NCBI GenBank assembly: GCA_017513965.1
Contig: JAFWMI010000066.1
Location: 1-41,682, forward strand
Length of the DNA: 41,682 nt
Reading direction: 5' to 3'
From: Atopobiaceae bacterium
GTDB lineage: Bacteria; Actinomycetota; Coriobacteriia; Coriobacteriales; Atopobiaceae
Shown here: piece by piece, positions 1 through 41,682 of the stretch
How the letters are laid out: the number at the start of each line of letters is the position of its first letter
Numbering within the stretch: position 1 is the first letter of the stretch
Notes under the pieces: model-generated
What the model was told of the DNA's origin: nothing
What the model saw: only the letters and a program-made list of their open reading frames with translations
Databases searched by the model: none
Translations under genes and position numbers: made by a program

Positions 1-119
1 TTATCTTGGTTAGCGAGAAATGGGCTTTTGATTCTCGCGCCCACGTTAAGGCGGTCGTGGTGCCTATGCTTCGCGCGCAGTTCTGCGAAGCAGCTGTTTG
101 AGCACGAAGCATAGGCACC
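1..119. repeat. Direct repeat, copy 1 (purH leader)
   Basis: These 119 bases are identical to 152-270 (offset 151). The copy contains a small hairpin (GCGAGAA at 13-19 with TTCTCGC at 32-38) and a larger one (arms 59-73 and 105-119, 15 bp). Inside the large loop is a nested CTGC-GAA-GCAG hairpin. Identity starts at base 1 of the window, so the repeat may extend further left, and more copies may exist outside. Confidence 0.9.
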
Positions 120-127
120 TACAAGAC

Positions 128-144
128 GCGCCGCGAAGCGGCGC
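128..144. other. GC-rich GAA-triloop hairpin between the repeats
   Basis: GCGCCGC (128-134), loop GAA, GCGGCGC (138-144) form a perfect 7-bp stem in the 32-base spacer between the two leader repeats. There is no T-run, so it is unlikely to be an intrinsic terminator. Its function is unknown. Confidence 0.6.
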
Positions 145-151
145 ACACATA

Positions 152-270
152 TTATCTTGGTTAGCGAGAAATGGGCTTTTGATTCTCGCGCCCACGTTAA
201 GGCGGTCGTGGTGCCTATGCTTCGCGCGCAGTTCTGCGAAGCAGCTGTTTGAGCACGAAGCATAGGCACC
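152..270. repeat. Direct repeat, copy 2 (purH leader)
   Basis: This second, identical copy of the 119-bp element lies directly upstream of purH. Perfect identity suggests a recent duplication, gene conversion or selection on sequence. Only here does the main hairpin extend to 21 bp, because the bases after the repeat (ACGACC, 271-276) pair with GGTCGT at 204-209. Confidence 0.9.
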
Positions 271-276
271 ACGACC
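204..276 (+). promoter_or_regulatory. Long hairpin in the purH 5' leader
   Basis: Arms 204-224 and 256-276 are perfect 21-bp complements around a 31-base loop that holds a 4-bp CTGC/GCAG hairpin with a GAA loop. The structure ends 8 bases before the Shine-Dalgarno sequence AAAGGAG (285-291). CCACG at 192-196 can also pair with CGTGG at 207-211, so two mutually exclusive folds are possible. I do not recognise a known purine or ZTP riboswitch core. A regulatory role for purH is inferred from position only. Confidence 0.45.
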
Positions 277-297
277 TCAACAACAAAGGAGCACAGC

Positions 298-1479
298 ATG
301 AACGAATTGGAACTCAAGTACGGCATGAACCCGAATCAAAAGCCTTCGCGCATCTTCATGAAGGACGGGTCCGACCTCCCCATTAAGGTGCTGCAGGGCA
401 AGCCTGGATTCATCAACTTCCTCGACGCACTCAACTCCTGGCAGCTTGTGCGCGACCTCAAGGAAGCCACGGGCCTGCCTTCTGCCGCGTCATTCAAGCA
501 CGTTTCTCCTGCCGGCGCCGCCGTCGGTACACCCCTCTCGGACATCGACCGCCAGATCTACTTTGTGGGCGACAACCTGCCCGATCCTTCCCCCATCGCC
601 TGCGCCTACATCCGTGCTCGTGGCGCCGACCGCATGAGCTCCTACGGTGACTGGGCAGCGCTGAGCGACGTGTGCGACGCCGACACCGCCGCCTATCTCA
701 AGCCCGAGGTCTCCGACGGCATTATTGCGCCCGGCTACACCGACGAGGCGCTGACCATTCTCGCTCAAAAGAAGGGCGGCAACTATAACGTGGTGCAGAT
801 CGACCCCACCTACGAGTGTGCCCCCATCGAGACCAAGGACGTGTTTGGCATCACCTTTGAGCAGGGGCACAACAACTACAAGGTGGACCGCGCGCTTGTC
901 TCCAACTTCGTAACCCAGAACAAGGACGTGCCCGACGAGGCGCTCGTCGACATGATCATCAGTCTCATCACCCTCAAGTACACGCAGTCCAACTCCGTCT
1001 GCTACGTAAAGGACGGCCAGGCAATCGGCGTGGGCGCCGGTCAGCAGAGCCGCGTGCACTGCACCCGCCTCGCCGGCAACAAGGCGGACACATGGTACCT
1101 GCGCCGCCACCCCAAGGTGCTCGGCCTCAAGTTTGTGGACGGCATTCGTCGTGCCAACCGCGACAACGCCATCGACGTGTACATCTCGGACGAGCACGAC
1201 GACGTGCTGCGCGACGGCGAGTGGCAAAAGTGGTTTGCCGAGCGCCCCGAGGTTCTAACCCGCGAGGAGAAAGCCGAGTGGATTGCCACGCAAACCGGCG
1301 TGACGGTGGGTTCCGACGCGTTCTTCCCCTTTGGCGACAACGTCGAGCGCGCGCACAAGAGTGGCGTGAGCTACATTGCCGAGCCTGGCGGCTCCATCCG
1401 CGACGACAACGTGATTGAGACGGCCGACAAGTACGGCATCGCCATGTGCTTTACCGGCATGCGCCTGTTCCACCACTAA
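298..1479 (+). CDS. purH: Stand-alone AICAR transformylase (PurH-type, no IMP cyclohydrolase domain)
   Basis: It catalyses formylation of AICAR with 10-formyl-tetrahydrofolate, the penultimate step of IMP synthesis in the cytoplasm. The 393-aa product begins with the AICARFT signature KYGMNPNQ and carries ASFKHVSPAGAA (about residues 64-75), KYTQSNSV (about 228-235) and GAGQQSRVHCTR (about 247-258), all typical of the PurH transformylase domain. Bifunctional PurH proteins are about 510-530 aa, with an N-terminal MGS-like cyclohydrolase domain. That domain is absent here, and nothing in the 297 bases upstream supplies it. Start: ATG with AAAGGAG 6 bases upstream. The last step to IMP must come from another gene outside the window. 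The gene is preceded by a duplicated structured leader and followed by a hairpin terminator. Confidence 0.92.
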   Translation: MNELELKYGMNPNQKPSRIFMKDGSDLPIKVLQGKPGFINFLDALNSWQLVRDLKEATGLPSAASFKHVSPAGAAVGTPLSDIDRQIYFVGDNLPDPSPIACAYIRARGADRMSSYGDWAALSDVCDADTAAYLKPEVSDGIIAPGYTDEALTILAQKKGGNYNVVQIDPTYECAPIETKDVFGITFEQGHNNYKVDRALVSNFVTQNKDVPDEALVDMIISLITLKYTQSNSVCYVKDGQAIGVGAGQQSRVHCTRLAGNKADTWYLRRHPKVLGLKFVDGIRRANRDNAIDVYISDEHDDVLRDGEWQKWFAERPEVLTREEKAEWIATQTGVTVGSDAFFPFGDNVERAHKSGVSYIAEPGGSIRDDNVIETADKYGIAMCFTGMRLFHH

Positions 1480-1502
1480 GCCCAAGCAAGTCTCGATAAA
1501 CT

Positions 1503-1549
1503 GGTGGCCGCCCACCCGTGCTTCGCACGAGCGGGCGGCCACCTTGCTT
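1503..1549. terminator. Hairpin terminator between purH and the flavoprotein operon
   Basis: GGTGGCCGCCC (1503-1513) pairs with GGGCGGCCACC (1533-1543), with an inner GTGC-TTC-GCAC stem (1518-1528). A weak T-rich stretch follows. It sits between convergent genes, so it may stop transcription from both sides. Confidence 0.65.
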
Positions 1550-1559
1550 GCTCGTTCCG

Positions 1560-2096
1560 TTACTTCAAAGAACGCCCGAGCGCGTAAGCCTCCCGAGGAT
1601 AACGGCTCGCACGCGTAGAGCTCGGCGTACCGCAACCATACCCCAGCACCATACCGCAGTCTTGCCAATGGAGGTAACGCACGAGCGTGTGGTAGTGGGC
1701 TGCGAGTGCCTCAAAAGTCCAGTCGTCTGCATTCCAGGCCACCGTGAGCAGGGCAGAGCGAAGACGGCGTCCCGTAATGCTTGCGTTTGCCGAGCAAAAA
1801 CGGTCAATCACGGTCTTGAGCTGTGCCGTCATCCCGTAGTAGTAGAGCGGTGTTGCGAGGACCAACATGTCGGCATCGAGGATCTTCTTTCGCAGGACGT
1901 CCATGCCGTCGTGCTGCACGCACGGACCCTCGTAGCCACACGCCACGCACCCGGTGCAGGGTGATATGTTTAGCCTGCACACATCCACGCGCTCCACGGC
2001 GTTTCCAGCCTCGCGGGCGCCACGGCAAAACTCATCGACCAGCACAGACGTGGAGCCCTGTAAGTTGGGACTCGCCTGAAGAACGAGCACCCTCAT
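1560..2096 (-). CDS. NADPH-dependent FMN reductase / iron-sulfur-flavoprotein-like oxidoreductase
   Basis: This 178-aa flavodoxin-fold protein of the FMN_red/Flavodoxin_2 type is probably a cytoplasmic NAD(P)H-dependent flavin reductase or quinone/nitro-reductase. The N-terminal LQASPNLQGST (residues 5-15) is the FMN phosphate-binding loop. A cysteine cluster CTGCVACGYEGPC (about 47-59) resembles the metal- or redox-active motif of iron-sulfur flavoproteins. ATPLYYYGMTAQLK (about 80-93) is the usual flavin-ring-contacting segment. Its ATG overlaps the TGA of the upstream flavodoxin-like gene (ATGA, 2093-2096 on the minus strand), so the two are translationally coupled and probably act together. 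The substrate cannot be read from sequence. Confidence 0.85.
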   Translation of the reverse strand: MRVLVLQASPNLQGSTSVLVDEFCRGAREAGNAVERVDVCRLNISPCTGCVACGYEGPCVQHDGMDVLRKKILDADMLVLATPLYYYGMTAQLKTVIDRFCSANASITGRRLRSALLTVAWNADDWTFEALAAHYHTLVRYLHWQDCGMVLGYGCGTPSSTRASRYPREAYALGRSLK

Positions 2097-2569
2097 TTCA
2101 GCACTCCCTTAGCCCATGCCGCAATCTTGACGCTTGAGGGACGACCATTGAGCAGGCCGCCTTCCTTAACCTGCGACTCTGGCAGCAGCGAACGAATGCG
2201 AGACGTCGCCTGCCCAATGCCGCTGCCTCCACTCGTCGCGAAGGGCACCACGACGGCGCCCTTGAGGTCACTAGCCTCCAAGAACGTGTCGACGATGCGC
2301 GGCTCCACATACCACCAAATGGGAAAACCCACAAAGACCGTATCGTAGGACGACGTGTTGGGCGCGCCCACTATGGCAGGGCGAGCGGTTTCGTCGCCCA
2401 TCTCCAATGACGATCGGCTCTCTCGGTTGTTCCAGTTTAGATCTGCCCGCGTATAGGGCACTTCGGGCTCGATTTGATACAGATCGGCACCTATCGCAGA
2501 GGACAGTTCGCGCGCAACCTGCGCTGTTGTTCCGCTTGCACTAAAGAATGCCACCAACGTCTTTGTCAT
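2093..2569 (-). CDS. Flavodoxin family protein
   Basis: The 158-aa product starts MTKTLVAFFSASGTTAQVA, which is the FMN-binding loop (SASGTT) of flavodoxins. It continues with GFPIWWYVEPRIVDTFLE (about residues 88-105) and a SGGSG segment, both common in the flavodoxin_4 group. I chose ATG at 2569 because AAGGAG lies 6 bases upstream (2575-2580). An in-frame extension to 2755 is open but lacks a convincing ribosome site and family similarity. It is probably a small electron carrier or NAD(P)H-flavin oxidoreductase, and is co-transcribed with the coupled FMN-reductase gene downstream. Confidence 0.85.
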   Translation of the reverse strand: MTKTLVAFFSASGTTAQVARELSSAIGADLYQIEPEVPYTRADLNWNNRESRSSLEMGDETARPAIVGAPNTSSYDTVFVGFPIWWYVEPRIVDTFLEASDLKGAVVVPFATSGGSGIGQATSRIRSLLPESQVKEGGLLNGRPSSVKIAAWAKGVLK

Positions 2570-2791
2570 CGTCGCTCCTTCTTCTTTGCCTCCGCACGTC
2601 TTGTATGACTCCATTTTGCGCGAATCCCATAACCCCATTGAATCGTCCTTCGGCCCCCACGTCCAATGCTTGTTCTGAATACGTTCCATGCGCTTTTCGC
2701 ATAGAGCCGATATAACGAAAAAGGGACGCAGCGGGACATGTCCCCGCAAAACCATTCCCGTAAAAAAACGTGCCGTTCACGCGATATGAAC

Positions 2792-2838
2792 GTTTTTGAC
2801 TATTATTGATTGTTTTTGATTCATTTTGTTGCTACAAT
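2792..2838 (+). promoter_or_regulatory. fru operon promoter with phased TGAY operator array
   Basis: A plausible sigma-A promoter is TTGTTT (2810-2815), 17 bases, TACAAT (2833-2838). Overlapping it, TGAC/TGAT occurs at 2797, 2807 and 2817, exactly 10 bases (one helical turn) apart, and GTTTTTGA is repeated at 2792 and 2812. DeoR-family sugar repressors commonly bind tandem short repeats, so this is a candidate autoregulatory operator for the repressor encoded just downstream. Confidence 0.5.
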
Positions 2839-2868
2839 TACCTCAGCGAAGGGAAAGGGGAGCCACAC

Positions 2869-3630
2869 GTGATTGCCGAAGAGCGGCTAAACCGCATCGT
2901 GAGTCTTGTAAACGAAAGAGGGGCCGTCTCTGTTCCGGAGCTCATGGAACTGCTCAGCATTTCGGAGTCCACCATCCGTCGCGACCTCATTAAGCTGGAC
3001 AAACAGGGGCTGCTCAACAAGGTTCACGGCGGCGCCACACGCATTCGCTCCGACTATGTGGTGGCAGACCAATCCATGGCCGGCCGGCAAACGCTCCACA
3101 TGACCGAAAAGCGTCTTATTGGTGCATATGCCGCCAAAATCATTCAACCCGACGACTTCGTGTTTATCGACGGCGGAACCACTACCGAATGCCTCGTGGA
3201 ATCGATTACCGAAACCCATGCAACCTACCTCACCAACTCGCTCCCCCATGCACAGCGTCTTTTGGCCAAGGGTTGTCGAACGCTTTTGCCCGGCGGCGAA
3301 GTAAAACAAGCTACAGAGGTGCTTGTTGGTGCAGAAACAGTCAATACCATTCGTCGATACCACTTCACCATCGGCTTTTGGGGAACCAACGGAGCGGGAC
3401 TTGAGACGGGCTTTACCACGCCCGAGTTTAGCGAAGCAGCAGTAAAACAAATCTCACTTGAGCACACGGTACGCCCCTATGTGTTGTGCGATTCTAGTAA
3501 AATGTCAAAGACCTCACTTATCACGTTCGCTGAGTTCATGGATGCGACGGTCGTCACAGATCGTCTTCCAGATAATGAGGGCGCGTTTCGTATGGCAGGC
3601 AATGTTGTGGAAGTGAAGGAGGAGCAATGA
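2869..3630 (+). CDS. fruR: DeoR-family transcriptional repressor of the fructose operon
   Basis: This 253-aa DeoR-type regulator has an N-terminal winged helix-turn-helix (RLNRIVSLVNERGAVSVPEL, then SISESTIRRDLIKLDKQG and VHGGA, residues about 5-57). A C-terminal DeoRC effector domain resembles phosphosugar isomerases (FIDGGTTTE, about 101-109; NSLPHAQ; GFTTPEFSEAAVKQ). It probably senses fructose-1-phosphate and represses the operon, inferred from its position before fruK and fruA. I chose GTG at 2869 because a purine-rich Shine-Dalgarno GGAAAGGGGAG sits 6 bases before it, and this gives the normal family length. The in-frame ATG at 2806 lies inside the predicted promoter. Its TGA overlaps the ATG of fruK. 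Confidence 0.9.
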   Translation: MIAEERLNRIVSLVNERGAVSVPELMELLSISESTIRRDLIKLDKQGLLNKVHGGATRIRSDYVVADQSMAGRQTLHMTEKRLIGAYAAKIIQPDDFVFIDGGTTTECLVESITETHATYLTNSLPHAQRLLAKGCRTLLPGGEVKQATEVLVGAETVNTIRRYHFTIGFWGTNGAGLETGFTTPEFSEAAVKQISLEHTVRPYVLCDSSKMSKTSLITFAEFMDATVVTDRLPDNEGAFRMAGNVVEVKEEQ

Positions 3631-4529
3631 TTTACACAGTCACGTTTAATCCCTCCCTGGACTACATCGTCCGGGTGGAGGACCTCAAGCTTGGGGAGGT
3701 GAACCGTGTCTACTACGAGAACATCCTTCCCGGTGGTAAGGGCATCAACGTGTCAATCGTGCTCAAGAACCTAGGACACGATAACACCGCTTTGGGCTTC
3801 ATGGCTGGCTTCACGGGCAAAGAGATTGCCTCCAGCATGGAGAAGTACGGTGTAACCTGCGACTTCATCGATGTAGCCGAGGGCATGAGCCGCATCAACG
3901 TAAAGATCAAGAGCAACGAGGAGTCCGAGATCAACGGCCTTGGCCCCAAGATCACCGAAGCCGACATCGAGGCGCTGTATGCCAAGCTCGACGAGCTCAA
4001 GGAAGGCGACTACCTCGTGATTGCCGGTAGCGTACCGTCCACCCTGCCTGGCGACATGTACGAGCGCATCATGAGCCGCCTGGAAGGCCGCGGCATCAAC
4101 ATTGCCGTTGACGCCGAGCGCGACCTGCTCACGCGCGTGCTCAAGTATCATCCGTTCGTAATCAAGCCCAACAATCACGAGCTGGGCGACATCTTTGGCG
4201 TAAAGCTCACCACCAAGGACGAGGTCGTACCGTATGCCAAGAAGCTGCAGGAGCAGGGCGCGCGCAACGTGCTTATCTCCATGGCTGGCGAGGGCGCCGT
4301 ATTTGTGTCCGAGGAGGGCGAGGTCGTCAAGAGCGAAGCCCCCAAGGGCAAGGTCGTCAACTCCGTAGGCGCAGGCGACTCCATGGTCGCAGGCTTCGTG
4401 GCCGGCACCATCGAGACGGGCGACTACGCGCAGGCGTTCCGCATGGGTCTGTGCACCGGTTCGGCGAGCGCATTCTCGCCCGACCTGGCAACGCGCGCAG
4501 AGGTTGAGGCACTGCTCGCAACGCTGTAA
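3627..4529 (+). CDS. fruK: 1-phosphofructokinase
   Basis: This 300-aa PfkB/ribokinase-family kinase phosphorylates fructose-1-phosphate to fructose-1,6-bisphosphate in the cytoplasm, after uptake by the PTS. It begins IYTVTFNPSLDYIV and has the first PfkB signature GGKGINVSIVLKNLG (about residues 37-51). The second signature, NSVGAGDSMVAGFVAG (about 246-261), includes the catalytic-base Asp of GAGD. The length equals the family norm. The start ATG overlaps the stop of the repressor gene, with GGAGG just upstream, so translation is coupled. The EIIABC gene follows after 131 bases. Confidence 0.95.
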   Translation: MIYTVTFNPSLDYIVRVEDLKLGEVNRVYYENILPGGKGINVSIVLKNLGHDNTALGFMAGFTGKEIASSMEKYGVTCDFIDVAEGMSRINVKIKSNEESEINGLGPKITEADIEALYAKLDELKEGDYLVIAGSVPSTLPGDMYERIMSRLEGRGINIAVDAERDLLTRVLKYHPFVIKPNNHELGDIFGVKLTTKDEVVPYAKKLQEQGARNVLISMAGEGAVFVSEEGEVVKSEAPKGKVVNSVGAGDSMVAGFVAGTIETGDYAQAFRMGLCTGSASAFSPDLATRAEVEALLATL

Positions 4530-4537
4530 GGCAATTC

Positions 4538-4616
4538 GGGGACTTGTCCCCTTTTGCATATGGAGGTGTTCCGCGCATTGGGAGGCACACCTCTAGGAGG
4601 TATCTCTCCCAATGCG
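4538..4616 (+). promoter_or_regulatory. Two hairpins in the fruK-fruA gap
   Basis: GGGGA-CTTG-TCCCC (4538-4551) is followed by TTTT and could act as a weak attenuator. A second structure pairs 4574-4584 with 4606-4616 (11 bp), enclosing an AGGAGG (4595-4600). AGGTGT (4564-4569) can alternatively pair with ACACCT (4587-4592). The pattern would suit differential expression of kinase and permease or mRNA processing, but no function is proven. Confidence 0.4.
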
Positions 4617-4660
4617 TGGAAGGTAGGAAGGCACTAGGTAAAGGAAAGGAAGGGCAAGAC

Positions 4661-6601
4661 GTGAAAATCACCGATTTGCTCAAGGCTGAGGGCATTAAGG
4701 TTGGCGCATCCGCGGCCAACCAAATGGATGCCATCGACCAGCTTGTCGCATTGCAGGATGCAAGCGGCAACATCTCGGACAAAGCCGCGTACAAGGAGGC
4801 CATCCTTGCACGTGAGTCCGAGTTCTCCACCGCAGTGGGCGACGGCATTGCCATCCCCCACGCAAAGACCGCTTCTGTTAAGAAGCCCGGCCTTGCCGCG
4901 ATGACGGTTCCTGGCGGCGTTGACTGGAAGGCGCCCGACGGACAAAACTCCGACCTCATGTTCATGATCGCCGCTCCCGAGGGCGAAGCGAACACCCACC
5001 TGGAGATTCTGGCCAATCTCTCCGCGATGCTCATGCATGAGGAATTTGCTAACGCACTCCGCGCCGCAAAGACCCCGGCTGAGTTCCTTAAGGTAATCGA
5101 CGACGCCGAGGCTGAGCGCAACGCCGAGCAGGCCGCAAAGGCAGCCGCTCCCACCGGCGGCAACGGCCCGGACATCCTGGCCATCACCGCTTGCCCCACC
5201 GGCATCGCCCACACCTACATGGCAGCCGAGAACCTCGAGAAGAAGGCCGCCGAGATGGGCCTCGTGCTCAAGGCCGAGACGCAGGGCTCCGCTGGCGCCA
5301 AGAACGTCCTCACCGCCGAAGAGATCGCCAACTGCAAGGGCATCATCATCGCTGCCGACAAGAACGTCGACCGCGCGCGCTTTGCAGGCAAGCAGGTGTA
5401 CGTCACCAACGTCTCCGCAGGCATCAATGAGCCCGAGAAGCTCATCAACATCATCCTCAACAACGAGGCTCCCGTACAGGAGGGCACCGTCGTCTCCGCT
5501 GACGCAGCTGCAACCGACGAGAGCATCGGCTCCCAGATTTACAAGCACCTCATGAACGGCGTCTCCCACATGCTCCCGTTCGTCATCGGCGGCGGCATCC
5601 TCACCGCTCTCGCGTTCCTGTTCGACATGGGCGCGGCCGGCACCGGCGCTTACGGCTCCTCCACCATGGTCGCCGCATTCTTCAAGAAGATCGGCGAAGA
5701 GGCCTTTGGCATGATGCTGCCCATCCTCGCGGGCTACATCGCCATGTCCATCGCAGACCGTCCTGGCCTCGCCCCCGGCGTGGTTGGCGGCCTTATGGCC
5801 AAGAGCGGCATTAACATCGCGTTCCTCCAGACCGCTCCCGACTTTGACGCGAGCGTGTGCGTCTCCGGCGGCTTCCTTGCCGCTCTGGCAGCTGGCTTCA
5901 TCGCAGGCTACCTCACCAACTTCATCAAGAAGCTCTGCGACAACCTGCCCGACGCTCTTGAGGGCATCAAGCCGATTCTGCTCTACCCCGTGCTCGGCAC
6001 GCTCGCCATCGGCGCCATCATGTACCTGCTCAACCCCATCTTTGGTATGCTCAACACCGCGATGAACGACTTCCTCAACGGCATGGGCACCGCAAACGCC
6101 GTACTGCTTGGCGCAGTCGTTGGTGGCATGATGTCCATCGACTTTGGTGGCCCGTTCAACAAGGCTTCCTACGTCTTCTGCACCGGCCTGCTCGCCTCTG
6201 GCACCGAGATGGGCCAGGTTGCCATGGCTGCCTGCATGGCTGGCGGCATGGTTCCTCCCATCGTTATCGCCCTTTCCACCACGTTCTTCAAGAACAAGTG
6301 GAGCAAGGCTGACCGCGACGCCGGTCTGGTGAACTACATCATGGGCCTGTCCTTCATCTCCGAGGGCGCCATCCCGTTCGCCGCTGCCGACCCCGGCCAC
6401 GTCATCCCCACCTGCGTAATTGGTTCCGCTATTGCTGGCGCCATGTCCGCTGCCTTCGGTTGCACCAGCCCCGCTCCTCACGGCGGCGCTTGGGTACTCC
6501 CGGTTATCGGCAACCCCGTCATGTGGCTCATCGCAATCGTTGCCGGCTCCGTTGTTGGCGCTCTGATCCTCTCCTTCTGGAAGAAGCCCTACGAGGAGTA
6601 G
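4661..6601 (+). CDS. fruA: PTS fructose-specific EIIABC permease
   Basis: The 646-aa fused phosphotransferase transporter takes up fructose and phosphorylates it at C1. Domains in order: EIIA (about residues 1-145) with phospho-acceptor His67 in GIAIPHAKTA; an Ala-rich linker; EIIB (about 170-270) with active Cys178 in ITACPTGIAHTYMAA; EIIC (about 295-640), a multi-pass membrane domain with the family segments FVIGGGILTALAF and FGGPFNKASY. GTG at 4661 is preferred because AGGAAGG is about 7 bases upstream and the product then starts at the normal EIIA beginning; a longer in-frame start at 4544 runs through the intergenic hairpins. EI and HPr are not in the window. Confidence 0.95.
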   Translation: MKITDLLKAEGIKVGASAANQMDAIDQLVALQDASGNISDKAAYKEAILARESEFSTAVGDGIAIPHAKTASVKKPGLAAMTVPGGVDWKAPDGQNSDLMFMIAAPEGEANTHLEILANLSAMLMHEEFANALRAAKTPAEFLKVIDDAEAERNAEQAAKAAAPTGGNGPDILAITACPTGIAHTYMAAENLEKKAAEMGLVLKAETQGSAGAKNVLTAEEIANCKGIIIAADKNVDRARFAGKQVYVTNVSAGINEPEKLINIILNNEAPVQEGTVVSADAAATDESIGSQIYKHLMNGVSHMLPFVIGGGILTALAFLFDMGAAGTGAYGSSTMVAAFFKKIGEEAFGMMLPILAGYIAMSIADRPGLAPGVVGGLMAKSGINIAFLQTAPDFDASVCVSGGFLAALAAGFIAGYLTNFIKKLCDNLPDALEGIKPILLYPVLGTLAIGAIMYLLNPIFGMLNTAMNDFLNGMGTANAVLLGAVVGGMMSIDFGGPFNKASYVFCTGLLASGTEMGQVAMAACMAGGMVPPIVIALSTTFFKNKWSKADRDAGLVNYIMGLSFISEGAIPFAAADPGHVIPTCVIGSAIAGAMSAAFGCTSPAPHGGAWVLPVIGNPVMWLIAIVAGSVVGALILSFWKKPYEE

Positions 6602-6653
6602 GTCCCTTCCCTTGCGCTCCAAGGTATGAGCAGCCTTTGAGCGTCCCTAAGCC

Positions 6654-6699
6654 AGGGGAAAGGCCCCGTCGTTACGACGTCGGGGCCTTTCCCCTTTTT
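6654..6699 (+). terminator. Strong intrinsic terminator of the fru operon
   Basis: A 14-bp perfect stem (AGGGGAAAGGCCCC, 6654-6667, with 6682-6695) encloses a GTCGTTACGAC loop and runs into TTTTT (6695-6699). It closes the repressor-kinase-permease operon. Confidence 0.92.
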
Positions 6700-6997
6700 C
6701 GTTTCCATGGCTACTGGGGAATAGGGCGGCAAAGTGTACGCGCGATCGTTCAGCTTTCCAATAACCCCAGTTGGCGCACAGGCTTCGGTTCGCGCGCGTA
6801 CACTCTATAAAATACAGAGTGTACGCGCGGCGACCTTAGTCTTGATTGCCAACAGGGTTTATACGTTTTTTAACCAATCGTACGTACACTTTCCCTGCGC
6901 GCCTCAATAATTCGCGGAAGCCAATGACGCCCCGCCTTGACTTTGCGCACCCGCCAAAGATACGCTGAAAGAACAAGCGGCGATGGAGGAGGCAGTC
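6700..6997. promoter_or_regulatory. Intergenic region with AGTGTAC/CGCGCG palindromes
   Basis: The sequence between the fru terminator and the ChW gene holds AGTGTACGCGCG at 6733-6744. A 14-bp inverted repeat (arms 6793-6806 and 6816-6829, spacer ATAAAATAC) has the same core, and a further GTACACT sits at 6884-6890. Four copies of the AGTGTAC core within 160 bases suggest a regulator-binding cluster. A possible promoter for the downstream gene is TTGACT (6937-6942) with GATACG (6959-6964). No coding region is evident. Confidence 0.5.
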
Positions 6998-8059
6998 ATG
7001 CAGAAAACGCAGTGGCAAGCACACACAAACGCACTGAGAATCCTAGCGATCGCACTCCTCGCGGGCGTAATCCTCCTCTGCGGCAATCCGCAACGAGCCT
7101 TTGCCGCTTCATCATCGGAAACTGTTCTCCTAAGCGGATACGAACCCGGAAAGGGCTGGCAGTCGTGGACGAACTCCGTAACGCCTCGCACGACAGGAGG
7201 CATAAGCGCCATTAAGATCAAGCTCGACCGCCAGACGGCTAGCGGAGACATCATGTACCGCGCATACGTACGTGGTGAAGGGTGGGGAGACTGGCGCAAG
7301 AACGGCGAAGCTGCGGGGTCAACAAAAAACGGCGCACTGCTAGGCGCCATCGAAATCAAGCTCACGGGACAGCTGGCCAAGAACTACGACGTATGGTATC
7401 GCGTGCAGGCACAAGGCTTCGGCATGCTGGACAACGCAAAGAACGGGCAGTCTGCCGGCACGAAGGACGGCCTCTTTGGCGCGGAATCCATTACCGTATC
7501 GGTGCTCTCAAAAGACCACTTGGCGCCTGCGCTCACAAGCAGACCCTTCCGGTATGATGCGGACAACAACATGTATGAGGGGTACATGCACTTGGTAAAG
7601 ACCTTGGCGGCCAACGGGGTGGGCACGTACAAGAACAGTGCCTACTATCACTTTGAGGACGTGTTTGGGGACAACAAGGACGAGCTCCTCGTGTCGTACA
7701 AGGACTCCGGAGGCAGCGGCTGGCATGTGGTTATGTACACGTACGACGGCGTACGGTCCAAGCTGGTGTTCGACGAAGGCGTCTACGGCGATCAGGGTTA
7801 CAGCTTCTACAAGGATTCCAGCTCGCTCATCTTGTCCCTCAGCGGGCATGGTGGCAGACGCGACGTGTTCTACCAGTACAAGAGCGGCTCGTACAAGGAA
7901 ACCATGAACTGCATAATCACGGGTGCTGGCGTTCGGGACTACTACGACGGGACGGTTCCCATCGCAAACTATCGCTCCAAGGAAGTGCTCGACGAGGTGC
8001 GCGTGGGCACCTGCACGTACGTCCCCGCCTCGTACGAATGGTCACAGGCACAATTCTAG
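6998..8059 (+). CDS. Secreted ChW-repeat protein
   Basis: This 353-aa exported protein of unknown function has an N-terminal signal peptide: a charged start, then a hydrophobic core at about residues 13-28 and likely cleavage after AFA (about 37). Two or more ChW-type repeats (clostridial hydrophobic, conserved Gly-Trp) follow: GKGWQSWTN...GISAIKIKL, GEGWGDWRKNGEAAGS...GAIEIKL and GFGMLDNAKNGQSAGT. The C-terminal part (about 180-353) is rich in Tyr and Gly (EDVFGDNKDELLVSY, GGSGWHVVMY) and looks like a beta-rich FG-GAP-like or lectin-like domain; I do not recognise it. ATG at 6998 is chosen because AGGAGG lies 5 bases upstream; an in-frame ATG at 6983 precedes the ribosome site. A second ChW gene lies at 35317. 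Confidence 0.82.
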   Translation: MQKTQWQAHTNALRILAIALLAGVILLCGNPQRAFAASSSETVLLSGYEPGKGWQSWTNSVTPRTTGGISAIKIKLDRQTASGDIMYRAYVRGEGWGDWRKNGEAAGSTKNGALLGAIEIKLTGQLAKNYDVWYRVQAQGFGMLDNAKNGQSAGTKDGLFGAESITVSVLSKDHLAPALTSRPFRYDADNNMYEGYMHLVKTLAANGVGTYKNSAYYHFEDVFGDNKDELLVSYKDSGGSGWHVVMYTYDGVRSKLVFDEGVYGDQGYSFYKDSSSLILSLSGHGGRRDVFYQYKSGSYKETMNCIITGAGVRDYYDGTVPIANYRSKEVLDEVRVGTCTYVPASYEWSQAQF

Positions 8060-8088
8060 GATCTGGCCGAGGGAGATTTCCCAACACG

Positions 8089-8679
8089 TTACAGCAGCTC
8101 GTCGAGCGTGCGGCCGTAGGCCGGCAAGAACTCCTCCATGAATTCGGCAACCTCGGGCAGCTCGGCCGCCATTGCGTCGAGTGACTCGCGCGTGCTCCTC
8201 GCCGCCGTCTCGAACTCCGCATTACCCGCATGCGCCTCGTCCACACATTTTATGAGCGCGCTGATCTTGTCCGCGGCCTTAACCAGCTTGTGCAGGTAAT
8301 CGTCGGCATCATGATCAAACACGCCTTCGTACACGGGTCTGAGGTCGTTGGGCAGCGCGTCCAAAAGACGCTCTTCTGCCGCGGCCTCCACCTCGGCATA
8401 TGCCGAACGAATGTGGGCGTTGAAGTACTTTACCGGCGTGGGCATGTCGCCCGTAATAATCTCGGAAGCGTCGTGGTACATGCCCACAAGCGCAGCACGC
8501 TCCGCATTGAGCGTGCGCCCATGGCGAACGTTGCCCAACACGCACAGCGCATGCGCAATCATCGCCACCTCAAGCGAGTGCTCGGCCAAGTTCTCTGGCG
8601 CCGAGCTCCTCATAAGTGCCCAGCGCTCGATGTACTTAAGACGCGAGAGCAGAGCAAAGAAGTTGCGCTCATCCCGCAT
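8089..8679 (-). CDS. yfbR: YfbR-like HD-domain 5'-deoxynucleotidase
   Basis: This 196-aa HD-superfamily metal phosphohydrolase probably dephosphorylates deoxyribonucleoside 5'-monophosphates in the cytoplasm. The signature segments of the YfbR family are clear: FFALLSRLKYIERWALM (residues about 7-23), NLAEHSLEVA with metal His34, YHDASE (HD 69-70), TGDMPTPVKYFN (about 77-88), and a distal KAADKISA with the last metal ligand. ATG at 8679 lies inside the 3' end of the upstream racemase gene (11-base overlap). GAGGAG is 13 bases away, so the exact start (ATG 8679 or GTG 8688/8691) is uncertain. The two genes are probably co-translated. Confidence 0.88.
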   Translation of the reverse strand: MRDERNFFALLSRLKYIERWALMRSSAPENLAEHSLEVAMIAHALCVLGNVRHGRTLNAERAALVGMYHDASEIITGDMPTPVKYFNAHIRSAYAEVEAAAEERLLDALPNDLRPVYEGVFDHDADDYLHKLVKAADKISALIKCVDEAHAGNAEFETAARSTRESLDAMAAELPEVAEFMEEFLPAYGRTLDELL

Positions 8680-9391
8680 GCCGCTCACCACGCTCCTCAA
8701 AGTGCTTCTTTATGCAGCGGTCGGCTAGCACGGCAAGTGAGTCAAACACCCCGCCCGGCGGATCGGCCATGCCTTGGTACACCACCGAGAGCTCCGTACA
8801 GCCCACGACCACCGCATCGCACCCCTGGTCTATGAGTCCTTGCACCACGCCAACCAAATCCTGTTCGTCATACGGTTGGTTCGCCTTCACCTTTTCGTAA
8901 ATTAGGCTGTTGAGCACCTTTTGGTCCTGCTCAGAGGGCGCGACGGTTTGAATCCCGTAGGGCTCGAACCACATGTCGTACACGCCAGAGGAGATGGTCC
9001 CCTCGGTCGCCATAATGCCCACCTTGGCAGGAGTCCCCACATGCTCCGCAATGGTCCGCGCCGTCTCCTCAACAATGTTGAGCACGGGTATCTCCACCGC
9101 ATGCGTCAGCGCGTCATAGAAGTAATGGGCCGTGTTGCAGGGCACGGCAATGTAATCCACGCCAAACGTCTCGAGCCTTCGTGCCACCCCCACCATCTCG
9201 GGCAAGGGGTCAGGCGCCAGGCGATTGAGGATAAACGACGTGCGATCAGGTATTTGAGGATCGTTGATAATCACCACAGGCACGTGTTCCTGATCGGTAT
9301 GCGCGGGGGTACGCTCAACCAGCAACTTCATAAAATATGCCGTTGCAAGCGGGCCCACACCACCCAAGACGCCAAGAACCGGCTTGTTCAT
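8669..9391 (-). CDS. Aspartate/glutamate racemase family protein
   Basis: The 240-aa cofactor-independent racemase has both catalytic cysteines of the Asp/Glu racemase superfamily: Cys85 in AVPCNTAHYF and Cys198 in VVGCTELSVV. The N-terminal GVLGGVGPLATAYF is the YgeA/aspartate-racemase signature. It likely interconverts L- and D-aspartate (or a related amino acid) in the cytoplasm, possibly supplying D-amino acids for the wall. Start ATG 9391 is preferred over ATG 9400, since GAAGGG (9401-9406) is 9 bases from the former and abuts the latter. It is first in a two-gene unit with the overlapping YfbR gene. Confidence 0.88.
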   Translation of the reverse strand: MNKPVLGVLGGVGPLATAYFMKLLVERTPAHTDQEHVPVVIINDPQIPDRTSFILNRLAPDPLPEMVGVARRLETFGVDYIAVPCNTAHYFYDALTHAVEIPVLNIVEETARTIAEHVGTPAKVGIMATEGTISSGVYDMWFEPYGIQTVAPSEQDQKVLNSLIYEKVKANQPYDEQDLVGVVQGLIDQGCDAVVVGCTELSVVYQGMADPPGGVFDSLAVLADRCIKKHFEERGERHAG

Positions 9392-9548
9392 AAATCCCAT
9401 CCCTTCATCGCATTCGCTGTACCCATTCTAGCGCTTTGTGCCCACCCGCCGAAGCATCTTGGCTCCCTACCGAGCACGAAACCGAATGGCACATACTCGC
9501 CCACTAAAATGTACACTCCGGAATACGAATGCGTACGAGGAGCAAACC

Positions 9549-11225
9549 ATGTCACCTGAGGCCATTCGCAAAGTCAACGTTATAGGTCATCTCAACCCCG
9601 ATACCGACAGTATTTGTGCAGCGATATCCTATGCATACCTCAAGAATCTAACTGACGACTCCGGCACCATATATGAGCCCCGCCGCGCAGGGGCACTCAA
9701 CCGCGAGACTTCGTTTGTGCTCCGTCACTTTGGCTTCGAGGACCCGCGCCTCATCACGAGCGTGGCACCACAGATTAAGGACATCGAGATAACCCCCCTG
9801 CAAGGCATCCATCGCGAGACGAGCCTGCATGTGGCCTGGAACCTCATGCGCGACTCCCAGGCAGGCACGCTCTGCATCACCGACAGCGAAGGCGACCTGC
9901 AGGGACTCATCGCGGTAAAGGACATCGCCAATGCGAACATGGACATCTTGGACACGTTCGCCCTTTCTCGCGCGCGCACCAAGTATCAAAACGTGGTTGA
10001 CACGCTCGACGGCCACCTCATCATCGGCGACCCCAATGCCGTCATCAAGATGGGCAAGCTCTCCATTGGCACCACGCCCGAGATGATGGACGGTCTCGTG
10101 GCGCCAGGAGACACGGTGCTCGTCACCAACCGCTACGAGTCGCAACGCTTCGCACTCGACTCCGGCGCTGGCTGCCTCATCGTTTGCTGCGGCGCCAACG
10201 TAACAGGCGTCATTCGCAATCTGGCCGAGGAGCGCGGCTGCACGATTCTCACGACCCCACACGATACGTTTGCCGCGGCTCGCCTCATCACCATGTCCGT
10301 TCCCGTGCGCGCCAAGATGCTGCCCGAGGAGAAGATTGAGTTCTTCTCGGTCAATACGTCGGTTGACGAGGCACAACGCGTAATGGCCCGCACGCAGCAT
10401 CGCGTGTTCCCCGTGCTCGACGAAGACGGCTCATACATTGGCGTGGTGAGTTCGCCCAACATGCTCAACGTAAAGAAGAAGCACGTGATTCTCGTGGACC
10501 ATGCCGAGGCCTCTCAAACCGTAGACGGCATGGACGAGGCCGAGATCATGGAGATTATCGACCACCATCGCATTGGCACCATCGAGACCCCTGGACCCAT
10601 CTTCTATCGCAGCGAGCCCGTGGGCTGCACCTGCACCATCATCTATGAGATGTTCGAGGAATATGGCGTAGAGATTCCCGCCGACATCGCGGGCATCATG
10701 ATGAGCGCCATCCTGAGCGACACGCTGTGCTTCCGCTCGCCCACCTGCACGGCAAGCGACATCGAGGTGGGACGTAAGCTCGCCAAGATTTGCGGTGAGG
10801 ATCCCGAGGCATACAGCGACGCCATGTTCGACGCAGGCGCCGACCTCACAGGCCGCACCGCCGACGAGGTGTTCAACTCCGACTTCAAGATCTTCTCGCG
10901 CGGAGACGCAAACTTTGGCGTTGGCCAGGCGTCCTTTATGACGCGGCAGAGCCGCCTTGCTGCGGAAGAGCTGGTAAAGCCCTACTTCCCCGCCGCCTCA
11001 AAGGCCAAGGAACTCCCCGTCATCTTCTACATGTTCACGGACATTCGCAGCCAAACGACGGAAATGCTCTATTGGGGCAACGGCGCCGAAAGACTACTAG
11101 CCCGCGCGTTCAACGTGACGCCCAAGGACGGAAAAGCCATCCTGCCCGGCATTGTGAGCCGCAAGAAGCAGGTTATCCCAGCGCTCATGTCCATCATTCA
11201 AACCAACCAAGAAGAAGAGTACTAA
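9549..11225 (+). CDS. ppaC: CBS-containing family II manganese-dependent inorganic pyrophosphatase, paralog A
   Basis: This 558-aa DHH-family pyrophosphatase hydrolyses PPi to phosphate in the cytoplasm. Metal motifs are present: GHLNPDTDS (residues 13-21), VDHAEASQ (about 318) and DHHR (about 341), plus SAILSDTLCFRSPT of the DHHA2-side region. Between the two halves of the catalytic domain lies a regulatory insert, a CBS pair (first half about 68-130, second about 250-305) flanking a DRTGG-like region. In this family the insert binds adenine nucleotides. ATG 9549 has GAGGAG 6 bases upstream; an upstream in-frame start at 9438 is unsupported. It is convergent with a closely similar paralog at 11322-12989. 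Confidence 0.9.
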   Translation: MSPEAIRKVNVIGHLNPDTDSICAAISYAYLKNLTDDSGTIYEPRRAGALNRETSFVLRHFGFEDPRLITSVAPQIKDIEITPLQGIHRETSLHVAWNLMRDSQAGTLCITDSEGDLQGLIAVKDIANANMDILDTFALSRARTKYQNVVDTLDGHLIIGDPNAVIKMGKLSIGTTPEMMDGLVAPGDTVLVTNRYESQRFALDSGAGCLIVCCGANVTGVIRNLAEERGCTILTTPHDTFAAARLITMSVPVRAKMLPEEKIEFFSVNTSVDEAQRVMARTQHRVFPVLDEDGSYIGVVSSPNMLNVKKKHVILVDHAEASQTVDGMDEAEIMEIIDHHRIGTIETPGPIFYRSEPVGCTCTIIYEMFEEYGVEIPADIAGIMMSAILSDTLCFRSPTCTASDIEVGRKLAKICGEDPEAYSDAMFDAGADLTGRTADEVFNSDFKIFSRGDANFGVGQASFMTRQSRLAAEELVKPYFPAASKAKELPVIFYMFTDIRSQTTEMLYWGNGAERLLARAFNVTPKDGKAILPGIVSRKKQVIPALMSIIQTNQEEEY

Positions 11226-11263
11226 AGTACTAAGGCGCGTTCTCCCAGCGATAGGGACTACAC

Positions 11264-11307
11264 AAAAGCGGCTCCCCCACGACAGTCCGTGGGGGAGCCG
11301 CCCTTTT
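11264..11307. terminator. Bidirectional terminator between the two pyrophosphatase paralogs
   Basis: A 13-bp perfect stem (GCGGCTCCCCCAC, 11268-11280, with 11289-11301) has an 8-base loop. It is flanked by AAAA on the left (11264-11267) and CCTTTT on the right, so it can terminate both convergent genes. Confidence 0.92.
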
Positions 11308-11321
11308 GCATGTACGCTTGG

Positions 11322-12989
11322 CTACTCCTCTGTCTCCAGCTTGGCAAGCGTGTTCATCATGGCAGGAATGACCTGCTTCTTGCGGCTAACCACGCCGGGA
11401 AGCACCGCCATGCCGTCCTTGGCCTCAACGTCGAATGCGCGGGAGCACAGGCGCTCTGCACCATTGCCCCAGTACAGCATCTCGGTGGTCTGGCTCTTGA
11501 TGTCGGTGAACATGTAGAAGATCATCGGCACGTCTTTTATCTTTGCGGCCTGCTCAAAGTACGGTGCGAGCAGCTCTTCGCCCGCCTTGCGGCTGTTCTC
11601 GGTCATGTATGAACCCTGGCCCACGCCAAAGCTCACGTTGCCGCGCGAGAAGATCTTGAAGTCGGAGTTGAACACCTCGTCGGCAGAACGTCCCTCAAGG
11701 TCGGCACCCGCATCGAACATGGCGTCGCTGTACACATCGGGATCCTCGCCGCAGATCTTTGCCAGCTCCTTGCCCACGTATACGTCGCGCGGCGTGCAGG
11801 TGGGCGAACGGAAGCACAGCGTGTCGCTCAGGATGGCGCTCATCATAAGGCCGGCGATGTTGGCCGGAATCTCAATGCCGTTCTCTTGGAACATCTCATA
11901 GATGATGGTGCAGGTGCAGCCAACCGGTTGCAGACGATAGAAGATGGGGCCAGGCGTCTCGAGCGTACCCACGCGATGGTGGTCGATGACCTCAAGGATC
12001 TCGGCCTCGTCCATGCCGTCAACCATCTGGGAGACCTCGGCGTGATCCACCAGGATAACGAACTTCTTTTGCGGATTAACCATGTCGCCACCGCTGATGA
12101 GCGTGAAGTAGTTGCCATCGGTGTCGACAACGGGGAAGAACCGGTGCCCCGTCTTCGCCATCACCTTTTGCGCCTCCTCAACCGACGTGTTGAGCGAGAA
12201 CGACTCGACCTTGCTGGCATCGAGCATCTTTGCGCGCACAGGCACCGACATGGAGATGAGACGAGCCGCGGCGTACGTATCGTACTCGGTGGCGATGATG
12301 GCCGCACCGCGCTCCTCTGCCAGCTTCTTTACCACGCTGGTTACAGGGGACTCGCAGCACACGATGAGGCAGCCCGCACCGGCCTCAAGCGCGAAGCGCT
12401 GAGACTCCACGCGATCGGTTACCAACACGGTGTCGCCGGGCTTCACCACGCCGTCCATGGCCTCGGGGGTAGTGCCCACGCACACCTCGCCCGTGGTGAT
12501 GCTGCCCTTGGGGTCACCCACCACCATCTCGCCGTTGAGCGTGTCCAGGATGTTGACGTATCCCGTGCCTGCCGTTGCCAGCGAGCTGCGGTCCAGAATG
12601 TCCATGTTGGCGTTTGCCACGTCCTGGATGGCAATAACGCCCTGGAGCTTGCGGCCGCCGTCGGTAATGGCCAGCGTGCCCACGCCTTCCTCGCGCATGA
12701 GGTTCCAGGCGACGAACAGGCTCGTCTCGGGATTGATGCCCGCCTGCTCGCTGAGCGTAAGGTCCTTGATCTGCGGAGCGACACTGGTGATGAGGCGCGG
12801 CTCCTCAAAGCCAAAGTGCTTGAGCGCATAACCGGTCTCGCGATTGACTGCGCCGGCACGACGGGCCTCGTACACCGTGCTCTGATCGAGCTGGTTCTTG
12901 AGATATGTGTAGCTTATGGCAGCGCAGATACTGTCGGTATCGGGGTTGAGGTGTCCAATGACGTTGACCTTGCGAATGGAATCGGGCAT
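11322..12989 (-). CDS. ppaC: CBS-containing family II manganese-dependent inorganic pyrophosphatase, paralog B
   Basis: This 555-aa protein is collinear with the convergent paralog at 9549 and shares long identical blocks (VNVIGHLNPDTDSICAAISY, AILSDTLCFRSPTC, FNSDFKIFSRG). All metal-binding motifs are kept: GHLNPDTDS, VDHAEVSQ and DHHR. Differences cluster in the CBS/DRTGG insert, for example SGGDMVNPQKK here against SSPNMLNVKKK in A, and in the first CBS motif, so the copies may respond to different nucleotides. ATG 12989 is chosen (AGGAG at 12996-13000, 6 bases away) over the in-frame start at 13016. It is probably a cytoplasmic PPi hydrolase; which paralog is the housekeeping enzyme is unknown. 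Confidence 0.9.
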   Translation of the reverse strand: MPDSIRKVNVIGHLNPDTDSICAAISYTYLKNQLDQSTVYEARRAGAVNRETGYALKHFGFEEPRLITSVAPQIKDLTLSEQAGINPETSLFVAWNLMREEGVGTLAITDGGRKLQGVIAIQDVANANMDILDRSSLATAGTGYVNILDTLNGEMVVGDPKGSITTGEVCVGTTPEAMDGVVKPGDTVLVTDRVESQRFALEAGAGCLIVCCESPVTSVVKKLAEERGAAIIATEYDTYAAARLISMSVPVRAKMLDASKVESFSLNTSVEEAQKVMAKTGHRFFPVVDTDGNYFTLISGGDMVNPQKKFVILVDHAEVSQMVDGMDEAEILEVIDHHRVGTLETPGPIFYRLQPVGCTCTIIYEMFQENGIEIPANIAGLMMSAILSDTLCFRSPTCTPRDVYVGKELAKICGEDPDVYSDAMFDAGADLEGRSADEVFNSDFKIFSRGNVSFGVGQGSYMTENSRKAGEELLAPYFEQAAKIKDVPMIFYMFTDIKSQTTEMLYWGNGAERLCSRAFDVEAKDGMAVLPGVVSRKKQVIPAMMNTLAKLETEE

Positions 12990-13209
12990 AGGTCGCTCCT
13001 TTGCAACGAGATGCATATACGCTAGTTACTGTAACGCGATGGTGCATCACAAGCACAGACGCGTCGGGAGACGCGCGGAATGCGTGGGCGCACGGCGTCT
13101 CACGCCCTCCCTGCTCGCTGTTCCCGTCACCATTCCCGCAGACTCTGTGTGAACCGCGTGATAAACGCAACAATGCGCTACCATGTGATGGCCACAACGA
13201 AAGGTCGCC

Positions 13210-14799
13210 ATGGTTTTTTTCTCCCTTAGCTTTGTAATATTCCTCATATGCTTGCTTGTTTGCTACTACGCATGCGGGCGGCTTGCCCCCACTTACCAGT
13301 GGGTTGTGCTGCTGGTTGGCAGCATCGTGTTCTACGGCATTGCGGGCAAATGGCCCATGCTCGTGTTTCTCCTCGTTACGGCCTTCTCGACCTGGCAGGG
13401 TTCGCGCATGCTCGCAAAGCTCTCGGCCGATGCCAAGGATGCACGCAAGGCCGCAAAGGGCAGAGAGGCAAAGAAGGCGGTCAAACAGCAGTTTGTGCGC
13501 AAGCGCCGTATAGTGCTCGTCGTCGTGCTGCTCATCACCCTGGGCATGCTCGGATACCTCAAGTACTGGAACACCATCCTGTTCAACTTTGGCCTTGAGC
13601 CAAACCCCAGGAGCTTGGGCATCTTGCTTCCCTTGGGCATATCGTTCTACATGTTCACGGCACTGGGCTACTTTATTGAGGTATATAACGAGCAGTACGA
13701 TCCTGAGCCCAACTTTGCGCGATTCTTGCTGTTCGTCTCTTGGTTTCCCCAGGTAACGCAGGGCCCCATCAACCGATATGGCGAGATAGCCCAACAGCTC
13801 TTTGCCTCACGACGCGTCGATGGCCACGCCATGCGCAGGGGTCTGCTTCGCATGGCATACGGTATCTTCAAGAAGTACGCCATCGCCAACGTGCTGATTA
13901 TCAACTTTAGCGCCATCTTTACGAACGCAAACACATCCACGACTGGCCCCGTTATCATCATTGGCATCCTCATCTACTCCATAGAGATGTACGCCGACTT
14001 CTCGGGCGGCATCGACATCGTTGAGGGCGCTTCCGAGCTCTTTGGCGTAGAGATGGCCCAGAACTTCCGCCAGCCGTACTTCTCCACGTCGTTGGCGGAC
14101 TTCTGGCGCCGTTGGCATATGTCGCTGGGCGCCTTTATGCGCGACCATGTGTTCTATCCGCTTGCCGTAACCAAGCCCATGAAGGCTCTGAACAAGCAGG
14201 CCACCAAGGTGCTGGGCAAGCAGGTGGGACGCACCATCTCGGCTTGTGTGGCCAACGTAATCGTGTTCTTGCTGGTAGGCCTCTGGCATGGCGCCGAGTG
14301 GCACTTCCTGCTGTGGGGCCTCTACAACGGCGTGGTGATTGCGCTCTCGGACCTGCTCGCACCGTTGTTCGAACGCCTCTCGCAGGCCCTTCACGTTAAC
14401 CGGGAGTCTGCGGCATTCCATGTGTTCTCGATCCTGCGTACCTTTGCCGTTGTGGCTGTGGGTCGCTACTTCGACTGCATGGAAAACGTTGGGCTCATCT
14501 TCCTGTGCCTCAAGAACACCGTTTGCAACTTCACCCTCATGGACCTCAAGCACCAGCTGGTGGCCTACGGAGTCATGTCTCCCGAGACATACGGCTTTGT
14601 ACCGCCAACGCTCGTGGCCTGCGCCTGCGTTTTTGTTATCAGCGTGCTCTACGAGCGCGGGGTGGACGTGCGCGAGGCGATTCTAAACCTCAAGCTTCCC
14701 GTACGCATGCCGCTATACCTTGTGCTCGGACTCATATTCGTCTTCGCCATGGGATACGGTCTTACCCAAGGGGAGGTGTTCCTGTATGCGTTCTTCTAA
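13210..14799 (+). CDS. MBOAT-family O-acyltransferase (DltB/AlgI-like)
   Basis: This 529-aa multi-pass membrane protein is of the membrane-bound O-acyltransferase family. Family segments are visible: LPLGISFYMFTALGYFIEVY (about residues 140-159), SWFPQVTQGPINRY, YADFSGGIDIVEG, FWRRWHMSLGAFMRDHVFYPL (about 299-319), and LWHGAEWHFLLWGLYNG (about 358-374) with the catalytic His. DltB of Firmicutes is about 400 aa, so this one is nearer AlgI in length. It is first in a cluster with SGNH/DltD-like, DltA-like and DltC-like genes. The likely role is to pass an aminoacyl group from the carrier protein across the membrane to an envelope polymer. AAAGG lies 5 bases before ATG. The next gene overlaps by 14 bases. 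Confidence 0.87.
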   Translation: MVFFSLSFVIFLICLLVCYYACGRLAPTYQWVVLLVGSIVFYGIAGKWPMLVFLLVTAFSTWQGSRMLAKLSADAKDARKAAKGREAKKAVKQQFVRKRRIVLVVVLLITLGMLGYLKYWNTILFNFGLEPNPRSLGILLPLGISFYMFTALGYFIEVYNEQYDPEPNFARFLLFVSWFPQVTQGPINRYGEIAQQLFASRRVDGHAMRRGLLRMAYGIFKKYAIANVLIINFSAIFTNANTSTTGPVIIIGILIYSIEMYADFSGGIDIVEGASELFGVEMAQNFRQPYFSTSLADFWRRWHMSLGAFMRDHVFYPLAVTKPMKALNKQATKVLGKQVGRTISACVANVIVFLLVGLWHGAEWHFLLWGLYNGVVIALSDLLAPLFERLSQALHVNRESAAFHVFSILRTFAVVAVGRYFDCMENVGLIFLCLKNTVCNFTLMDLKHQLVAYGVMSPETYGFVPPTLVACACVFVISVLYERGVDVREAILNLKLPVRMPLYLVLGLIFVFAMGYGLTQGEVFLYAFF

Positions 14800-16168
14800 T
14801 AAGGTGCTCAGGAACGTACTCATAGTACTGCTCTTTGTTTGCGTTGCCGTTACCATCAACGTGCTCATCACGCTTGCGCTCGAGCCGTATGGCACCGCCG
14901 CAGAGGTTACGTGGTACGACTACCGCTCTTCCGCCGACGAAGACATCGACACCCTCATCGTGGGATCCTCCTTTGCGCAACGCAACGCCGATCCATACGC
15001 ACTGGACGAGGCGCTCGGCTCGAACTCCTTTAGCCTGTCCACGCCCGCGCAGTCGTTTAGCAACGCACTCGCGTCACTCGAGACTGCGACGGAAGACCAC
15101 GACCTCAAGCGCGCAATCATCTTTGTTGGACCCGAGTCATTCCAAACGGAGCCGTGGTTTAACGCGCAAGTTACGTTCCTTCAGGCAAAGAGTCGTGGGG
15201 AGTCCATCCCCAAAGTGCTGCAAAACGTCGGGCGGCTTGTGTTCGACGAAGTAAACTTCGCCTCGTCCAAGTCCATCACCTGGATGTTCCCCTGGTGCTA
15301 CTCATCGGTTGGTTACGACGTGGAAGCCATCCAGCAAAACCTCGACAATCGCCGCAACTACCCCAACCCCATCGACGCTGCCAGCATTGTGGACCCCACG
15401 TGGCACTACATGGGCAAAGGGCATGGCGGCTATGAGGGCGAGCTCATTCGAGACAAGATGTGGCTGCACGAGCTCACCTTTACCACCGACGCGCCGTTTC
15501 TCGACAAGAACGTTGCGGACTTCACCCGCCTCCTCGACTTTGCCGAGGAGCACGGCATCGAGCTGTACGTGGGTTTGGCGCCGCGCCCTGAGTTCGACAA
15601 CCTCGCTCACAAGAAGGACAACTACCCCAAACTCATGGCGGGGCTTGAGAAGCTCGTAAAAGACCATGGCGGAGTATATTACGACTTCAACATGACACGC
15701 CGAGACTTCTATCACGCCGAGGAAGACGGGTTTAGTGACAGCCAGCACCTCAACATCGAGGGCGGCAAAAGCCTGTGCACCGCGCTTGGCAAGCTCATAA
15801 AGGAAGAGGAGTCAGGCGGAAACACGAAGGCTCACTTCTACGCCTACGACAAATGGGACGAGTACCTCTCCTCCGACTGCTTTGACCCGGTTGAATACGC
15901 CCACTTTACCTACAAGATCAACCACGATACGGGCTATGTGGAGATTACCGCCCATTCCATCGCGCAGCCAGGCGTTACGGTGGAGTACGAGTACGAAATA
16001 GACAACCCCATAAACGGCATGTACATAAACGTGCGGCCCTTCGATACCGACCCCACGTACCACTATCCCATGCATGCGGGCAATGGCGACGTGCGCATGC
16101 GGCTAAGCGTGAGGGAAAAGGGCACCAAAAAGACCATACGCACCTTCTATGCCGACATCTTCTACTAG
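14786..16168 (+). CDS. DltD-like SGNH-fold membrane-anchored protein
   Basis: This 460-aa protein has one N-terminal membrane anchor (about residues 8-31) and an extracytoplasmic SGNH-type domain. The nucleophile block is TLIVGSSFAQRN (about 56-67, Ser61/62), and the catalytic Asp-x-x-His is in SDSQHLNIEGG, the spacing used by DltD and AlgJ/AlgX relatives. A C-terminal beta-rich extension (about 375-460) is longer than in classical DltD. It probably receives the aminoacyl group from the MBOAT partner and places it on the polymer outside the membrane, inferred from context. The start ATG lies inside the end of the MBOAT gene, with GGGGAGG 9 bases upstream, giving translational coupling. Confidence 0.78.
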   Translation: MRSSNKVLRNVLIVLLFVCVAVTINVLITLALEPYGTAAEVTWYDYRSSADEDIDTLIVGSSFAQRNADPYALDEALGSNSFSLSTPAQSFSNALASLETATEDHDLKRAIIFVGPESFQTEPWFNAQVTFLQAKSRGESIPKVLQNVGRLVFDEVNFASSKSITWMFPWCYSSVGYDVEAIQQNLDNRRNYPNPIDAASIVDPTWHYMGKGHGGYEGELIRDKMWLHELTFTTDAPFLDKNVADFTRLLDFAEEHGIELYVGLAPRPEFDNLAHKKDNYPKLMAGLEKLVKDHGGVYYDFNMTRRDFYHAEEDGFSDSQHLNIEGGKSLCTALGKLIKEEESGGNTKAHFYAYDKWDEYLSSDCFDPVEYAHFTYKINHDTGYVEITAHSIAQPGVTVEYEYEIDNPINGMYINVRPFDTDPTYHYPMHAGNGDVRMRLSVREKGTKKTIRTFYADIFY

Positions 16169-16187
16169 GACCAAGCAAGGAGCAGTC

Positions 16188-17711
16188 ATGCGCAACGTTC
16201 TTCAAATGCTCGAGCACACTGCAGAGCGCCTTCCCCACAAGACCGCAGTTGCCGACCCCACCAACGCGCTTACGTTTGCGGAATTGCAAACAGCCGCTCA
16301 GTCAGCAGGCTCTTGGCTTGTGGCCCATGGTGTTAAGCCACGCACGGCCGTTGCCTTCTATCTGGAAAAGAGCGCACTTGCCTGGGCGTCCATGCTTGGC
16401 GCCATCTATGCTGGCGGATTCTATTCCGTCATTGACATACGTCAGCCCGAAAGCCGGGTTGCGGAGATGCTCAAGGCGCTTGCACCTCAAGTGATACTCA
16501 CCGACGCAGAGCATCTTGACCGGGCACGCGAGCTCTTCGATGCCAACACCTACACACTCGCCTGCATTGAGGACGTGGTGACCGCCACGATTGACGAAGC
16601 CGCACTTGCCTCGGTCCGTACCCAAGCCACCGACATCGACCCGCTTTATGCTAACTTTACGAGCGGCAGCACGGGAACGCCCAAGGGGTTCGTGGCTCCG
16701 CATCGCTCGGTATTGGACTGGGCGCGAACCTTTACGTCCACCTTTGGCATAGACCAAACCGACGTGATGGGCAACCAGGCGCCGTTCGACTTCGACGCCA
16801 CCAACAAGGATGTGTATTCTTCCCTGCTCACCGGGGCAACGGTTCAGATAATCCCGCGCGCGTACTTCTCTAACCCCACGCAGCTCATGGACTACGTTTG
16901 CGACCACGAGGTAACCACCCTATGCTGGGCCGTAAGCGCCATGTGCTTTGTCTCCATCATGGGCGGGTTTGACTATCGTGTGCCCACCACCATTCGTCGT
17001 GTGCTCTTTAGCGGCGAAACCATGCCGCCCAAGCAGCTGCGCGTGTGGCAAAAGTACGTGCCAAACGCCCTGTATGCCAATTTGTACGGCCCCTCCGAGG
17101 TTACCTGCAACTGCACGTACTTTGTGGTCGATCGCGAGTATGCCAATGACGAGGTCATTCCCGCCGGTAAGGCATTTGCCAACGAACGCGTCTTCCTGCT
17201 GGACGAGCACGACCAAGAGATTCACGCCGCCGATGAGGTCGGCGAGGTGTGCGTCGCGGGGTCCTGCCTAGTAATGGGCTACCTTGGCGCTCCCGAGCGC
17301 ACGGCAAAGGCGTTTATGCAAAACCCCGCCAATCAACGCTGGCTGGAGCCCATGTATCGCACAGGCGACCTTGCCCGTTACAACGAAAACGGCGACCTGG
17401 TGTATGTTTCGCGCAAGGACCACCAAATCAAGCACCTCGGACAACGCATTGAGCTGGGCGACATCGAGGCCGCCGCACACGGCGTAGACGGTGTAGAGCG
17501 TGCTTGCTGCCTGTATGACGCCGGACGCAAACGTCTCATACTCTTTTACGTTGGCTCCATTGCCCGCAAAGACCTCAAGGAGATTCTGCGTGAGCGCCTG
17601 CCTCAGTACATGGTGCCCAACAATACCAAGCAGCTCGACGAGATGCCTCTCAACAAGAACGGCAAGATAGATCGCGCGGCACTTGGCATCAAGGCTCGCA
17701 TCAAGGCCTAA
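16188..17711 (+). CDS. dltA: DltA-like amino-acid-adenylating carrier protein ligase
   Basis: The 507-aa ANL-superfamily enzyme activates an amino acid with ATP and loads it on a carrier protein; in DltA the substrate is D-alanine. Motifs: P-loop FTSGSTGTPKG (157-167), NQAPFDFDATNKDVY (about 201-215), LFSGETMPPKQL, NLYGPSEVT, YRTGDLARYNENGDLVYVSRKDHQIKHLGQRIELGDIE split across the hinge, and the catalytic Lys493 in NKNGKIDR. The order and the FSFD-like block match DltA rather than general acyl-CoA ligases. D-Ala specificity is likely but cannot be proven by eye. ATG 16188 has AAGGAG 5 bases upstream; it follows the DltD-like gene after 19 bases. The carrier gene lies 2.2 kb downstream, beyond two glycosyltransferases. 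Confidence 0.87.
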   Translation: MRNVLQMLEHTAERLPHKTAVADPTNALTFAELQTAAQSAGSWLVAHGVKPRTAVAFYLEKSALAWASMLGAIYAGGFYSVIDIRQPESRVAEMLKALAPQVILTDAEHLDRARELFDANTYTLACIEDVVTATIDEAALASVRTQATDIDPLYANFTSGSTGTPKGFVAPHRSVLDWARTFTSTFGIDQTDVMGNQAPFDFDATNKDVYSSLLTGATVQIIPRAYFSNPTQLMDYVCDHEVTTLCWAVSAMCFVSIMGGFDYRVPTTIRRVLFSGETMPPKQLRVWQKYVPNALYANLYGPSEVTCNCTYFVVDREYANDEVIPAGKAFANERVFLLDEHDQEIHAADEVGEVCVAGSCLVMGYLGAPERTAKAFMQNPANQRWLEPMYRTGDLARYNENGDLVYVSRKDHQIKHLGQRIELGDIEAAAHGVDGVERACCLYDAGRKRLILFYVGSIARKDLKEILRERLPQYMVPNNTKQLDEMPLNKNGKIDRAALGIKARIKA

Positions 17712-17808
17712 GTACTCAACGCCATCCTTCATCTTTAGCTACAATAACAGATGTTCAACATTTTGTATGTAAACGAACATACGGGTACCTTAGTGGAGGC
17801 ATGGCACA

Positions 17809-19020
17809 ATGGCATTGCACCTGCGCAGCACGCCAAGACCATACATTGCAGGTCCACTCGATAGAGAGACACAGCGAATCATCATTGGTGGTTCGCTTGT
17901 TCTTATGCTTGGCGTGGCATTGAGATATTGGGCCATGTCGATTGGCCATAATTTTGACTTTGATTCGTACTGCATCGTGGGCGACCTCGTACGTCATGGG
18001 CAAAGCGTGTACGCAAACACCAAACGCTATAACTACGCACCCCCCTTCTTCCTCATCCAAGGTCTTCTCTATCGCCTCTCGGAGCTGTTTACCAACGACC
18101 AAGTGGGGACCTATCGCGTACTCATGGTGTCGTACCTCACAGGAATAGACGTATGCATAGCCGCGCTCATTGCCACGCGCGTAAGCCTGCGCGGCGGGGC
18201 GCTGTTCTTTCTTAATCCCGTTTCGGTACTTATTACCGGGTACTCCAATCAGTTTGACAACATGGCGGTGTTGTTTGCCCTGCTTGCTGCGTTTGCCTAC
18301 CATCCCGGGGACGAGTTTGACAAGCGAGACCTCAAGTTCGTGTTGTTCTTTACCCTCAGCCTCGTGTCCAAGCACGTGTTGTTTGTATTGCCCGCCTTCA
18401 TCCTCATGCGGCAAGACCTTTCGTGGAAGAAGCGGGCGCTGTATGCCTTTGTTCCGCCCATTCTCTTTTTGCTCAGCTTTGTCCCCTCGGCTTTGCGGGG
18501 TCCCGAGGCACTCAACGGCATCATCCAGCACGTGTTTTTGTATCGTGGATGGAACAATGCCCCACTCCTCCGCTGGCTCTATACGGCAATTCACCTGCCG
18601 GAGCAGTTTTGGATCGTGGCATTTGGATTGCTCATGTGCACCGTTGGCTTTGTGGTACGAAAGCAGGAATACAGCTTCGTTGAGGTTGTGAGCGTGTACT
18701 TTATCGCCCTCGTCGCGTTTTCTTCGACTATCGCCAATCAATACCTCGCGATTCCCATGGCCGGCCTATGCATATTGGCTACAGGCGCATGGAAGTATGT
18801 GTACGCATTCCTGGCGTCGCTGTTTGTGTTTTTGGACGGCAACGGGCTCGCCATGCGCAATCCCGAGTGGATTCAAAGTCATTTTGGCGGTGCCATCGCC
18901 CAAGCAGCGGAGTTCTATAACCGCTCCAACGGCTATGTCATCCTCGCTTGGATATTGTTTGCGACCTTGGTATACATACTCATACGCCATCGCATGGCAT
19001 TTGCTCGCGAGGAAGCCTAG
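17809..19020 (+). CDS. GT-C (GT87/mannosyltransferase-like) integral membrane glycosyltransferase
   Basis: The 403-aa protein has about 9-11 hydrophobic segments and the early extracytoplasmic loop typical of GT-C enzymes. FDFDSYCIVGDLVRHGQSVY (about residues 48-67), with acidic residues near the first loop, is followed by YNYAPPFFLIQG and NPVSVLITGYSNQFDN (about 137-152), which resembles the Asn-Pro/Gln-Phe-Asp region of GT87 and PIG-M-like mannosyltransferases. Such enzymes use polyprenyl-phosphate sugars as donors on the outer face. ATG 17809 has GTGGAGG 9 bases upstream. It sits between the ligase and a DPM1-like GT2, which could make its donor. Sugar and acceptor are unknown. Confidence 0.75.
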   Translation: MALHLRSTPRPYIAGPLDRETQRIIIGGSLVLMLGVALRYWAMSIGHNFDFDSYCIVGDLVRHGQSVYANTKRYNYAPPFFLIQGLLYRLSELFTNDQVGTYRVLMVSYLTGIDVCIAALIATRVSLRGGALFFLNPVSVLITGYSNQFDNMAVLFALLAAFAYHPGDEFDKRDLKFVLFFTLSLVSKHVLFVLPAFILMRQDLSWKKRALYAFVPPILFLLSFVPSALRGPEALNGIIQHVFLYRGWNNAPLLRWLYTAIHLPEQFWIVAFGLLMCTVGFVVRKQEYSFVEVVSVYFIALVAFSSTIANQYLAIPMAGLCILATGAWKYVYAFLASLFVFLDGNGLAMRNPEWIQSHFGGAIAQAAEFYNRSNGYVILAWILFATLVYILIRHRMAFAREEA

Positions 19021-19046
19021 CGAAGGTCTAAGCGAAAGGACACAGT

Positions 19047-19763
19047 ATGGACTCCCTGTACATCGTCGTTCCCGCATACAACGAATCCCAGAACATCAAG
19101 TCGCTCATCGACGATTGGTATCCTGTTATTGCTCAGCACGACGGCAACGGTGATTCTCGCCTCGTTGTTATCAACGACGGCAGCACCGACAACACCTATG
19201 ACGTCCTTTGCTCGTTGGCCCAAGACAAGCCACAGTTACAGCCGCTCACCAAGCCCAACGGCGGGCATGGCCCAACGCTCATCTACGGCTACAAGTACGC
19301 CATCGACCACGATGCCGACTTCGTGTTTCAAACGGATTCCGACGGCCAAACGAATCCGGCTGAGTTTGAGCAGTTTTGGCAATTGAGAGACGAATACGAT
19401 GCCGTTATAGGCAACCGTGCTCATCGCGAGGACGGCCTGTCACGCGTACTCGTGGAGCGCGTGCTGCTCATAATTCTGCGTCTCGCTTTTGGCGTAAAGC
19501 TACCGGACTCAAACGCCCCCTTTAGGCTCATGAAGCGCGATCTCTTGGCCAAGTACCTCCCCAAGATGCCCGATGACTATAACCTTCCCAACGTTATGCT
19601 CACCACATACTTTGCCTATTTCCACGAGAAGGTAAAGTTCATCGAGATTACCTTCAAGCCGCGACAGGCGGGGAAGAACTCTATAAACCTGCGCAAGATC
19701 GTGGGCATAGGATGGAAGGCCGTAGGCGACTTTGTGAGCCTGCGCAAACACATCAACGACTAA
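19047..19763 (+). CDS. GT2 glycosyltransferase, polyprenyl-phosphate sugar synthase (DPM1-like)
   Basis: The 238-aa GT-A fold enzyme lacks the C-terminal membrane helices of larger relatives. YIVVPAYNES (residues 5-14), VVINDGSTDNT (about 40-50), QTDSDGQTNP with the DxD metal site (about 97-106), GNRAHRED, APFRLMKR (about 157-164) and KPRQAGKNSINLRKI match dolichyl/polyprenyl-phosphate mannose or glucose synthases. It probably transfers a sugar from an NDP-sugar to undecaprenyl phosphate on the cytoplasmic side. AAAGGA is upstream of ATG. It follows the GT-C gene by 26 bases, which suggests a donor-maker/donor-user pair. Its TAA stop is part of a long palindrome. Confidence 0.85.
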   Translation: MDSLYIVVPAYNESQNIKSLIDDWYPVIAQHDGNGDSRLVVINDGSTDNTYDVLCSLAQDKPQLQPLTKPNGGHGPTLIYGYKYAIDHDADFVFQTDSDGQTNPAEFEQFWQLRDEYDAVIGNRAHREDGLSRVLVERVLLIILRLAFGVKLPDSNAPFRLMKRDLLAKYLPKMPDDYNLPNVMLTTYFAYFHEKVKFIEITFKPRQAGKNSINLRKIVGIGWKAVGDFVSLRKHIND

Positions 19764-19791
19764 CCAAAGAGGGACAGTCCCTCTTTGGTTA
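19761..19791. other. 14-bp perfect palindrome overlapping the GT2 stop codon
   Basis: TAACCAAAGAGGGA (19761-19774), loop CAG, TCCCTCTTTGGTTA (19778-19791). The first three bases are the stop codon of the GT2 gene. No T-run follows, so this is not a typical intrinsic terminator. It may be an mRNA-stability hairpin or processing site separating the five upstream genes from dltC. Confidence 0.7.
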
Positions 19792-19834
19792 CGCGCCGCT
19801 CGCGCGCATAGGCTTCTACTCACCCGCCGCCCAT

Positions 19835-19863
19835 TTGTAAAGTGTCGGGCAAAGCGCTAGCAT
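19835..19863 (+). promoter_or_regulatory. Candidate promoter of dltC
   Basis: TTGTAA (19835-19840), 17 bases, TAGCAT (19858-19863) lies 38 bases before the dltC start and after the palindrome. This suggests separate or extra transcription of the carrier gene. It is based on consensus matching only. Confidence 0.35.
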
Positions 19864-19901
19864 CAGGAAGAGGCACATACCAACCAAGAAGGAGTGGAAT
19901 C

Positions 19902-20144
19902 ATGGATATTACCCTTGATGACGTTATTGAGATGCTCGAGGACATTCAGGAGGACGTGGACTACGAGAGCTGCACAACGCTCATTGACGACCATATTCTT
20001 GACTCGTTCGACATCCTGGCCATCGTAAGCGCCGCAGATGATGAGTTTGACGTCTCCATTCCCGCCAAGGACATTATTCCCGCCAACTTCAACAGCGCTC
20101 AGGCACTTTGCGCACTTATCCAGCGTCTCGCCAGCGAGGACTAG
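19902..20144 (+). CDS. dltC: Acyl carrier protein for the dlt-like pathway (DltC-like)
   Basis: The 80-aa acidic four-helix carrier protein has the phosphopantetheine site DSFDIL (Ser35), typical of D-alanyl carrier proteins and ACPs. A DltC-like pattern follows: LAIVSAADDEFDVSIPAKDI, then an NFNSAQALCALI helix. It would hold the activated amino acid made by the DltA-like ligase as a thioester for the MBOAT protein. ATG 19902 has AAGGAG 7 bases upstream; the longer in-frame reading from 19842 lies over the promoter. It is last in the cluster, set apart by a 138-base gap with a palindrome and a possible promoter, and followed by a good terminator. Confidence 0.85.
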   Translation: MDITLDDVIEMLEDIQEDVDYESCTTLIDDHILDSFDILAIVSAADDEFDVSIPAKDIIPANFNSAQALCALIQRLASED

Positions 20145-20165
20145 CAGCCAAACAGAGTCTTTGTG

Positions 20166-20206
20166 AGGGGCCCTTATGCACGCATGCGTGGATAAGGGTC
20201 CCTTTT
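20166..20206 (+). terminator. Intrinsic terminator after dltC
   Basis: AGGGGCCCTTAT (20166-20177) pairs with ATAAGGGTCCCT (20192-20203, one G-T pair), with an inner CACG/CGTG stem, followed by TTTT (20203-20206). It ends the dlt-like cluster. Confidence 0.85.
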
Positions 20207-20213
20207 GCCGTAG

Positions 20214-21422
20214 CTAAACAAACACATAGCGATCGAGGCGATCAAACGCTTCGACCACGCGAGAATACGGCACCGAGACGGCTATGCGCACACAGCCCGG
20301 ACAATCAAAGAGCCTTCCGTCGTGCCACGTAACGCCCACATCCCATCCAGCACGCACCAAATCGCTTGGCAGGACGCCGTGTTCGGCACACCAGGTATTG
20401 CAGTCTGCCAGCAGCACATAGGTACCCTCGGCTCGCGCACACTGGACGCCAGGATAGTGCTTGCGTATGTGCTCATAGGCATACGAGGCATTATTGCTCA
20501 GCACCTGGCACAGCTCGTCTGTCCAGGCAGCGCCTTCGGCAGAATATGCACCTATGAGCGCATGCATGGAGAGAACATTCTGAGCATTGTAATGCGTTAT
20601 GGAACCCTGCCGTTCCACACGGTCCCTCAGCCAAGGGTTGTATATCACATGATACGACCCTATCAAACCAGCCAAGTTGAACGTCTTTGAGGGAGCATAC
20701 AGCGCCACCACATGGTCGTGCGCCCATTCGCTCACCTGCTGCGTGGGCACGTGCGTGTGCTCGTCGAGAATCAAGTCGCTCCAAATCTCGTCGGACACCA
20801 CGTATACGTCGTGGCGGGCAAAGAGCTCCATGGCACGCTCTATCTCCCAGCGCTCCCACACACGCCCGCACGGGTTATGCGGAGAACAAAAGATGGCTGC
20901 ATGGATGTGGTTCTGTACAATGCGGCGCTCCATGTCCTCAAAGTCCATGCGCCATACGCCCGCCCTATCGAGCACGAGCGGACTATGTACCAGGTTATAG
21001 CCATAGCCACCCACGGCCGCCGTAAAGCCCACATACGTTGGCGTGTGCACGAGGACGTTGTCGCCGGGAGAGCAGAGCACGTTAAGTGCGCTCACCACAC
21101 CACCTAACACGCCGTTTTCGTAACCAATGTGCTCTGACAACAGGTCGTCAACAGACTTGCGGCTGCGATGCCAGTCGATAATGGCTTGGTAGTATGCGTC
21201 ACTGGCCTCGTAATAGCCAAAGAACGGATGCTCTAGGCGTGCACGCATCGCCTCAACCACGCTCGGCGCCGTGGCAAAGCTCATGTCGGCAACCCACAAG
21301 GGTATGGAGTCAAATCCCTCTTTAGGCACCGCAGGCGCAAAGCCACTGCCATCACCCAATCCGTCAACCGCAAGCGAATCGTGACCGTGCCTGTCAACGA
21401 TGCTGGTAAAGTCGAAGCTCAT
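20214..21422 (-). CDS. MalY/PatB-type PLP-dependent C-S lyase / aminotransferase
   Basis: The 402-aa fold-type I PLP enzyme probably cleaves cystathionine or cysteine conjugates (beta-C-S lyase) in the cytoplasm. The N-terminus, FDFTSIVDRHGHDSLAVD, and IPLWVADMSFATAPSV (about residues 38-53) are the MalY/PatB signature. CSPHNPCGRVW (about 164-174), VSDEIWSDL and YAPSKTFNLAGL, with the PLP Lys in SKTFN, complete the active site. ATG 21422 is chosen because GGGAGGAAAC is directly upstream; the in-frame ATG at 21452 precedes this ribosome site. It is divergent from the PHP gene and convergent with dltC. In related species MalY-like proteins also act as regulators; nothing here tests that. Confidence 0.88.
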   Translation of the reverse strand: MSFDFTSIVDRHGHDSLAVDGLGDGSGFAPAVPKEGFDSIPLWVADMSFATAPSVVEAMRARLEHPFFGYYEASDAYYQAIIDWHRSRKSVDDLLSEHIGYENGVLGGVVSALNVLCSPGDNVLVHTPTYVGFTAAVGGYGYNLVHSPLVLDRAGVWRMDFEDMERRIVQNHIHAAIFCSPHNPCGRVWERWEIERAMELFARHDVYVVSDEIWSDLILDEHTHVPTQQVSEWAHDHVVALYAPSKTFNLAGLIGSYHVIYNPWLRDRVERQGSITHYNAQNVLSMHALIGAYSAEGAAWTDELCQVLSNNASYAYEHIRKHYPGVQCARAEGTYVLLADCNTWCAEHGVLPSDLVRAGWDVGVTWHDGRLFDCPGCVRIAVSVPYSRVVEAFDRLDRYVFV

Positions 21423-21549
21423 GTTTCCTCCCATTTCCCGTGCCCACATCATTGTAGCAAGCAGCTGTTAGGGGCAACTGTTTGTGGTTGCGAAGTTTGT
21501 GGCACAATGGTTTGCAAGTGCGCACGGTCTTCTTTGAAAGGATCCGCGA

Positions 21550-22356
21550 ATGTCCCTTTCCGCTCAGCCGCCCTTTGCCTGTGACGTTCACACGCACACG
21601 ATTTTTTCTCGTCACGCCTATTCCACCATTGGCGAGTGCGTGGCCGCAGCGCGCGCTGCGGGACTTGAGCTCCTAGGCTCAACGGACCATTATTCGTGCA
21701 TGACAAGCCCCACGCTGCACGTACGCGACTATCAGTACTTTATTAACTTTGACATATGGCCGCGCGTGTGGGATGGCGTACAGGTGCTGCGGGGCGTTGA
21801 GGCCGACATCGTCGACCTCAACGGCAATCTGTTTGGTTGGGACCACATGCTCTACGAGGGCATAACGGGTCGCGCTTTTGAGCATCCACACACGCTCAAA
21901 GAGCACGTATGGCGCAACATTGACTATGCCATTGCGAGCATCCACGACAAGACGTTTGCAGACCATGCCACGCTGGCGCAAACCACTCAAATGTACGTGC
22001 AGGCGCTGGATGATCCCAAGGTACTCATTCTGGGCCACGTGGGTCGAACTGGCGTCCCCTTCGATGTGGATGAGGTGCTCATCGCGGCAAAGGAGCACGG
22101 CAAGCTCATCGAGATCAACGAGCACAGCTTTGCACCCCACTACGGACAGGTATGCCAAGACACCTGCCGTCATATTGCCGAACGCTGCGCTGAGCTCGGC
22201 GTAATGATTGCCACAGGAACAGACGCGCACATCGCCTGCGACGTAGGTCGCTTTGACGCCGTGCGCGCCTTGCTAGAGGAGATTCACTTTCCAAGCGAGC
22301 TCGTAGCCACAAGAAGCGCGGATGCGTTTCTTGGCGTACTCGCCAACATGCACTAG
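21550..22356 (+). CDS. PHP-domain phosphoesterase (YcdX-like)
   Basis: This 268-aa PHP-superfamily hydrolase keeps the metal-binding motifs DVHTHTIFSRHAYST (about residues 12-26), LLGSTDHYS (about 41-49), GVEADIVD (about 78-85), IASIHDK and GHVGRTG, and a C-terminal TGTDAHIACDVGRFD (about 222-236). The pattern matches YcdX-type trinuclear-metal phosphatases, so it is probably a cytoplasmic phosphoesterase; the substrate is unknown. AAAGGA sits upstream of ATG. It is convergent with the aminotransferase, with only 9 bases between the stop codons. Confidence 0.85.
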   Translation: MSLSAQPPFACDVHTHTIFSRHAYSTIGECVAAARAAGLELLGSTDHYSCMTSPTLHVRDYQYFINFDIWPRVWDGVQVLRGVEADIVDLNGNLFGWDHMLYEGITGRAFEHPHTLKEHVWRNIDYAIASIHDKTFADHATLAQTTQMYVQALDDPKVLILGHVGRTGVPFDVDEVLIAAKEHGKLIEINEHSFAPHYGQVCQDTCRHIAERCAELGVMIATGTDAHIACDVGRFDAVRALLEEIHFPSELVATRSADAFLGVLANMH

Positions 22357-22365
22357 CGCGTCATA

Positions 22366-23547
22366 CTAGTGATAGCTGTTCCAGAGCTCCTGCCATGCCG
22401 GCATTGAGTTGACGATTGTCTCGTAGCTAACGCAATAGCCCACGCGCACCCACCCCGGACAGCCAAACGAATCGCTGGGAACCGGCAGCAACTCCAAGCG
22501 CTTGGCACGCTCAAAGAAGGCGTTTGCATCGGGCTCGAGCGCTCGCATCCAAAGGTAGAACGCCCCTTGTGGTTCAATAAACTCATAGCCAATCTTGCTC
22601 AGCCCCTGCGTGAGCGCCTGACGATTCCTTTGGTAGGCTTCGATGTTTGCGGGCACATCTACACAATCGATAAGGACCCGCTGGAACAACGCAGGCGCGC
22701 ACACAAATCCGAGCTTGCGCCCTGCTCCTGCCACGGCAGGCACCAACTGGTCACGATCGGGATTGGTGTTGGGAACGAGCACCCAGCCTATGCGCTCGCC
22801 CGGTAGGCTCAAGGACTTGGAGTAGGAGTAGCACACGAGCGTGTAGTCGTACAAGGAGGGCACCCAGGGAACCTCAACGTCGTAGGCAATCTCCCTGTAG
22901 GGCTCGTCGGAGATTAGATAGATGGGATGGCCATACGTTGCGGAGCACTCCTTGAGCGCATGAGCCAACTCAACAAGGTTCTCTTGGGCATAGACGGAGC
23001 CAACCGGGTTGTTGGGAGAGTCAATCATCACGGCAGCCGTACGTTCGGTTATTGCGGCAACAACTGCCGGCACGTCTATCTGGAACGTGTCGGCGTTCGC
23101 CATAACCTCCACGCACGTCGCTCCCGCATTCTCGATGAACACCCGATACTCCGGGAAATAGGGGGCGATTACCACAACCTCCTCCCCCTTGTTGCACACC
23201 GCGTTGAGCACAATGGAAATCGATGCGGCCGCTCCGCAGGTGAGGTACAAATCGTCGGCGGTATAGCCGGTATCGAACCGTCGATTCAGCGAACGGGCTA
23301 CTGCCTCCCGAGCTGCCGGCAATCCATTTGCCGGCGTGTACCCGTGTAGAGCCGTCGCCGGCAAGGTAAGCGCATGCGCAATGGAGTCCCGCACGGCATC
23401 TGGCGCCGGCACGCTGGGGTTACCCAACGAGAAGTCAAAGACGTTTTCCGCACCGATCTGCGCCTTACGCGCCGCGCCATATGCGGCAATCTCTCGAATC
23501 GACGACTTTGACGCGCCGTATGCATAGCTTTGTTGGTTTATGCTCAT
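22366..23547 (-). CDS. PLP-dependent class I/II aminotransferase
   Basis: The 393-aa aspartate-aminotransferase-fold enzyme has FSLGNPSVPAP (about residues 39-49), HGYTPANGLPAAREAVA, LTCGAAASISI, DSPNNPVGSVY (about 174-184), ISDEPYREI (about 212-220) and CYSYSKSLSLPGERIGW with the PLP Lys (about residue 239). The C-terminal block PGWVRVGYCV holds the carboxylate-binding Arg. Substrate specificity cannot be fixed; similar enzymes use aspartate, alanine or aromatic amino acids. GAGAGGAGC precedes ATG. A TACAAT box at 23574-23579 (minus strand) may be its -10. Confidence 0.88.
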   Translation of the reverse strand: MSINQQSYAYGASKSSIREIAAYGAARKAQIGAENVFDFSLGNPSVPAPDAVRDSIAHALTLPATALHGYTPANGLPAAREAVARSLNRRFDTGYTADDLYLTCGAAASISIVLNAVCNKGEEVVVIAPYFPEYRVFIENAGATCVEVMANADTFQIDVPAVVAAITERTAAVMIDSPNNPVGSVYAQENLVELAHALKECSATYGHPIYLISDEPYREIAYDVEVPWVPSLYDYTLVCYSYSKSLSLPGERIGWVLVPNTNPDRDQLVPAVAGAGRKLGFVCAPALFQRVLIDCVDVPANIEAYQRNRQALTQGLSKIGYEFIEPQGAFYLWMRALEPDANAFFERAKRLELLPVPSDSFGCPGWVRVGYCVSYETIVNSMPAWQELWNSYH

Positions 23548-24043
23548 AACCCGCTCCTCTCAGTTGACATTCTATTGTATCGCTCGTATGTTTCGTGCGC
23601 ATTTATGGAGGGAAGGCGCAGGAACCATGAAGGAGCAGTGAGCGGACGATGGAGCACTTGTGAGCTGGGCAACCAGTGTTTGAAACCACCCAAAAGCGGA
23701 GATGAATTACATAACAGATGACGTTTTTCCCGCGTCATCCTTTCCTTCCTTGTTTGCGCGTGGCCAGACGCGCACCTGTCCGCAAGACAGGCACAGGCCA
23801 TCGGGTCCTTCCTTCCACCCGATGGCCTGTTGTTGTATCGAACGAATAACGTGCACCACCCATGCAATGGCGCGCAATTGCCGTCACAATTCTGCATAAT
23901 TATGCATACAACTCTTATAAATGAGTACACTTGCTCTAGGAATGATATATATTCCCTTTGAAATTTGCAATTATTGCCTATTTTTTTAGTTAGTATAGAG
24001 CTATGTGGAGTAACCATCCATCATCGCGATAAGGAGCCAGACC
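23548..24043. other. 496-bp divergent spacer with serial hairpins; possible small RNA
   Basis: No convincing protein gene lies here. Several stems follow one another: GATGACG/CGTCATC (about 23717-23740), GCGCGT/ACGCGC (about 23756-23773), CCTGTC/GACAGG, and a 14-bp stem 23793-23806 with 23817-23830 (loop CCTTCCTTCC) followed by TGTTGT. A perfect 14-bp palindrome, TGCATAATTATGCA (23893-23906), and an AT-rich stretch precede the GntR-type gene. The first part could encode a structured RNA ending at 23830; the second part is probably the regulator's promoter and operator. Confidence 0.45.
23893..23906. promoter_or_regulatory. Candidate GntR-type operator palindrome
   Basis: TGCATAATTATGCA is a perfect 14-bp palindrome about 138 bases before the GntR/UTRA regulator start, in an AT-rich promoter-like stretch. 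GntR-family proteins bind short palindromes, so autoregulation is possible. It is judged by sequence symmetry alone. Confidence 0.35.
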
Positions 24044-24793
24044 GTGAGGGCTGCATACGATGGCATTTATTTTGATCTGAGACGCTCCATCGACGAAGGC
24101 GTCTATCAATACAAGGACTACCTTCCTTCGGAGTCGGTACTGGTAAAACGCTATGGATGTGCACACAATACCGTGCGCAAAGCTCTTGCCATTCTTGCCC
24201 GCGAGGGATATGTGCAGCCAATACATGGCAAGGGCGTGCGCGTACTGTATCGTCCCACGCCCGCAGCATCAGACAGTCAGCGCGTCTACGACCTCAACGG
24301 CATTGAGCCGTTTTTCAAAGCCGGCGATCATGGAAACTTTGTCGCTCGAACGCAAGTGCTCACTATGGATCAGCTTGAGGTGTCAGCGGAGTTTGCTGCT
24401 GCCACCGGGTTTGACGAGGGCGAAAAGCTCGTCCACTTGGAACGCGTGCGCTTTATTGACGAGAAGCCACTCGAGCGCGAGATCAACTTCTTCCGCGCAG
24501 ACATTGTTGAGGGCATGACAAAAGAAGACGCCGAAGAGTCGATATACCACTATATTGAGGACGTGCGCGGCGGCAGGCTCGTTACGAGCAAACGGCATGT
24601 GACCATCGAGCATGCAGACGAACGCGATCGCGAGCTGTTGGACATGGAGGATGCGAATTACATCGCTGTTGTGCGTTGTGCAACCTTCGATGGAGAGGGA
24701 CTCCTCTGCGAGGTTTCCACCGTGCGCCATACCCCGCAAACGTTCCATGTGGAACAAACGGCACTCCGTACACGCATTAGCCGTAACATATAG
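24044..24793 (+). CDS. GntR-family (HutC/UTRA) transcriptional regulator
   Basis: The 249-aa regulator has an N-terminal GntR winged helix (YFDLRRSIDEGVY, LPSESVLVKRYGCAHNTVRKAL, LAREGYVQPIHGKGVRV, residues about 9-68). A C-terminal UTRA ligand domain follows (LVHLERVRFIDEKPLEREINFF, about 129-150, and a final EVSTVRHTPQTFHVEQTA). The overall pattern is close to TreR-type trehalose repressors, but no sugar genes are adjacent, so the ligand is uncertain. It starts at GTG 24044 with AAGGAG 7 bases upstream. The neighbouring spacer is AT-rich and holds a perfect palindrome. A terminator directly follows. Confidence 0.88.
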   Translation: MRAAYDGIYFDLRRSIDEGVYQYKDYLPSESVLVKRYGCAHNTVRKALAILAREGYVQPIHGKGVRVLYRPTPAASDSQRVYDLNGIEPFFKAGDHGNFVARTQVLTMDQLEVSAEFAAATGFDEGEKLVHLERVRFIDEKPLEREINFFRADIVEGMTKEDAEESIYHYIEDVRGGRLVTSKRHVTIEHADERDRELLDMEDANYIAVVRCATFDGEGLLCEVSTVRHTPQTFHVEQTALRTRISRNI

Positions 24794-24815
24794 GGCAAGG
24801 GAATTTGGGCTGAAG

Positions 24816-24850
24816 GTGAGCGGGGAATGCACGTTCTCCGCCCACTTTTT
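24816..24850 (+). terminator. Terminator of the GntR-type gene
   Basis: GTGAGCGGGGAA (24816-24827) pairs with TTCTCCGCCCAC (24834-24845; one mismatch, one G-T pair), followed by TTTTT. It reaches the stop codon of the convergent gene at 24849. Confidence 0.75.
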
Positions 24851-26015
24851 ATGCGTAATACCCGTAATCGTCGTAAGAGACATCGTATGCGGAGTAATCG
24901 TCGTACCCGTACCCCCCATAATCGACAACTTGGTCCGTAGCGACACCCTCCGTGGACTCGGTCGATGTCTCGTTTTTGTTCTCTGTGGTTCCGTTCTCGG
25001 TAGACTCGTTTCCGGCTGTATTGTTGCTGTTGGAATGGTCGCTCGAATCCGACGACCTCAGGATGCTGAGTCCCATCGCCTCTACCGTAGATAGATCCTG
25101 TCCAATGTCCTCAACCAGCACGTCGTGAGAGTACCTGTCGAGCATCCAACCAGCAGTGCCCATGGATGGATCGCACAAGCACGCGAGGCCGTTCTCGTCG
25201 GTTACCAAACAATAGGCGCTACCATAGGTCTCCCCCGTTCCCGTGGGGACCTGCACGGGAACGGCGATGGCGTCGCTGTAGCCAAAATAGCGCAAGACAT
25301 ACGCCGTAGCGGCTGCAAACTCATAGTAGTCGCCAACACCGGTTACGCCAGTTTCTGTGCTGTCGTCGCTAAAGAACTCACGAGCACAGGCCATGACCCA
25401 GTTTGGTCCCACCGGCTTTTGGTCCTCTCCGCGATCAACATACGCGCTCAACACAATATTGTTGAACACCACCTGCGCGTTGGTACGAGGGTCCGATCCC
25501 GGGGTAGAGAGCCCGTCGCAGAACGCCTTGATCTTTTTGTCGAGCTTCTCGTCCCCAACGGTAAATGTTCCCGATGCATACCACGGATCCTCGACGCCGG
25601 CATATGCATTCTGGTCCATTACCGTGCCCGCATCACCTTGCCCGACGCTTGCTGACGAGGCAGTCTCTTGCGTCTCGCTCTCCACCACCCGTGGAAAGAG
25701 GAAGTGGTATACGGCAACGATTCCTGCAAAGGCCGCTGCCAAGCATAACACCGGGATGATCCTTCCCACAATCTCACGTGCCGACAGAGGTTGGCGCTCC
25801 TTGCGGGCCTTGCGCGTCCCCTCCTTCTTTGCACGCTTCTTAGATTTCTGCGGCTTTCCCTCTTCCTGGGAGACTTCTGCCTCGTTAGGTGACGAGTTAT
25901 TCGCAGGCCTCTTGTCTTCCTTTTTTCGAACTGGGCGTTTTGCTGGCACCTGATCTGCATCGCCTTCCTGCTTGTTCTCACTAACAACCTTGTCTTTTGT
26001 CTCTTCGCTTGACAT
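24849..26015 (-). CDS. Membrane-anchored protein with transglutaminase-like domain and Tyr-rich tail
   Basis: The 388-aa protein has a highly charged Lys/Glu-rich cytoplasmic N-terminus (about residues 1-80), one membrane helix (about 85-107) and an extracytoplasmic region. Residues about 225-285 (GVGDYYEFAAATAYVLRYFGY, then AYCLVTDENGLACLCDPS) resemble the transglutaminase-like fold, but the usual catalytic Cys position reads Tyr, so it may be non-catalytic. The tail is Ser/Thr/Asn-rich and then Tyr/Asp/Gly-rich (about 310-388). Start ATG 26015 has GGAGGAGG about 10 bases away. It lies 35 bases after ftsH on the same strand and is probably co-transcribed. The domain assignment is tentative. 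Confidence 0.6.
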   Translation of the reverse strand: MSSEETKDKVVSENKQEGDADQVPAKRPVRKKEDKRPANNSSPNEAEVSQEEGKPQKSKKRAKKEGTRKARKERQPLSAREIVGRIIPVLCLAAAFAGIVAVYHFLFPRVVESETQETASSASVGQGDAGTVMDQNAYAGVEDPWYASGTFTVGDEKLDKKIKAFCDGLSTPGSDPRTNAQVVFNNIVLSAYVDRGEDQKPVGPNWVMACAREFFSDDSTETGVTGVGDYYEFAAATAYVLRYFGYSDAIAVPVQVPTGTGETYGSAYCLVTDENGLACLCDPSMGTAGWMLDRYSHDVLVEDIGQDLSTVEAMGLSILRSSDSSDHSNSNNTAGNESTENGTTENKNETSTESTEGVATDQVVDYGGYGYDDYSAYDVSYDDYGYYA

Positions 26016-26050
26016 ATGCAGTCAGCCTCCTCCCAGCCAGTCGCCTTTGC

Positions 26051-27958
26051 CTATTGGTCCTGCGATTGCGGCTCATGGGTAAGTTGGTACTCTTCCCACG
26101 TGTCATCCAGCAGCGCCTGCACCACATCGCCCTCTACGGTCTCGCGCTCCAAGAGTACGCTGGCCATAGTATGCATTTGGTCACGACGCGTATCGAGCAC
26201 CTCGCGAGCCCGGGTATGGCCCTCGCGCATAATACGCTCCACCTCGTCATCTATACGCTTTGACGTCTCGGCAGAAAGGTCGTTGTGGTTTGCCCAGTCA
26301 CGGCCGAGGAACACTTCGTGCTGCGCCTCTCCAAATACCTGCGCGCCAAGTTCTTCGCTCATGCCATAACGCGTAACCATCTCGCGTGCCACCTTGGTCG
26401 CACGCTCCAGGTCGTTGCTCGCCCCCGTTGTAATGTCGTTGCAGAATAACTCTTCGGCAGTACGACCGCCGAGCAGCACCGCAATCTGGTCCAGCATGCC
26501 GTCTCGCGTCTCGAGGAAGCGATCCTCTTCCGGCAGTTGGAGCGTGTATCCCAGCGCGCGTCCACGCGAGATGATGCTTATCTTATGCACCGGATCGGAA
26601 TGTTCGAGTACGTGCCCCACCAGCGCATGACCGCACTCGTGATACGCGATCGTACGCCGCTCGTTTTCGGTCATTACGCGCGCCTTCTTTTGTGGGCCAG
26701 CCACAACGCGCTCCATGGCCTCCTCGATCTCTGCCATGGTAATCGCATCCAAATGCCTGCGCGCGGCAAGCAGGGCAGCCTCGTTCATGAGGTTAGCCAG
26801 ATCGGCACCGGTAAAACCAGGCGTGAGCTTGGCAAGCGCCTCAAAGTCGATGCCATCCGCCAACGGCTTGTTGGCAGCATGCACGCGCAAGATCTGCTCT
26901 CGACCCTTCACGTCGGGCCTGTCCACCGTCACCTGACGGTCAAAGCGTCCCGGTCGGAGCAACGCGGGGTCAAGAATGTCGGGGCGATTTGTTGCCGCAA
27001 TAAGAATAACGGCCGTGTTGTCCTCAAAGCCGTCCATCTCTACCAGCAGCTGGTTGAGCGTTTGCTCACGCTCGTCGTGACCTCCGCCAAGTCCGGCGCC
27101 CCTTTGGCGGCCAACCGCATCGATCTCGTCTATAAACACGATTGAGGGAGCGGAATCCTTGGCCTGTTTAAACAGGTCGCGCACGCGCGAGGCACCAACG
27201 CCCACAAACATCTCTACAAAATCAGAGCCCGAGATAGAGAAGAACGGCACGCCCGCTTCTCCCGCCACGGCCTTGGCCAGCAGGGTCTTTCCCGTGCCCG
27301 GAGGGCCCATGAGCAAAACGCCGCGGGGAATCTTGGCCCCCATGCGCTGAAAGCGCTCAGGCTCCGCCAAGAAGTCTCGCACTTCCTTGAGCTCTTCGAC
27401 GACCTCGTCTATGCCGGCTACGTCGGAGAACTTTACCTTGGGTCGATCCCCGTCCTCGGTCCTCGCCTTGGTTCGTCCAAAGCTCATGGCGCGACCATTT
27501 TGACCCTGCATCTGGTTCATGAAGTACACGATGATGCCGATCATGAGCACCGTGGGGAGCACCGATATCAGCAGCGTCTCCCAAAGGTCGTTGTTGCTTG
27601 TATCGACCACAAACTCAATGTCGGAGTGACGCGACATGAGTTCGTCCAAATGATCCTCGCCCACGTATGCCGAGCGGAATGGGGACTTTTTGTTCTCCTT
27701 CTTGTCGCCTGAAGTAGCAAAGAATTCACCCGAAAGCGAGTTGTCCTCAACCTTGTACGTCACCTTTGTTACTCGGTCTTCCTTAACCGCCGTAACAAAC
27801 TCGCTGGTGGGTATGGTCTTTATCTTTCGTCCCCCGATGGTGCCGCTGGCCGTGACTATAAAGTACACGAGGAAGGCGGCAAGTATCGCAATGTAGGCGA
27901 TGCCTCGCCGTCGATTGTTGGGCGTCATCTCGGGGCGATTGTGATCGTCGTTTGGCAC
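26051..27958 (-). CDS. ftsH: ATP-dependent zinc metalloprotease FtsH
   Basis: The 635-aa membrane AAA+ protease degrades misassembled membrane proteins and short-lived regulators. Two N-terminal membrane helices (about residues 19-39 and 128-148) flank an external domain. The AAA module has Walker A GPPGTGKT (218-225), Walker B VFIDEID (274-280) and the SRH region [18 protein letters not shown]. The zinc site is HECGH (440-444), with a distal Asp in NDLERATK. The C-terminus is acidic and Gln-rich. Hpt is encoded upstream and a membrane protein downstream on the same strand. In many actinobacteria and Firmicutes ftsH is next to hpt and tilS; tilS is not in this window. Confidence 0.97.
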
Positions 27959-28098
27959 ACAAATCTCCCGTCATGCATTCGCTAATGTAACTTGTCTATT
28001 CTACCTATTTACCCCATGCGAAAACACCTCTTCGCGGCTTACGAGAGAAAACCGCAAGAGTATTGGAGTTAAGAGTAGGCTCCGCACACGAATTAATC

Positions 28099-28650
28099 CT
28101 ATGAGTACACCTCAGGCTTGAGGATGCCCACAAAGGGCAGGTTACGATATCGCTCGGCGTAGTCCAACCCATACCCAACCACGAACTCATTGGGCACATG
28201 CGCACCCACATACAGCGGGTCGATGGCAGGCCTGTTGCCGGGGATGTCCTTAATGGCAAACGTCGCCACCTCTATGGACGCGGGGCCACGGCCATTAATG
28301 AGACCCATAAGATACTTGAGCGTAAGACCGGTATCTAGGATGTCTTCCACCAAGAGGACGTGGCGCCCTTCCACTTTCGTGCTGAGGTCCTTAATGATCT
28401 GCACTACGCCCGTGCTCTTCACACCGTCGCCATAGCTCGAGACCGCCATAAAGTCCACGGCACATGGCACGGTGATCGCACGCATGAGGTCTGCCGCAAA
28501 TATGAACGCGCCACGCAGCACCGAGACAATGAGGGGATTCCGGTCTGCGTAATCCTCTGAGATTTGCGCCCCAAGGTCGGCAACAATCGTGCGGATTTCT
28601 TCCTCGGTAAGAAGTACCGTCTCGATGTCTGGATGGATTTGTGCGCTCAT
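28099..28650 (-). CDS. hpt: Hypoxanthine phosphoribosyltransferase
   Basis: The 183-aa purine-salvage enzyme converts hypoxanthine or guanine plus PRPP to IMP or GMP. The PRPP-binding motif VLLVEDILDTGLTLKYL (about residues 97-113) is intact. The loop SVLRGAFIFAADLMR (about 43-57), the flexible-loop SSYGDGVKSTG (about 71-81) and C-terminal EFVVGYGLDYAERYRNLPFVG are classic Hpt features. AAGGAG sits 5-6 bases before ATG. It lies upstream of ftsH with a 140-base gap. Together with purH at 298 it is one of two purine genes in the window, but they are 27 kb apart. Confidence 0.96.
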   Translation of the reverse strand: MSAQIHPDIETVLLTEEEIRTIVADLGAQISEDYADRNPLIVSVLRGAFIFAADLMRAITVPCAVDFMAVSSYGDGVKSTGVVQIIKDLSTKVEGRHVLLVEDILDTGLTLKYLMGLINGRGPASIEVATFAIKDIPGNRPAIDPLYVGAHVPNEFVVGYGLDYAERYRNLPFVGILKPEVYS

Positions 28651-28720
28651 GGGGTCTCCTTTTTTGTAACACGGACCTATTTGCCGGTTGTTAGATTATT
28701 ATACGAACCGTACACCGCAC

Positions 28721-28808
28721 GGAGGGGTGGCAGAGTGGTTGAATGCAGCGGTCTTGAAAACCGCCGGGCCGAAAGGTCTCGAGGGTTCGAATCCCTCCTC
28801 CTCCGCCA
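28721..28808 (+). tRNA. tRNA-Ser (anticodon TGA)
   Basis: The 88-base gene has a 7-bp acceptor stem (GGAGGGG with CTCCTCC, 28721-28727 / 28098+700 i.e. 28798-28804), and the anticodon stem GCGGT/ACCGC has loop CTTGAAA, placing anticodon TGA at 28755-28757. A long variable arm is typical of serine tRNAs. The T-arm is GAGGG-TTCGAAT-CCCTC (28781-28797), followed by discriminator G and an encoded CCA (28806-28808). A copy of its last bases recurs 165 bases downstream. Confidence 0.96.
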
Positions 28809-28953
28809 TAGGTAATACCGCGCCCTCGGCAACGGGGGCGTTTTTGGTTTGGGGACCTCACGGGGATTCGAACCGAGAGGTCGCGAGGCGGAGCCTCGCG
28901 GGCCGAGGAGCGGAGCGACGAGGCCGATGAGCGTCGCGCGGAGCGCGGCGCGG
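28789..28953. repeat. tRNA-Ser tail repeat, unit A
   Basis: This unit begins within the tRNA-Ser T-loop and runs through the CCA, a terminator, a T-arm-like palindrome (28854-28882) and three GC-rich hairpins with GGA loops or GC stems (28882-28900, 28901-28925, 28931-28951). The order recurs from 28954 at an offset of 165 bases. Confidence 0.75.
28821..28845 (+). terminator. Terminator of tRNA-Ser (first)
   Basis: CGCCCTC (28821-28827) pairs with GGGGGCG (28834-28840, one T-G pair), loop GGCAAC, then TTTTT (28841-28845). Confidence 0.85.
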
Positions 28954-29073
28954 GAATCCCTCCTCCTCCGCCATAGGTTAGTCAACGCCCCCAGCAACGG
29001 GGGCTTTTTTGGTGAGGGGACCTCGCGGGGATTCGAACCGCGAGGTCGCGAGGCGACAGCCTCGCGGGCCGAG
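28954..29073. repeat. tRNA-Ser tail repeat, unit B (tRNA 3'-end copy)
   Basis: 28954-28978 repeats 25 bases of the tRNA-Ser 3' end plus flank (28789-28813) exactly, including CCA. The following terminator, T-arm-like palindrome (29019-29047, a 10-bp perfect stem with loop GGATTCGAA) and GCGAGGC/GCCTCGC hairpin are diverged copies of those in unit A. Similarity ends near 29073. No 5' half of a tRNA is present, so this is not a functional second tRNA gene. Confidence 0.8.
28987..29010 (+). terminator. Second terminator in the tRNA-Ser tail repeat
   Basis: GCCCCC (28987-28992), loop AGCAAC, GGGGGC (28999-29004), then TTTTTT (29005-29010). The loop and layout match the first terminator, as expected for a duplicated unit. 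Confidence 0.88.
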
Positions 29074-29246
29074 CGGTGTGGTTATGACAGTTCTTGGGGA
29101 GCATATGAGGTAATTGCGATTAGGCCTTATTCAAACAAATCCGTATTGGAATATTTGGTGCAGTATATCCATCTGCATATGAAACATTACGAAATGGGTA
29201 TACTGGTTAGGTTCTAACTGGGCAGGAAAGGGAAGGACCGAGCTAC
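29074..29246. promoter_or_regulatory. lemA upstream region with GGTATACT box
   Basis: This AT-rich non-coding stretch follows the repeat. GGTATACT at 29197-29204 lies 42 bases before the lemA start and is a likely -10 region, with no good -35 at the expected distance. The same 8-mer precedes three other genes nearby (31238, 31966 and 33631, minus strand). Nothing else is recognised. Confidence 0.45.
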
Positions 29247-29801
29247 ATGACTACCGCCCTCATCGTTATCGCCGTAATTGTTGCGATACTTGTCGTAACG
29301 TACATCACAATCTACAACGGCATCGTGAAGAAGGACAACCGTTGCGACAACGCGTGGCAAACCATCGACGCACAATTACAACGCCGAAACGATCTTATCC
29401 CCAACCTCGTCGAGACCGTCAAAGGATATGCCAAGCACGAGTCCGAGACCCTCTCTCAGGTTACCAACGCTCGCGCAGCTGTTGCCGGCGCCGCAACGCC
29501 TGAGGCAAAAATGGCTGCCTCAGCTGACCTGTCCAACGCCCTGAGCCGTCTGCTCGTCACGGTTGAGGCGTATCCGGAGCTTAAGGCCAACACCAACTTC
29601 CAGCAGCTCCAAACCGACCTCACCGACACCGAGAACAAGATCAGCTACGCACGCATGAGCTACAACGACTGCGTCCTTGAGTACAACAATGCCATTACCA
29701 CGTTCCCTGGCAACATAATTGCCGGAGCGAAGTTTCGCAAGCGCGAAGGCTTTGAGGTTAGCAGCGAGTCTGTTCGCGAGGCTCCACAGGTTAAGTTCTA
29801 G
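29247..29801 (+). CDS. lemA: LemA family protein
   Basis: The 184-aa protein has one N-terminal membrane helix (about residues 3-24) followed by a helical-bundle domain. YNGIVKKDNRCDNAWQTIDA (about 23-42), LQRRNDLIPNLVETVKGYA (about 44-62) and YNDCVLEYNNAITTFPGNI (about 139-157) are the LemA signature blocks. Its biochemical role is poorly defined in any bacterium; it is expected to sit in the membrane with the bundle on the external or cytoplasmic face. The usual partners (TPM-domain or HtpX-like genes) are not adjacent, and the gene stands alone between its promoter region and a terminator. AAGGGAAGGA precedes ATG. Confidence 0.93.
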   Translation: MTTALIVIAVIVAILVVTYITIYNGIVKKDNRCDNAWQTIDAQLQRRNDLIPNLVETVKGYAKHESETLSQVTNARAAVAGAATPEAKMAASADLSNALSRLLVTVEAYPELKANTNFQQLQTDLTDTENKISYARMSYNDCVLEYNNAITTFPGNIIAGAKFRKREGFEVSSESVREAPQVKF

Positions 29802-29830
29802 GAGCACGACAAGTCGCACGTCATACACAT

Positions 29831-29865
29831 GGGGCGCGCCTCTTAGCTGAGGTGCGCCCCGTTTT
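29831..29865 (+). terminator. Terminator of lemA
   Basis: GGGGCGCGCCTC (29831-29842) pairs with GAGGTGCGCCCC (29849-29860; one G-T pair), loop TTAGCT, followed by GTTTT. It lies between convergent genes. Confidence 0.88.
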
Positions 29866-29882
29866 CCACGCTTCAACTGGCG

Positions 29883-30650
29883 CTACTTGCTGGCTTTCTT
29901 GTATTCATCCATAAAGGCCCCAAACATGCCTTTGGTGCCCTTCTTGGGCTTTACCGCCTTCTTTGCCTTTCCAATAGCTCTGCCCAGTCCTCGAGCGCCC
30001 TTCTCCACGGCTCCGCCAGCCACTTTGCCTGCGCGAGAAGCAACTTCTTTTCCTCCCTGCTTCGCTCGAGCGTAGCCTTCTCCTGCCTTGGCAGCCAACC
30101 CACCGTCAAGGGAGAGCTGGGCGGCACGGGGATCAACAAGCATATAACCATCGCGATAACCTCTGAGCATGTCTCCAGGAATCACGAGATTGCCCACAAG
30201 CGCCTGGCCAACGCTGCCGTCGCTGATATAGAACGCTTCGACCTTGCCGGTCTTTGGACTAAATGATGCGTCGTTAACCCATCCCAGTTGCTTGCCATCG
30301 GTCGTCTTGGCATCCATGCCCGTCCAAAGAATGCAGTGGTCCCAGTCGAGTCCCAGCCGATCTCGTGCGTGCTCGTCCAAGCTCTCGTCACCGCGCGTTG
30401 CGACCAGTCCGTCTTGTCCCACCACGAATGAATCCAGCGCCAAGAAGGCGTCGTCACGCTTTATCATTCCCGCCACATCGGGTCGCCTGAGCAAAAAGCC
30501 CACGACCTCAAGCCCGTTGGGCGCAAAGACGACCTGACGTATTTGTCCCACCGGCGTAAGCTGGTTCGCCGCAAGCGTCTTGAGGTCTGCCGTCTCCTTA
30601 CGCTTGGGCATATACACCATCACACGCATGAGCTGGCTCACTTTGAGCAT
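29883..30650 (-). CDS. PRC-barrel domain protein with basic C-terminal tail
   Basis: This 255-aa protein has two PRC-barrel-like beta segments, the first about residues 20-85 (LTPVGQIRQVVFAPNGLEVVG) and the second about 115-180 (GKQLGWVNDASFSPKTGKVEA, then NLVIPGDMLRGY). The last 60 residues are Gly/Lys/Ala-rich and strongly basic (KKAVKPKKGTKG), which suggests RNA, nucleoid or membrane binding. PRC barrels occur in RimM and photosynthetic reaction-centre H subunits; the role here is unknown. ATG 30650 is chosen because GGAG is 5 bases upstream; the in-frame extension to 30695 overlaps the terminator of the upstream gene. It is convergent with lemA. Confidence 0.75.
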   Translation of the reverse strand: MLKVSQLMRVMVYMPKRKETADLKTLAANQLTPVGQIRQVVFAPNGLEVVGFLLRRPDVAGMIKRDDAFLALDSFVVGQDGLVATRGDESLDEHARDRLGLDWDHCILWTGMDAKTTDGKQLGWVNDASFSPKTGKVEAFYISDGSVGQALVGNLVIPGDMLRGYRDGYMLVDPRAAQLSLDGGLAAKAGEGYARAKQGGKEVASRAGKVAGGAVEKGARGLGRAIGKAKKAVKPKKGTKGMFGAFMDEYKKASK

Positions 30651-30673
30651 TGTGTCTCCGATCTGATTGCATA

Positions 30674-30711
30674 ACAAAAACGACCCCGCATGCATGGCCG
30701 CATACGGGGTC
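30674..30711 (-). terminator. Terminator of the YtxH-like gene (minus strand)
   Basis: Arms 30682-30693 and 30700-30711 (GACCCCG core, one mismatch) form a stem. On the minus strand it is followed by GTTTTTGTT (AAAAA at 30676-30680 on plus). It separates the YtxH-like gene from the PRC-barrel gene. Confidence 0.8.
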
Positions 30712-30733
30712 AGTCGCTTTCTAAAGCGCGTGC

Positions 30734-31186
30734 CTACTCCTGCTCTGCCTCGTCATCAGCGGGAGCGACTTCTTCTTCGGCAGCTTCCTCGACATCGGCG
30801 ACCTCTTCTGCAGCCTCGGCGGCCTCTTCGACCTCGACGGTCGCTTCCTCGGCTACCTCAGCCTCTACGGCGGCTTCCTCACCATTCTCGTCAACGGCGT
30901 TGGAGAGCGAGTCGCGCAGCTGATCCATGCGCTCGCGTGCAAGATCGACCTTTGCGCGGAGCTCGTCGGTCGCCTCGTCTGCGCCAGGCTTCATGCTGCC
31001 AATCTTCTCGTTCACAGCCTGCTGACCGCGCTCGTATGTATCGATGGCGGAGTCCCACGCATCGTTAACGGCATCCGACGCCATGGCACGGCTCTCGGCT
31101 CCCGAACGTGGGGCAAGCAGGATACCCGCCGCAAAACCCGCCACAGCACCACCAATAGTACCGAGCGCAATCTTAAGAAGCTTCAT
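30734..31186 (-). CDS. YtxH-like membrane protein with acidic Ala/Glu tail
   Basis: The 150-aa small protein begins with a Gly-rich hydrophobic segment (IALGTIGGAVAGFAAGILLAP, about residues 6-26) and the RSGAESR motif typical of YtxH/general-stress gas-vesicle-like proteins. A helical middle part follows, then a very acidic low-complexity tail (about 98-150, Glu and Ala with Val). It is probably membrane-associated and stress-linked; the molecular role is unknown. AGGAGG is 5 bases before ATG. A GGTATACT box lies about 52 bases upstream (31238-31245, minus strand). A terminator follows. Confidence 0.8.
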   Translation of the reverse strand: MKLLKIALGTIGGAVAGFAAGILLAPRSGAESRAMASDAVNDAWDSAIDTYERGQQAVNEKIGSMKPGADEATDELRAKVDLARERMDQLRDSLSNAVDENGEEAAVEAEVAEEATVEVEEAAEAAEEVADVEEAAEEEVAPADDEAEQE

Positions 31187-31237
31187 GTGGTCCTCCTGAC
31201 CTCAATAGTGCCTAGACAAAGAGCTTGAGTTCGCAAG

Positions 31238-31245
31238 AGTATACC
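31238..31245 (-). promoter_or_regulatory. GGTATACT box upstream of the YtxH-like gene
   Basis: On the minus strand this reads GGTATACT, 52 bases before the start codon. The same octamer precedes lemA, the CphA-N-like gene and the metal-binding gene. It is probably a -10 element without a strong -35. Confidence 0.45.
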
Positions 31246-31310
31246 GCACTCAGCGCATACTCACCCATGTATCTCCACGTACTCAAAAATCATGCACGAA
31301 CGGTCACTCA

Positions 31311-31934
31311 TTAGATAATCTTGCGCGACATGCGGGGCCCACGGTCGAGGGTCTCTTCTTCCTCTTCCTCAAAGTCGTATGTCGCGTCCACGTACCCATC
31401 CTCGGGAACGTCTTCGAACGCCTGCTCGTCCTCAAAGTCGGCAAAGCCAGACCCATCTTCCGGCAGGCTCCGCACGAGCTCGGCGAGTCCCATAACGGTG
31501 GCGTCCACATCGGGCACTGGACCCAGCCCGCCAGAGAACGCCCAGTCCATGACCCATGCGGCACTCGAGAGCGCGCCGGCAACAAGGACGTCGTCCACGC
31601 AAGAAAACTGAATGCTATAGGTACGATCGTAAGCCAGCTCGCGCCACGTGCGACCCGCAACAACCTCATCAACCATGTTGGTGCGGGCAAGCAACTCGAC
31701 CGTCACATGCTCAAGCAGGTGCGCCAGCTCAGTATCGCCCATGCAGTCCTTGAACGTGTCTCCGCGATCACCCACGCATGCGTGATCGATGATGGTGGGC
31801 AGCACGTTGTAGACCCGCGTTGTGCCCTCGAGGTCCTCACTCGTCATGAGCGGAGCCCCGTCCGCGATGTGAACCGTGGCGGTTAGGTACTCCGTTCCAA
31901 CCACCACACGAATAATGTCGATGAGCTGCGCCAT
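31311..31934 (-). CDS. Stand-alone protein resembling the N-terminal domain of cyanophycin synthetase
   Basis: I do not recognise this 207-aa protein as a named enzyme. Residues about 45-125 resemble the N-terminal domain of cyanophycin synthetase (CphA1): LPTIIDHACVGDRGDTF, then HLLEHVTVELLA matching the GHVVEHVALEL-type motif, AGRTWRELAYDRTYSIQF, and DVLVAGALSSAAWVMDWA. In CphA that domain helps bind the polymer; here the ATP-grasp and ligase domains are absent. The C-terminus is very acidic (FEEEEEETLD). ATG 31934 lies 32 bases from a GGTATACT box. The genes on each side are a YtxH-like protein and a CNNM transporter, which give no hint. The similarity is judged by eye and needs a profile search. 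Confidence 0.55.
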   Translation of the reverse strand: MAQLIDIIRVVVGTEYLTATVHIADGAPLMTSEDLEGTTRVYNVLPTIIDHACVGDRGDTFKDCMGDTELAHLLEHVTVELLARTNMVDEVVAGRTWRELAYDRTYSIQFSCVDDVLVAGALSSAAWVMDWAFSGGLGPVPDVDATVMGLAELVRSLPEDGSGFADFEDEQAFEDVPEDGYVDATYDFEEEEEETLDRGPRMSRKII

Positions 31935-31955
31935 TGGTGCCCCTCTCCCTTGCTG

Positions 31956-33284
31956 CTACGAGGACAGTATACCCCGGGACTCGACGACTGGCTCGTCCTC
32001 CTCGGAGGACGGCGGGGCAATTACCCTCAGCATGGCAAGCCTTCTGCCACGCATGGACTGCACAATAAACTGATAGCCATCCTTCTCAAACTTATCCCCT
32101 GGTCGCGGAAGCCTATCCGCCAGCTCGAGCACAAAACCTGCAATAGTCTCGTACTCGGCGTTGTCTTCTATGGGCCAACCGAGTTCGATTGCATCGTCTA
32201 TGGAATAGCGACCGTCCACCAGCCATTCGCGGTCACTCACCTGGTTGAGGAAGCGGTTGTCGGGATCGAACTCGTCCTCAATCTCGCCCACAACCTCCTC
32301 AACAATGTCCTCAATGGTAATGATGCCCGCCGTGCCGCCATACTCGTCCACCACGATGGCCATCTGCTCATGTCCGGCCTGCATCTCGGAGAGAAGCGGG
32401 AAGATGTCCTTGGTTTCGGGCACGAACTTTGCCTGGCGTAAGTATCGGCTCACACGCTCATCCGCGGCACCCTCATCGAGGACGGGGGTAATGAGGTCCT
32501 TGATGTGCGCGATGCCCGTAATGCGATCCACGTCCTCATGGTAGACGGGCAAGCGGCTAAAGCCGGTACGTCGCATGATGGTGAGTACTTCGGAGCAGGA
32601 GGTAATGTCCTCGACGGCCTCCACGTCCACGCGAGGAACCATCACCTCGCGTGCCACGGCGTCACCCAAGTCAATAACGTCGTGGATCATGGACTTCTCT
32701 TGGTCGGTGAGCTCGTCGGCATCCGTTACCATGTATCGAATCTCGTCCTCGCTCACGTTTTGCCGATCGTCCGTGCCCTTTATGCGCAGGAGCGTGGCAA
32801 GGCCGTTGGCACTCGCGGCGGTAAGCCACACGAGCGGTTTGGCCAACGACGAAAAGGCAAGGAGCGGCCCAGCAACGCGCTTGCTCACGCCCTCGGCGTC
32901 TGCCATGGCAATTCGCTTGGGCACCAGCTCGCCCACGACGATGGAAAAGTACGACAGGACCAGGGTGATGAGCACGGTTGCAAGACCACGCGACATGGGT
33001 ATGTTCCAGCTTGCCAACAGATCCCCGAGGGGCTCGGAGAGGCTTGTTGCAGCAAAGGCCGAGCTTGCAAAGCCCACAAGCGTTATGGCCACCTGTATGG
33101 TCGCCAAAAAGTCTCCGGGGTTGTCAATAACCGCGGCAGCTGTGGCAGCCTTGCGATCGCCCTCTTCGGCCTCGTGATCGAGCACGACCTTCTTGGCGGT
33201 GGAGAGGGCCATCTCCGACATAGAGAAGTAGCCGTTTACTAGAGTAAGGAGTACGGTTACGGCAATCGATATTGCTATGTCCAT
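31956..33284 (-). CDS. CNNM/CorC (HlyC family) transporter-like protein with CBS pair
   Basis: This 442-aa protein of the hemolysin/CNNM family is probably involved in Mg2+ or other divalent cation efflux. The N-terminal DUF21 domain (about residues 1-190) has about four hydrophobic segments and NGYFSMSEMALSTAKK (about 17-32). A CBS pair follows (about 215-335; VMVPRVDVEAVEDI and YGGTAGIITIEDIVEEVVGEI), then a C-terminal CorC_HlyC domain (LVDGRYSIDDAIELG, about 357-371). ATG 33284 fits the family start, though AGGAGG is 14 bases upstream; a TTG at 33296 lies too close to it. It may be transcribed separately from the small metal-binding gene upstream. Confidence 0.9.
   Translation of the reverse strand: MDIAISIAVTVLLTLVNGYFSMSEMALSTAKKVVLDHEAEEGDRKAATAAAVIDNPGDFLATIQVAITLVGFASSAFAATSLSEPLGDLLASWNIPMSRGLATVLITLVLSYFSIVVGELVPKRIAMADAEGVSKRVAGPLLAFSSLAKPLVWLTAASANGLATLLRIKGTDDRQNVSEDEIRYMVTDADELTDQEKSMIHDVIDLGDAVAREVMVPRVDVEAVEDITSCSEVLTIMRRTGFSRLPVYHEDVDRITGIAHIKDLITPVLDEGAADERVSRYLRQAKFVPETKDIFPLLSEMQAGHEQMAIVVDEYGGTAGIITIEDIVEEVVGEIEDEFDPDNRFLNQVSDREWLVDGRYSIDDAIELGWPIEDNAEYETIAGFVLELADRLPRPGDKFEKDGYQFIVQSMRGRRLAMLRVIAPPSSEEDEPVVESRGILSS
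31966..31973 (-). promoter_or_regulatory. GGTATACT box upstream of the CphA-N-like gene
   Basis: The minus-strand octamer GGTATACT lies 31 bases before the ATG at 31934 and overlaps the 3' end of the transporter gene. It is a likely -10 region, shared with three nearby genes. Confidence 0.45.
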
Positions 33285-33354
33285 GCGCGGGGACAAAACC
33301 TCCTAGAACGTACAATCGGATGAAAAACAGTGTACCAAAGGCACGAACGACACG

Positions 33355-33594
33355 CTATGCAAGCTCAAAACCCGCATTTGCGATTACCTCGGCAAGCAGC
33401 GACTGCTCGAGTTCGCCCTCGTATTCAACCACGCCCGTCTCGTGACTCGCCACGACGTTTGTGGCGCCGTTGTCCTCAAGTGCCGTGCTCACGAGCTTCT
33501 CGCACGCATTGCAGTGCATGCCCGCAACATTGATGCGATGACGTTTTGCCGGAGCCTCGTTAGCATGCGCGGCAAACAAATCCTTGAGTCCCAT
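33355..33594 (-). CDS. Heavy-metal-associated (CopZ-like) small metal-binding protein
   Basis: This 79-aa protein has a single HMA domain: residues about 19-79 with the copper/zinc-binding GMHCNACEKLV (Cys28 and Cys31), an antiparallel beta strand VEYEGELEQ and the helix LLAEVIANAGFE. It is preceded by a short amphipathic N-terminus. It is probably a cytoplasmic copper chaperone. No copper ATPase or CsoR-type repressor is in the window. ATG 33594 has AGGAGC upstream; an in-frame reading from 33654 crosses the promoter-like GGTATACT at 33631. Confidence 0.88.
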   Translation of the reverse strand: MGLKDLFAAHANEAPAKRHRINVAGMHCNACEKLVSTALEDNGATNVVASHETGVVEYEGELEQSLLAEVIANAGFELA

Positions 33595-33995
33595 AGTTAG
33601 GCTCCTCTCATTATGTGACGTAACCAGTCCAGTATACCCAACTCCCAAGGGCAAACGATTGCGAGCGACCTACCGAATGGGTTGGGCCACAAAGCCCTCA
33701 GCCCCTTCGTTCGTGCATGGCTCAAACACTTTTGCACGTGCGTGGCAATATTCCTGCATACGTCTTTGGGCAATCTTGCCATGAAGGCCCGCCTGCGGGT
33801 CTATGACTACCGCCCACGCCCGTTTGTCACACGTCGCTGTAGTGCCTTCCCGCCGTTTTCCACAAACAATTGGCTGGTACAGCCCACGAATCGCCGCCTC
33901 CTGCAAGTTATGCGTATGCGCGCGGCATGTTTGGTGCGCACACGCTCCCCTATGGTATCCATCCCGTTTAGGCCTCACAGGCAAGGAGGAAAGCC
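33595..33995. other. 401-bp spacer; GGTATACT box and a possible remnant reading frame
   Basis: Minus-strand GGTATACT (33631-33638) lies 37 bases before the metal-binding gene. The minus-strand frame from about 33885 to 33670 is open and protein-like (DPQAGLHGKIAQRRMQEYCH), with AGGAGG near its left edge. It has no standard start in a good place and is short, so it may be a gene remnant. Nothing else is recognised. Confidence 0.3.
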
Positions 33996-35165
33996 ATGGC
34001 GTTGTATTGGCCAGAGAAGCGCGTCGCACTCGACATTATTGACGACCCCCATCGCCGTCCGTTTGAAGGGGACGAGAGCTACACCGTATTGCGGGTAACC
34101 TGCGCAGAGCTGAGCGACTACGACTCGTTTAGGGACATTATGCGCAAGCTCTGCGACCTGCTTGATCGCGACTTCCCCAACATTCCCTCTTGGGACGAGC
34201 GCAACGAAGAGCTGCACTCGACGCTCTTTAATTGGGCGTTTGAGGAGGAGCTTCTTGCGGGCGCCTGGCAATCCGACGAGCAGGCGCCAGAGGACTATGA
34301 GGATCCATACGCGAACATAGAGATTCTCGCACCAAGCGAGGAGTCCGCCGACTTCATGCGAGCTTGCGCCGAGCAAGAGGGCCGCCATGTTCGCGGTACC
34401 AGCATTTGGGAGGGACCCACGCCAAAGGGCTCGTACGAGGACATCACTCCCAACATGCGCATGAGCACCCCGGAGTTCTTCTTCTTTAGGAAGGCGAACC
34501 TACTCCCCTTTGCGGAAGCCGTGAGCATTGGCAACGAACTGTGCGGGAAGTTTCGCACGGCAAGCACGCAGTACACGCTTGACGAGACATACGATTTTTT
34601 GAGCCAGCCCAGAACCACGAGGACTCGCATCCGTTCCTACTTGCGTGGCGCGCGAGGAACCAAGGAATGTCGACGCGCCAAGCGCATCCTTCGATACGTG
34701 GTGGACGAATGCAGCTCCCCCATGGGCAACTACCTTTATCTCCTGCTCTGCCTGCCAAAGACGCACGGAGGATATGGAATTGAACGGGCGTTGATGTCTG
34801 GCGCCTTCGAAGGAAAAAACACGCTTATGCCGTCTTCTGAGGGGCCGTACCTAGCGTACGACCTAAGTTGGCCAAGCCATAAGGTCTCGCTGCAGTATAC
34901 GGGCGACAAGCGCCCGACAGAACGAGCGCTTGGCGCGCTCAACGCCGGAGGCATGCAAACCATATGCGTCACGACCGACGAAATCTCAGATCCAGACCGA
35001 TTCGATGCGGTTGCCAGAAAGCTCGCGAAGCTCCTGGACGTTGAGGTGCCCGCAAAGGACGACGAGAAGTGGCTCTACAAGCGAAAGCGTCTTCGCGCAC
35101 AGCTCACCATGCCCACATTTCCCTGCATGCGCATTACCATAGACGACATTTCGGAACATCGCTAG
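33996..35165 (+). CDS. Internally duplicated endonuclease-like hypothetical protein
   Basis: The 389-aa cytoplasmic protein looks like two related domains joined by a spacer. Residues about 2-80 (YWPEKRVALDIID, then SYDSFRDIMRKLCDLLDRDFP-like text) and about 287-370 (LSWPSHKVSLQYTGDK, DPDRFDAVARKLAKLLD) share strand order and spacing. They resemble DUF559/Vsr-type restriction-endonuclease folds, with Asp in the first copy. The middle region (TPEFFFFRKANLLPFAEAV, IGNELCGKF) recalls Coriobacteriia-abundant AbiEi/endonuclease-like proteins. No methyltransferase or toxin partner is adjacent. AAGGAGG precedes ATG. The function is unknown; the domain assignment is by eye. Confidence 0.6.
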   Translation: MALYWPEKRVALDIIDDPHRRPFEGDESYTVLRVTCAELSDYDSFRDIMRKLCDLLDRDFPNIPSWDERNEELHSTLFNWAFEEELLAGAWQSDEQAPEDYEDPYANIEILAPSEESADFMRACAEQEGRHVRGTSIWEGPTPKGSYEDITPNMRMSTPEFFFFRKANLLPFAEAVSIGNELCGKFRTASTQYTLDETYDFLSQPRTTRTRIRSYLRGARGTKECRRAKRILRYVVDECSSPMGNYLYLLLCLPKTHGGYGIERALMSGAFEGKNTLMPSSEGPYLAYDLSWPSHKVSLQYTGDKRPTERALGALNAGGMQTICVTTDEISDPDRFDAVARKLAKLLDVEVPAKDDEKWLYKRKRLRAQLTMPTFPCMRITIDDISEHR

Positions 35166-35184
35166 CCAACGCCCGTAGGTCAAA

Positions 35185-35232
35185 GACGCGCGTACGCCCT
35201 GGACGTCACCGAGTGTGCGCGCGTCATTTTGC
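35185..35232 (+). terminator. Hairpin terminator with GCGCG-rich arms
   Basis: GACGCGCGTAC (35185-35195) pairs with GTGCGCGCGTC (35215-35225, one G-T pair), followed by ATTTTGCC. It is probably the terminator of the endonuclease-like gene. The arm AGTGTGCGCGCG (35212-35223) is one base from the AGTGTACGCGCG motif upstream of the other ChW gene. Confidence 0.65.
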
Positions 35233-35316
35233 CATCGCCGTCGTTTTATACTTGTCCCCCACAATGTGCGAGAATGGGTGTGTATCCAACAGCTTGGCGT
35301 TGAAGTGGAGGGCAGC

Positions 35317-36564
35317 GTGGTCTTGCGTCTTTGCCTCCTCCTTTGGCTTGCCTTCGCAACGCCCGCCTACGCTTTGCCCAAAGGTGACGCAGCGCTGCTC
35401 ACGCCAATTGACATACAGTGCGAGCAACAGAAGGATGCGGATGGGACGGTAAAATCGTTCGCCGTCCGCTCCAACACCGAACCGCTCATATGTGACGTGG
35501 GATGTAGGGCATACTCACAAGAGACGGGCTGGCAGGAGTGTGTGTACGACGGACAGCAGTCTGGGAAAGCCGGTAAACGAATTGAGGCGATTCGGTTGCA
35601 TTTGCGTGGGCTTGCCGCGCAAGACTATCACCTCTGGTATCGCGTTAAGGTCCGCAAGCTGGGGTGGACCAACTGGACATGCGACGGTAGCCCAGCAGGG
35701 GCGATGGGTATGTTGCTTCCCATACGCAGTATTCAGGTGCGCTTGCGGCATACTTACGAAAAGGCCCCAAGGACAGCGGGCGAGGCACTGTTGGACCACA
35801 CGCTCTACGACGAAATAGCACATACGCCGAGCAAGCGCGCCGTCGTAACGATGGGCGAGTTTACGCCGAGCAAAAAAGCCGCCAAGGCAGTCAAGAGCGC
35901 CATCAGAGACATACGCAAGCAGGGGTACGACGTAGGATTCGTGATGATGGACCTTGCGACACACCAAGGCCTGGCATACAACTGCGGAACCTTGTTTTAT
36001 GGCGCGAGCTCCATCAAGGCGCCTTATATGGCATCGGCCATCGAGCTGCACCCGGAGGCGCTCAAGCGTTTTAAGCGGCAAATCCAAGAGACGCTCACGT
36101 ACTCATGGGATGACACATACAAGGAGATTACAAAGGTATACGGCGAGGAACCGCTCTTTGGATGGGTCGACGAGCTTGAGTTGGAATCCGACTTCAAGAC
36201 CTTCGTGCCAGAGCGTCCCTGGGCAGGTTACACGGCACGCGACTTCGCCAAGATGTGGGTACGCATCCACCAATGGTCGCAGTGCACAAAAGACGGACGG
36301 ACCTTCTGCAGTTGGAGCGAGCACCCCGAGACCTCCACCATTCATCACGTGCTCGGAGGCCTCTATAAAACCCAGTCCAAGGCAGGCTGGATACAGGATG
36401 ACTATGCATACTGGAACGTGACGAACGACGGCGGAATTGTATACGCAGACAACGGCCCATACGTGTTGGCGATCATGAGCAGCGTTCCCGCAGACTTCTC
36501 CAAGCTGCACGACCTCACCCGTGCGCTCGATCGTGCGCACAGCGAGATGCTTGCCGGGACGTGA
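35317..36564 (+). CDS. Secreted ChW-repeat serine hydrolase (beta-lactamase-like fold)
   Basis: The 415-aa exoprotein starts with a signal peptide (VLRLCLLLWLAFATPAYA). Two ChW-type repeats follow (ETGWQECVYDGQQSGKAG...IEAIRLHL and GWTNWTCDGSPAGAMG...IRSIQVRL, residues about 70-145), then a class A beta-lactamase-like domain. SxxK is FYGASSIKAP (Ser231/Lys234), and SKAGWIQDD is KTG-like. Family members cleave beta-lactams or peptidoglycan, or act as esterases; substrate and activity are not shown. Start GTG 35317 has GGAGGG 4 bases upstream (GGAG 6 bases); the frame is open further back to 35215. The ChW repeats match those of the protein at 6998, which suggests anchoring to a shared wall ligand. 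Confidence 0.8.
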   Translation: MVLRLCLLLWLAFATPAYALPKGDAALLTPIDIQCEQQKDADGTVKSFAVRSNTEPLICDVGCRAYSQETGWQECVYDGQQSGKAGKRIEAIRLHLRGLAAQDYHLWYRVKVRKLGWTNWTCDGSPAGAMGMLLPIRSIQVRLRHTYEKAPRTAGEALLDHTLYDEIAHTPSKRAVVTMGEFTPSKKAAKAVKSAIRDIRKQGYDVGFVMMDLATHQGLAYNCGTLFYGASSIKAPYMASAIELHPEALKRFKRQIQETLTYSWDDTYKEITKVYGEEPLFGWVDELELESDFKTFVPERPWAGYTARDFAKMWVRIHQWSQCTKDGRTFCSWSEHPETSTIHHVLGGLYKTQSKAGWIQDDYAYWNVTNDGGIVYADNGPYVLAIMSSVPADFSKLHDLTRALDRAHSEMLAGT

Positions 36565-36595
36565 AACGTTACGCAACCATTCCCTTGGATTCATT

Positions 36596-36665
36596 AGATG
36601 TAAAGTTTGCTTGACATCTAAATAGGTGAATGGTACAAAAAAGATGTCAAGTTCACTTTACATCT
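36596..36665. promoter_or_regulatory. Promoter and large dyad operator of the XRE regulator
   Basis: TTGACA (36611-36616), 17 bases, TACAAA (36634-36639, with TGG before it) is a good promoter. Two 24-base elements (36596-36619 and 36642-36665), each AGATGT...ACATCT, are inverted copies of each other (21 of 24 bases). One covers the -35, the other lies just after the -10. The layout fits autorepression by the XRE protein downstream. Confidence 0.75.
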
Positions 36666-36680
36666 ATTGGGGATGACGAC

Positions 36681-36878
36681 GTGAAGAACAAGATTGAGGC
36701 GCTGAGGAAGGCAAAGGGGGTGCGACAAGAGGAGCTTGCCAAGGCGATGGGGGTATCAAGGCAGACGATCAGCTCACTTGAGAACGGGCGCTACAACCCC
36801 TCCATCATGTTGGCGCACCAAATCGCACGGTACTTTGGGTTGGCAATCGAGGAAGTCTTCATCTTTGAGGAGGAGTGA
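36681..36878 (+). CDS. XRE-family transcriptional regulator (YozG-like)
   Basis: The 65-aa protein is a single helix-turn-helix: IEALRKAKGVRQEELAKAMG, VSRQTISSLENGRYNPSIM, FGLAIEEVFIFEEE. It has the length and sequence of small Cro/CI-like repressors that pair with a membrane protein gene. GTG 36681 is chosen; a purine-rich GGGGATGACGAC precedes it, and a longer in-frame ATG at 36630 overlaps the -10 region. The promoter is flanked by an inverted 24-base operator, so it is likely autoregulated. The membrane-protein gene follows directly (stop and next start 2 bases apart). Confidence 0.9.
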   Translation: MKNKIEALRKAKGVRQEELAKAMGVSRQTISSLENGRYNPSIMLAHQIARYFGLAIEEVFIFEEE

Positions 36879-36880
36879 CC

Positions 36881-37285
36881 ATGCATAACAACGGGAAGCT
36901 AGCCCTGAGCATCTTTTGGATCGTCCTAGGCGCCGTGTTGTTGGGATTGTCCGTTGCGAACGTGCTGGACTCGACGATCTATGCCGGTATGGGAGGTGCC
37001 CTCCTAGCCGTCGGCATACTTCAAGTCATACGAAACCTAAGATACAGGACTGATGCCGCCTATCAAGAGAAGATAGACACGGAAGTCAATGACGAGCGCA
37101 ACATATTCCTAGGCATGAAGAGTTGGACTTGGACAGGTCGCGCCATAGTTCTTGTCGAATGCATTGGCATACTAGTGGCCATGGTACTAGGTCAGCAAAC
37201 AGTCCAGCTCGTGCTTTCCTACTCAGTGTGCGCGATCTTGGTGATATATTGGGTCACCTTCATGATTCTCGCCAAAACGTACTAA
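36881..37285 (+). CDS. Small membrane protein (DUF2178-like)
   Basis: The 134-aa protein has four predicted membrane segments (about residues 8-26, 31-50, 83-101 and 106-130) with a short charged loop, YQEKIDTEVNDERN (about 61-74), between the pairs. It resembles DUF2178/YozG-partner membrane proteins. It is co-transcribed with the XRE regulator, and GAGGAGGAG overlaps the regulator's end. In such pairs the role is thought to be envelope-stress or antimicrobial response, but no function is established. ATG 36881 is used; a GTG at 36875 overlaps the regulator stop. Confidence 0.75.
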   Translation: MHNNGKLALSIFWIVLGAVLLGLSVANVLDSTIYAGMGGALLAVGILQVIRNLRYRTDAAYQEKIDTEVNDERNIFLGMKSWTWTGRAIVLVECIGILVAMVLGQQTVQLVLSYSVCAILVIYWVTFMILAKTY

Positions 37286-37318
37286 TGAGCGCGGCCCGAA
37301 AACTGAAAGACGTTATGT

Positions 37319-37360
37319 GCCCCGGTTGGCAGGAGAAAGACTCCCCCAGCCGGGGCTTGG
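37319..37360. terminator. Hairpin terminator between convergent genes
   Basis: GCCCCGGTTGG (37319-37329) pairs with CCAGCCGGGGC (37346-37356, one G-T pair), followed by a weak TTGG. It lies 76 bases from the membrane-protein stop and just before the convergent GGDEF gene's stop. Confidence 0.5.
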
Positions 37361-37361
37361 C

Positions 37362-39113
37362 CTATGCCTCGCGGGTACAGTTGCGCCCTGCATGCTTTGC
37401 CGCATAGAGCGCCTTGTCCGCGCGCGCAAAGAGCGTGTCGGGCGTATCCGTGCTCAGCGCTGCGGTTATGCCAATACTAATGGTCACCCTGCCCACCTGA
37501 CCAAATGATGTTTGCTCGACATTCTTGCGAATTCGCTCGGCAACAATGCGCGCCTGTTCAATATTGGTATGAGTGAGCAGACACAAGAACTCCTCGCCTC
37601 CCCAGCGAGAGAGCGTGTCGGCGGATCGCACCATTCCCTGAACGCAATCGGTTAGGGACTTGAGCACCATGTCGCCCGTATCGTGACCAAACGTGTCGTT
37701 AACACGCTTGAAGTGGTCAATGTCGTACATGAGCAATACGAGGTTGCTTTCGGTGCGTCGTTTGGACAGCTCGTAGCGGAGCAGCTCGTTCATGCGCCTT
37801 CGGTTGTATACGCCCGTAAGCGTATCGCGCTCGGCCAGCGTCTCCAGCTCGTCAATGGTGCTGCGAAGCTCTTCGGTCGTCGCCTCAAGGAAGGTGACCA
37901 GTCGGTCGGCAAGCGACATGCTGGCGGCACGGGACTCGAACTCCGGATCGCTCACCAGCGTTGGCTCACAACCGCTCTGCTCACCCTCTCGAATGGCCAC
38001 GGCAACAATTGAGTTGTTAAGCACTCCACCGCCCTCGCTCGTTGCGAGAATCTCGCAGTGCCCATAGGCCCATATTGCCGATGGACAGACCCTACGATAG
38101 TAATCAAACTCGCGATCCGCACGCTCATCTCCCAAGAGCATGCGGCGATTCCAGCAGGCAAACAACAGCAAGGCCTGCGGGTCAAACCGCGCGATACGAT
38201 TTGCCGAAGCAATGCTTGTTCGCATGAGGTATTCGGGTTTGGAGTAGGCAAAGCGCAGCCGGGTTCCACGAGGCAGAGCGATGGAGAACTGCAAGGTGCC
38301 ATCCTCGGTAAAACCAAAGGGAACACGTGCCACCAAAAGATTGCGATTCTTCTCGACGAGGGGGAAGGTGCAGATGGTGTCCCTAAAGTTGCTATCGGAA
38401 CTCACGTTGAGGTACTTGCGATAGATGGACACCGCCGGATTCTCGTCAATTGCAGACACGCGCCCGTTGCCCTCATATTCGGTGACGGTAAAGTCCCTCC
38501 CCACCGCACGCCAGCCGAGGTTGTAGTCGGTCAGTATGTGCAAGTCTTCGCCGCAAAGCACAATCGCCACAACGCCATGCCCATATGCCACGCCATCCAC
38601 CACAATGAGTGACTGATCGTCTGCCAACCGAACGGTTGATGCCTGCGTGCCGAATATGGGAAGCTCAGGATAATCGAGCGACACCTCTTCCACAAAGGGG
38701 GCGGGACTAACGGTTACGCACGAAGTAAAGCAGAGAACACCCTTGGCATCTACCTGCGCCTTAATGCTGGCGGCAAACTCACGACCTGCCTCGCGCACGT
38801 TCATCTTGCTGCAGTCGTAGGCCTTAATGTTGAGCGTGGCGCTCGAGAAGAGCAGGAGGGTGCATACGGTGCCCACTTTGGGCATGACAGTATTGCCGGG
38901 AAGATTGATCATAGACACGCTTATCACGTGCGTTTTTGGAAGCAGCTTGCCAAGCAGCGCGGCGTTCGTTTGCGCAAGCTCGGGATTGCCAGCCGGCTCC
39001 TGCACAATGAGAAGTCGGCCAGTTGCCTGCTCGTATTCGGGGAGATCTGCAACCTCGCTCGCCATCTGGCGAATTGCGAGCTCGTCGTTTATCGAATAGG
39101 ATAGTTGCTTCAC
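37362..39113 (-). CDS. FIST-domain diguanylate cyclase (GGDEF)
   Basis: The 583-aa cytoplasmic protein has an N-terminal FIST sensory domain (about residues 25-215; PIFGTQASTVRLADD) and a FIST_C segment (about 220-370; CWNRRMLLGDERADREFDYY, about 322-341). A coiled linker and a GGDEF domain (about 430-583) follow. The active site is RWGGEEFLC (GGEEF 505-509), the A-site motif of active cyclases, preceded by RSAD (496-499) at the spacing of the inhibitory RxxD site. It therefore probably makes cyclic-di-GMP with product feedback. FIST domains are thought to bind amino acids or other small ligands. It is alone on its strand; the HAD gene is divergent. Confidence 0.9.
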   Translation of the reverse strand: MKQLSYSINDELAIRQMASEVADLPEYEQATGRLLIVQEPAGNPELAQTNAALLGKLLPKTHVISVSMINLPGNTVMPKVGTVCTLLLFSSATLNIKAYDCSKMNVREAGREFAASIKAQVDAKGVLCFTSCVTVSPAPFVEEVSLDYPELPIFGTQASTVRLADDQSLIVVDGVAYGHGVVAIVLCGEDLHILTDYNLGWRAVGRDFTVTEYEGNGRVSAIDENPAVSIYRKYLNVSSDSNFRDTICTFPLVEKNRNLLVARVPFGFTEDGTLQFSIALPRGTRLRFAYSKPEYLMRTSIASANRIARFDPQALLLFACWNRRMLLGDERADREFDYYRRVCPSAIWAYGHCEILATSEGGGVLNNSIVAVAIREGEQSGCEPTLVSDPEFESRAASMSLADRLVTFLEATTEELRSTIDELETLAERDTLTGVYNRRRMNELLRYELSKRRTESNLVLLMYDIDHFKRVNDTFGHDTGDMVLKSLTDCVQGMVRSADTLSRWGGEEFLCLLTHTNIEQARIVAERIRKNVEQTSFGQVGRVTISIGITAALSTDTPDTLFARADKALYAAKHAGRNCTREA

Positions 39114-39347
39114 GCCACGCCTCTGTTCCCCGTCTTTTACACGCAGATTCGATATTCTAGCCGCTTTGGCTCAAGAGCGCCAGTATCACCAGATTCCTTT
39201 AAATTGTACCGCATGCGCTAGACACCAATTAACGCAAACTCTGTACTGTTCCGCCACGCGCGCGCTCAGTCCTGCCATACGTAACAGTTACCGGTGGCAG
39301 AACCTGTGTAAAATGGTATCCACAATCCCAACAATAGGAGGTGCGCC

Positions 39348-40106
39348 GTGCGTGCGAGCGCGTTCGCAAGCGATTTTGATGGCACATTGTGCGAGAGCGA
39401 CTGGAATTTGGGCATAGAGCACTTTGACCCCCAAGACATCGAGGCGGTGCGGCGGTATCAGGCCGCGGGAGGGCTCTTTGGCATATGTACCGGCAGGCCT
39501 TTGGACTCAATCCTCACCTCGCTCAAGGGCAAGATCGACTTGGACTTCTACATTGTTACCACGGGCGCGCAGGTGCTCGATGCCCAGCTCCAGCCCATAC
39601 GGGTGCGCACGATTGATCGCGAGGTTACCAAGACGCTCTATGAGGAGTATGCACGGGAGGGCATGGGCTTTATTGTTGTAACCGACACGCAGTTTGCCTC
39701 AGTGGGTTCTGCACCAGGGCCAGGAATCGTGGAGCTGTCCGGTTTAGACGAGGTGGAAGGTCCCATCTACGACGTGTCCTTGGAATACATGGGCGATGAG
39801 GACGCGGCACGCTCGGCGTGCGAACAAATCAACGATCGGTTCGGCTCGGTAATTGCCGCATTCCAAAACCTAGGAAGCGTGGACATCGTTCCCGCCGGTT
39901 GCTCAAAGGGAAGCGGCGTACGTTGCGTGCGCGAAGCATTGGGCGCGGAGCGTATGGGCGGCATCGGCGACTCATACAACGACCTGCCGCTTCTTGAGGC
40001 GGTAGACGTGGCGTACACGTTCCACTCCTCACCCAAAGAGGTTCGAGAAGCCGCGTCGGTACTCGTCGATAGTGTGGCCCAAGCGCTCGAGCACTTTGTC
40101 CAATAG
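39348..40106 (+). CDS. HAD-superfamily hydrolase (Cof-type)
   Basis: The 252-aa phosphatase has motif I FASDFDGTLCESD (about residues 6-18; nucleophile Asp9), motif II in GICTGRPLDS (about 45-54), a Lys-containing C2-type cap and motif III/IV GGIGDSYNDLPLL (about 204-216). The order and length match Cof/HAD-IIB sugar phosphatases. Start GTG 39348 has AGGAGGT 5 bases before it. It is probably a cytoplasmic sugar- or nucleotide-phosphate phosphatase; the substrate is unknown. It is divergent from the GGDEF gene and convergent with galM. Confidence 0.9.
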   Translation: MRASAFASDFDGTLCESDWNLGIEHFDPQDIEAVRRYQAAGGLFGICTGRPLDSILTSLKGKIDLDFYIVTTGAQVLDAQLQPIRVRTIDREVTKTLYEEYAREGMGFIVVTDTQFASVGSAPGPGIVELSGLDEVEGPIYDVSLEYMGDEDAARSACEQINDRFGSVIAAFQNLGSVDIVPAGCSKGSGVRCVREALGAERMGGIGDSYNDLPLLEAVDVAYTFHSSPKEVREAASVLVDSVAQALEHFVQ

Positions 40107-40152
40107 GCCCTGCCCCTAAGGGCAAAGCGTCCAAAGAGAGCAAGGTGCGGCG

Positions 40153-41208
40153 TTACTCCGCTCGGAATGCGTACGTGGTACGGCTCTGGAACGGACGCTC
40201 GGGAGTAAACACCGGCTGCTTGAATGCCCTATGATGAATGGCATCGGGCGTATACTGCGTCTCGAGCGCTACACCCGCGTAAGGCGCATAGGTAGCTCCG
40301 GCCTTTGCGTCCTTCACATCGAGTTCCTTGCCCGTGTAGACCTGTATGGCGGGCAAATCGGTGTAAACGTCCATCACGATGCCCGTCTCGTTGCCAACGA
40401 GCGTCGCGACGCGCTGCAGGCGACCATCATCACCCAGCAGGAAGTTGTGGTCGTAGTTGTTGAAGCGCTCGTTGAGGTCGCGGCCTATCATCTTGGGAAG
40501 ACGGAAGTCGAACGGCGTCCCGCCCACATTGACCCGGCGCCCATCGGGAATCTTGCCGTTGCCGGTTGGCGTGTACTGCTCGGCACGCACCTGAAGCGTA
40601 TGGCCGAGGACGTCACCGCTGTTATGACCGTTGAGGTTCCAATAGGCATGGTTGGTAAGATTGACAATGGTGGGAAGGTCGGGCTGCGCGTCATAGGTTA
40701 TCTTGAGCTCGTTCTCGTCAGTGAGCTTATAGGTAACGCGCACATCCAAGTCGCCGGGGAACCCCTGGTCCTTGTCGGGAGAAAGCAGGCCGAAGATTAC
40801 GGTATCGGCGTGAGCGCCTTTGCGACGATCGCCCTTGCGTCCAATCATGGCACCGTCCCACAAACGCTCAAACCACATGTCACGTCCGCCGTGGAGCGTA
40901 TTGGGCCCTTCGTTGGCGGTGAGCTCAAAGGTGTGTCCTCCCAGCTCAAAGGATGCACCTGCTATGCGATTGGCGCAGCGACCCACAACGGCGCCAAGGG
41001 CCGGCTTGTTGTGCTCATACTGGAACGTCTCGTCGTAACCCAGGGTTACGTCCACAAGCGATCCGTCCTTCCGTGGTATGCGCACGGCAACGATCGATGC
41101 ACCGAGGTCGGTTACGTCCACCTCCATGCCGCGTGCATTCTTCATGCGATACAGATGGGTGGGCTGACCGGTTTTTGTGGTGCCAAAATCGAGGGCGTAC
41201 ACAGACAT
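40153..41208 (-). CDS. galM: Aldose 1-epimerase (mutarotase)
   Basis: The 351-aa enzyme interconverts alpha and beta aldoses in the cytoplasm, mainly for galactose use. It has NRIAGASFEL, LHGGRDMWFERLWD, the catalytic-His block NLTNHAYWNLNGH (about residue 184) and the catalytic Glu in VALETQYTPDAIHH near the C-terminus. The overall length matches the family. No galactokinase or galactose transporter lies nearby. GGAG sits upstream of ATG. It is convergent with the HAD gene; the YoaK-like gene upstream is on the same strand after 67 bases. Confidence 0.93.
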   Translation of the reverse strand: MSVYALDFGTTKTGQPTHLYRMKNARGMEVDVTDLGASIVAVRIPRKDGSLVDVTLGYDETFQYEHNKPALGAVVGRCANRIAGASFELGGHTFELTANEGPNTLHGGRDMWFERLWDGAMIGRKGDRRKGAHADTVIFGLLSPDKDQGFPGDLDVRVTYKLTDENELKITYDAQPDLPTIVNLTNHAYWNLNGHNSGDVLGHTLQVRAEQYTPTGNGKIPDGRRVNVGGTPFDFRLPKMIGRDLNERFNNYDHNFLLGDDGRLQRVATLVGNETGIVMDVYTDLPAIQVYTGKELDVKDAKAGATYAPYAGVALETQYTPDAIHHRAFKQPVFTPERPFQSRTTYAFRAE

Positions 41209-41275
41209 GGCAGGCTCCTTGGCTTGCGGTTTTGCTTTGCCCTAGTTTAGCATGCGCCCATGTGTTAGACGCCTG

Positions 41276-41682
41276 TTAACGCACGCGGCGTCGGTGTAGG
41301 ACCGTAATAATTACCACCACGCAACCAAGCACGACGATGGGCGGCACAATGGAGGCGCGACCCAGGAGTTCGCAGGCTCGCGAGCCAAAGAAGGCTCCCA
41401 TCGCAAAAACAAAGATGATGCTGAGGTATCGCGCCGAGCGCGCCAGCTCCTTGGTCTCGTGCCGCAAGGTTCCCGCATAGAGACAATCCACGAACTTGCG
41501 CAAGTTGCCCGTGCTCATGGTGGTAACGATGGCATCGCCCCTAAACGTGGTAAAGGTCTCGTATTGCATGGCCGCAACAAACGACACCACGCAGTTCGCG
41601 AACGCATCCCAAGACTCGCCCAACGGAATAAGGCCCACTACCGCCAAGCCGCACATCTCGACCACCAGCACGGATCGACGAA
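41276..41682 (-). CDS. YoaK/DUF1275 family membrane protein, 5'-truncated by window end
   Basis: About 135 C-terminal residues are present and the frame stays open to the last base. AFANCVVSFVAAMQYETFTTF and the TTMSTGNLRKFVDCLYAG block are the DUF1275 signature. Two or three hydrophobic segments follow (YLSIIFVFAMGAFFGSR; PPIVVLGCVVVIITVLHR). Full-length members are about 220-240 aa with six membrane segments; roughly 100 residues lie beyond the window. Function is unknown in this family. The GTG at 41671 is an internal codon, not a proven start. Confidence 0.82.
   Translation of the reverse strand, partial: RRSVLVVEMCGLAVVGLIPLGESWDAFANCVVSFVAAMQYETFTTFRGDAIVTTMSTGNLRKFVDCLYAGTLRHETKELARSARYLSIIFVFAMGAFFGSRACELLGRASIVPPIVVLGCVVVIITVLHRRRVR

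What the first reader, a model, noticed from the sequence alone, without database searches (positions are those of the whole stretch)
1..297. Duplicated 119-bp structured leader upstream of a stand-alone purH
Two perfectly identical copies, each with two hairpins, lie before purH. In the proximal copy the main stem grows to 21 bp and competes with an alternative CCACG/CGTGG pairing. Perfect identity over 119 bases is more than expected for drift. It could be a tandem cis-regulatory RNA responding to a purine intermediate, or a repeat family member. I see no match to the ZTP or purine riboswitch cores.
Basis: partly seen in the sequence, partly recalled or inferred. Interest (0 to 1): 0.55.

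Follow-up and report, generated by a model that had tools for sequence, protein, structure and literature searches.

The report
Duplicated antisense-and-hairpin leader before purH
The repeat in front of the purine gene purH joins a short strand that can pair with purH's own early codons to a hairpin from a widespread, apparently uncatalogued family of gut and rumen bacteria, and it hints at an unusual way of controlling a gene.

Summary
Confirmed: window 1-119 and 152-270 are identical. The window is one whole contig. Another contig ends in purO (IMP cyclohydrolase) plus a third, 98% copy, so the purO-purH gap holds at least three 151-bp units.

The unit has two main parts. Its 3' part (59-119, 204-276) is a hairpin of a dispersed family: 104 of 197 Coriobacteriales genomes sampled, 2 to 103 copies found per genome in this genus. 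It has a conserved cap, site-specific well-paired stems, and its TTTGAGC side lies nearer the gene boundary (40 of 44 order-wide sites). It is not purine-specific. The operon's known sensor, a ZMP/ZTP riboswitch, lies upstream of purO.

Its 5' part (13-34, 164-185) matches only purO-purH gaps in this genus (11 of 16 genomes; nowhere else at E<=1e-3). It is antisense to purH codons 12-18. Across 11 genomes the helix pairs in 88% of cells, and 52 of 55 synonymous third-codon positions pair (random synonymous codons: mean 41.7, 0 of 20,000 reach 52).

Best reading: a cis-acting leader-coding long-range helix with a repeat-family hairpin inside it, tandemly duplicated here and also in a relative. 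Ligand and effect on expression are untested.

The parts
1..119 (+). Repeat copy 1 (anti-purH strand plus hairpin E with 15-bp stem)
   Evidence: start of contig G000:C304
152..270 (+). Repeat copy 2, identical to copy 1
13..34 (+). Anti-purH strand, copy 1: GCGA (13-16), conserved bulge of the GWAAU type (17-21), antisense segment 22-34
164..185 (+). Anti-purH strand, copy 2
59..119 (+). Dispersed-family hairpin E, copy 1 (model hit 62-115, 65.6 bits)
204..276 (+). Dispersed-family hairpin E, copy 2, 21-bp stem ending 8 bases before the Shine-Dalgarno (model hit 213-266, 65.6 bits)
128..144 (+). Small GC hairpin GCGCCGC-GAA-GCGGCGC in the 32-nt spacer; similar hairpins seen by eye in several relatives' purO-purH gaps
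285..291 (+). Shine-Dalgarno AAAGGAG of purH
   Evidence: sequence
298..1479 (+). purH, AICAR formyltransferase part only (PF01808), 393 aa
333..349 (+). Target of the anti-purH strand: purH codons 12 (third base) to 18 (first base)

Best explanation
The array is a composite intercistronic leader between purO and purH in an operon whose first gene follows a ZMP/ZTP riboswitch. Each 151-bp unit has three pieces. The first is a purH-specific strand, GCGA-[GWAAU]-NGGCUUYUGGUU..., that pairs in cis with purH codons 12-18, placing the Shine-Dalgarno and start codon in the closed loop. The second is a hairpin (E) of a Coriobacteriales-wide REP-like family, inside that loop. The third is a small GC hairpin. 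Shown by comparison: the anatomy, the dispersal of E, the covariation of E stems, and the covariation of the leader-coding helix at synonymous sites. Inferred: the helix lowers or gates purH translation, or makes an RNase III substrate, so purH can be set apart from purO; E acts as a stable structural spacer or mRNA-end hairpin. In six relatives (G012, G005, G002, G003, G015, G010, by eye) the 3' part of the strand could also pair with an upstream CCCCA.CC, so two foldings compete. In the window the two visible copies could split roles: the distal one pairing with purH, the proximal one folding locally. Identity of the copies is recent tandem duplication.
For: Leader-coding helix on 11 genomes: 88.2% of cells paired (slides of 1-3 columns at most 49.1%), 13 double-change cells against 3.4 shuffled, 0 of 500 shuffles reach the covariation score. 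Third-codon positions: 52 of 55 pair; random synonymous codons mean 41.7, sd 2.1, 0 of 20,000 reach 52; shuffling among genomes also 0 of 20,000. Cognate leader-coding duplexes beat swapped ones, p=5e-5, 9 genomes (G013 and G009 not in that test). In 16 genus genomes the strand matches only at purO-purH gaps: 11 genomes at E<=1e-3, next match elsewhere E=0.10 (nine of these leaders trained the model; 150 candidates per genome were scored). Full-length fold of the window: distal copy pairs with purH at mean P 0.97, proximal copy 0.016. Hairpin E. ZTP riboswitch upstream of purO: 19 of 20 sources and 8 of 13. Tandem duplication also in G010.
Against: No expression, probing or ligand data. Of 8 full-length leaders folded, the long-range helix dominates in the window (distal copy), G005, G002 and G015 but is about 0.4 in G012 and about 0.01 in G008, G011 and G003, where local folds win. 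In helix columns 10-21, 8 of 11 genomes have one or two mismatches, and columns 22-25 fail in 3 to 5 of 11. The tests are not corrected for phylogeny. G014 has purH and no such strand. In one search a few of 27 leaders without the strand reach -24.6 to -29.2 kcal/mol in a window search, within the range of the weaker genus leaders. Template-switch homogenisation of an old inverted copy of the purH start would also give covariation. That purO and purH are one transcript is inferred.
Confidence: 0.55

Rival explanations
1. Non-functional inverted copy. The 5' strand is an inverted duplicate of the purH start, kept matching by template switching between inverted repeats in a hairpin-rich region; no regulation.
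For: Hairpins here do show paired changes: 13 double-paired changes and one paired deletion in 12 orthologous G003/G015 hairpins, and the purH-leader hairpin has poorly matching arms in G003 (L051) but matching arms in G015 (L222). Template-switch homogenisation of inverted repeats is an established process (abstract starts in the listing).
Against: The GWAAU bulge stays unpaired and conserved: columns 5, 8 and 9 are invariant in 11 of 11 and column 7 in 10 of 11; homogenisation should erase it. The longest exact leader match to purH's first 90 bases falls at codon 10 or later in each of 8 genomes (which reports only the longest). Single-sided changes outnumber paired ones in the E stems: 34 breaks and 22 via G-U against 13.
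Confidence: 0.2
2. REP/BIME-like DNA repeat only. The array is selfish or structural intercistronic DNA, amplified by slippage, with generic effects on mRNA stability.
For: E is dispersed and the number found varies from 2 to 103 in one genus; nesting of E within E caps, by eye; (-)(+) pairs at operon junctions; an about 190-bp E-bearing stretch present in G003 and absent in G015 at the gyrA/gyrB junction, between near-repeats CTCCTTCTA/CTCCTTCCA.
Against: Does not explain a strand confined to purO-purH gaps that follows purH's synonymous sites. No RAYT link seen: 1 weak match (18.6 bits) in 20 of 33 Y1-transposase loci.
Confidence: 0.2
3. Tandem ligand-binding riboswitch for a purine intermediate.
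For: Position before purH, tandem copies, purH-specific 5' strand.
Against: No Rfam match; the ZMP/ZTP riboswitch is upstream of purO; CCACG/CGTGG not conserved; the conserved bases of the strand are largely accounted for by pairing with purH plus a 5-nt bulge; no terminator-like site in 1-320.
Confidence: 0.04

Closest known systems
REP / BIME palindromic repeats (TnpA-REP associated)
   Same: Dispersed intergenic hairpins, both orientations, operon junctions, close to stop codons, copy number variable between relatives
   Different: The conserved part is the cap; stems differ from site to site yet stay paired; not found beside 19 of the 20 Y1 transposase loci scanned (one weak match), several of which by eye carry other repeats
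ERIC / MITE-like intergenic palindromes (recalled)
   Same: Long imperfect palindromes in intergenic DNA; one subfamily amplified in G013
   Different: Here arm sequences are often site-specific; no transposase was found, and only Y1_Tnp was looked for
Leader-coding long-range helices, e.g. the alpha-operon (S4) pseudoknot and the gnd internal complementary sequence of E. coli (recalled)
   Same: A 5' leader segment pairs with coding sequence and can gate initiation
   Different: Different gene, sequence and bulge; here the pairing strand is repeated in tandem and a dispersed repeat hairpin sits in the loop
ZMP/ZTP riboswitch (RF01750)
   Same: Same operon (upstream of purO)
   Different: Not this element: no match in window 1-300
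Candidate structured RNAs of human microbiomes (PMC8040213; passages seen)
   Same: Reports a 51-bp Collinsella candidate upstream of ribosomal protein L7/L12 and 250 palindromic candidates, 230 of them predicted terminators
   Different: Its sequences are in supplements that could not be opened, so overlap is unknown

Membership tests
ZMP/ZTP riboswitch | Covariance-model match to RF01750 | tested here: not met
   No match in 1-300 at E<=5; matches lie upstream of purO
Any Rfam 15 family | Match at gathering score | tested here: not met
   Window: only a tRNA; 13 loci, most with these hairpins: only ZMP-ZTP
REP element | Dispersed, intergenic, palindromic, multicopy | tested here: met
REP element | Physical link with a TnpA-REP (RAYT) gene | tested here: not met
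   20 of 33 Y1_Tnp matches of the genus scanned: 1 weak match, 18.6 bits, E 0.006
REP element | Conserved tetranucleotide (GTAG or CGTC) at one end | not tested
   Feature taken from passages of PMC8266576 and the title and abstract start of PMC3733652; no scan was made
Leader-coding long-range RNA helix | Covariation between leader and coding strand | tested here: met
   not phylogeny-corrected
Leader-coding long-range RNA helix | Effect of the helix on expression | not testable with these tools
   needs compensatory mutants
Riboswitch (ligand-binding leader RNA) | Direct ligand binding | not testable with these tools
   needs in-line probing
Intrinsic terminator | GC stem followed by a U run | tested here: not met
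   0 terminator-like sites in 1-320 by a simple consensus scan with loops of 3-8

The most novel reading that the evidence does not exclude
A modular Coriobacteriales leader: a gene-specific strand antisense to the downstream gene's early codons, followed by a universal E hairpin, holds the start region in a closed loop; copy number of the strand is tuned by tandem duplication. The same layout may serve other operons: four leuD leaders carry a segment complementary to leuD codons about 4-18 just 5' of E, though there the cognate pairing is not better than swaps (rank 6 of 24).
Probability: 0.25. Interest if true: 0.8.

Novelty: new variant of a known kind. Interest (0 to 1): 0.6.

Why it matters
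It shows a leader that follows its own gene's synonymous codons, a sign of long-range cis pairing that local covariance scans are likely to miss. It also uncovers an order-wide hairpin family, without a match in Rfam 15, with site-specific yet paired stems, useful for asking whether such stems are kept by selection or by template switching. For the organism, purine flux could be set twice in one operon: by ZTP before purO and by this leader before purH.

Tried and rejected
A purine or ZTP riboswitch in the leader and a conserved CCACG/CGTGG switch were rejected. RAYT mobilisation of E: not supported on 20 of 33 loci. Intrinsic terminator: no site found. The 5' strand as a family-wide motif: a pattern search in 61 family genomes gave hits at about the rate of the reversed control; among them only those of G000 (C304, C185), G003:C34 and G013:C16 lie at purH. 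Strand-of-function test from G-T against A-C mismatches in E stems (63 against 27): not used, because the covariance model favours G-U and subfamily copies are not independent; 38 of 106 items were dropped there for poor inner pairing, and the ratio did not differ with gene direction. Antisense-to-start in other E leaders: longest exact match 7.9 against 7.3 in swaps for 18 loci (one of them, L222, is a purH leader); duplex energy -46.0 against -41.6 for 15 loci (L222 again included); leuD only a lead. In one search, of 27 leaders without the strand (L033, from genus genome G014, included), L058 (-29.2), L053 (-26.3), L060 (-25.7) and L061 (-24.6 kcal/mol) come close to or reach the weaker genus leaders, so duplex energy alone is not proof; that output's heading mentions shuffles, but none were run there. 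Palindrome correction as the main cause of paired stems: one search shows single-sided changes dominate, so it stays a rival. An empty-site search with concatenated flanks was prepared and not run. In one search the pair L346/L361 compared two different hairpins of the locus; searches use the right one.

Rows dropped: searches list 53+43 hits; the context count used 94, leaving out L277:1035 and L283:1324 (20.2 and 19.2 bits). Six of the 94 fall inside an ORF of my own simple gene caller and were left out of the polarity count; 77 had both flanks. Polarity holds order-wide (40 of 44) but is not significant alone in G013 (12 of 18) or in the other genus loci (10 of 15). Locus L029, which starts inside purH, was not given.

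Literature: the listings showed no description of this family or leader; most subscription papers are not held, and supplements could not be opened. Papers were seen as search listings, plus found passages of PMC8040213, PMC13155455, PMC12306157 and PMC8266576; PMC3733652 was searched for six names of Coriobacteria and Actinobacteria and none occurs.

Full report
Observation. Window 1-119 and 152-270 are identical over 119 bases, spacing 151. The window is the whole of contig G000:C304 of a 323-contig genome. Contig C185, read in reverse, ends with an IMP cyclohydrolase gene (PF07826), a reverse-oriented hairpin, a third copy of the unit at 98%, and the 9 bases with which the window starts. 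The unit is therefore present at least three times between purO and purH if the two contigs are neighbours, as gene order in relatives suggests; the number cannot be fixed from a fragmented assembly. Named relatives are mostly MAGs labelled Coriobacteriaceae or Atopobiaceae, many from ruminants. purH here is the formyltransferase part only (PF01808).

Operon context. A ZMP/ZTP riboswitch lies upstream of purO in this genome and in other purO-purH loci: 8 of 13 sources (three of the 13 are unrelated loci; L027 and L028 gave none) and 19 of 20, L027 being the miss. Nothing in window 1-300 reaches the gathering score of any Rfam family. So the operon has a known sensor, but not at purH.

Hairpin E. 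The 3' part of each unit, modelled with 16 pairs and a conserved cap (R1), occurs in all 16 genomes of the genus with 2 to 103 matches at E<=0.01, 12 here; in 104 of 197 Coriobacteriales genomes and 36 of 89 genera; and in 13 of 246 genomes of a phylum sample, of which only two lie outside the order, each with one weak hit. Only a capped number of candidates per genome was scored (150, 28, 22), so copy numbers are lower bounds. The core reads [stem]-C-GC-(GC)AGTTC-[apical part]-GGACTGT-TTGA-GC-A-[stem], with a near-constant mismatch beside the GC pairs (unpaired in 49 of 52 at columns 15-105) and a covarying outer stem: 92.6% of cells paired, 242 double-change cells against 67 shuffled (on an alignment fitted to the model). 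At purH it is found in 14 of 39 loci of L027-L066 (L032 cut off at its 5' end; L029 not given) and in none of the 40 loci L067-L106, which are mostly other phyla (read).

Placement of E. By my own gene caller 88 of 94 hits are intergenic. The TTTGAGC side is nearer to a gene boundary in 62 of 77 hits with both flanks known, 40 of 44 order-wide, whether that boundary is a start or a stop. (-)(+) pairs bracket spacers, for example at leuC-leuD (L261) and nrdD-nrdG (L217), and in L027 at purO-purH. By eye, E copies sit inside the cap of other E copies in several loci. Between G003 and G015 (92.5% purH DNA identity), 12 orthologous hairpins show 13 double-paired changes and one paired deletion, but also 34 single-sided breaks, 22 changes through G-U, 17 one-sided gaps and 2 unpaired double changes. 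At some sites the stem differs wholly while the cap is kept.

The purH-specific strand. The 5' part of the unit, GCGAG-N-AAT-N-GG..., was modelled by sequence alone (R2). In 16 genomes of the genus it matches at E<=1e-3 only in the purO-purH gap, in 11 genomes: three places in this genome, two in G010, one each elsewhere. Nine of these leaders trained the model; G010 is new and G007 is nearly identical to G008. G010 carries a tandem duplication here too, spacing 174 bp, again at a contig end; whether it arose independently was not tested. The remaining genomes: G001 has no purH hit, G004 and G006 only partial purH, G014 has purH without the strand, and G009 has a diverged strand (E 0.46) that still pairs.

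Leader-coding helix. One search had already reported that 23-34 and 174-185 are perfectly complementary to 333-344, inside purH. Aligning leader strand and codons for 11 genomes gives a helix: GCGA with UCGC of codons 17-18, a conserved 5-nt bulge in the leader, then 12-16 pairs with codons 11-16. Cells paired 88.2%; sliding by 1-3 columns gives 29.5-49.1%. Five pairs change on both sides, and all five are third codon positions, of Pro12, Asn13, Gln14, Lys15 and Pro16. At these five positions 52 of 55 pairs form, 50 of them Watson-Crick; random synonymous codons drawn by purH usage give 41.7 on average and never 52 in 20,000 draws; shuffling among genomes likewise never. Cognate leader-coding duplexes are more stable than swapped ones (p=5e-5, 9 genomes). 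Relatedness is not corrected for, but codons rare in these purH genes (AAT here, AAA in G009) are followed by the leader.

Folding. With 100 bases of purH, the distal copy of the window pairs with purH at mean probability 0.97 and the proximal copy at 0.016. The seven relatives folded range from 0.999 (G002) and 0.90 (G005) through 0.69 (G015) and 0.38 (G012) to about 0.01 (G003, G008, G011). So long-range and local folds compete. By eye six of the 11 leaders hold a CCCCA.CC-like segment that could pair with the same strand.

Reading. Two kinds of thing are joined in one repeated unit: a mobile-looking, order-wide structural repeat, and a gene-specific antisense strand. I take the strand-codon helix as real (about 0.75) and its action on purH expression as likely but inferred (0.55 for the whole explanation). 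The main rival is homogenisation of an old inverted copy, disfavoured by the conserved unpaired bulge.

Noticed in passing
L261, L262, L264, L269 (leuC-leuD gap): Segment just 5' of hairpin E is complementary to leuD codons about 4-18 (-34 to -47 kcal/mol), but cognate pairing is not better than swaps.
   Followed up: partly
L211, L214-L216, L329, L350: By eye, hairpin E sits inside the cap of another E (Russian-doll palindromes), with 8-base near-repeats GCGAAGCG/GCGCAGCG at the junctions of L350.
   Followed up: partly
L231, L239-L242 (Y1 transposase genes): RAYT-like genes of the genus carry, by eye, their own flanking repeats, different from E.
   Followed up: no
L346 against L361 (gyrA/gyrB junction): About 190 bp with a reverse E is present in G003 and absent in G015, between near-repeats CTCCTTCTA/CTCCTTCCA.
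   Followed up: partly
L030, L031 (purH leaders without E): Some relatives have in place of E another palindrome that contains GGGGACGGTTCC.
   Followed up: no
window 28721-28805: tRNA gene, the only Rfam match at gathering score in the window.
   Followed up: no
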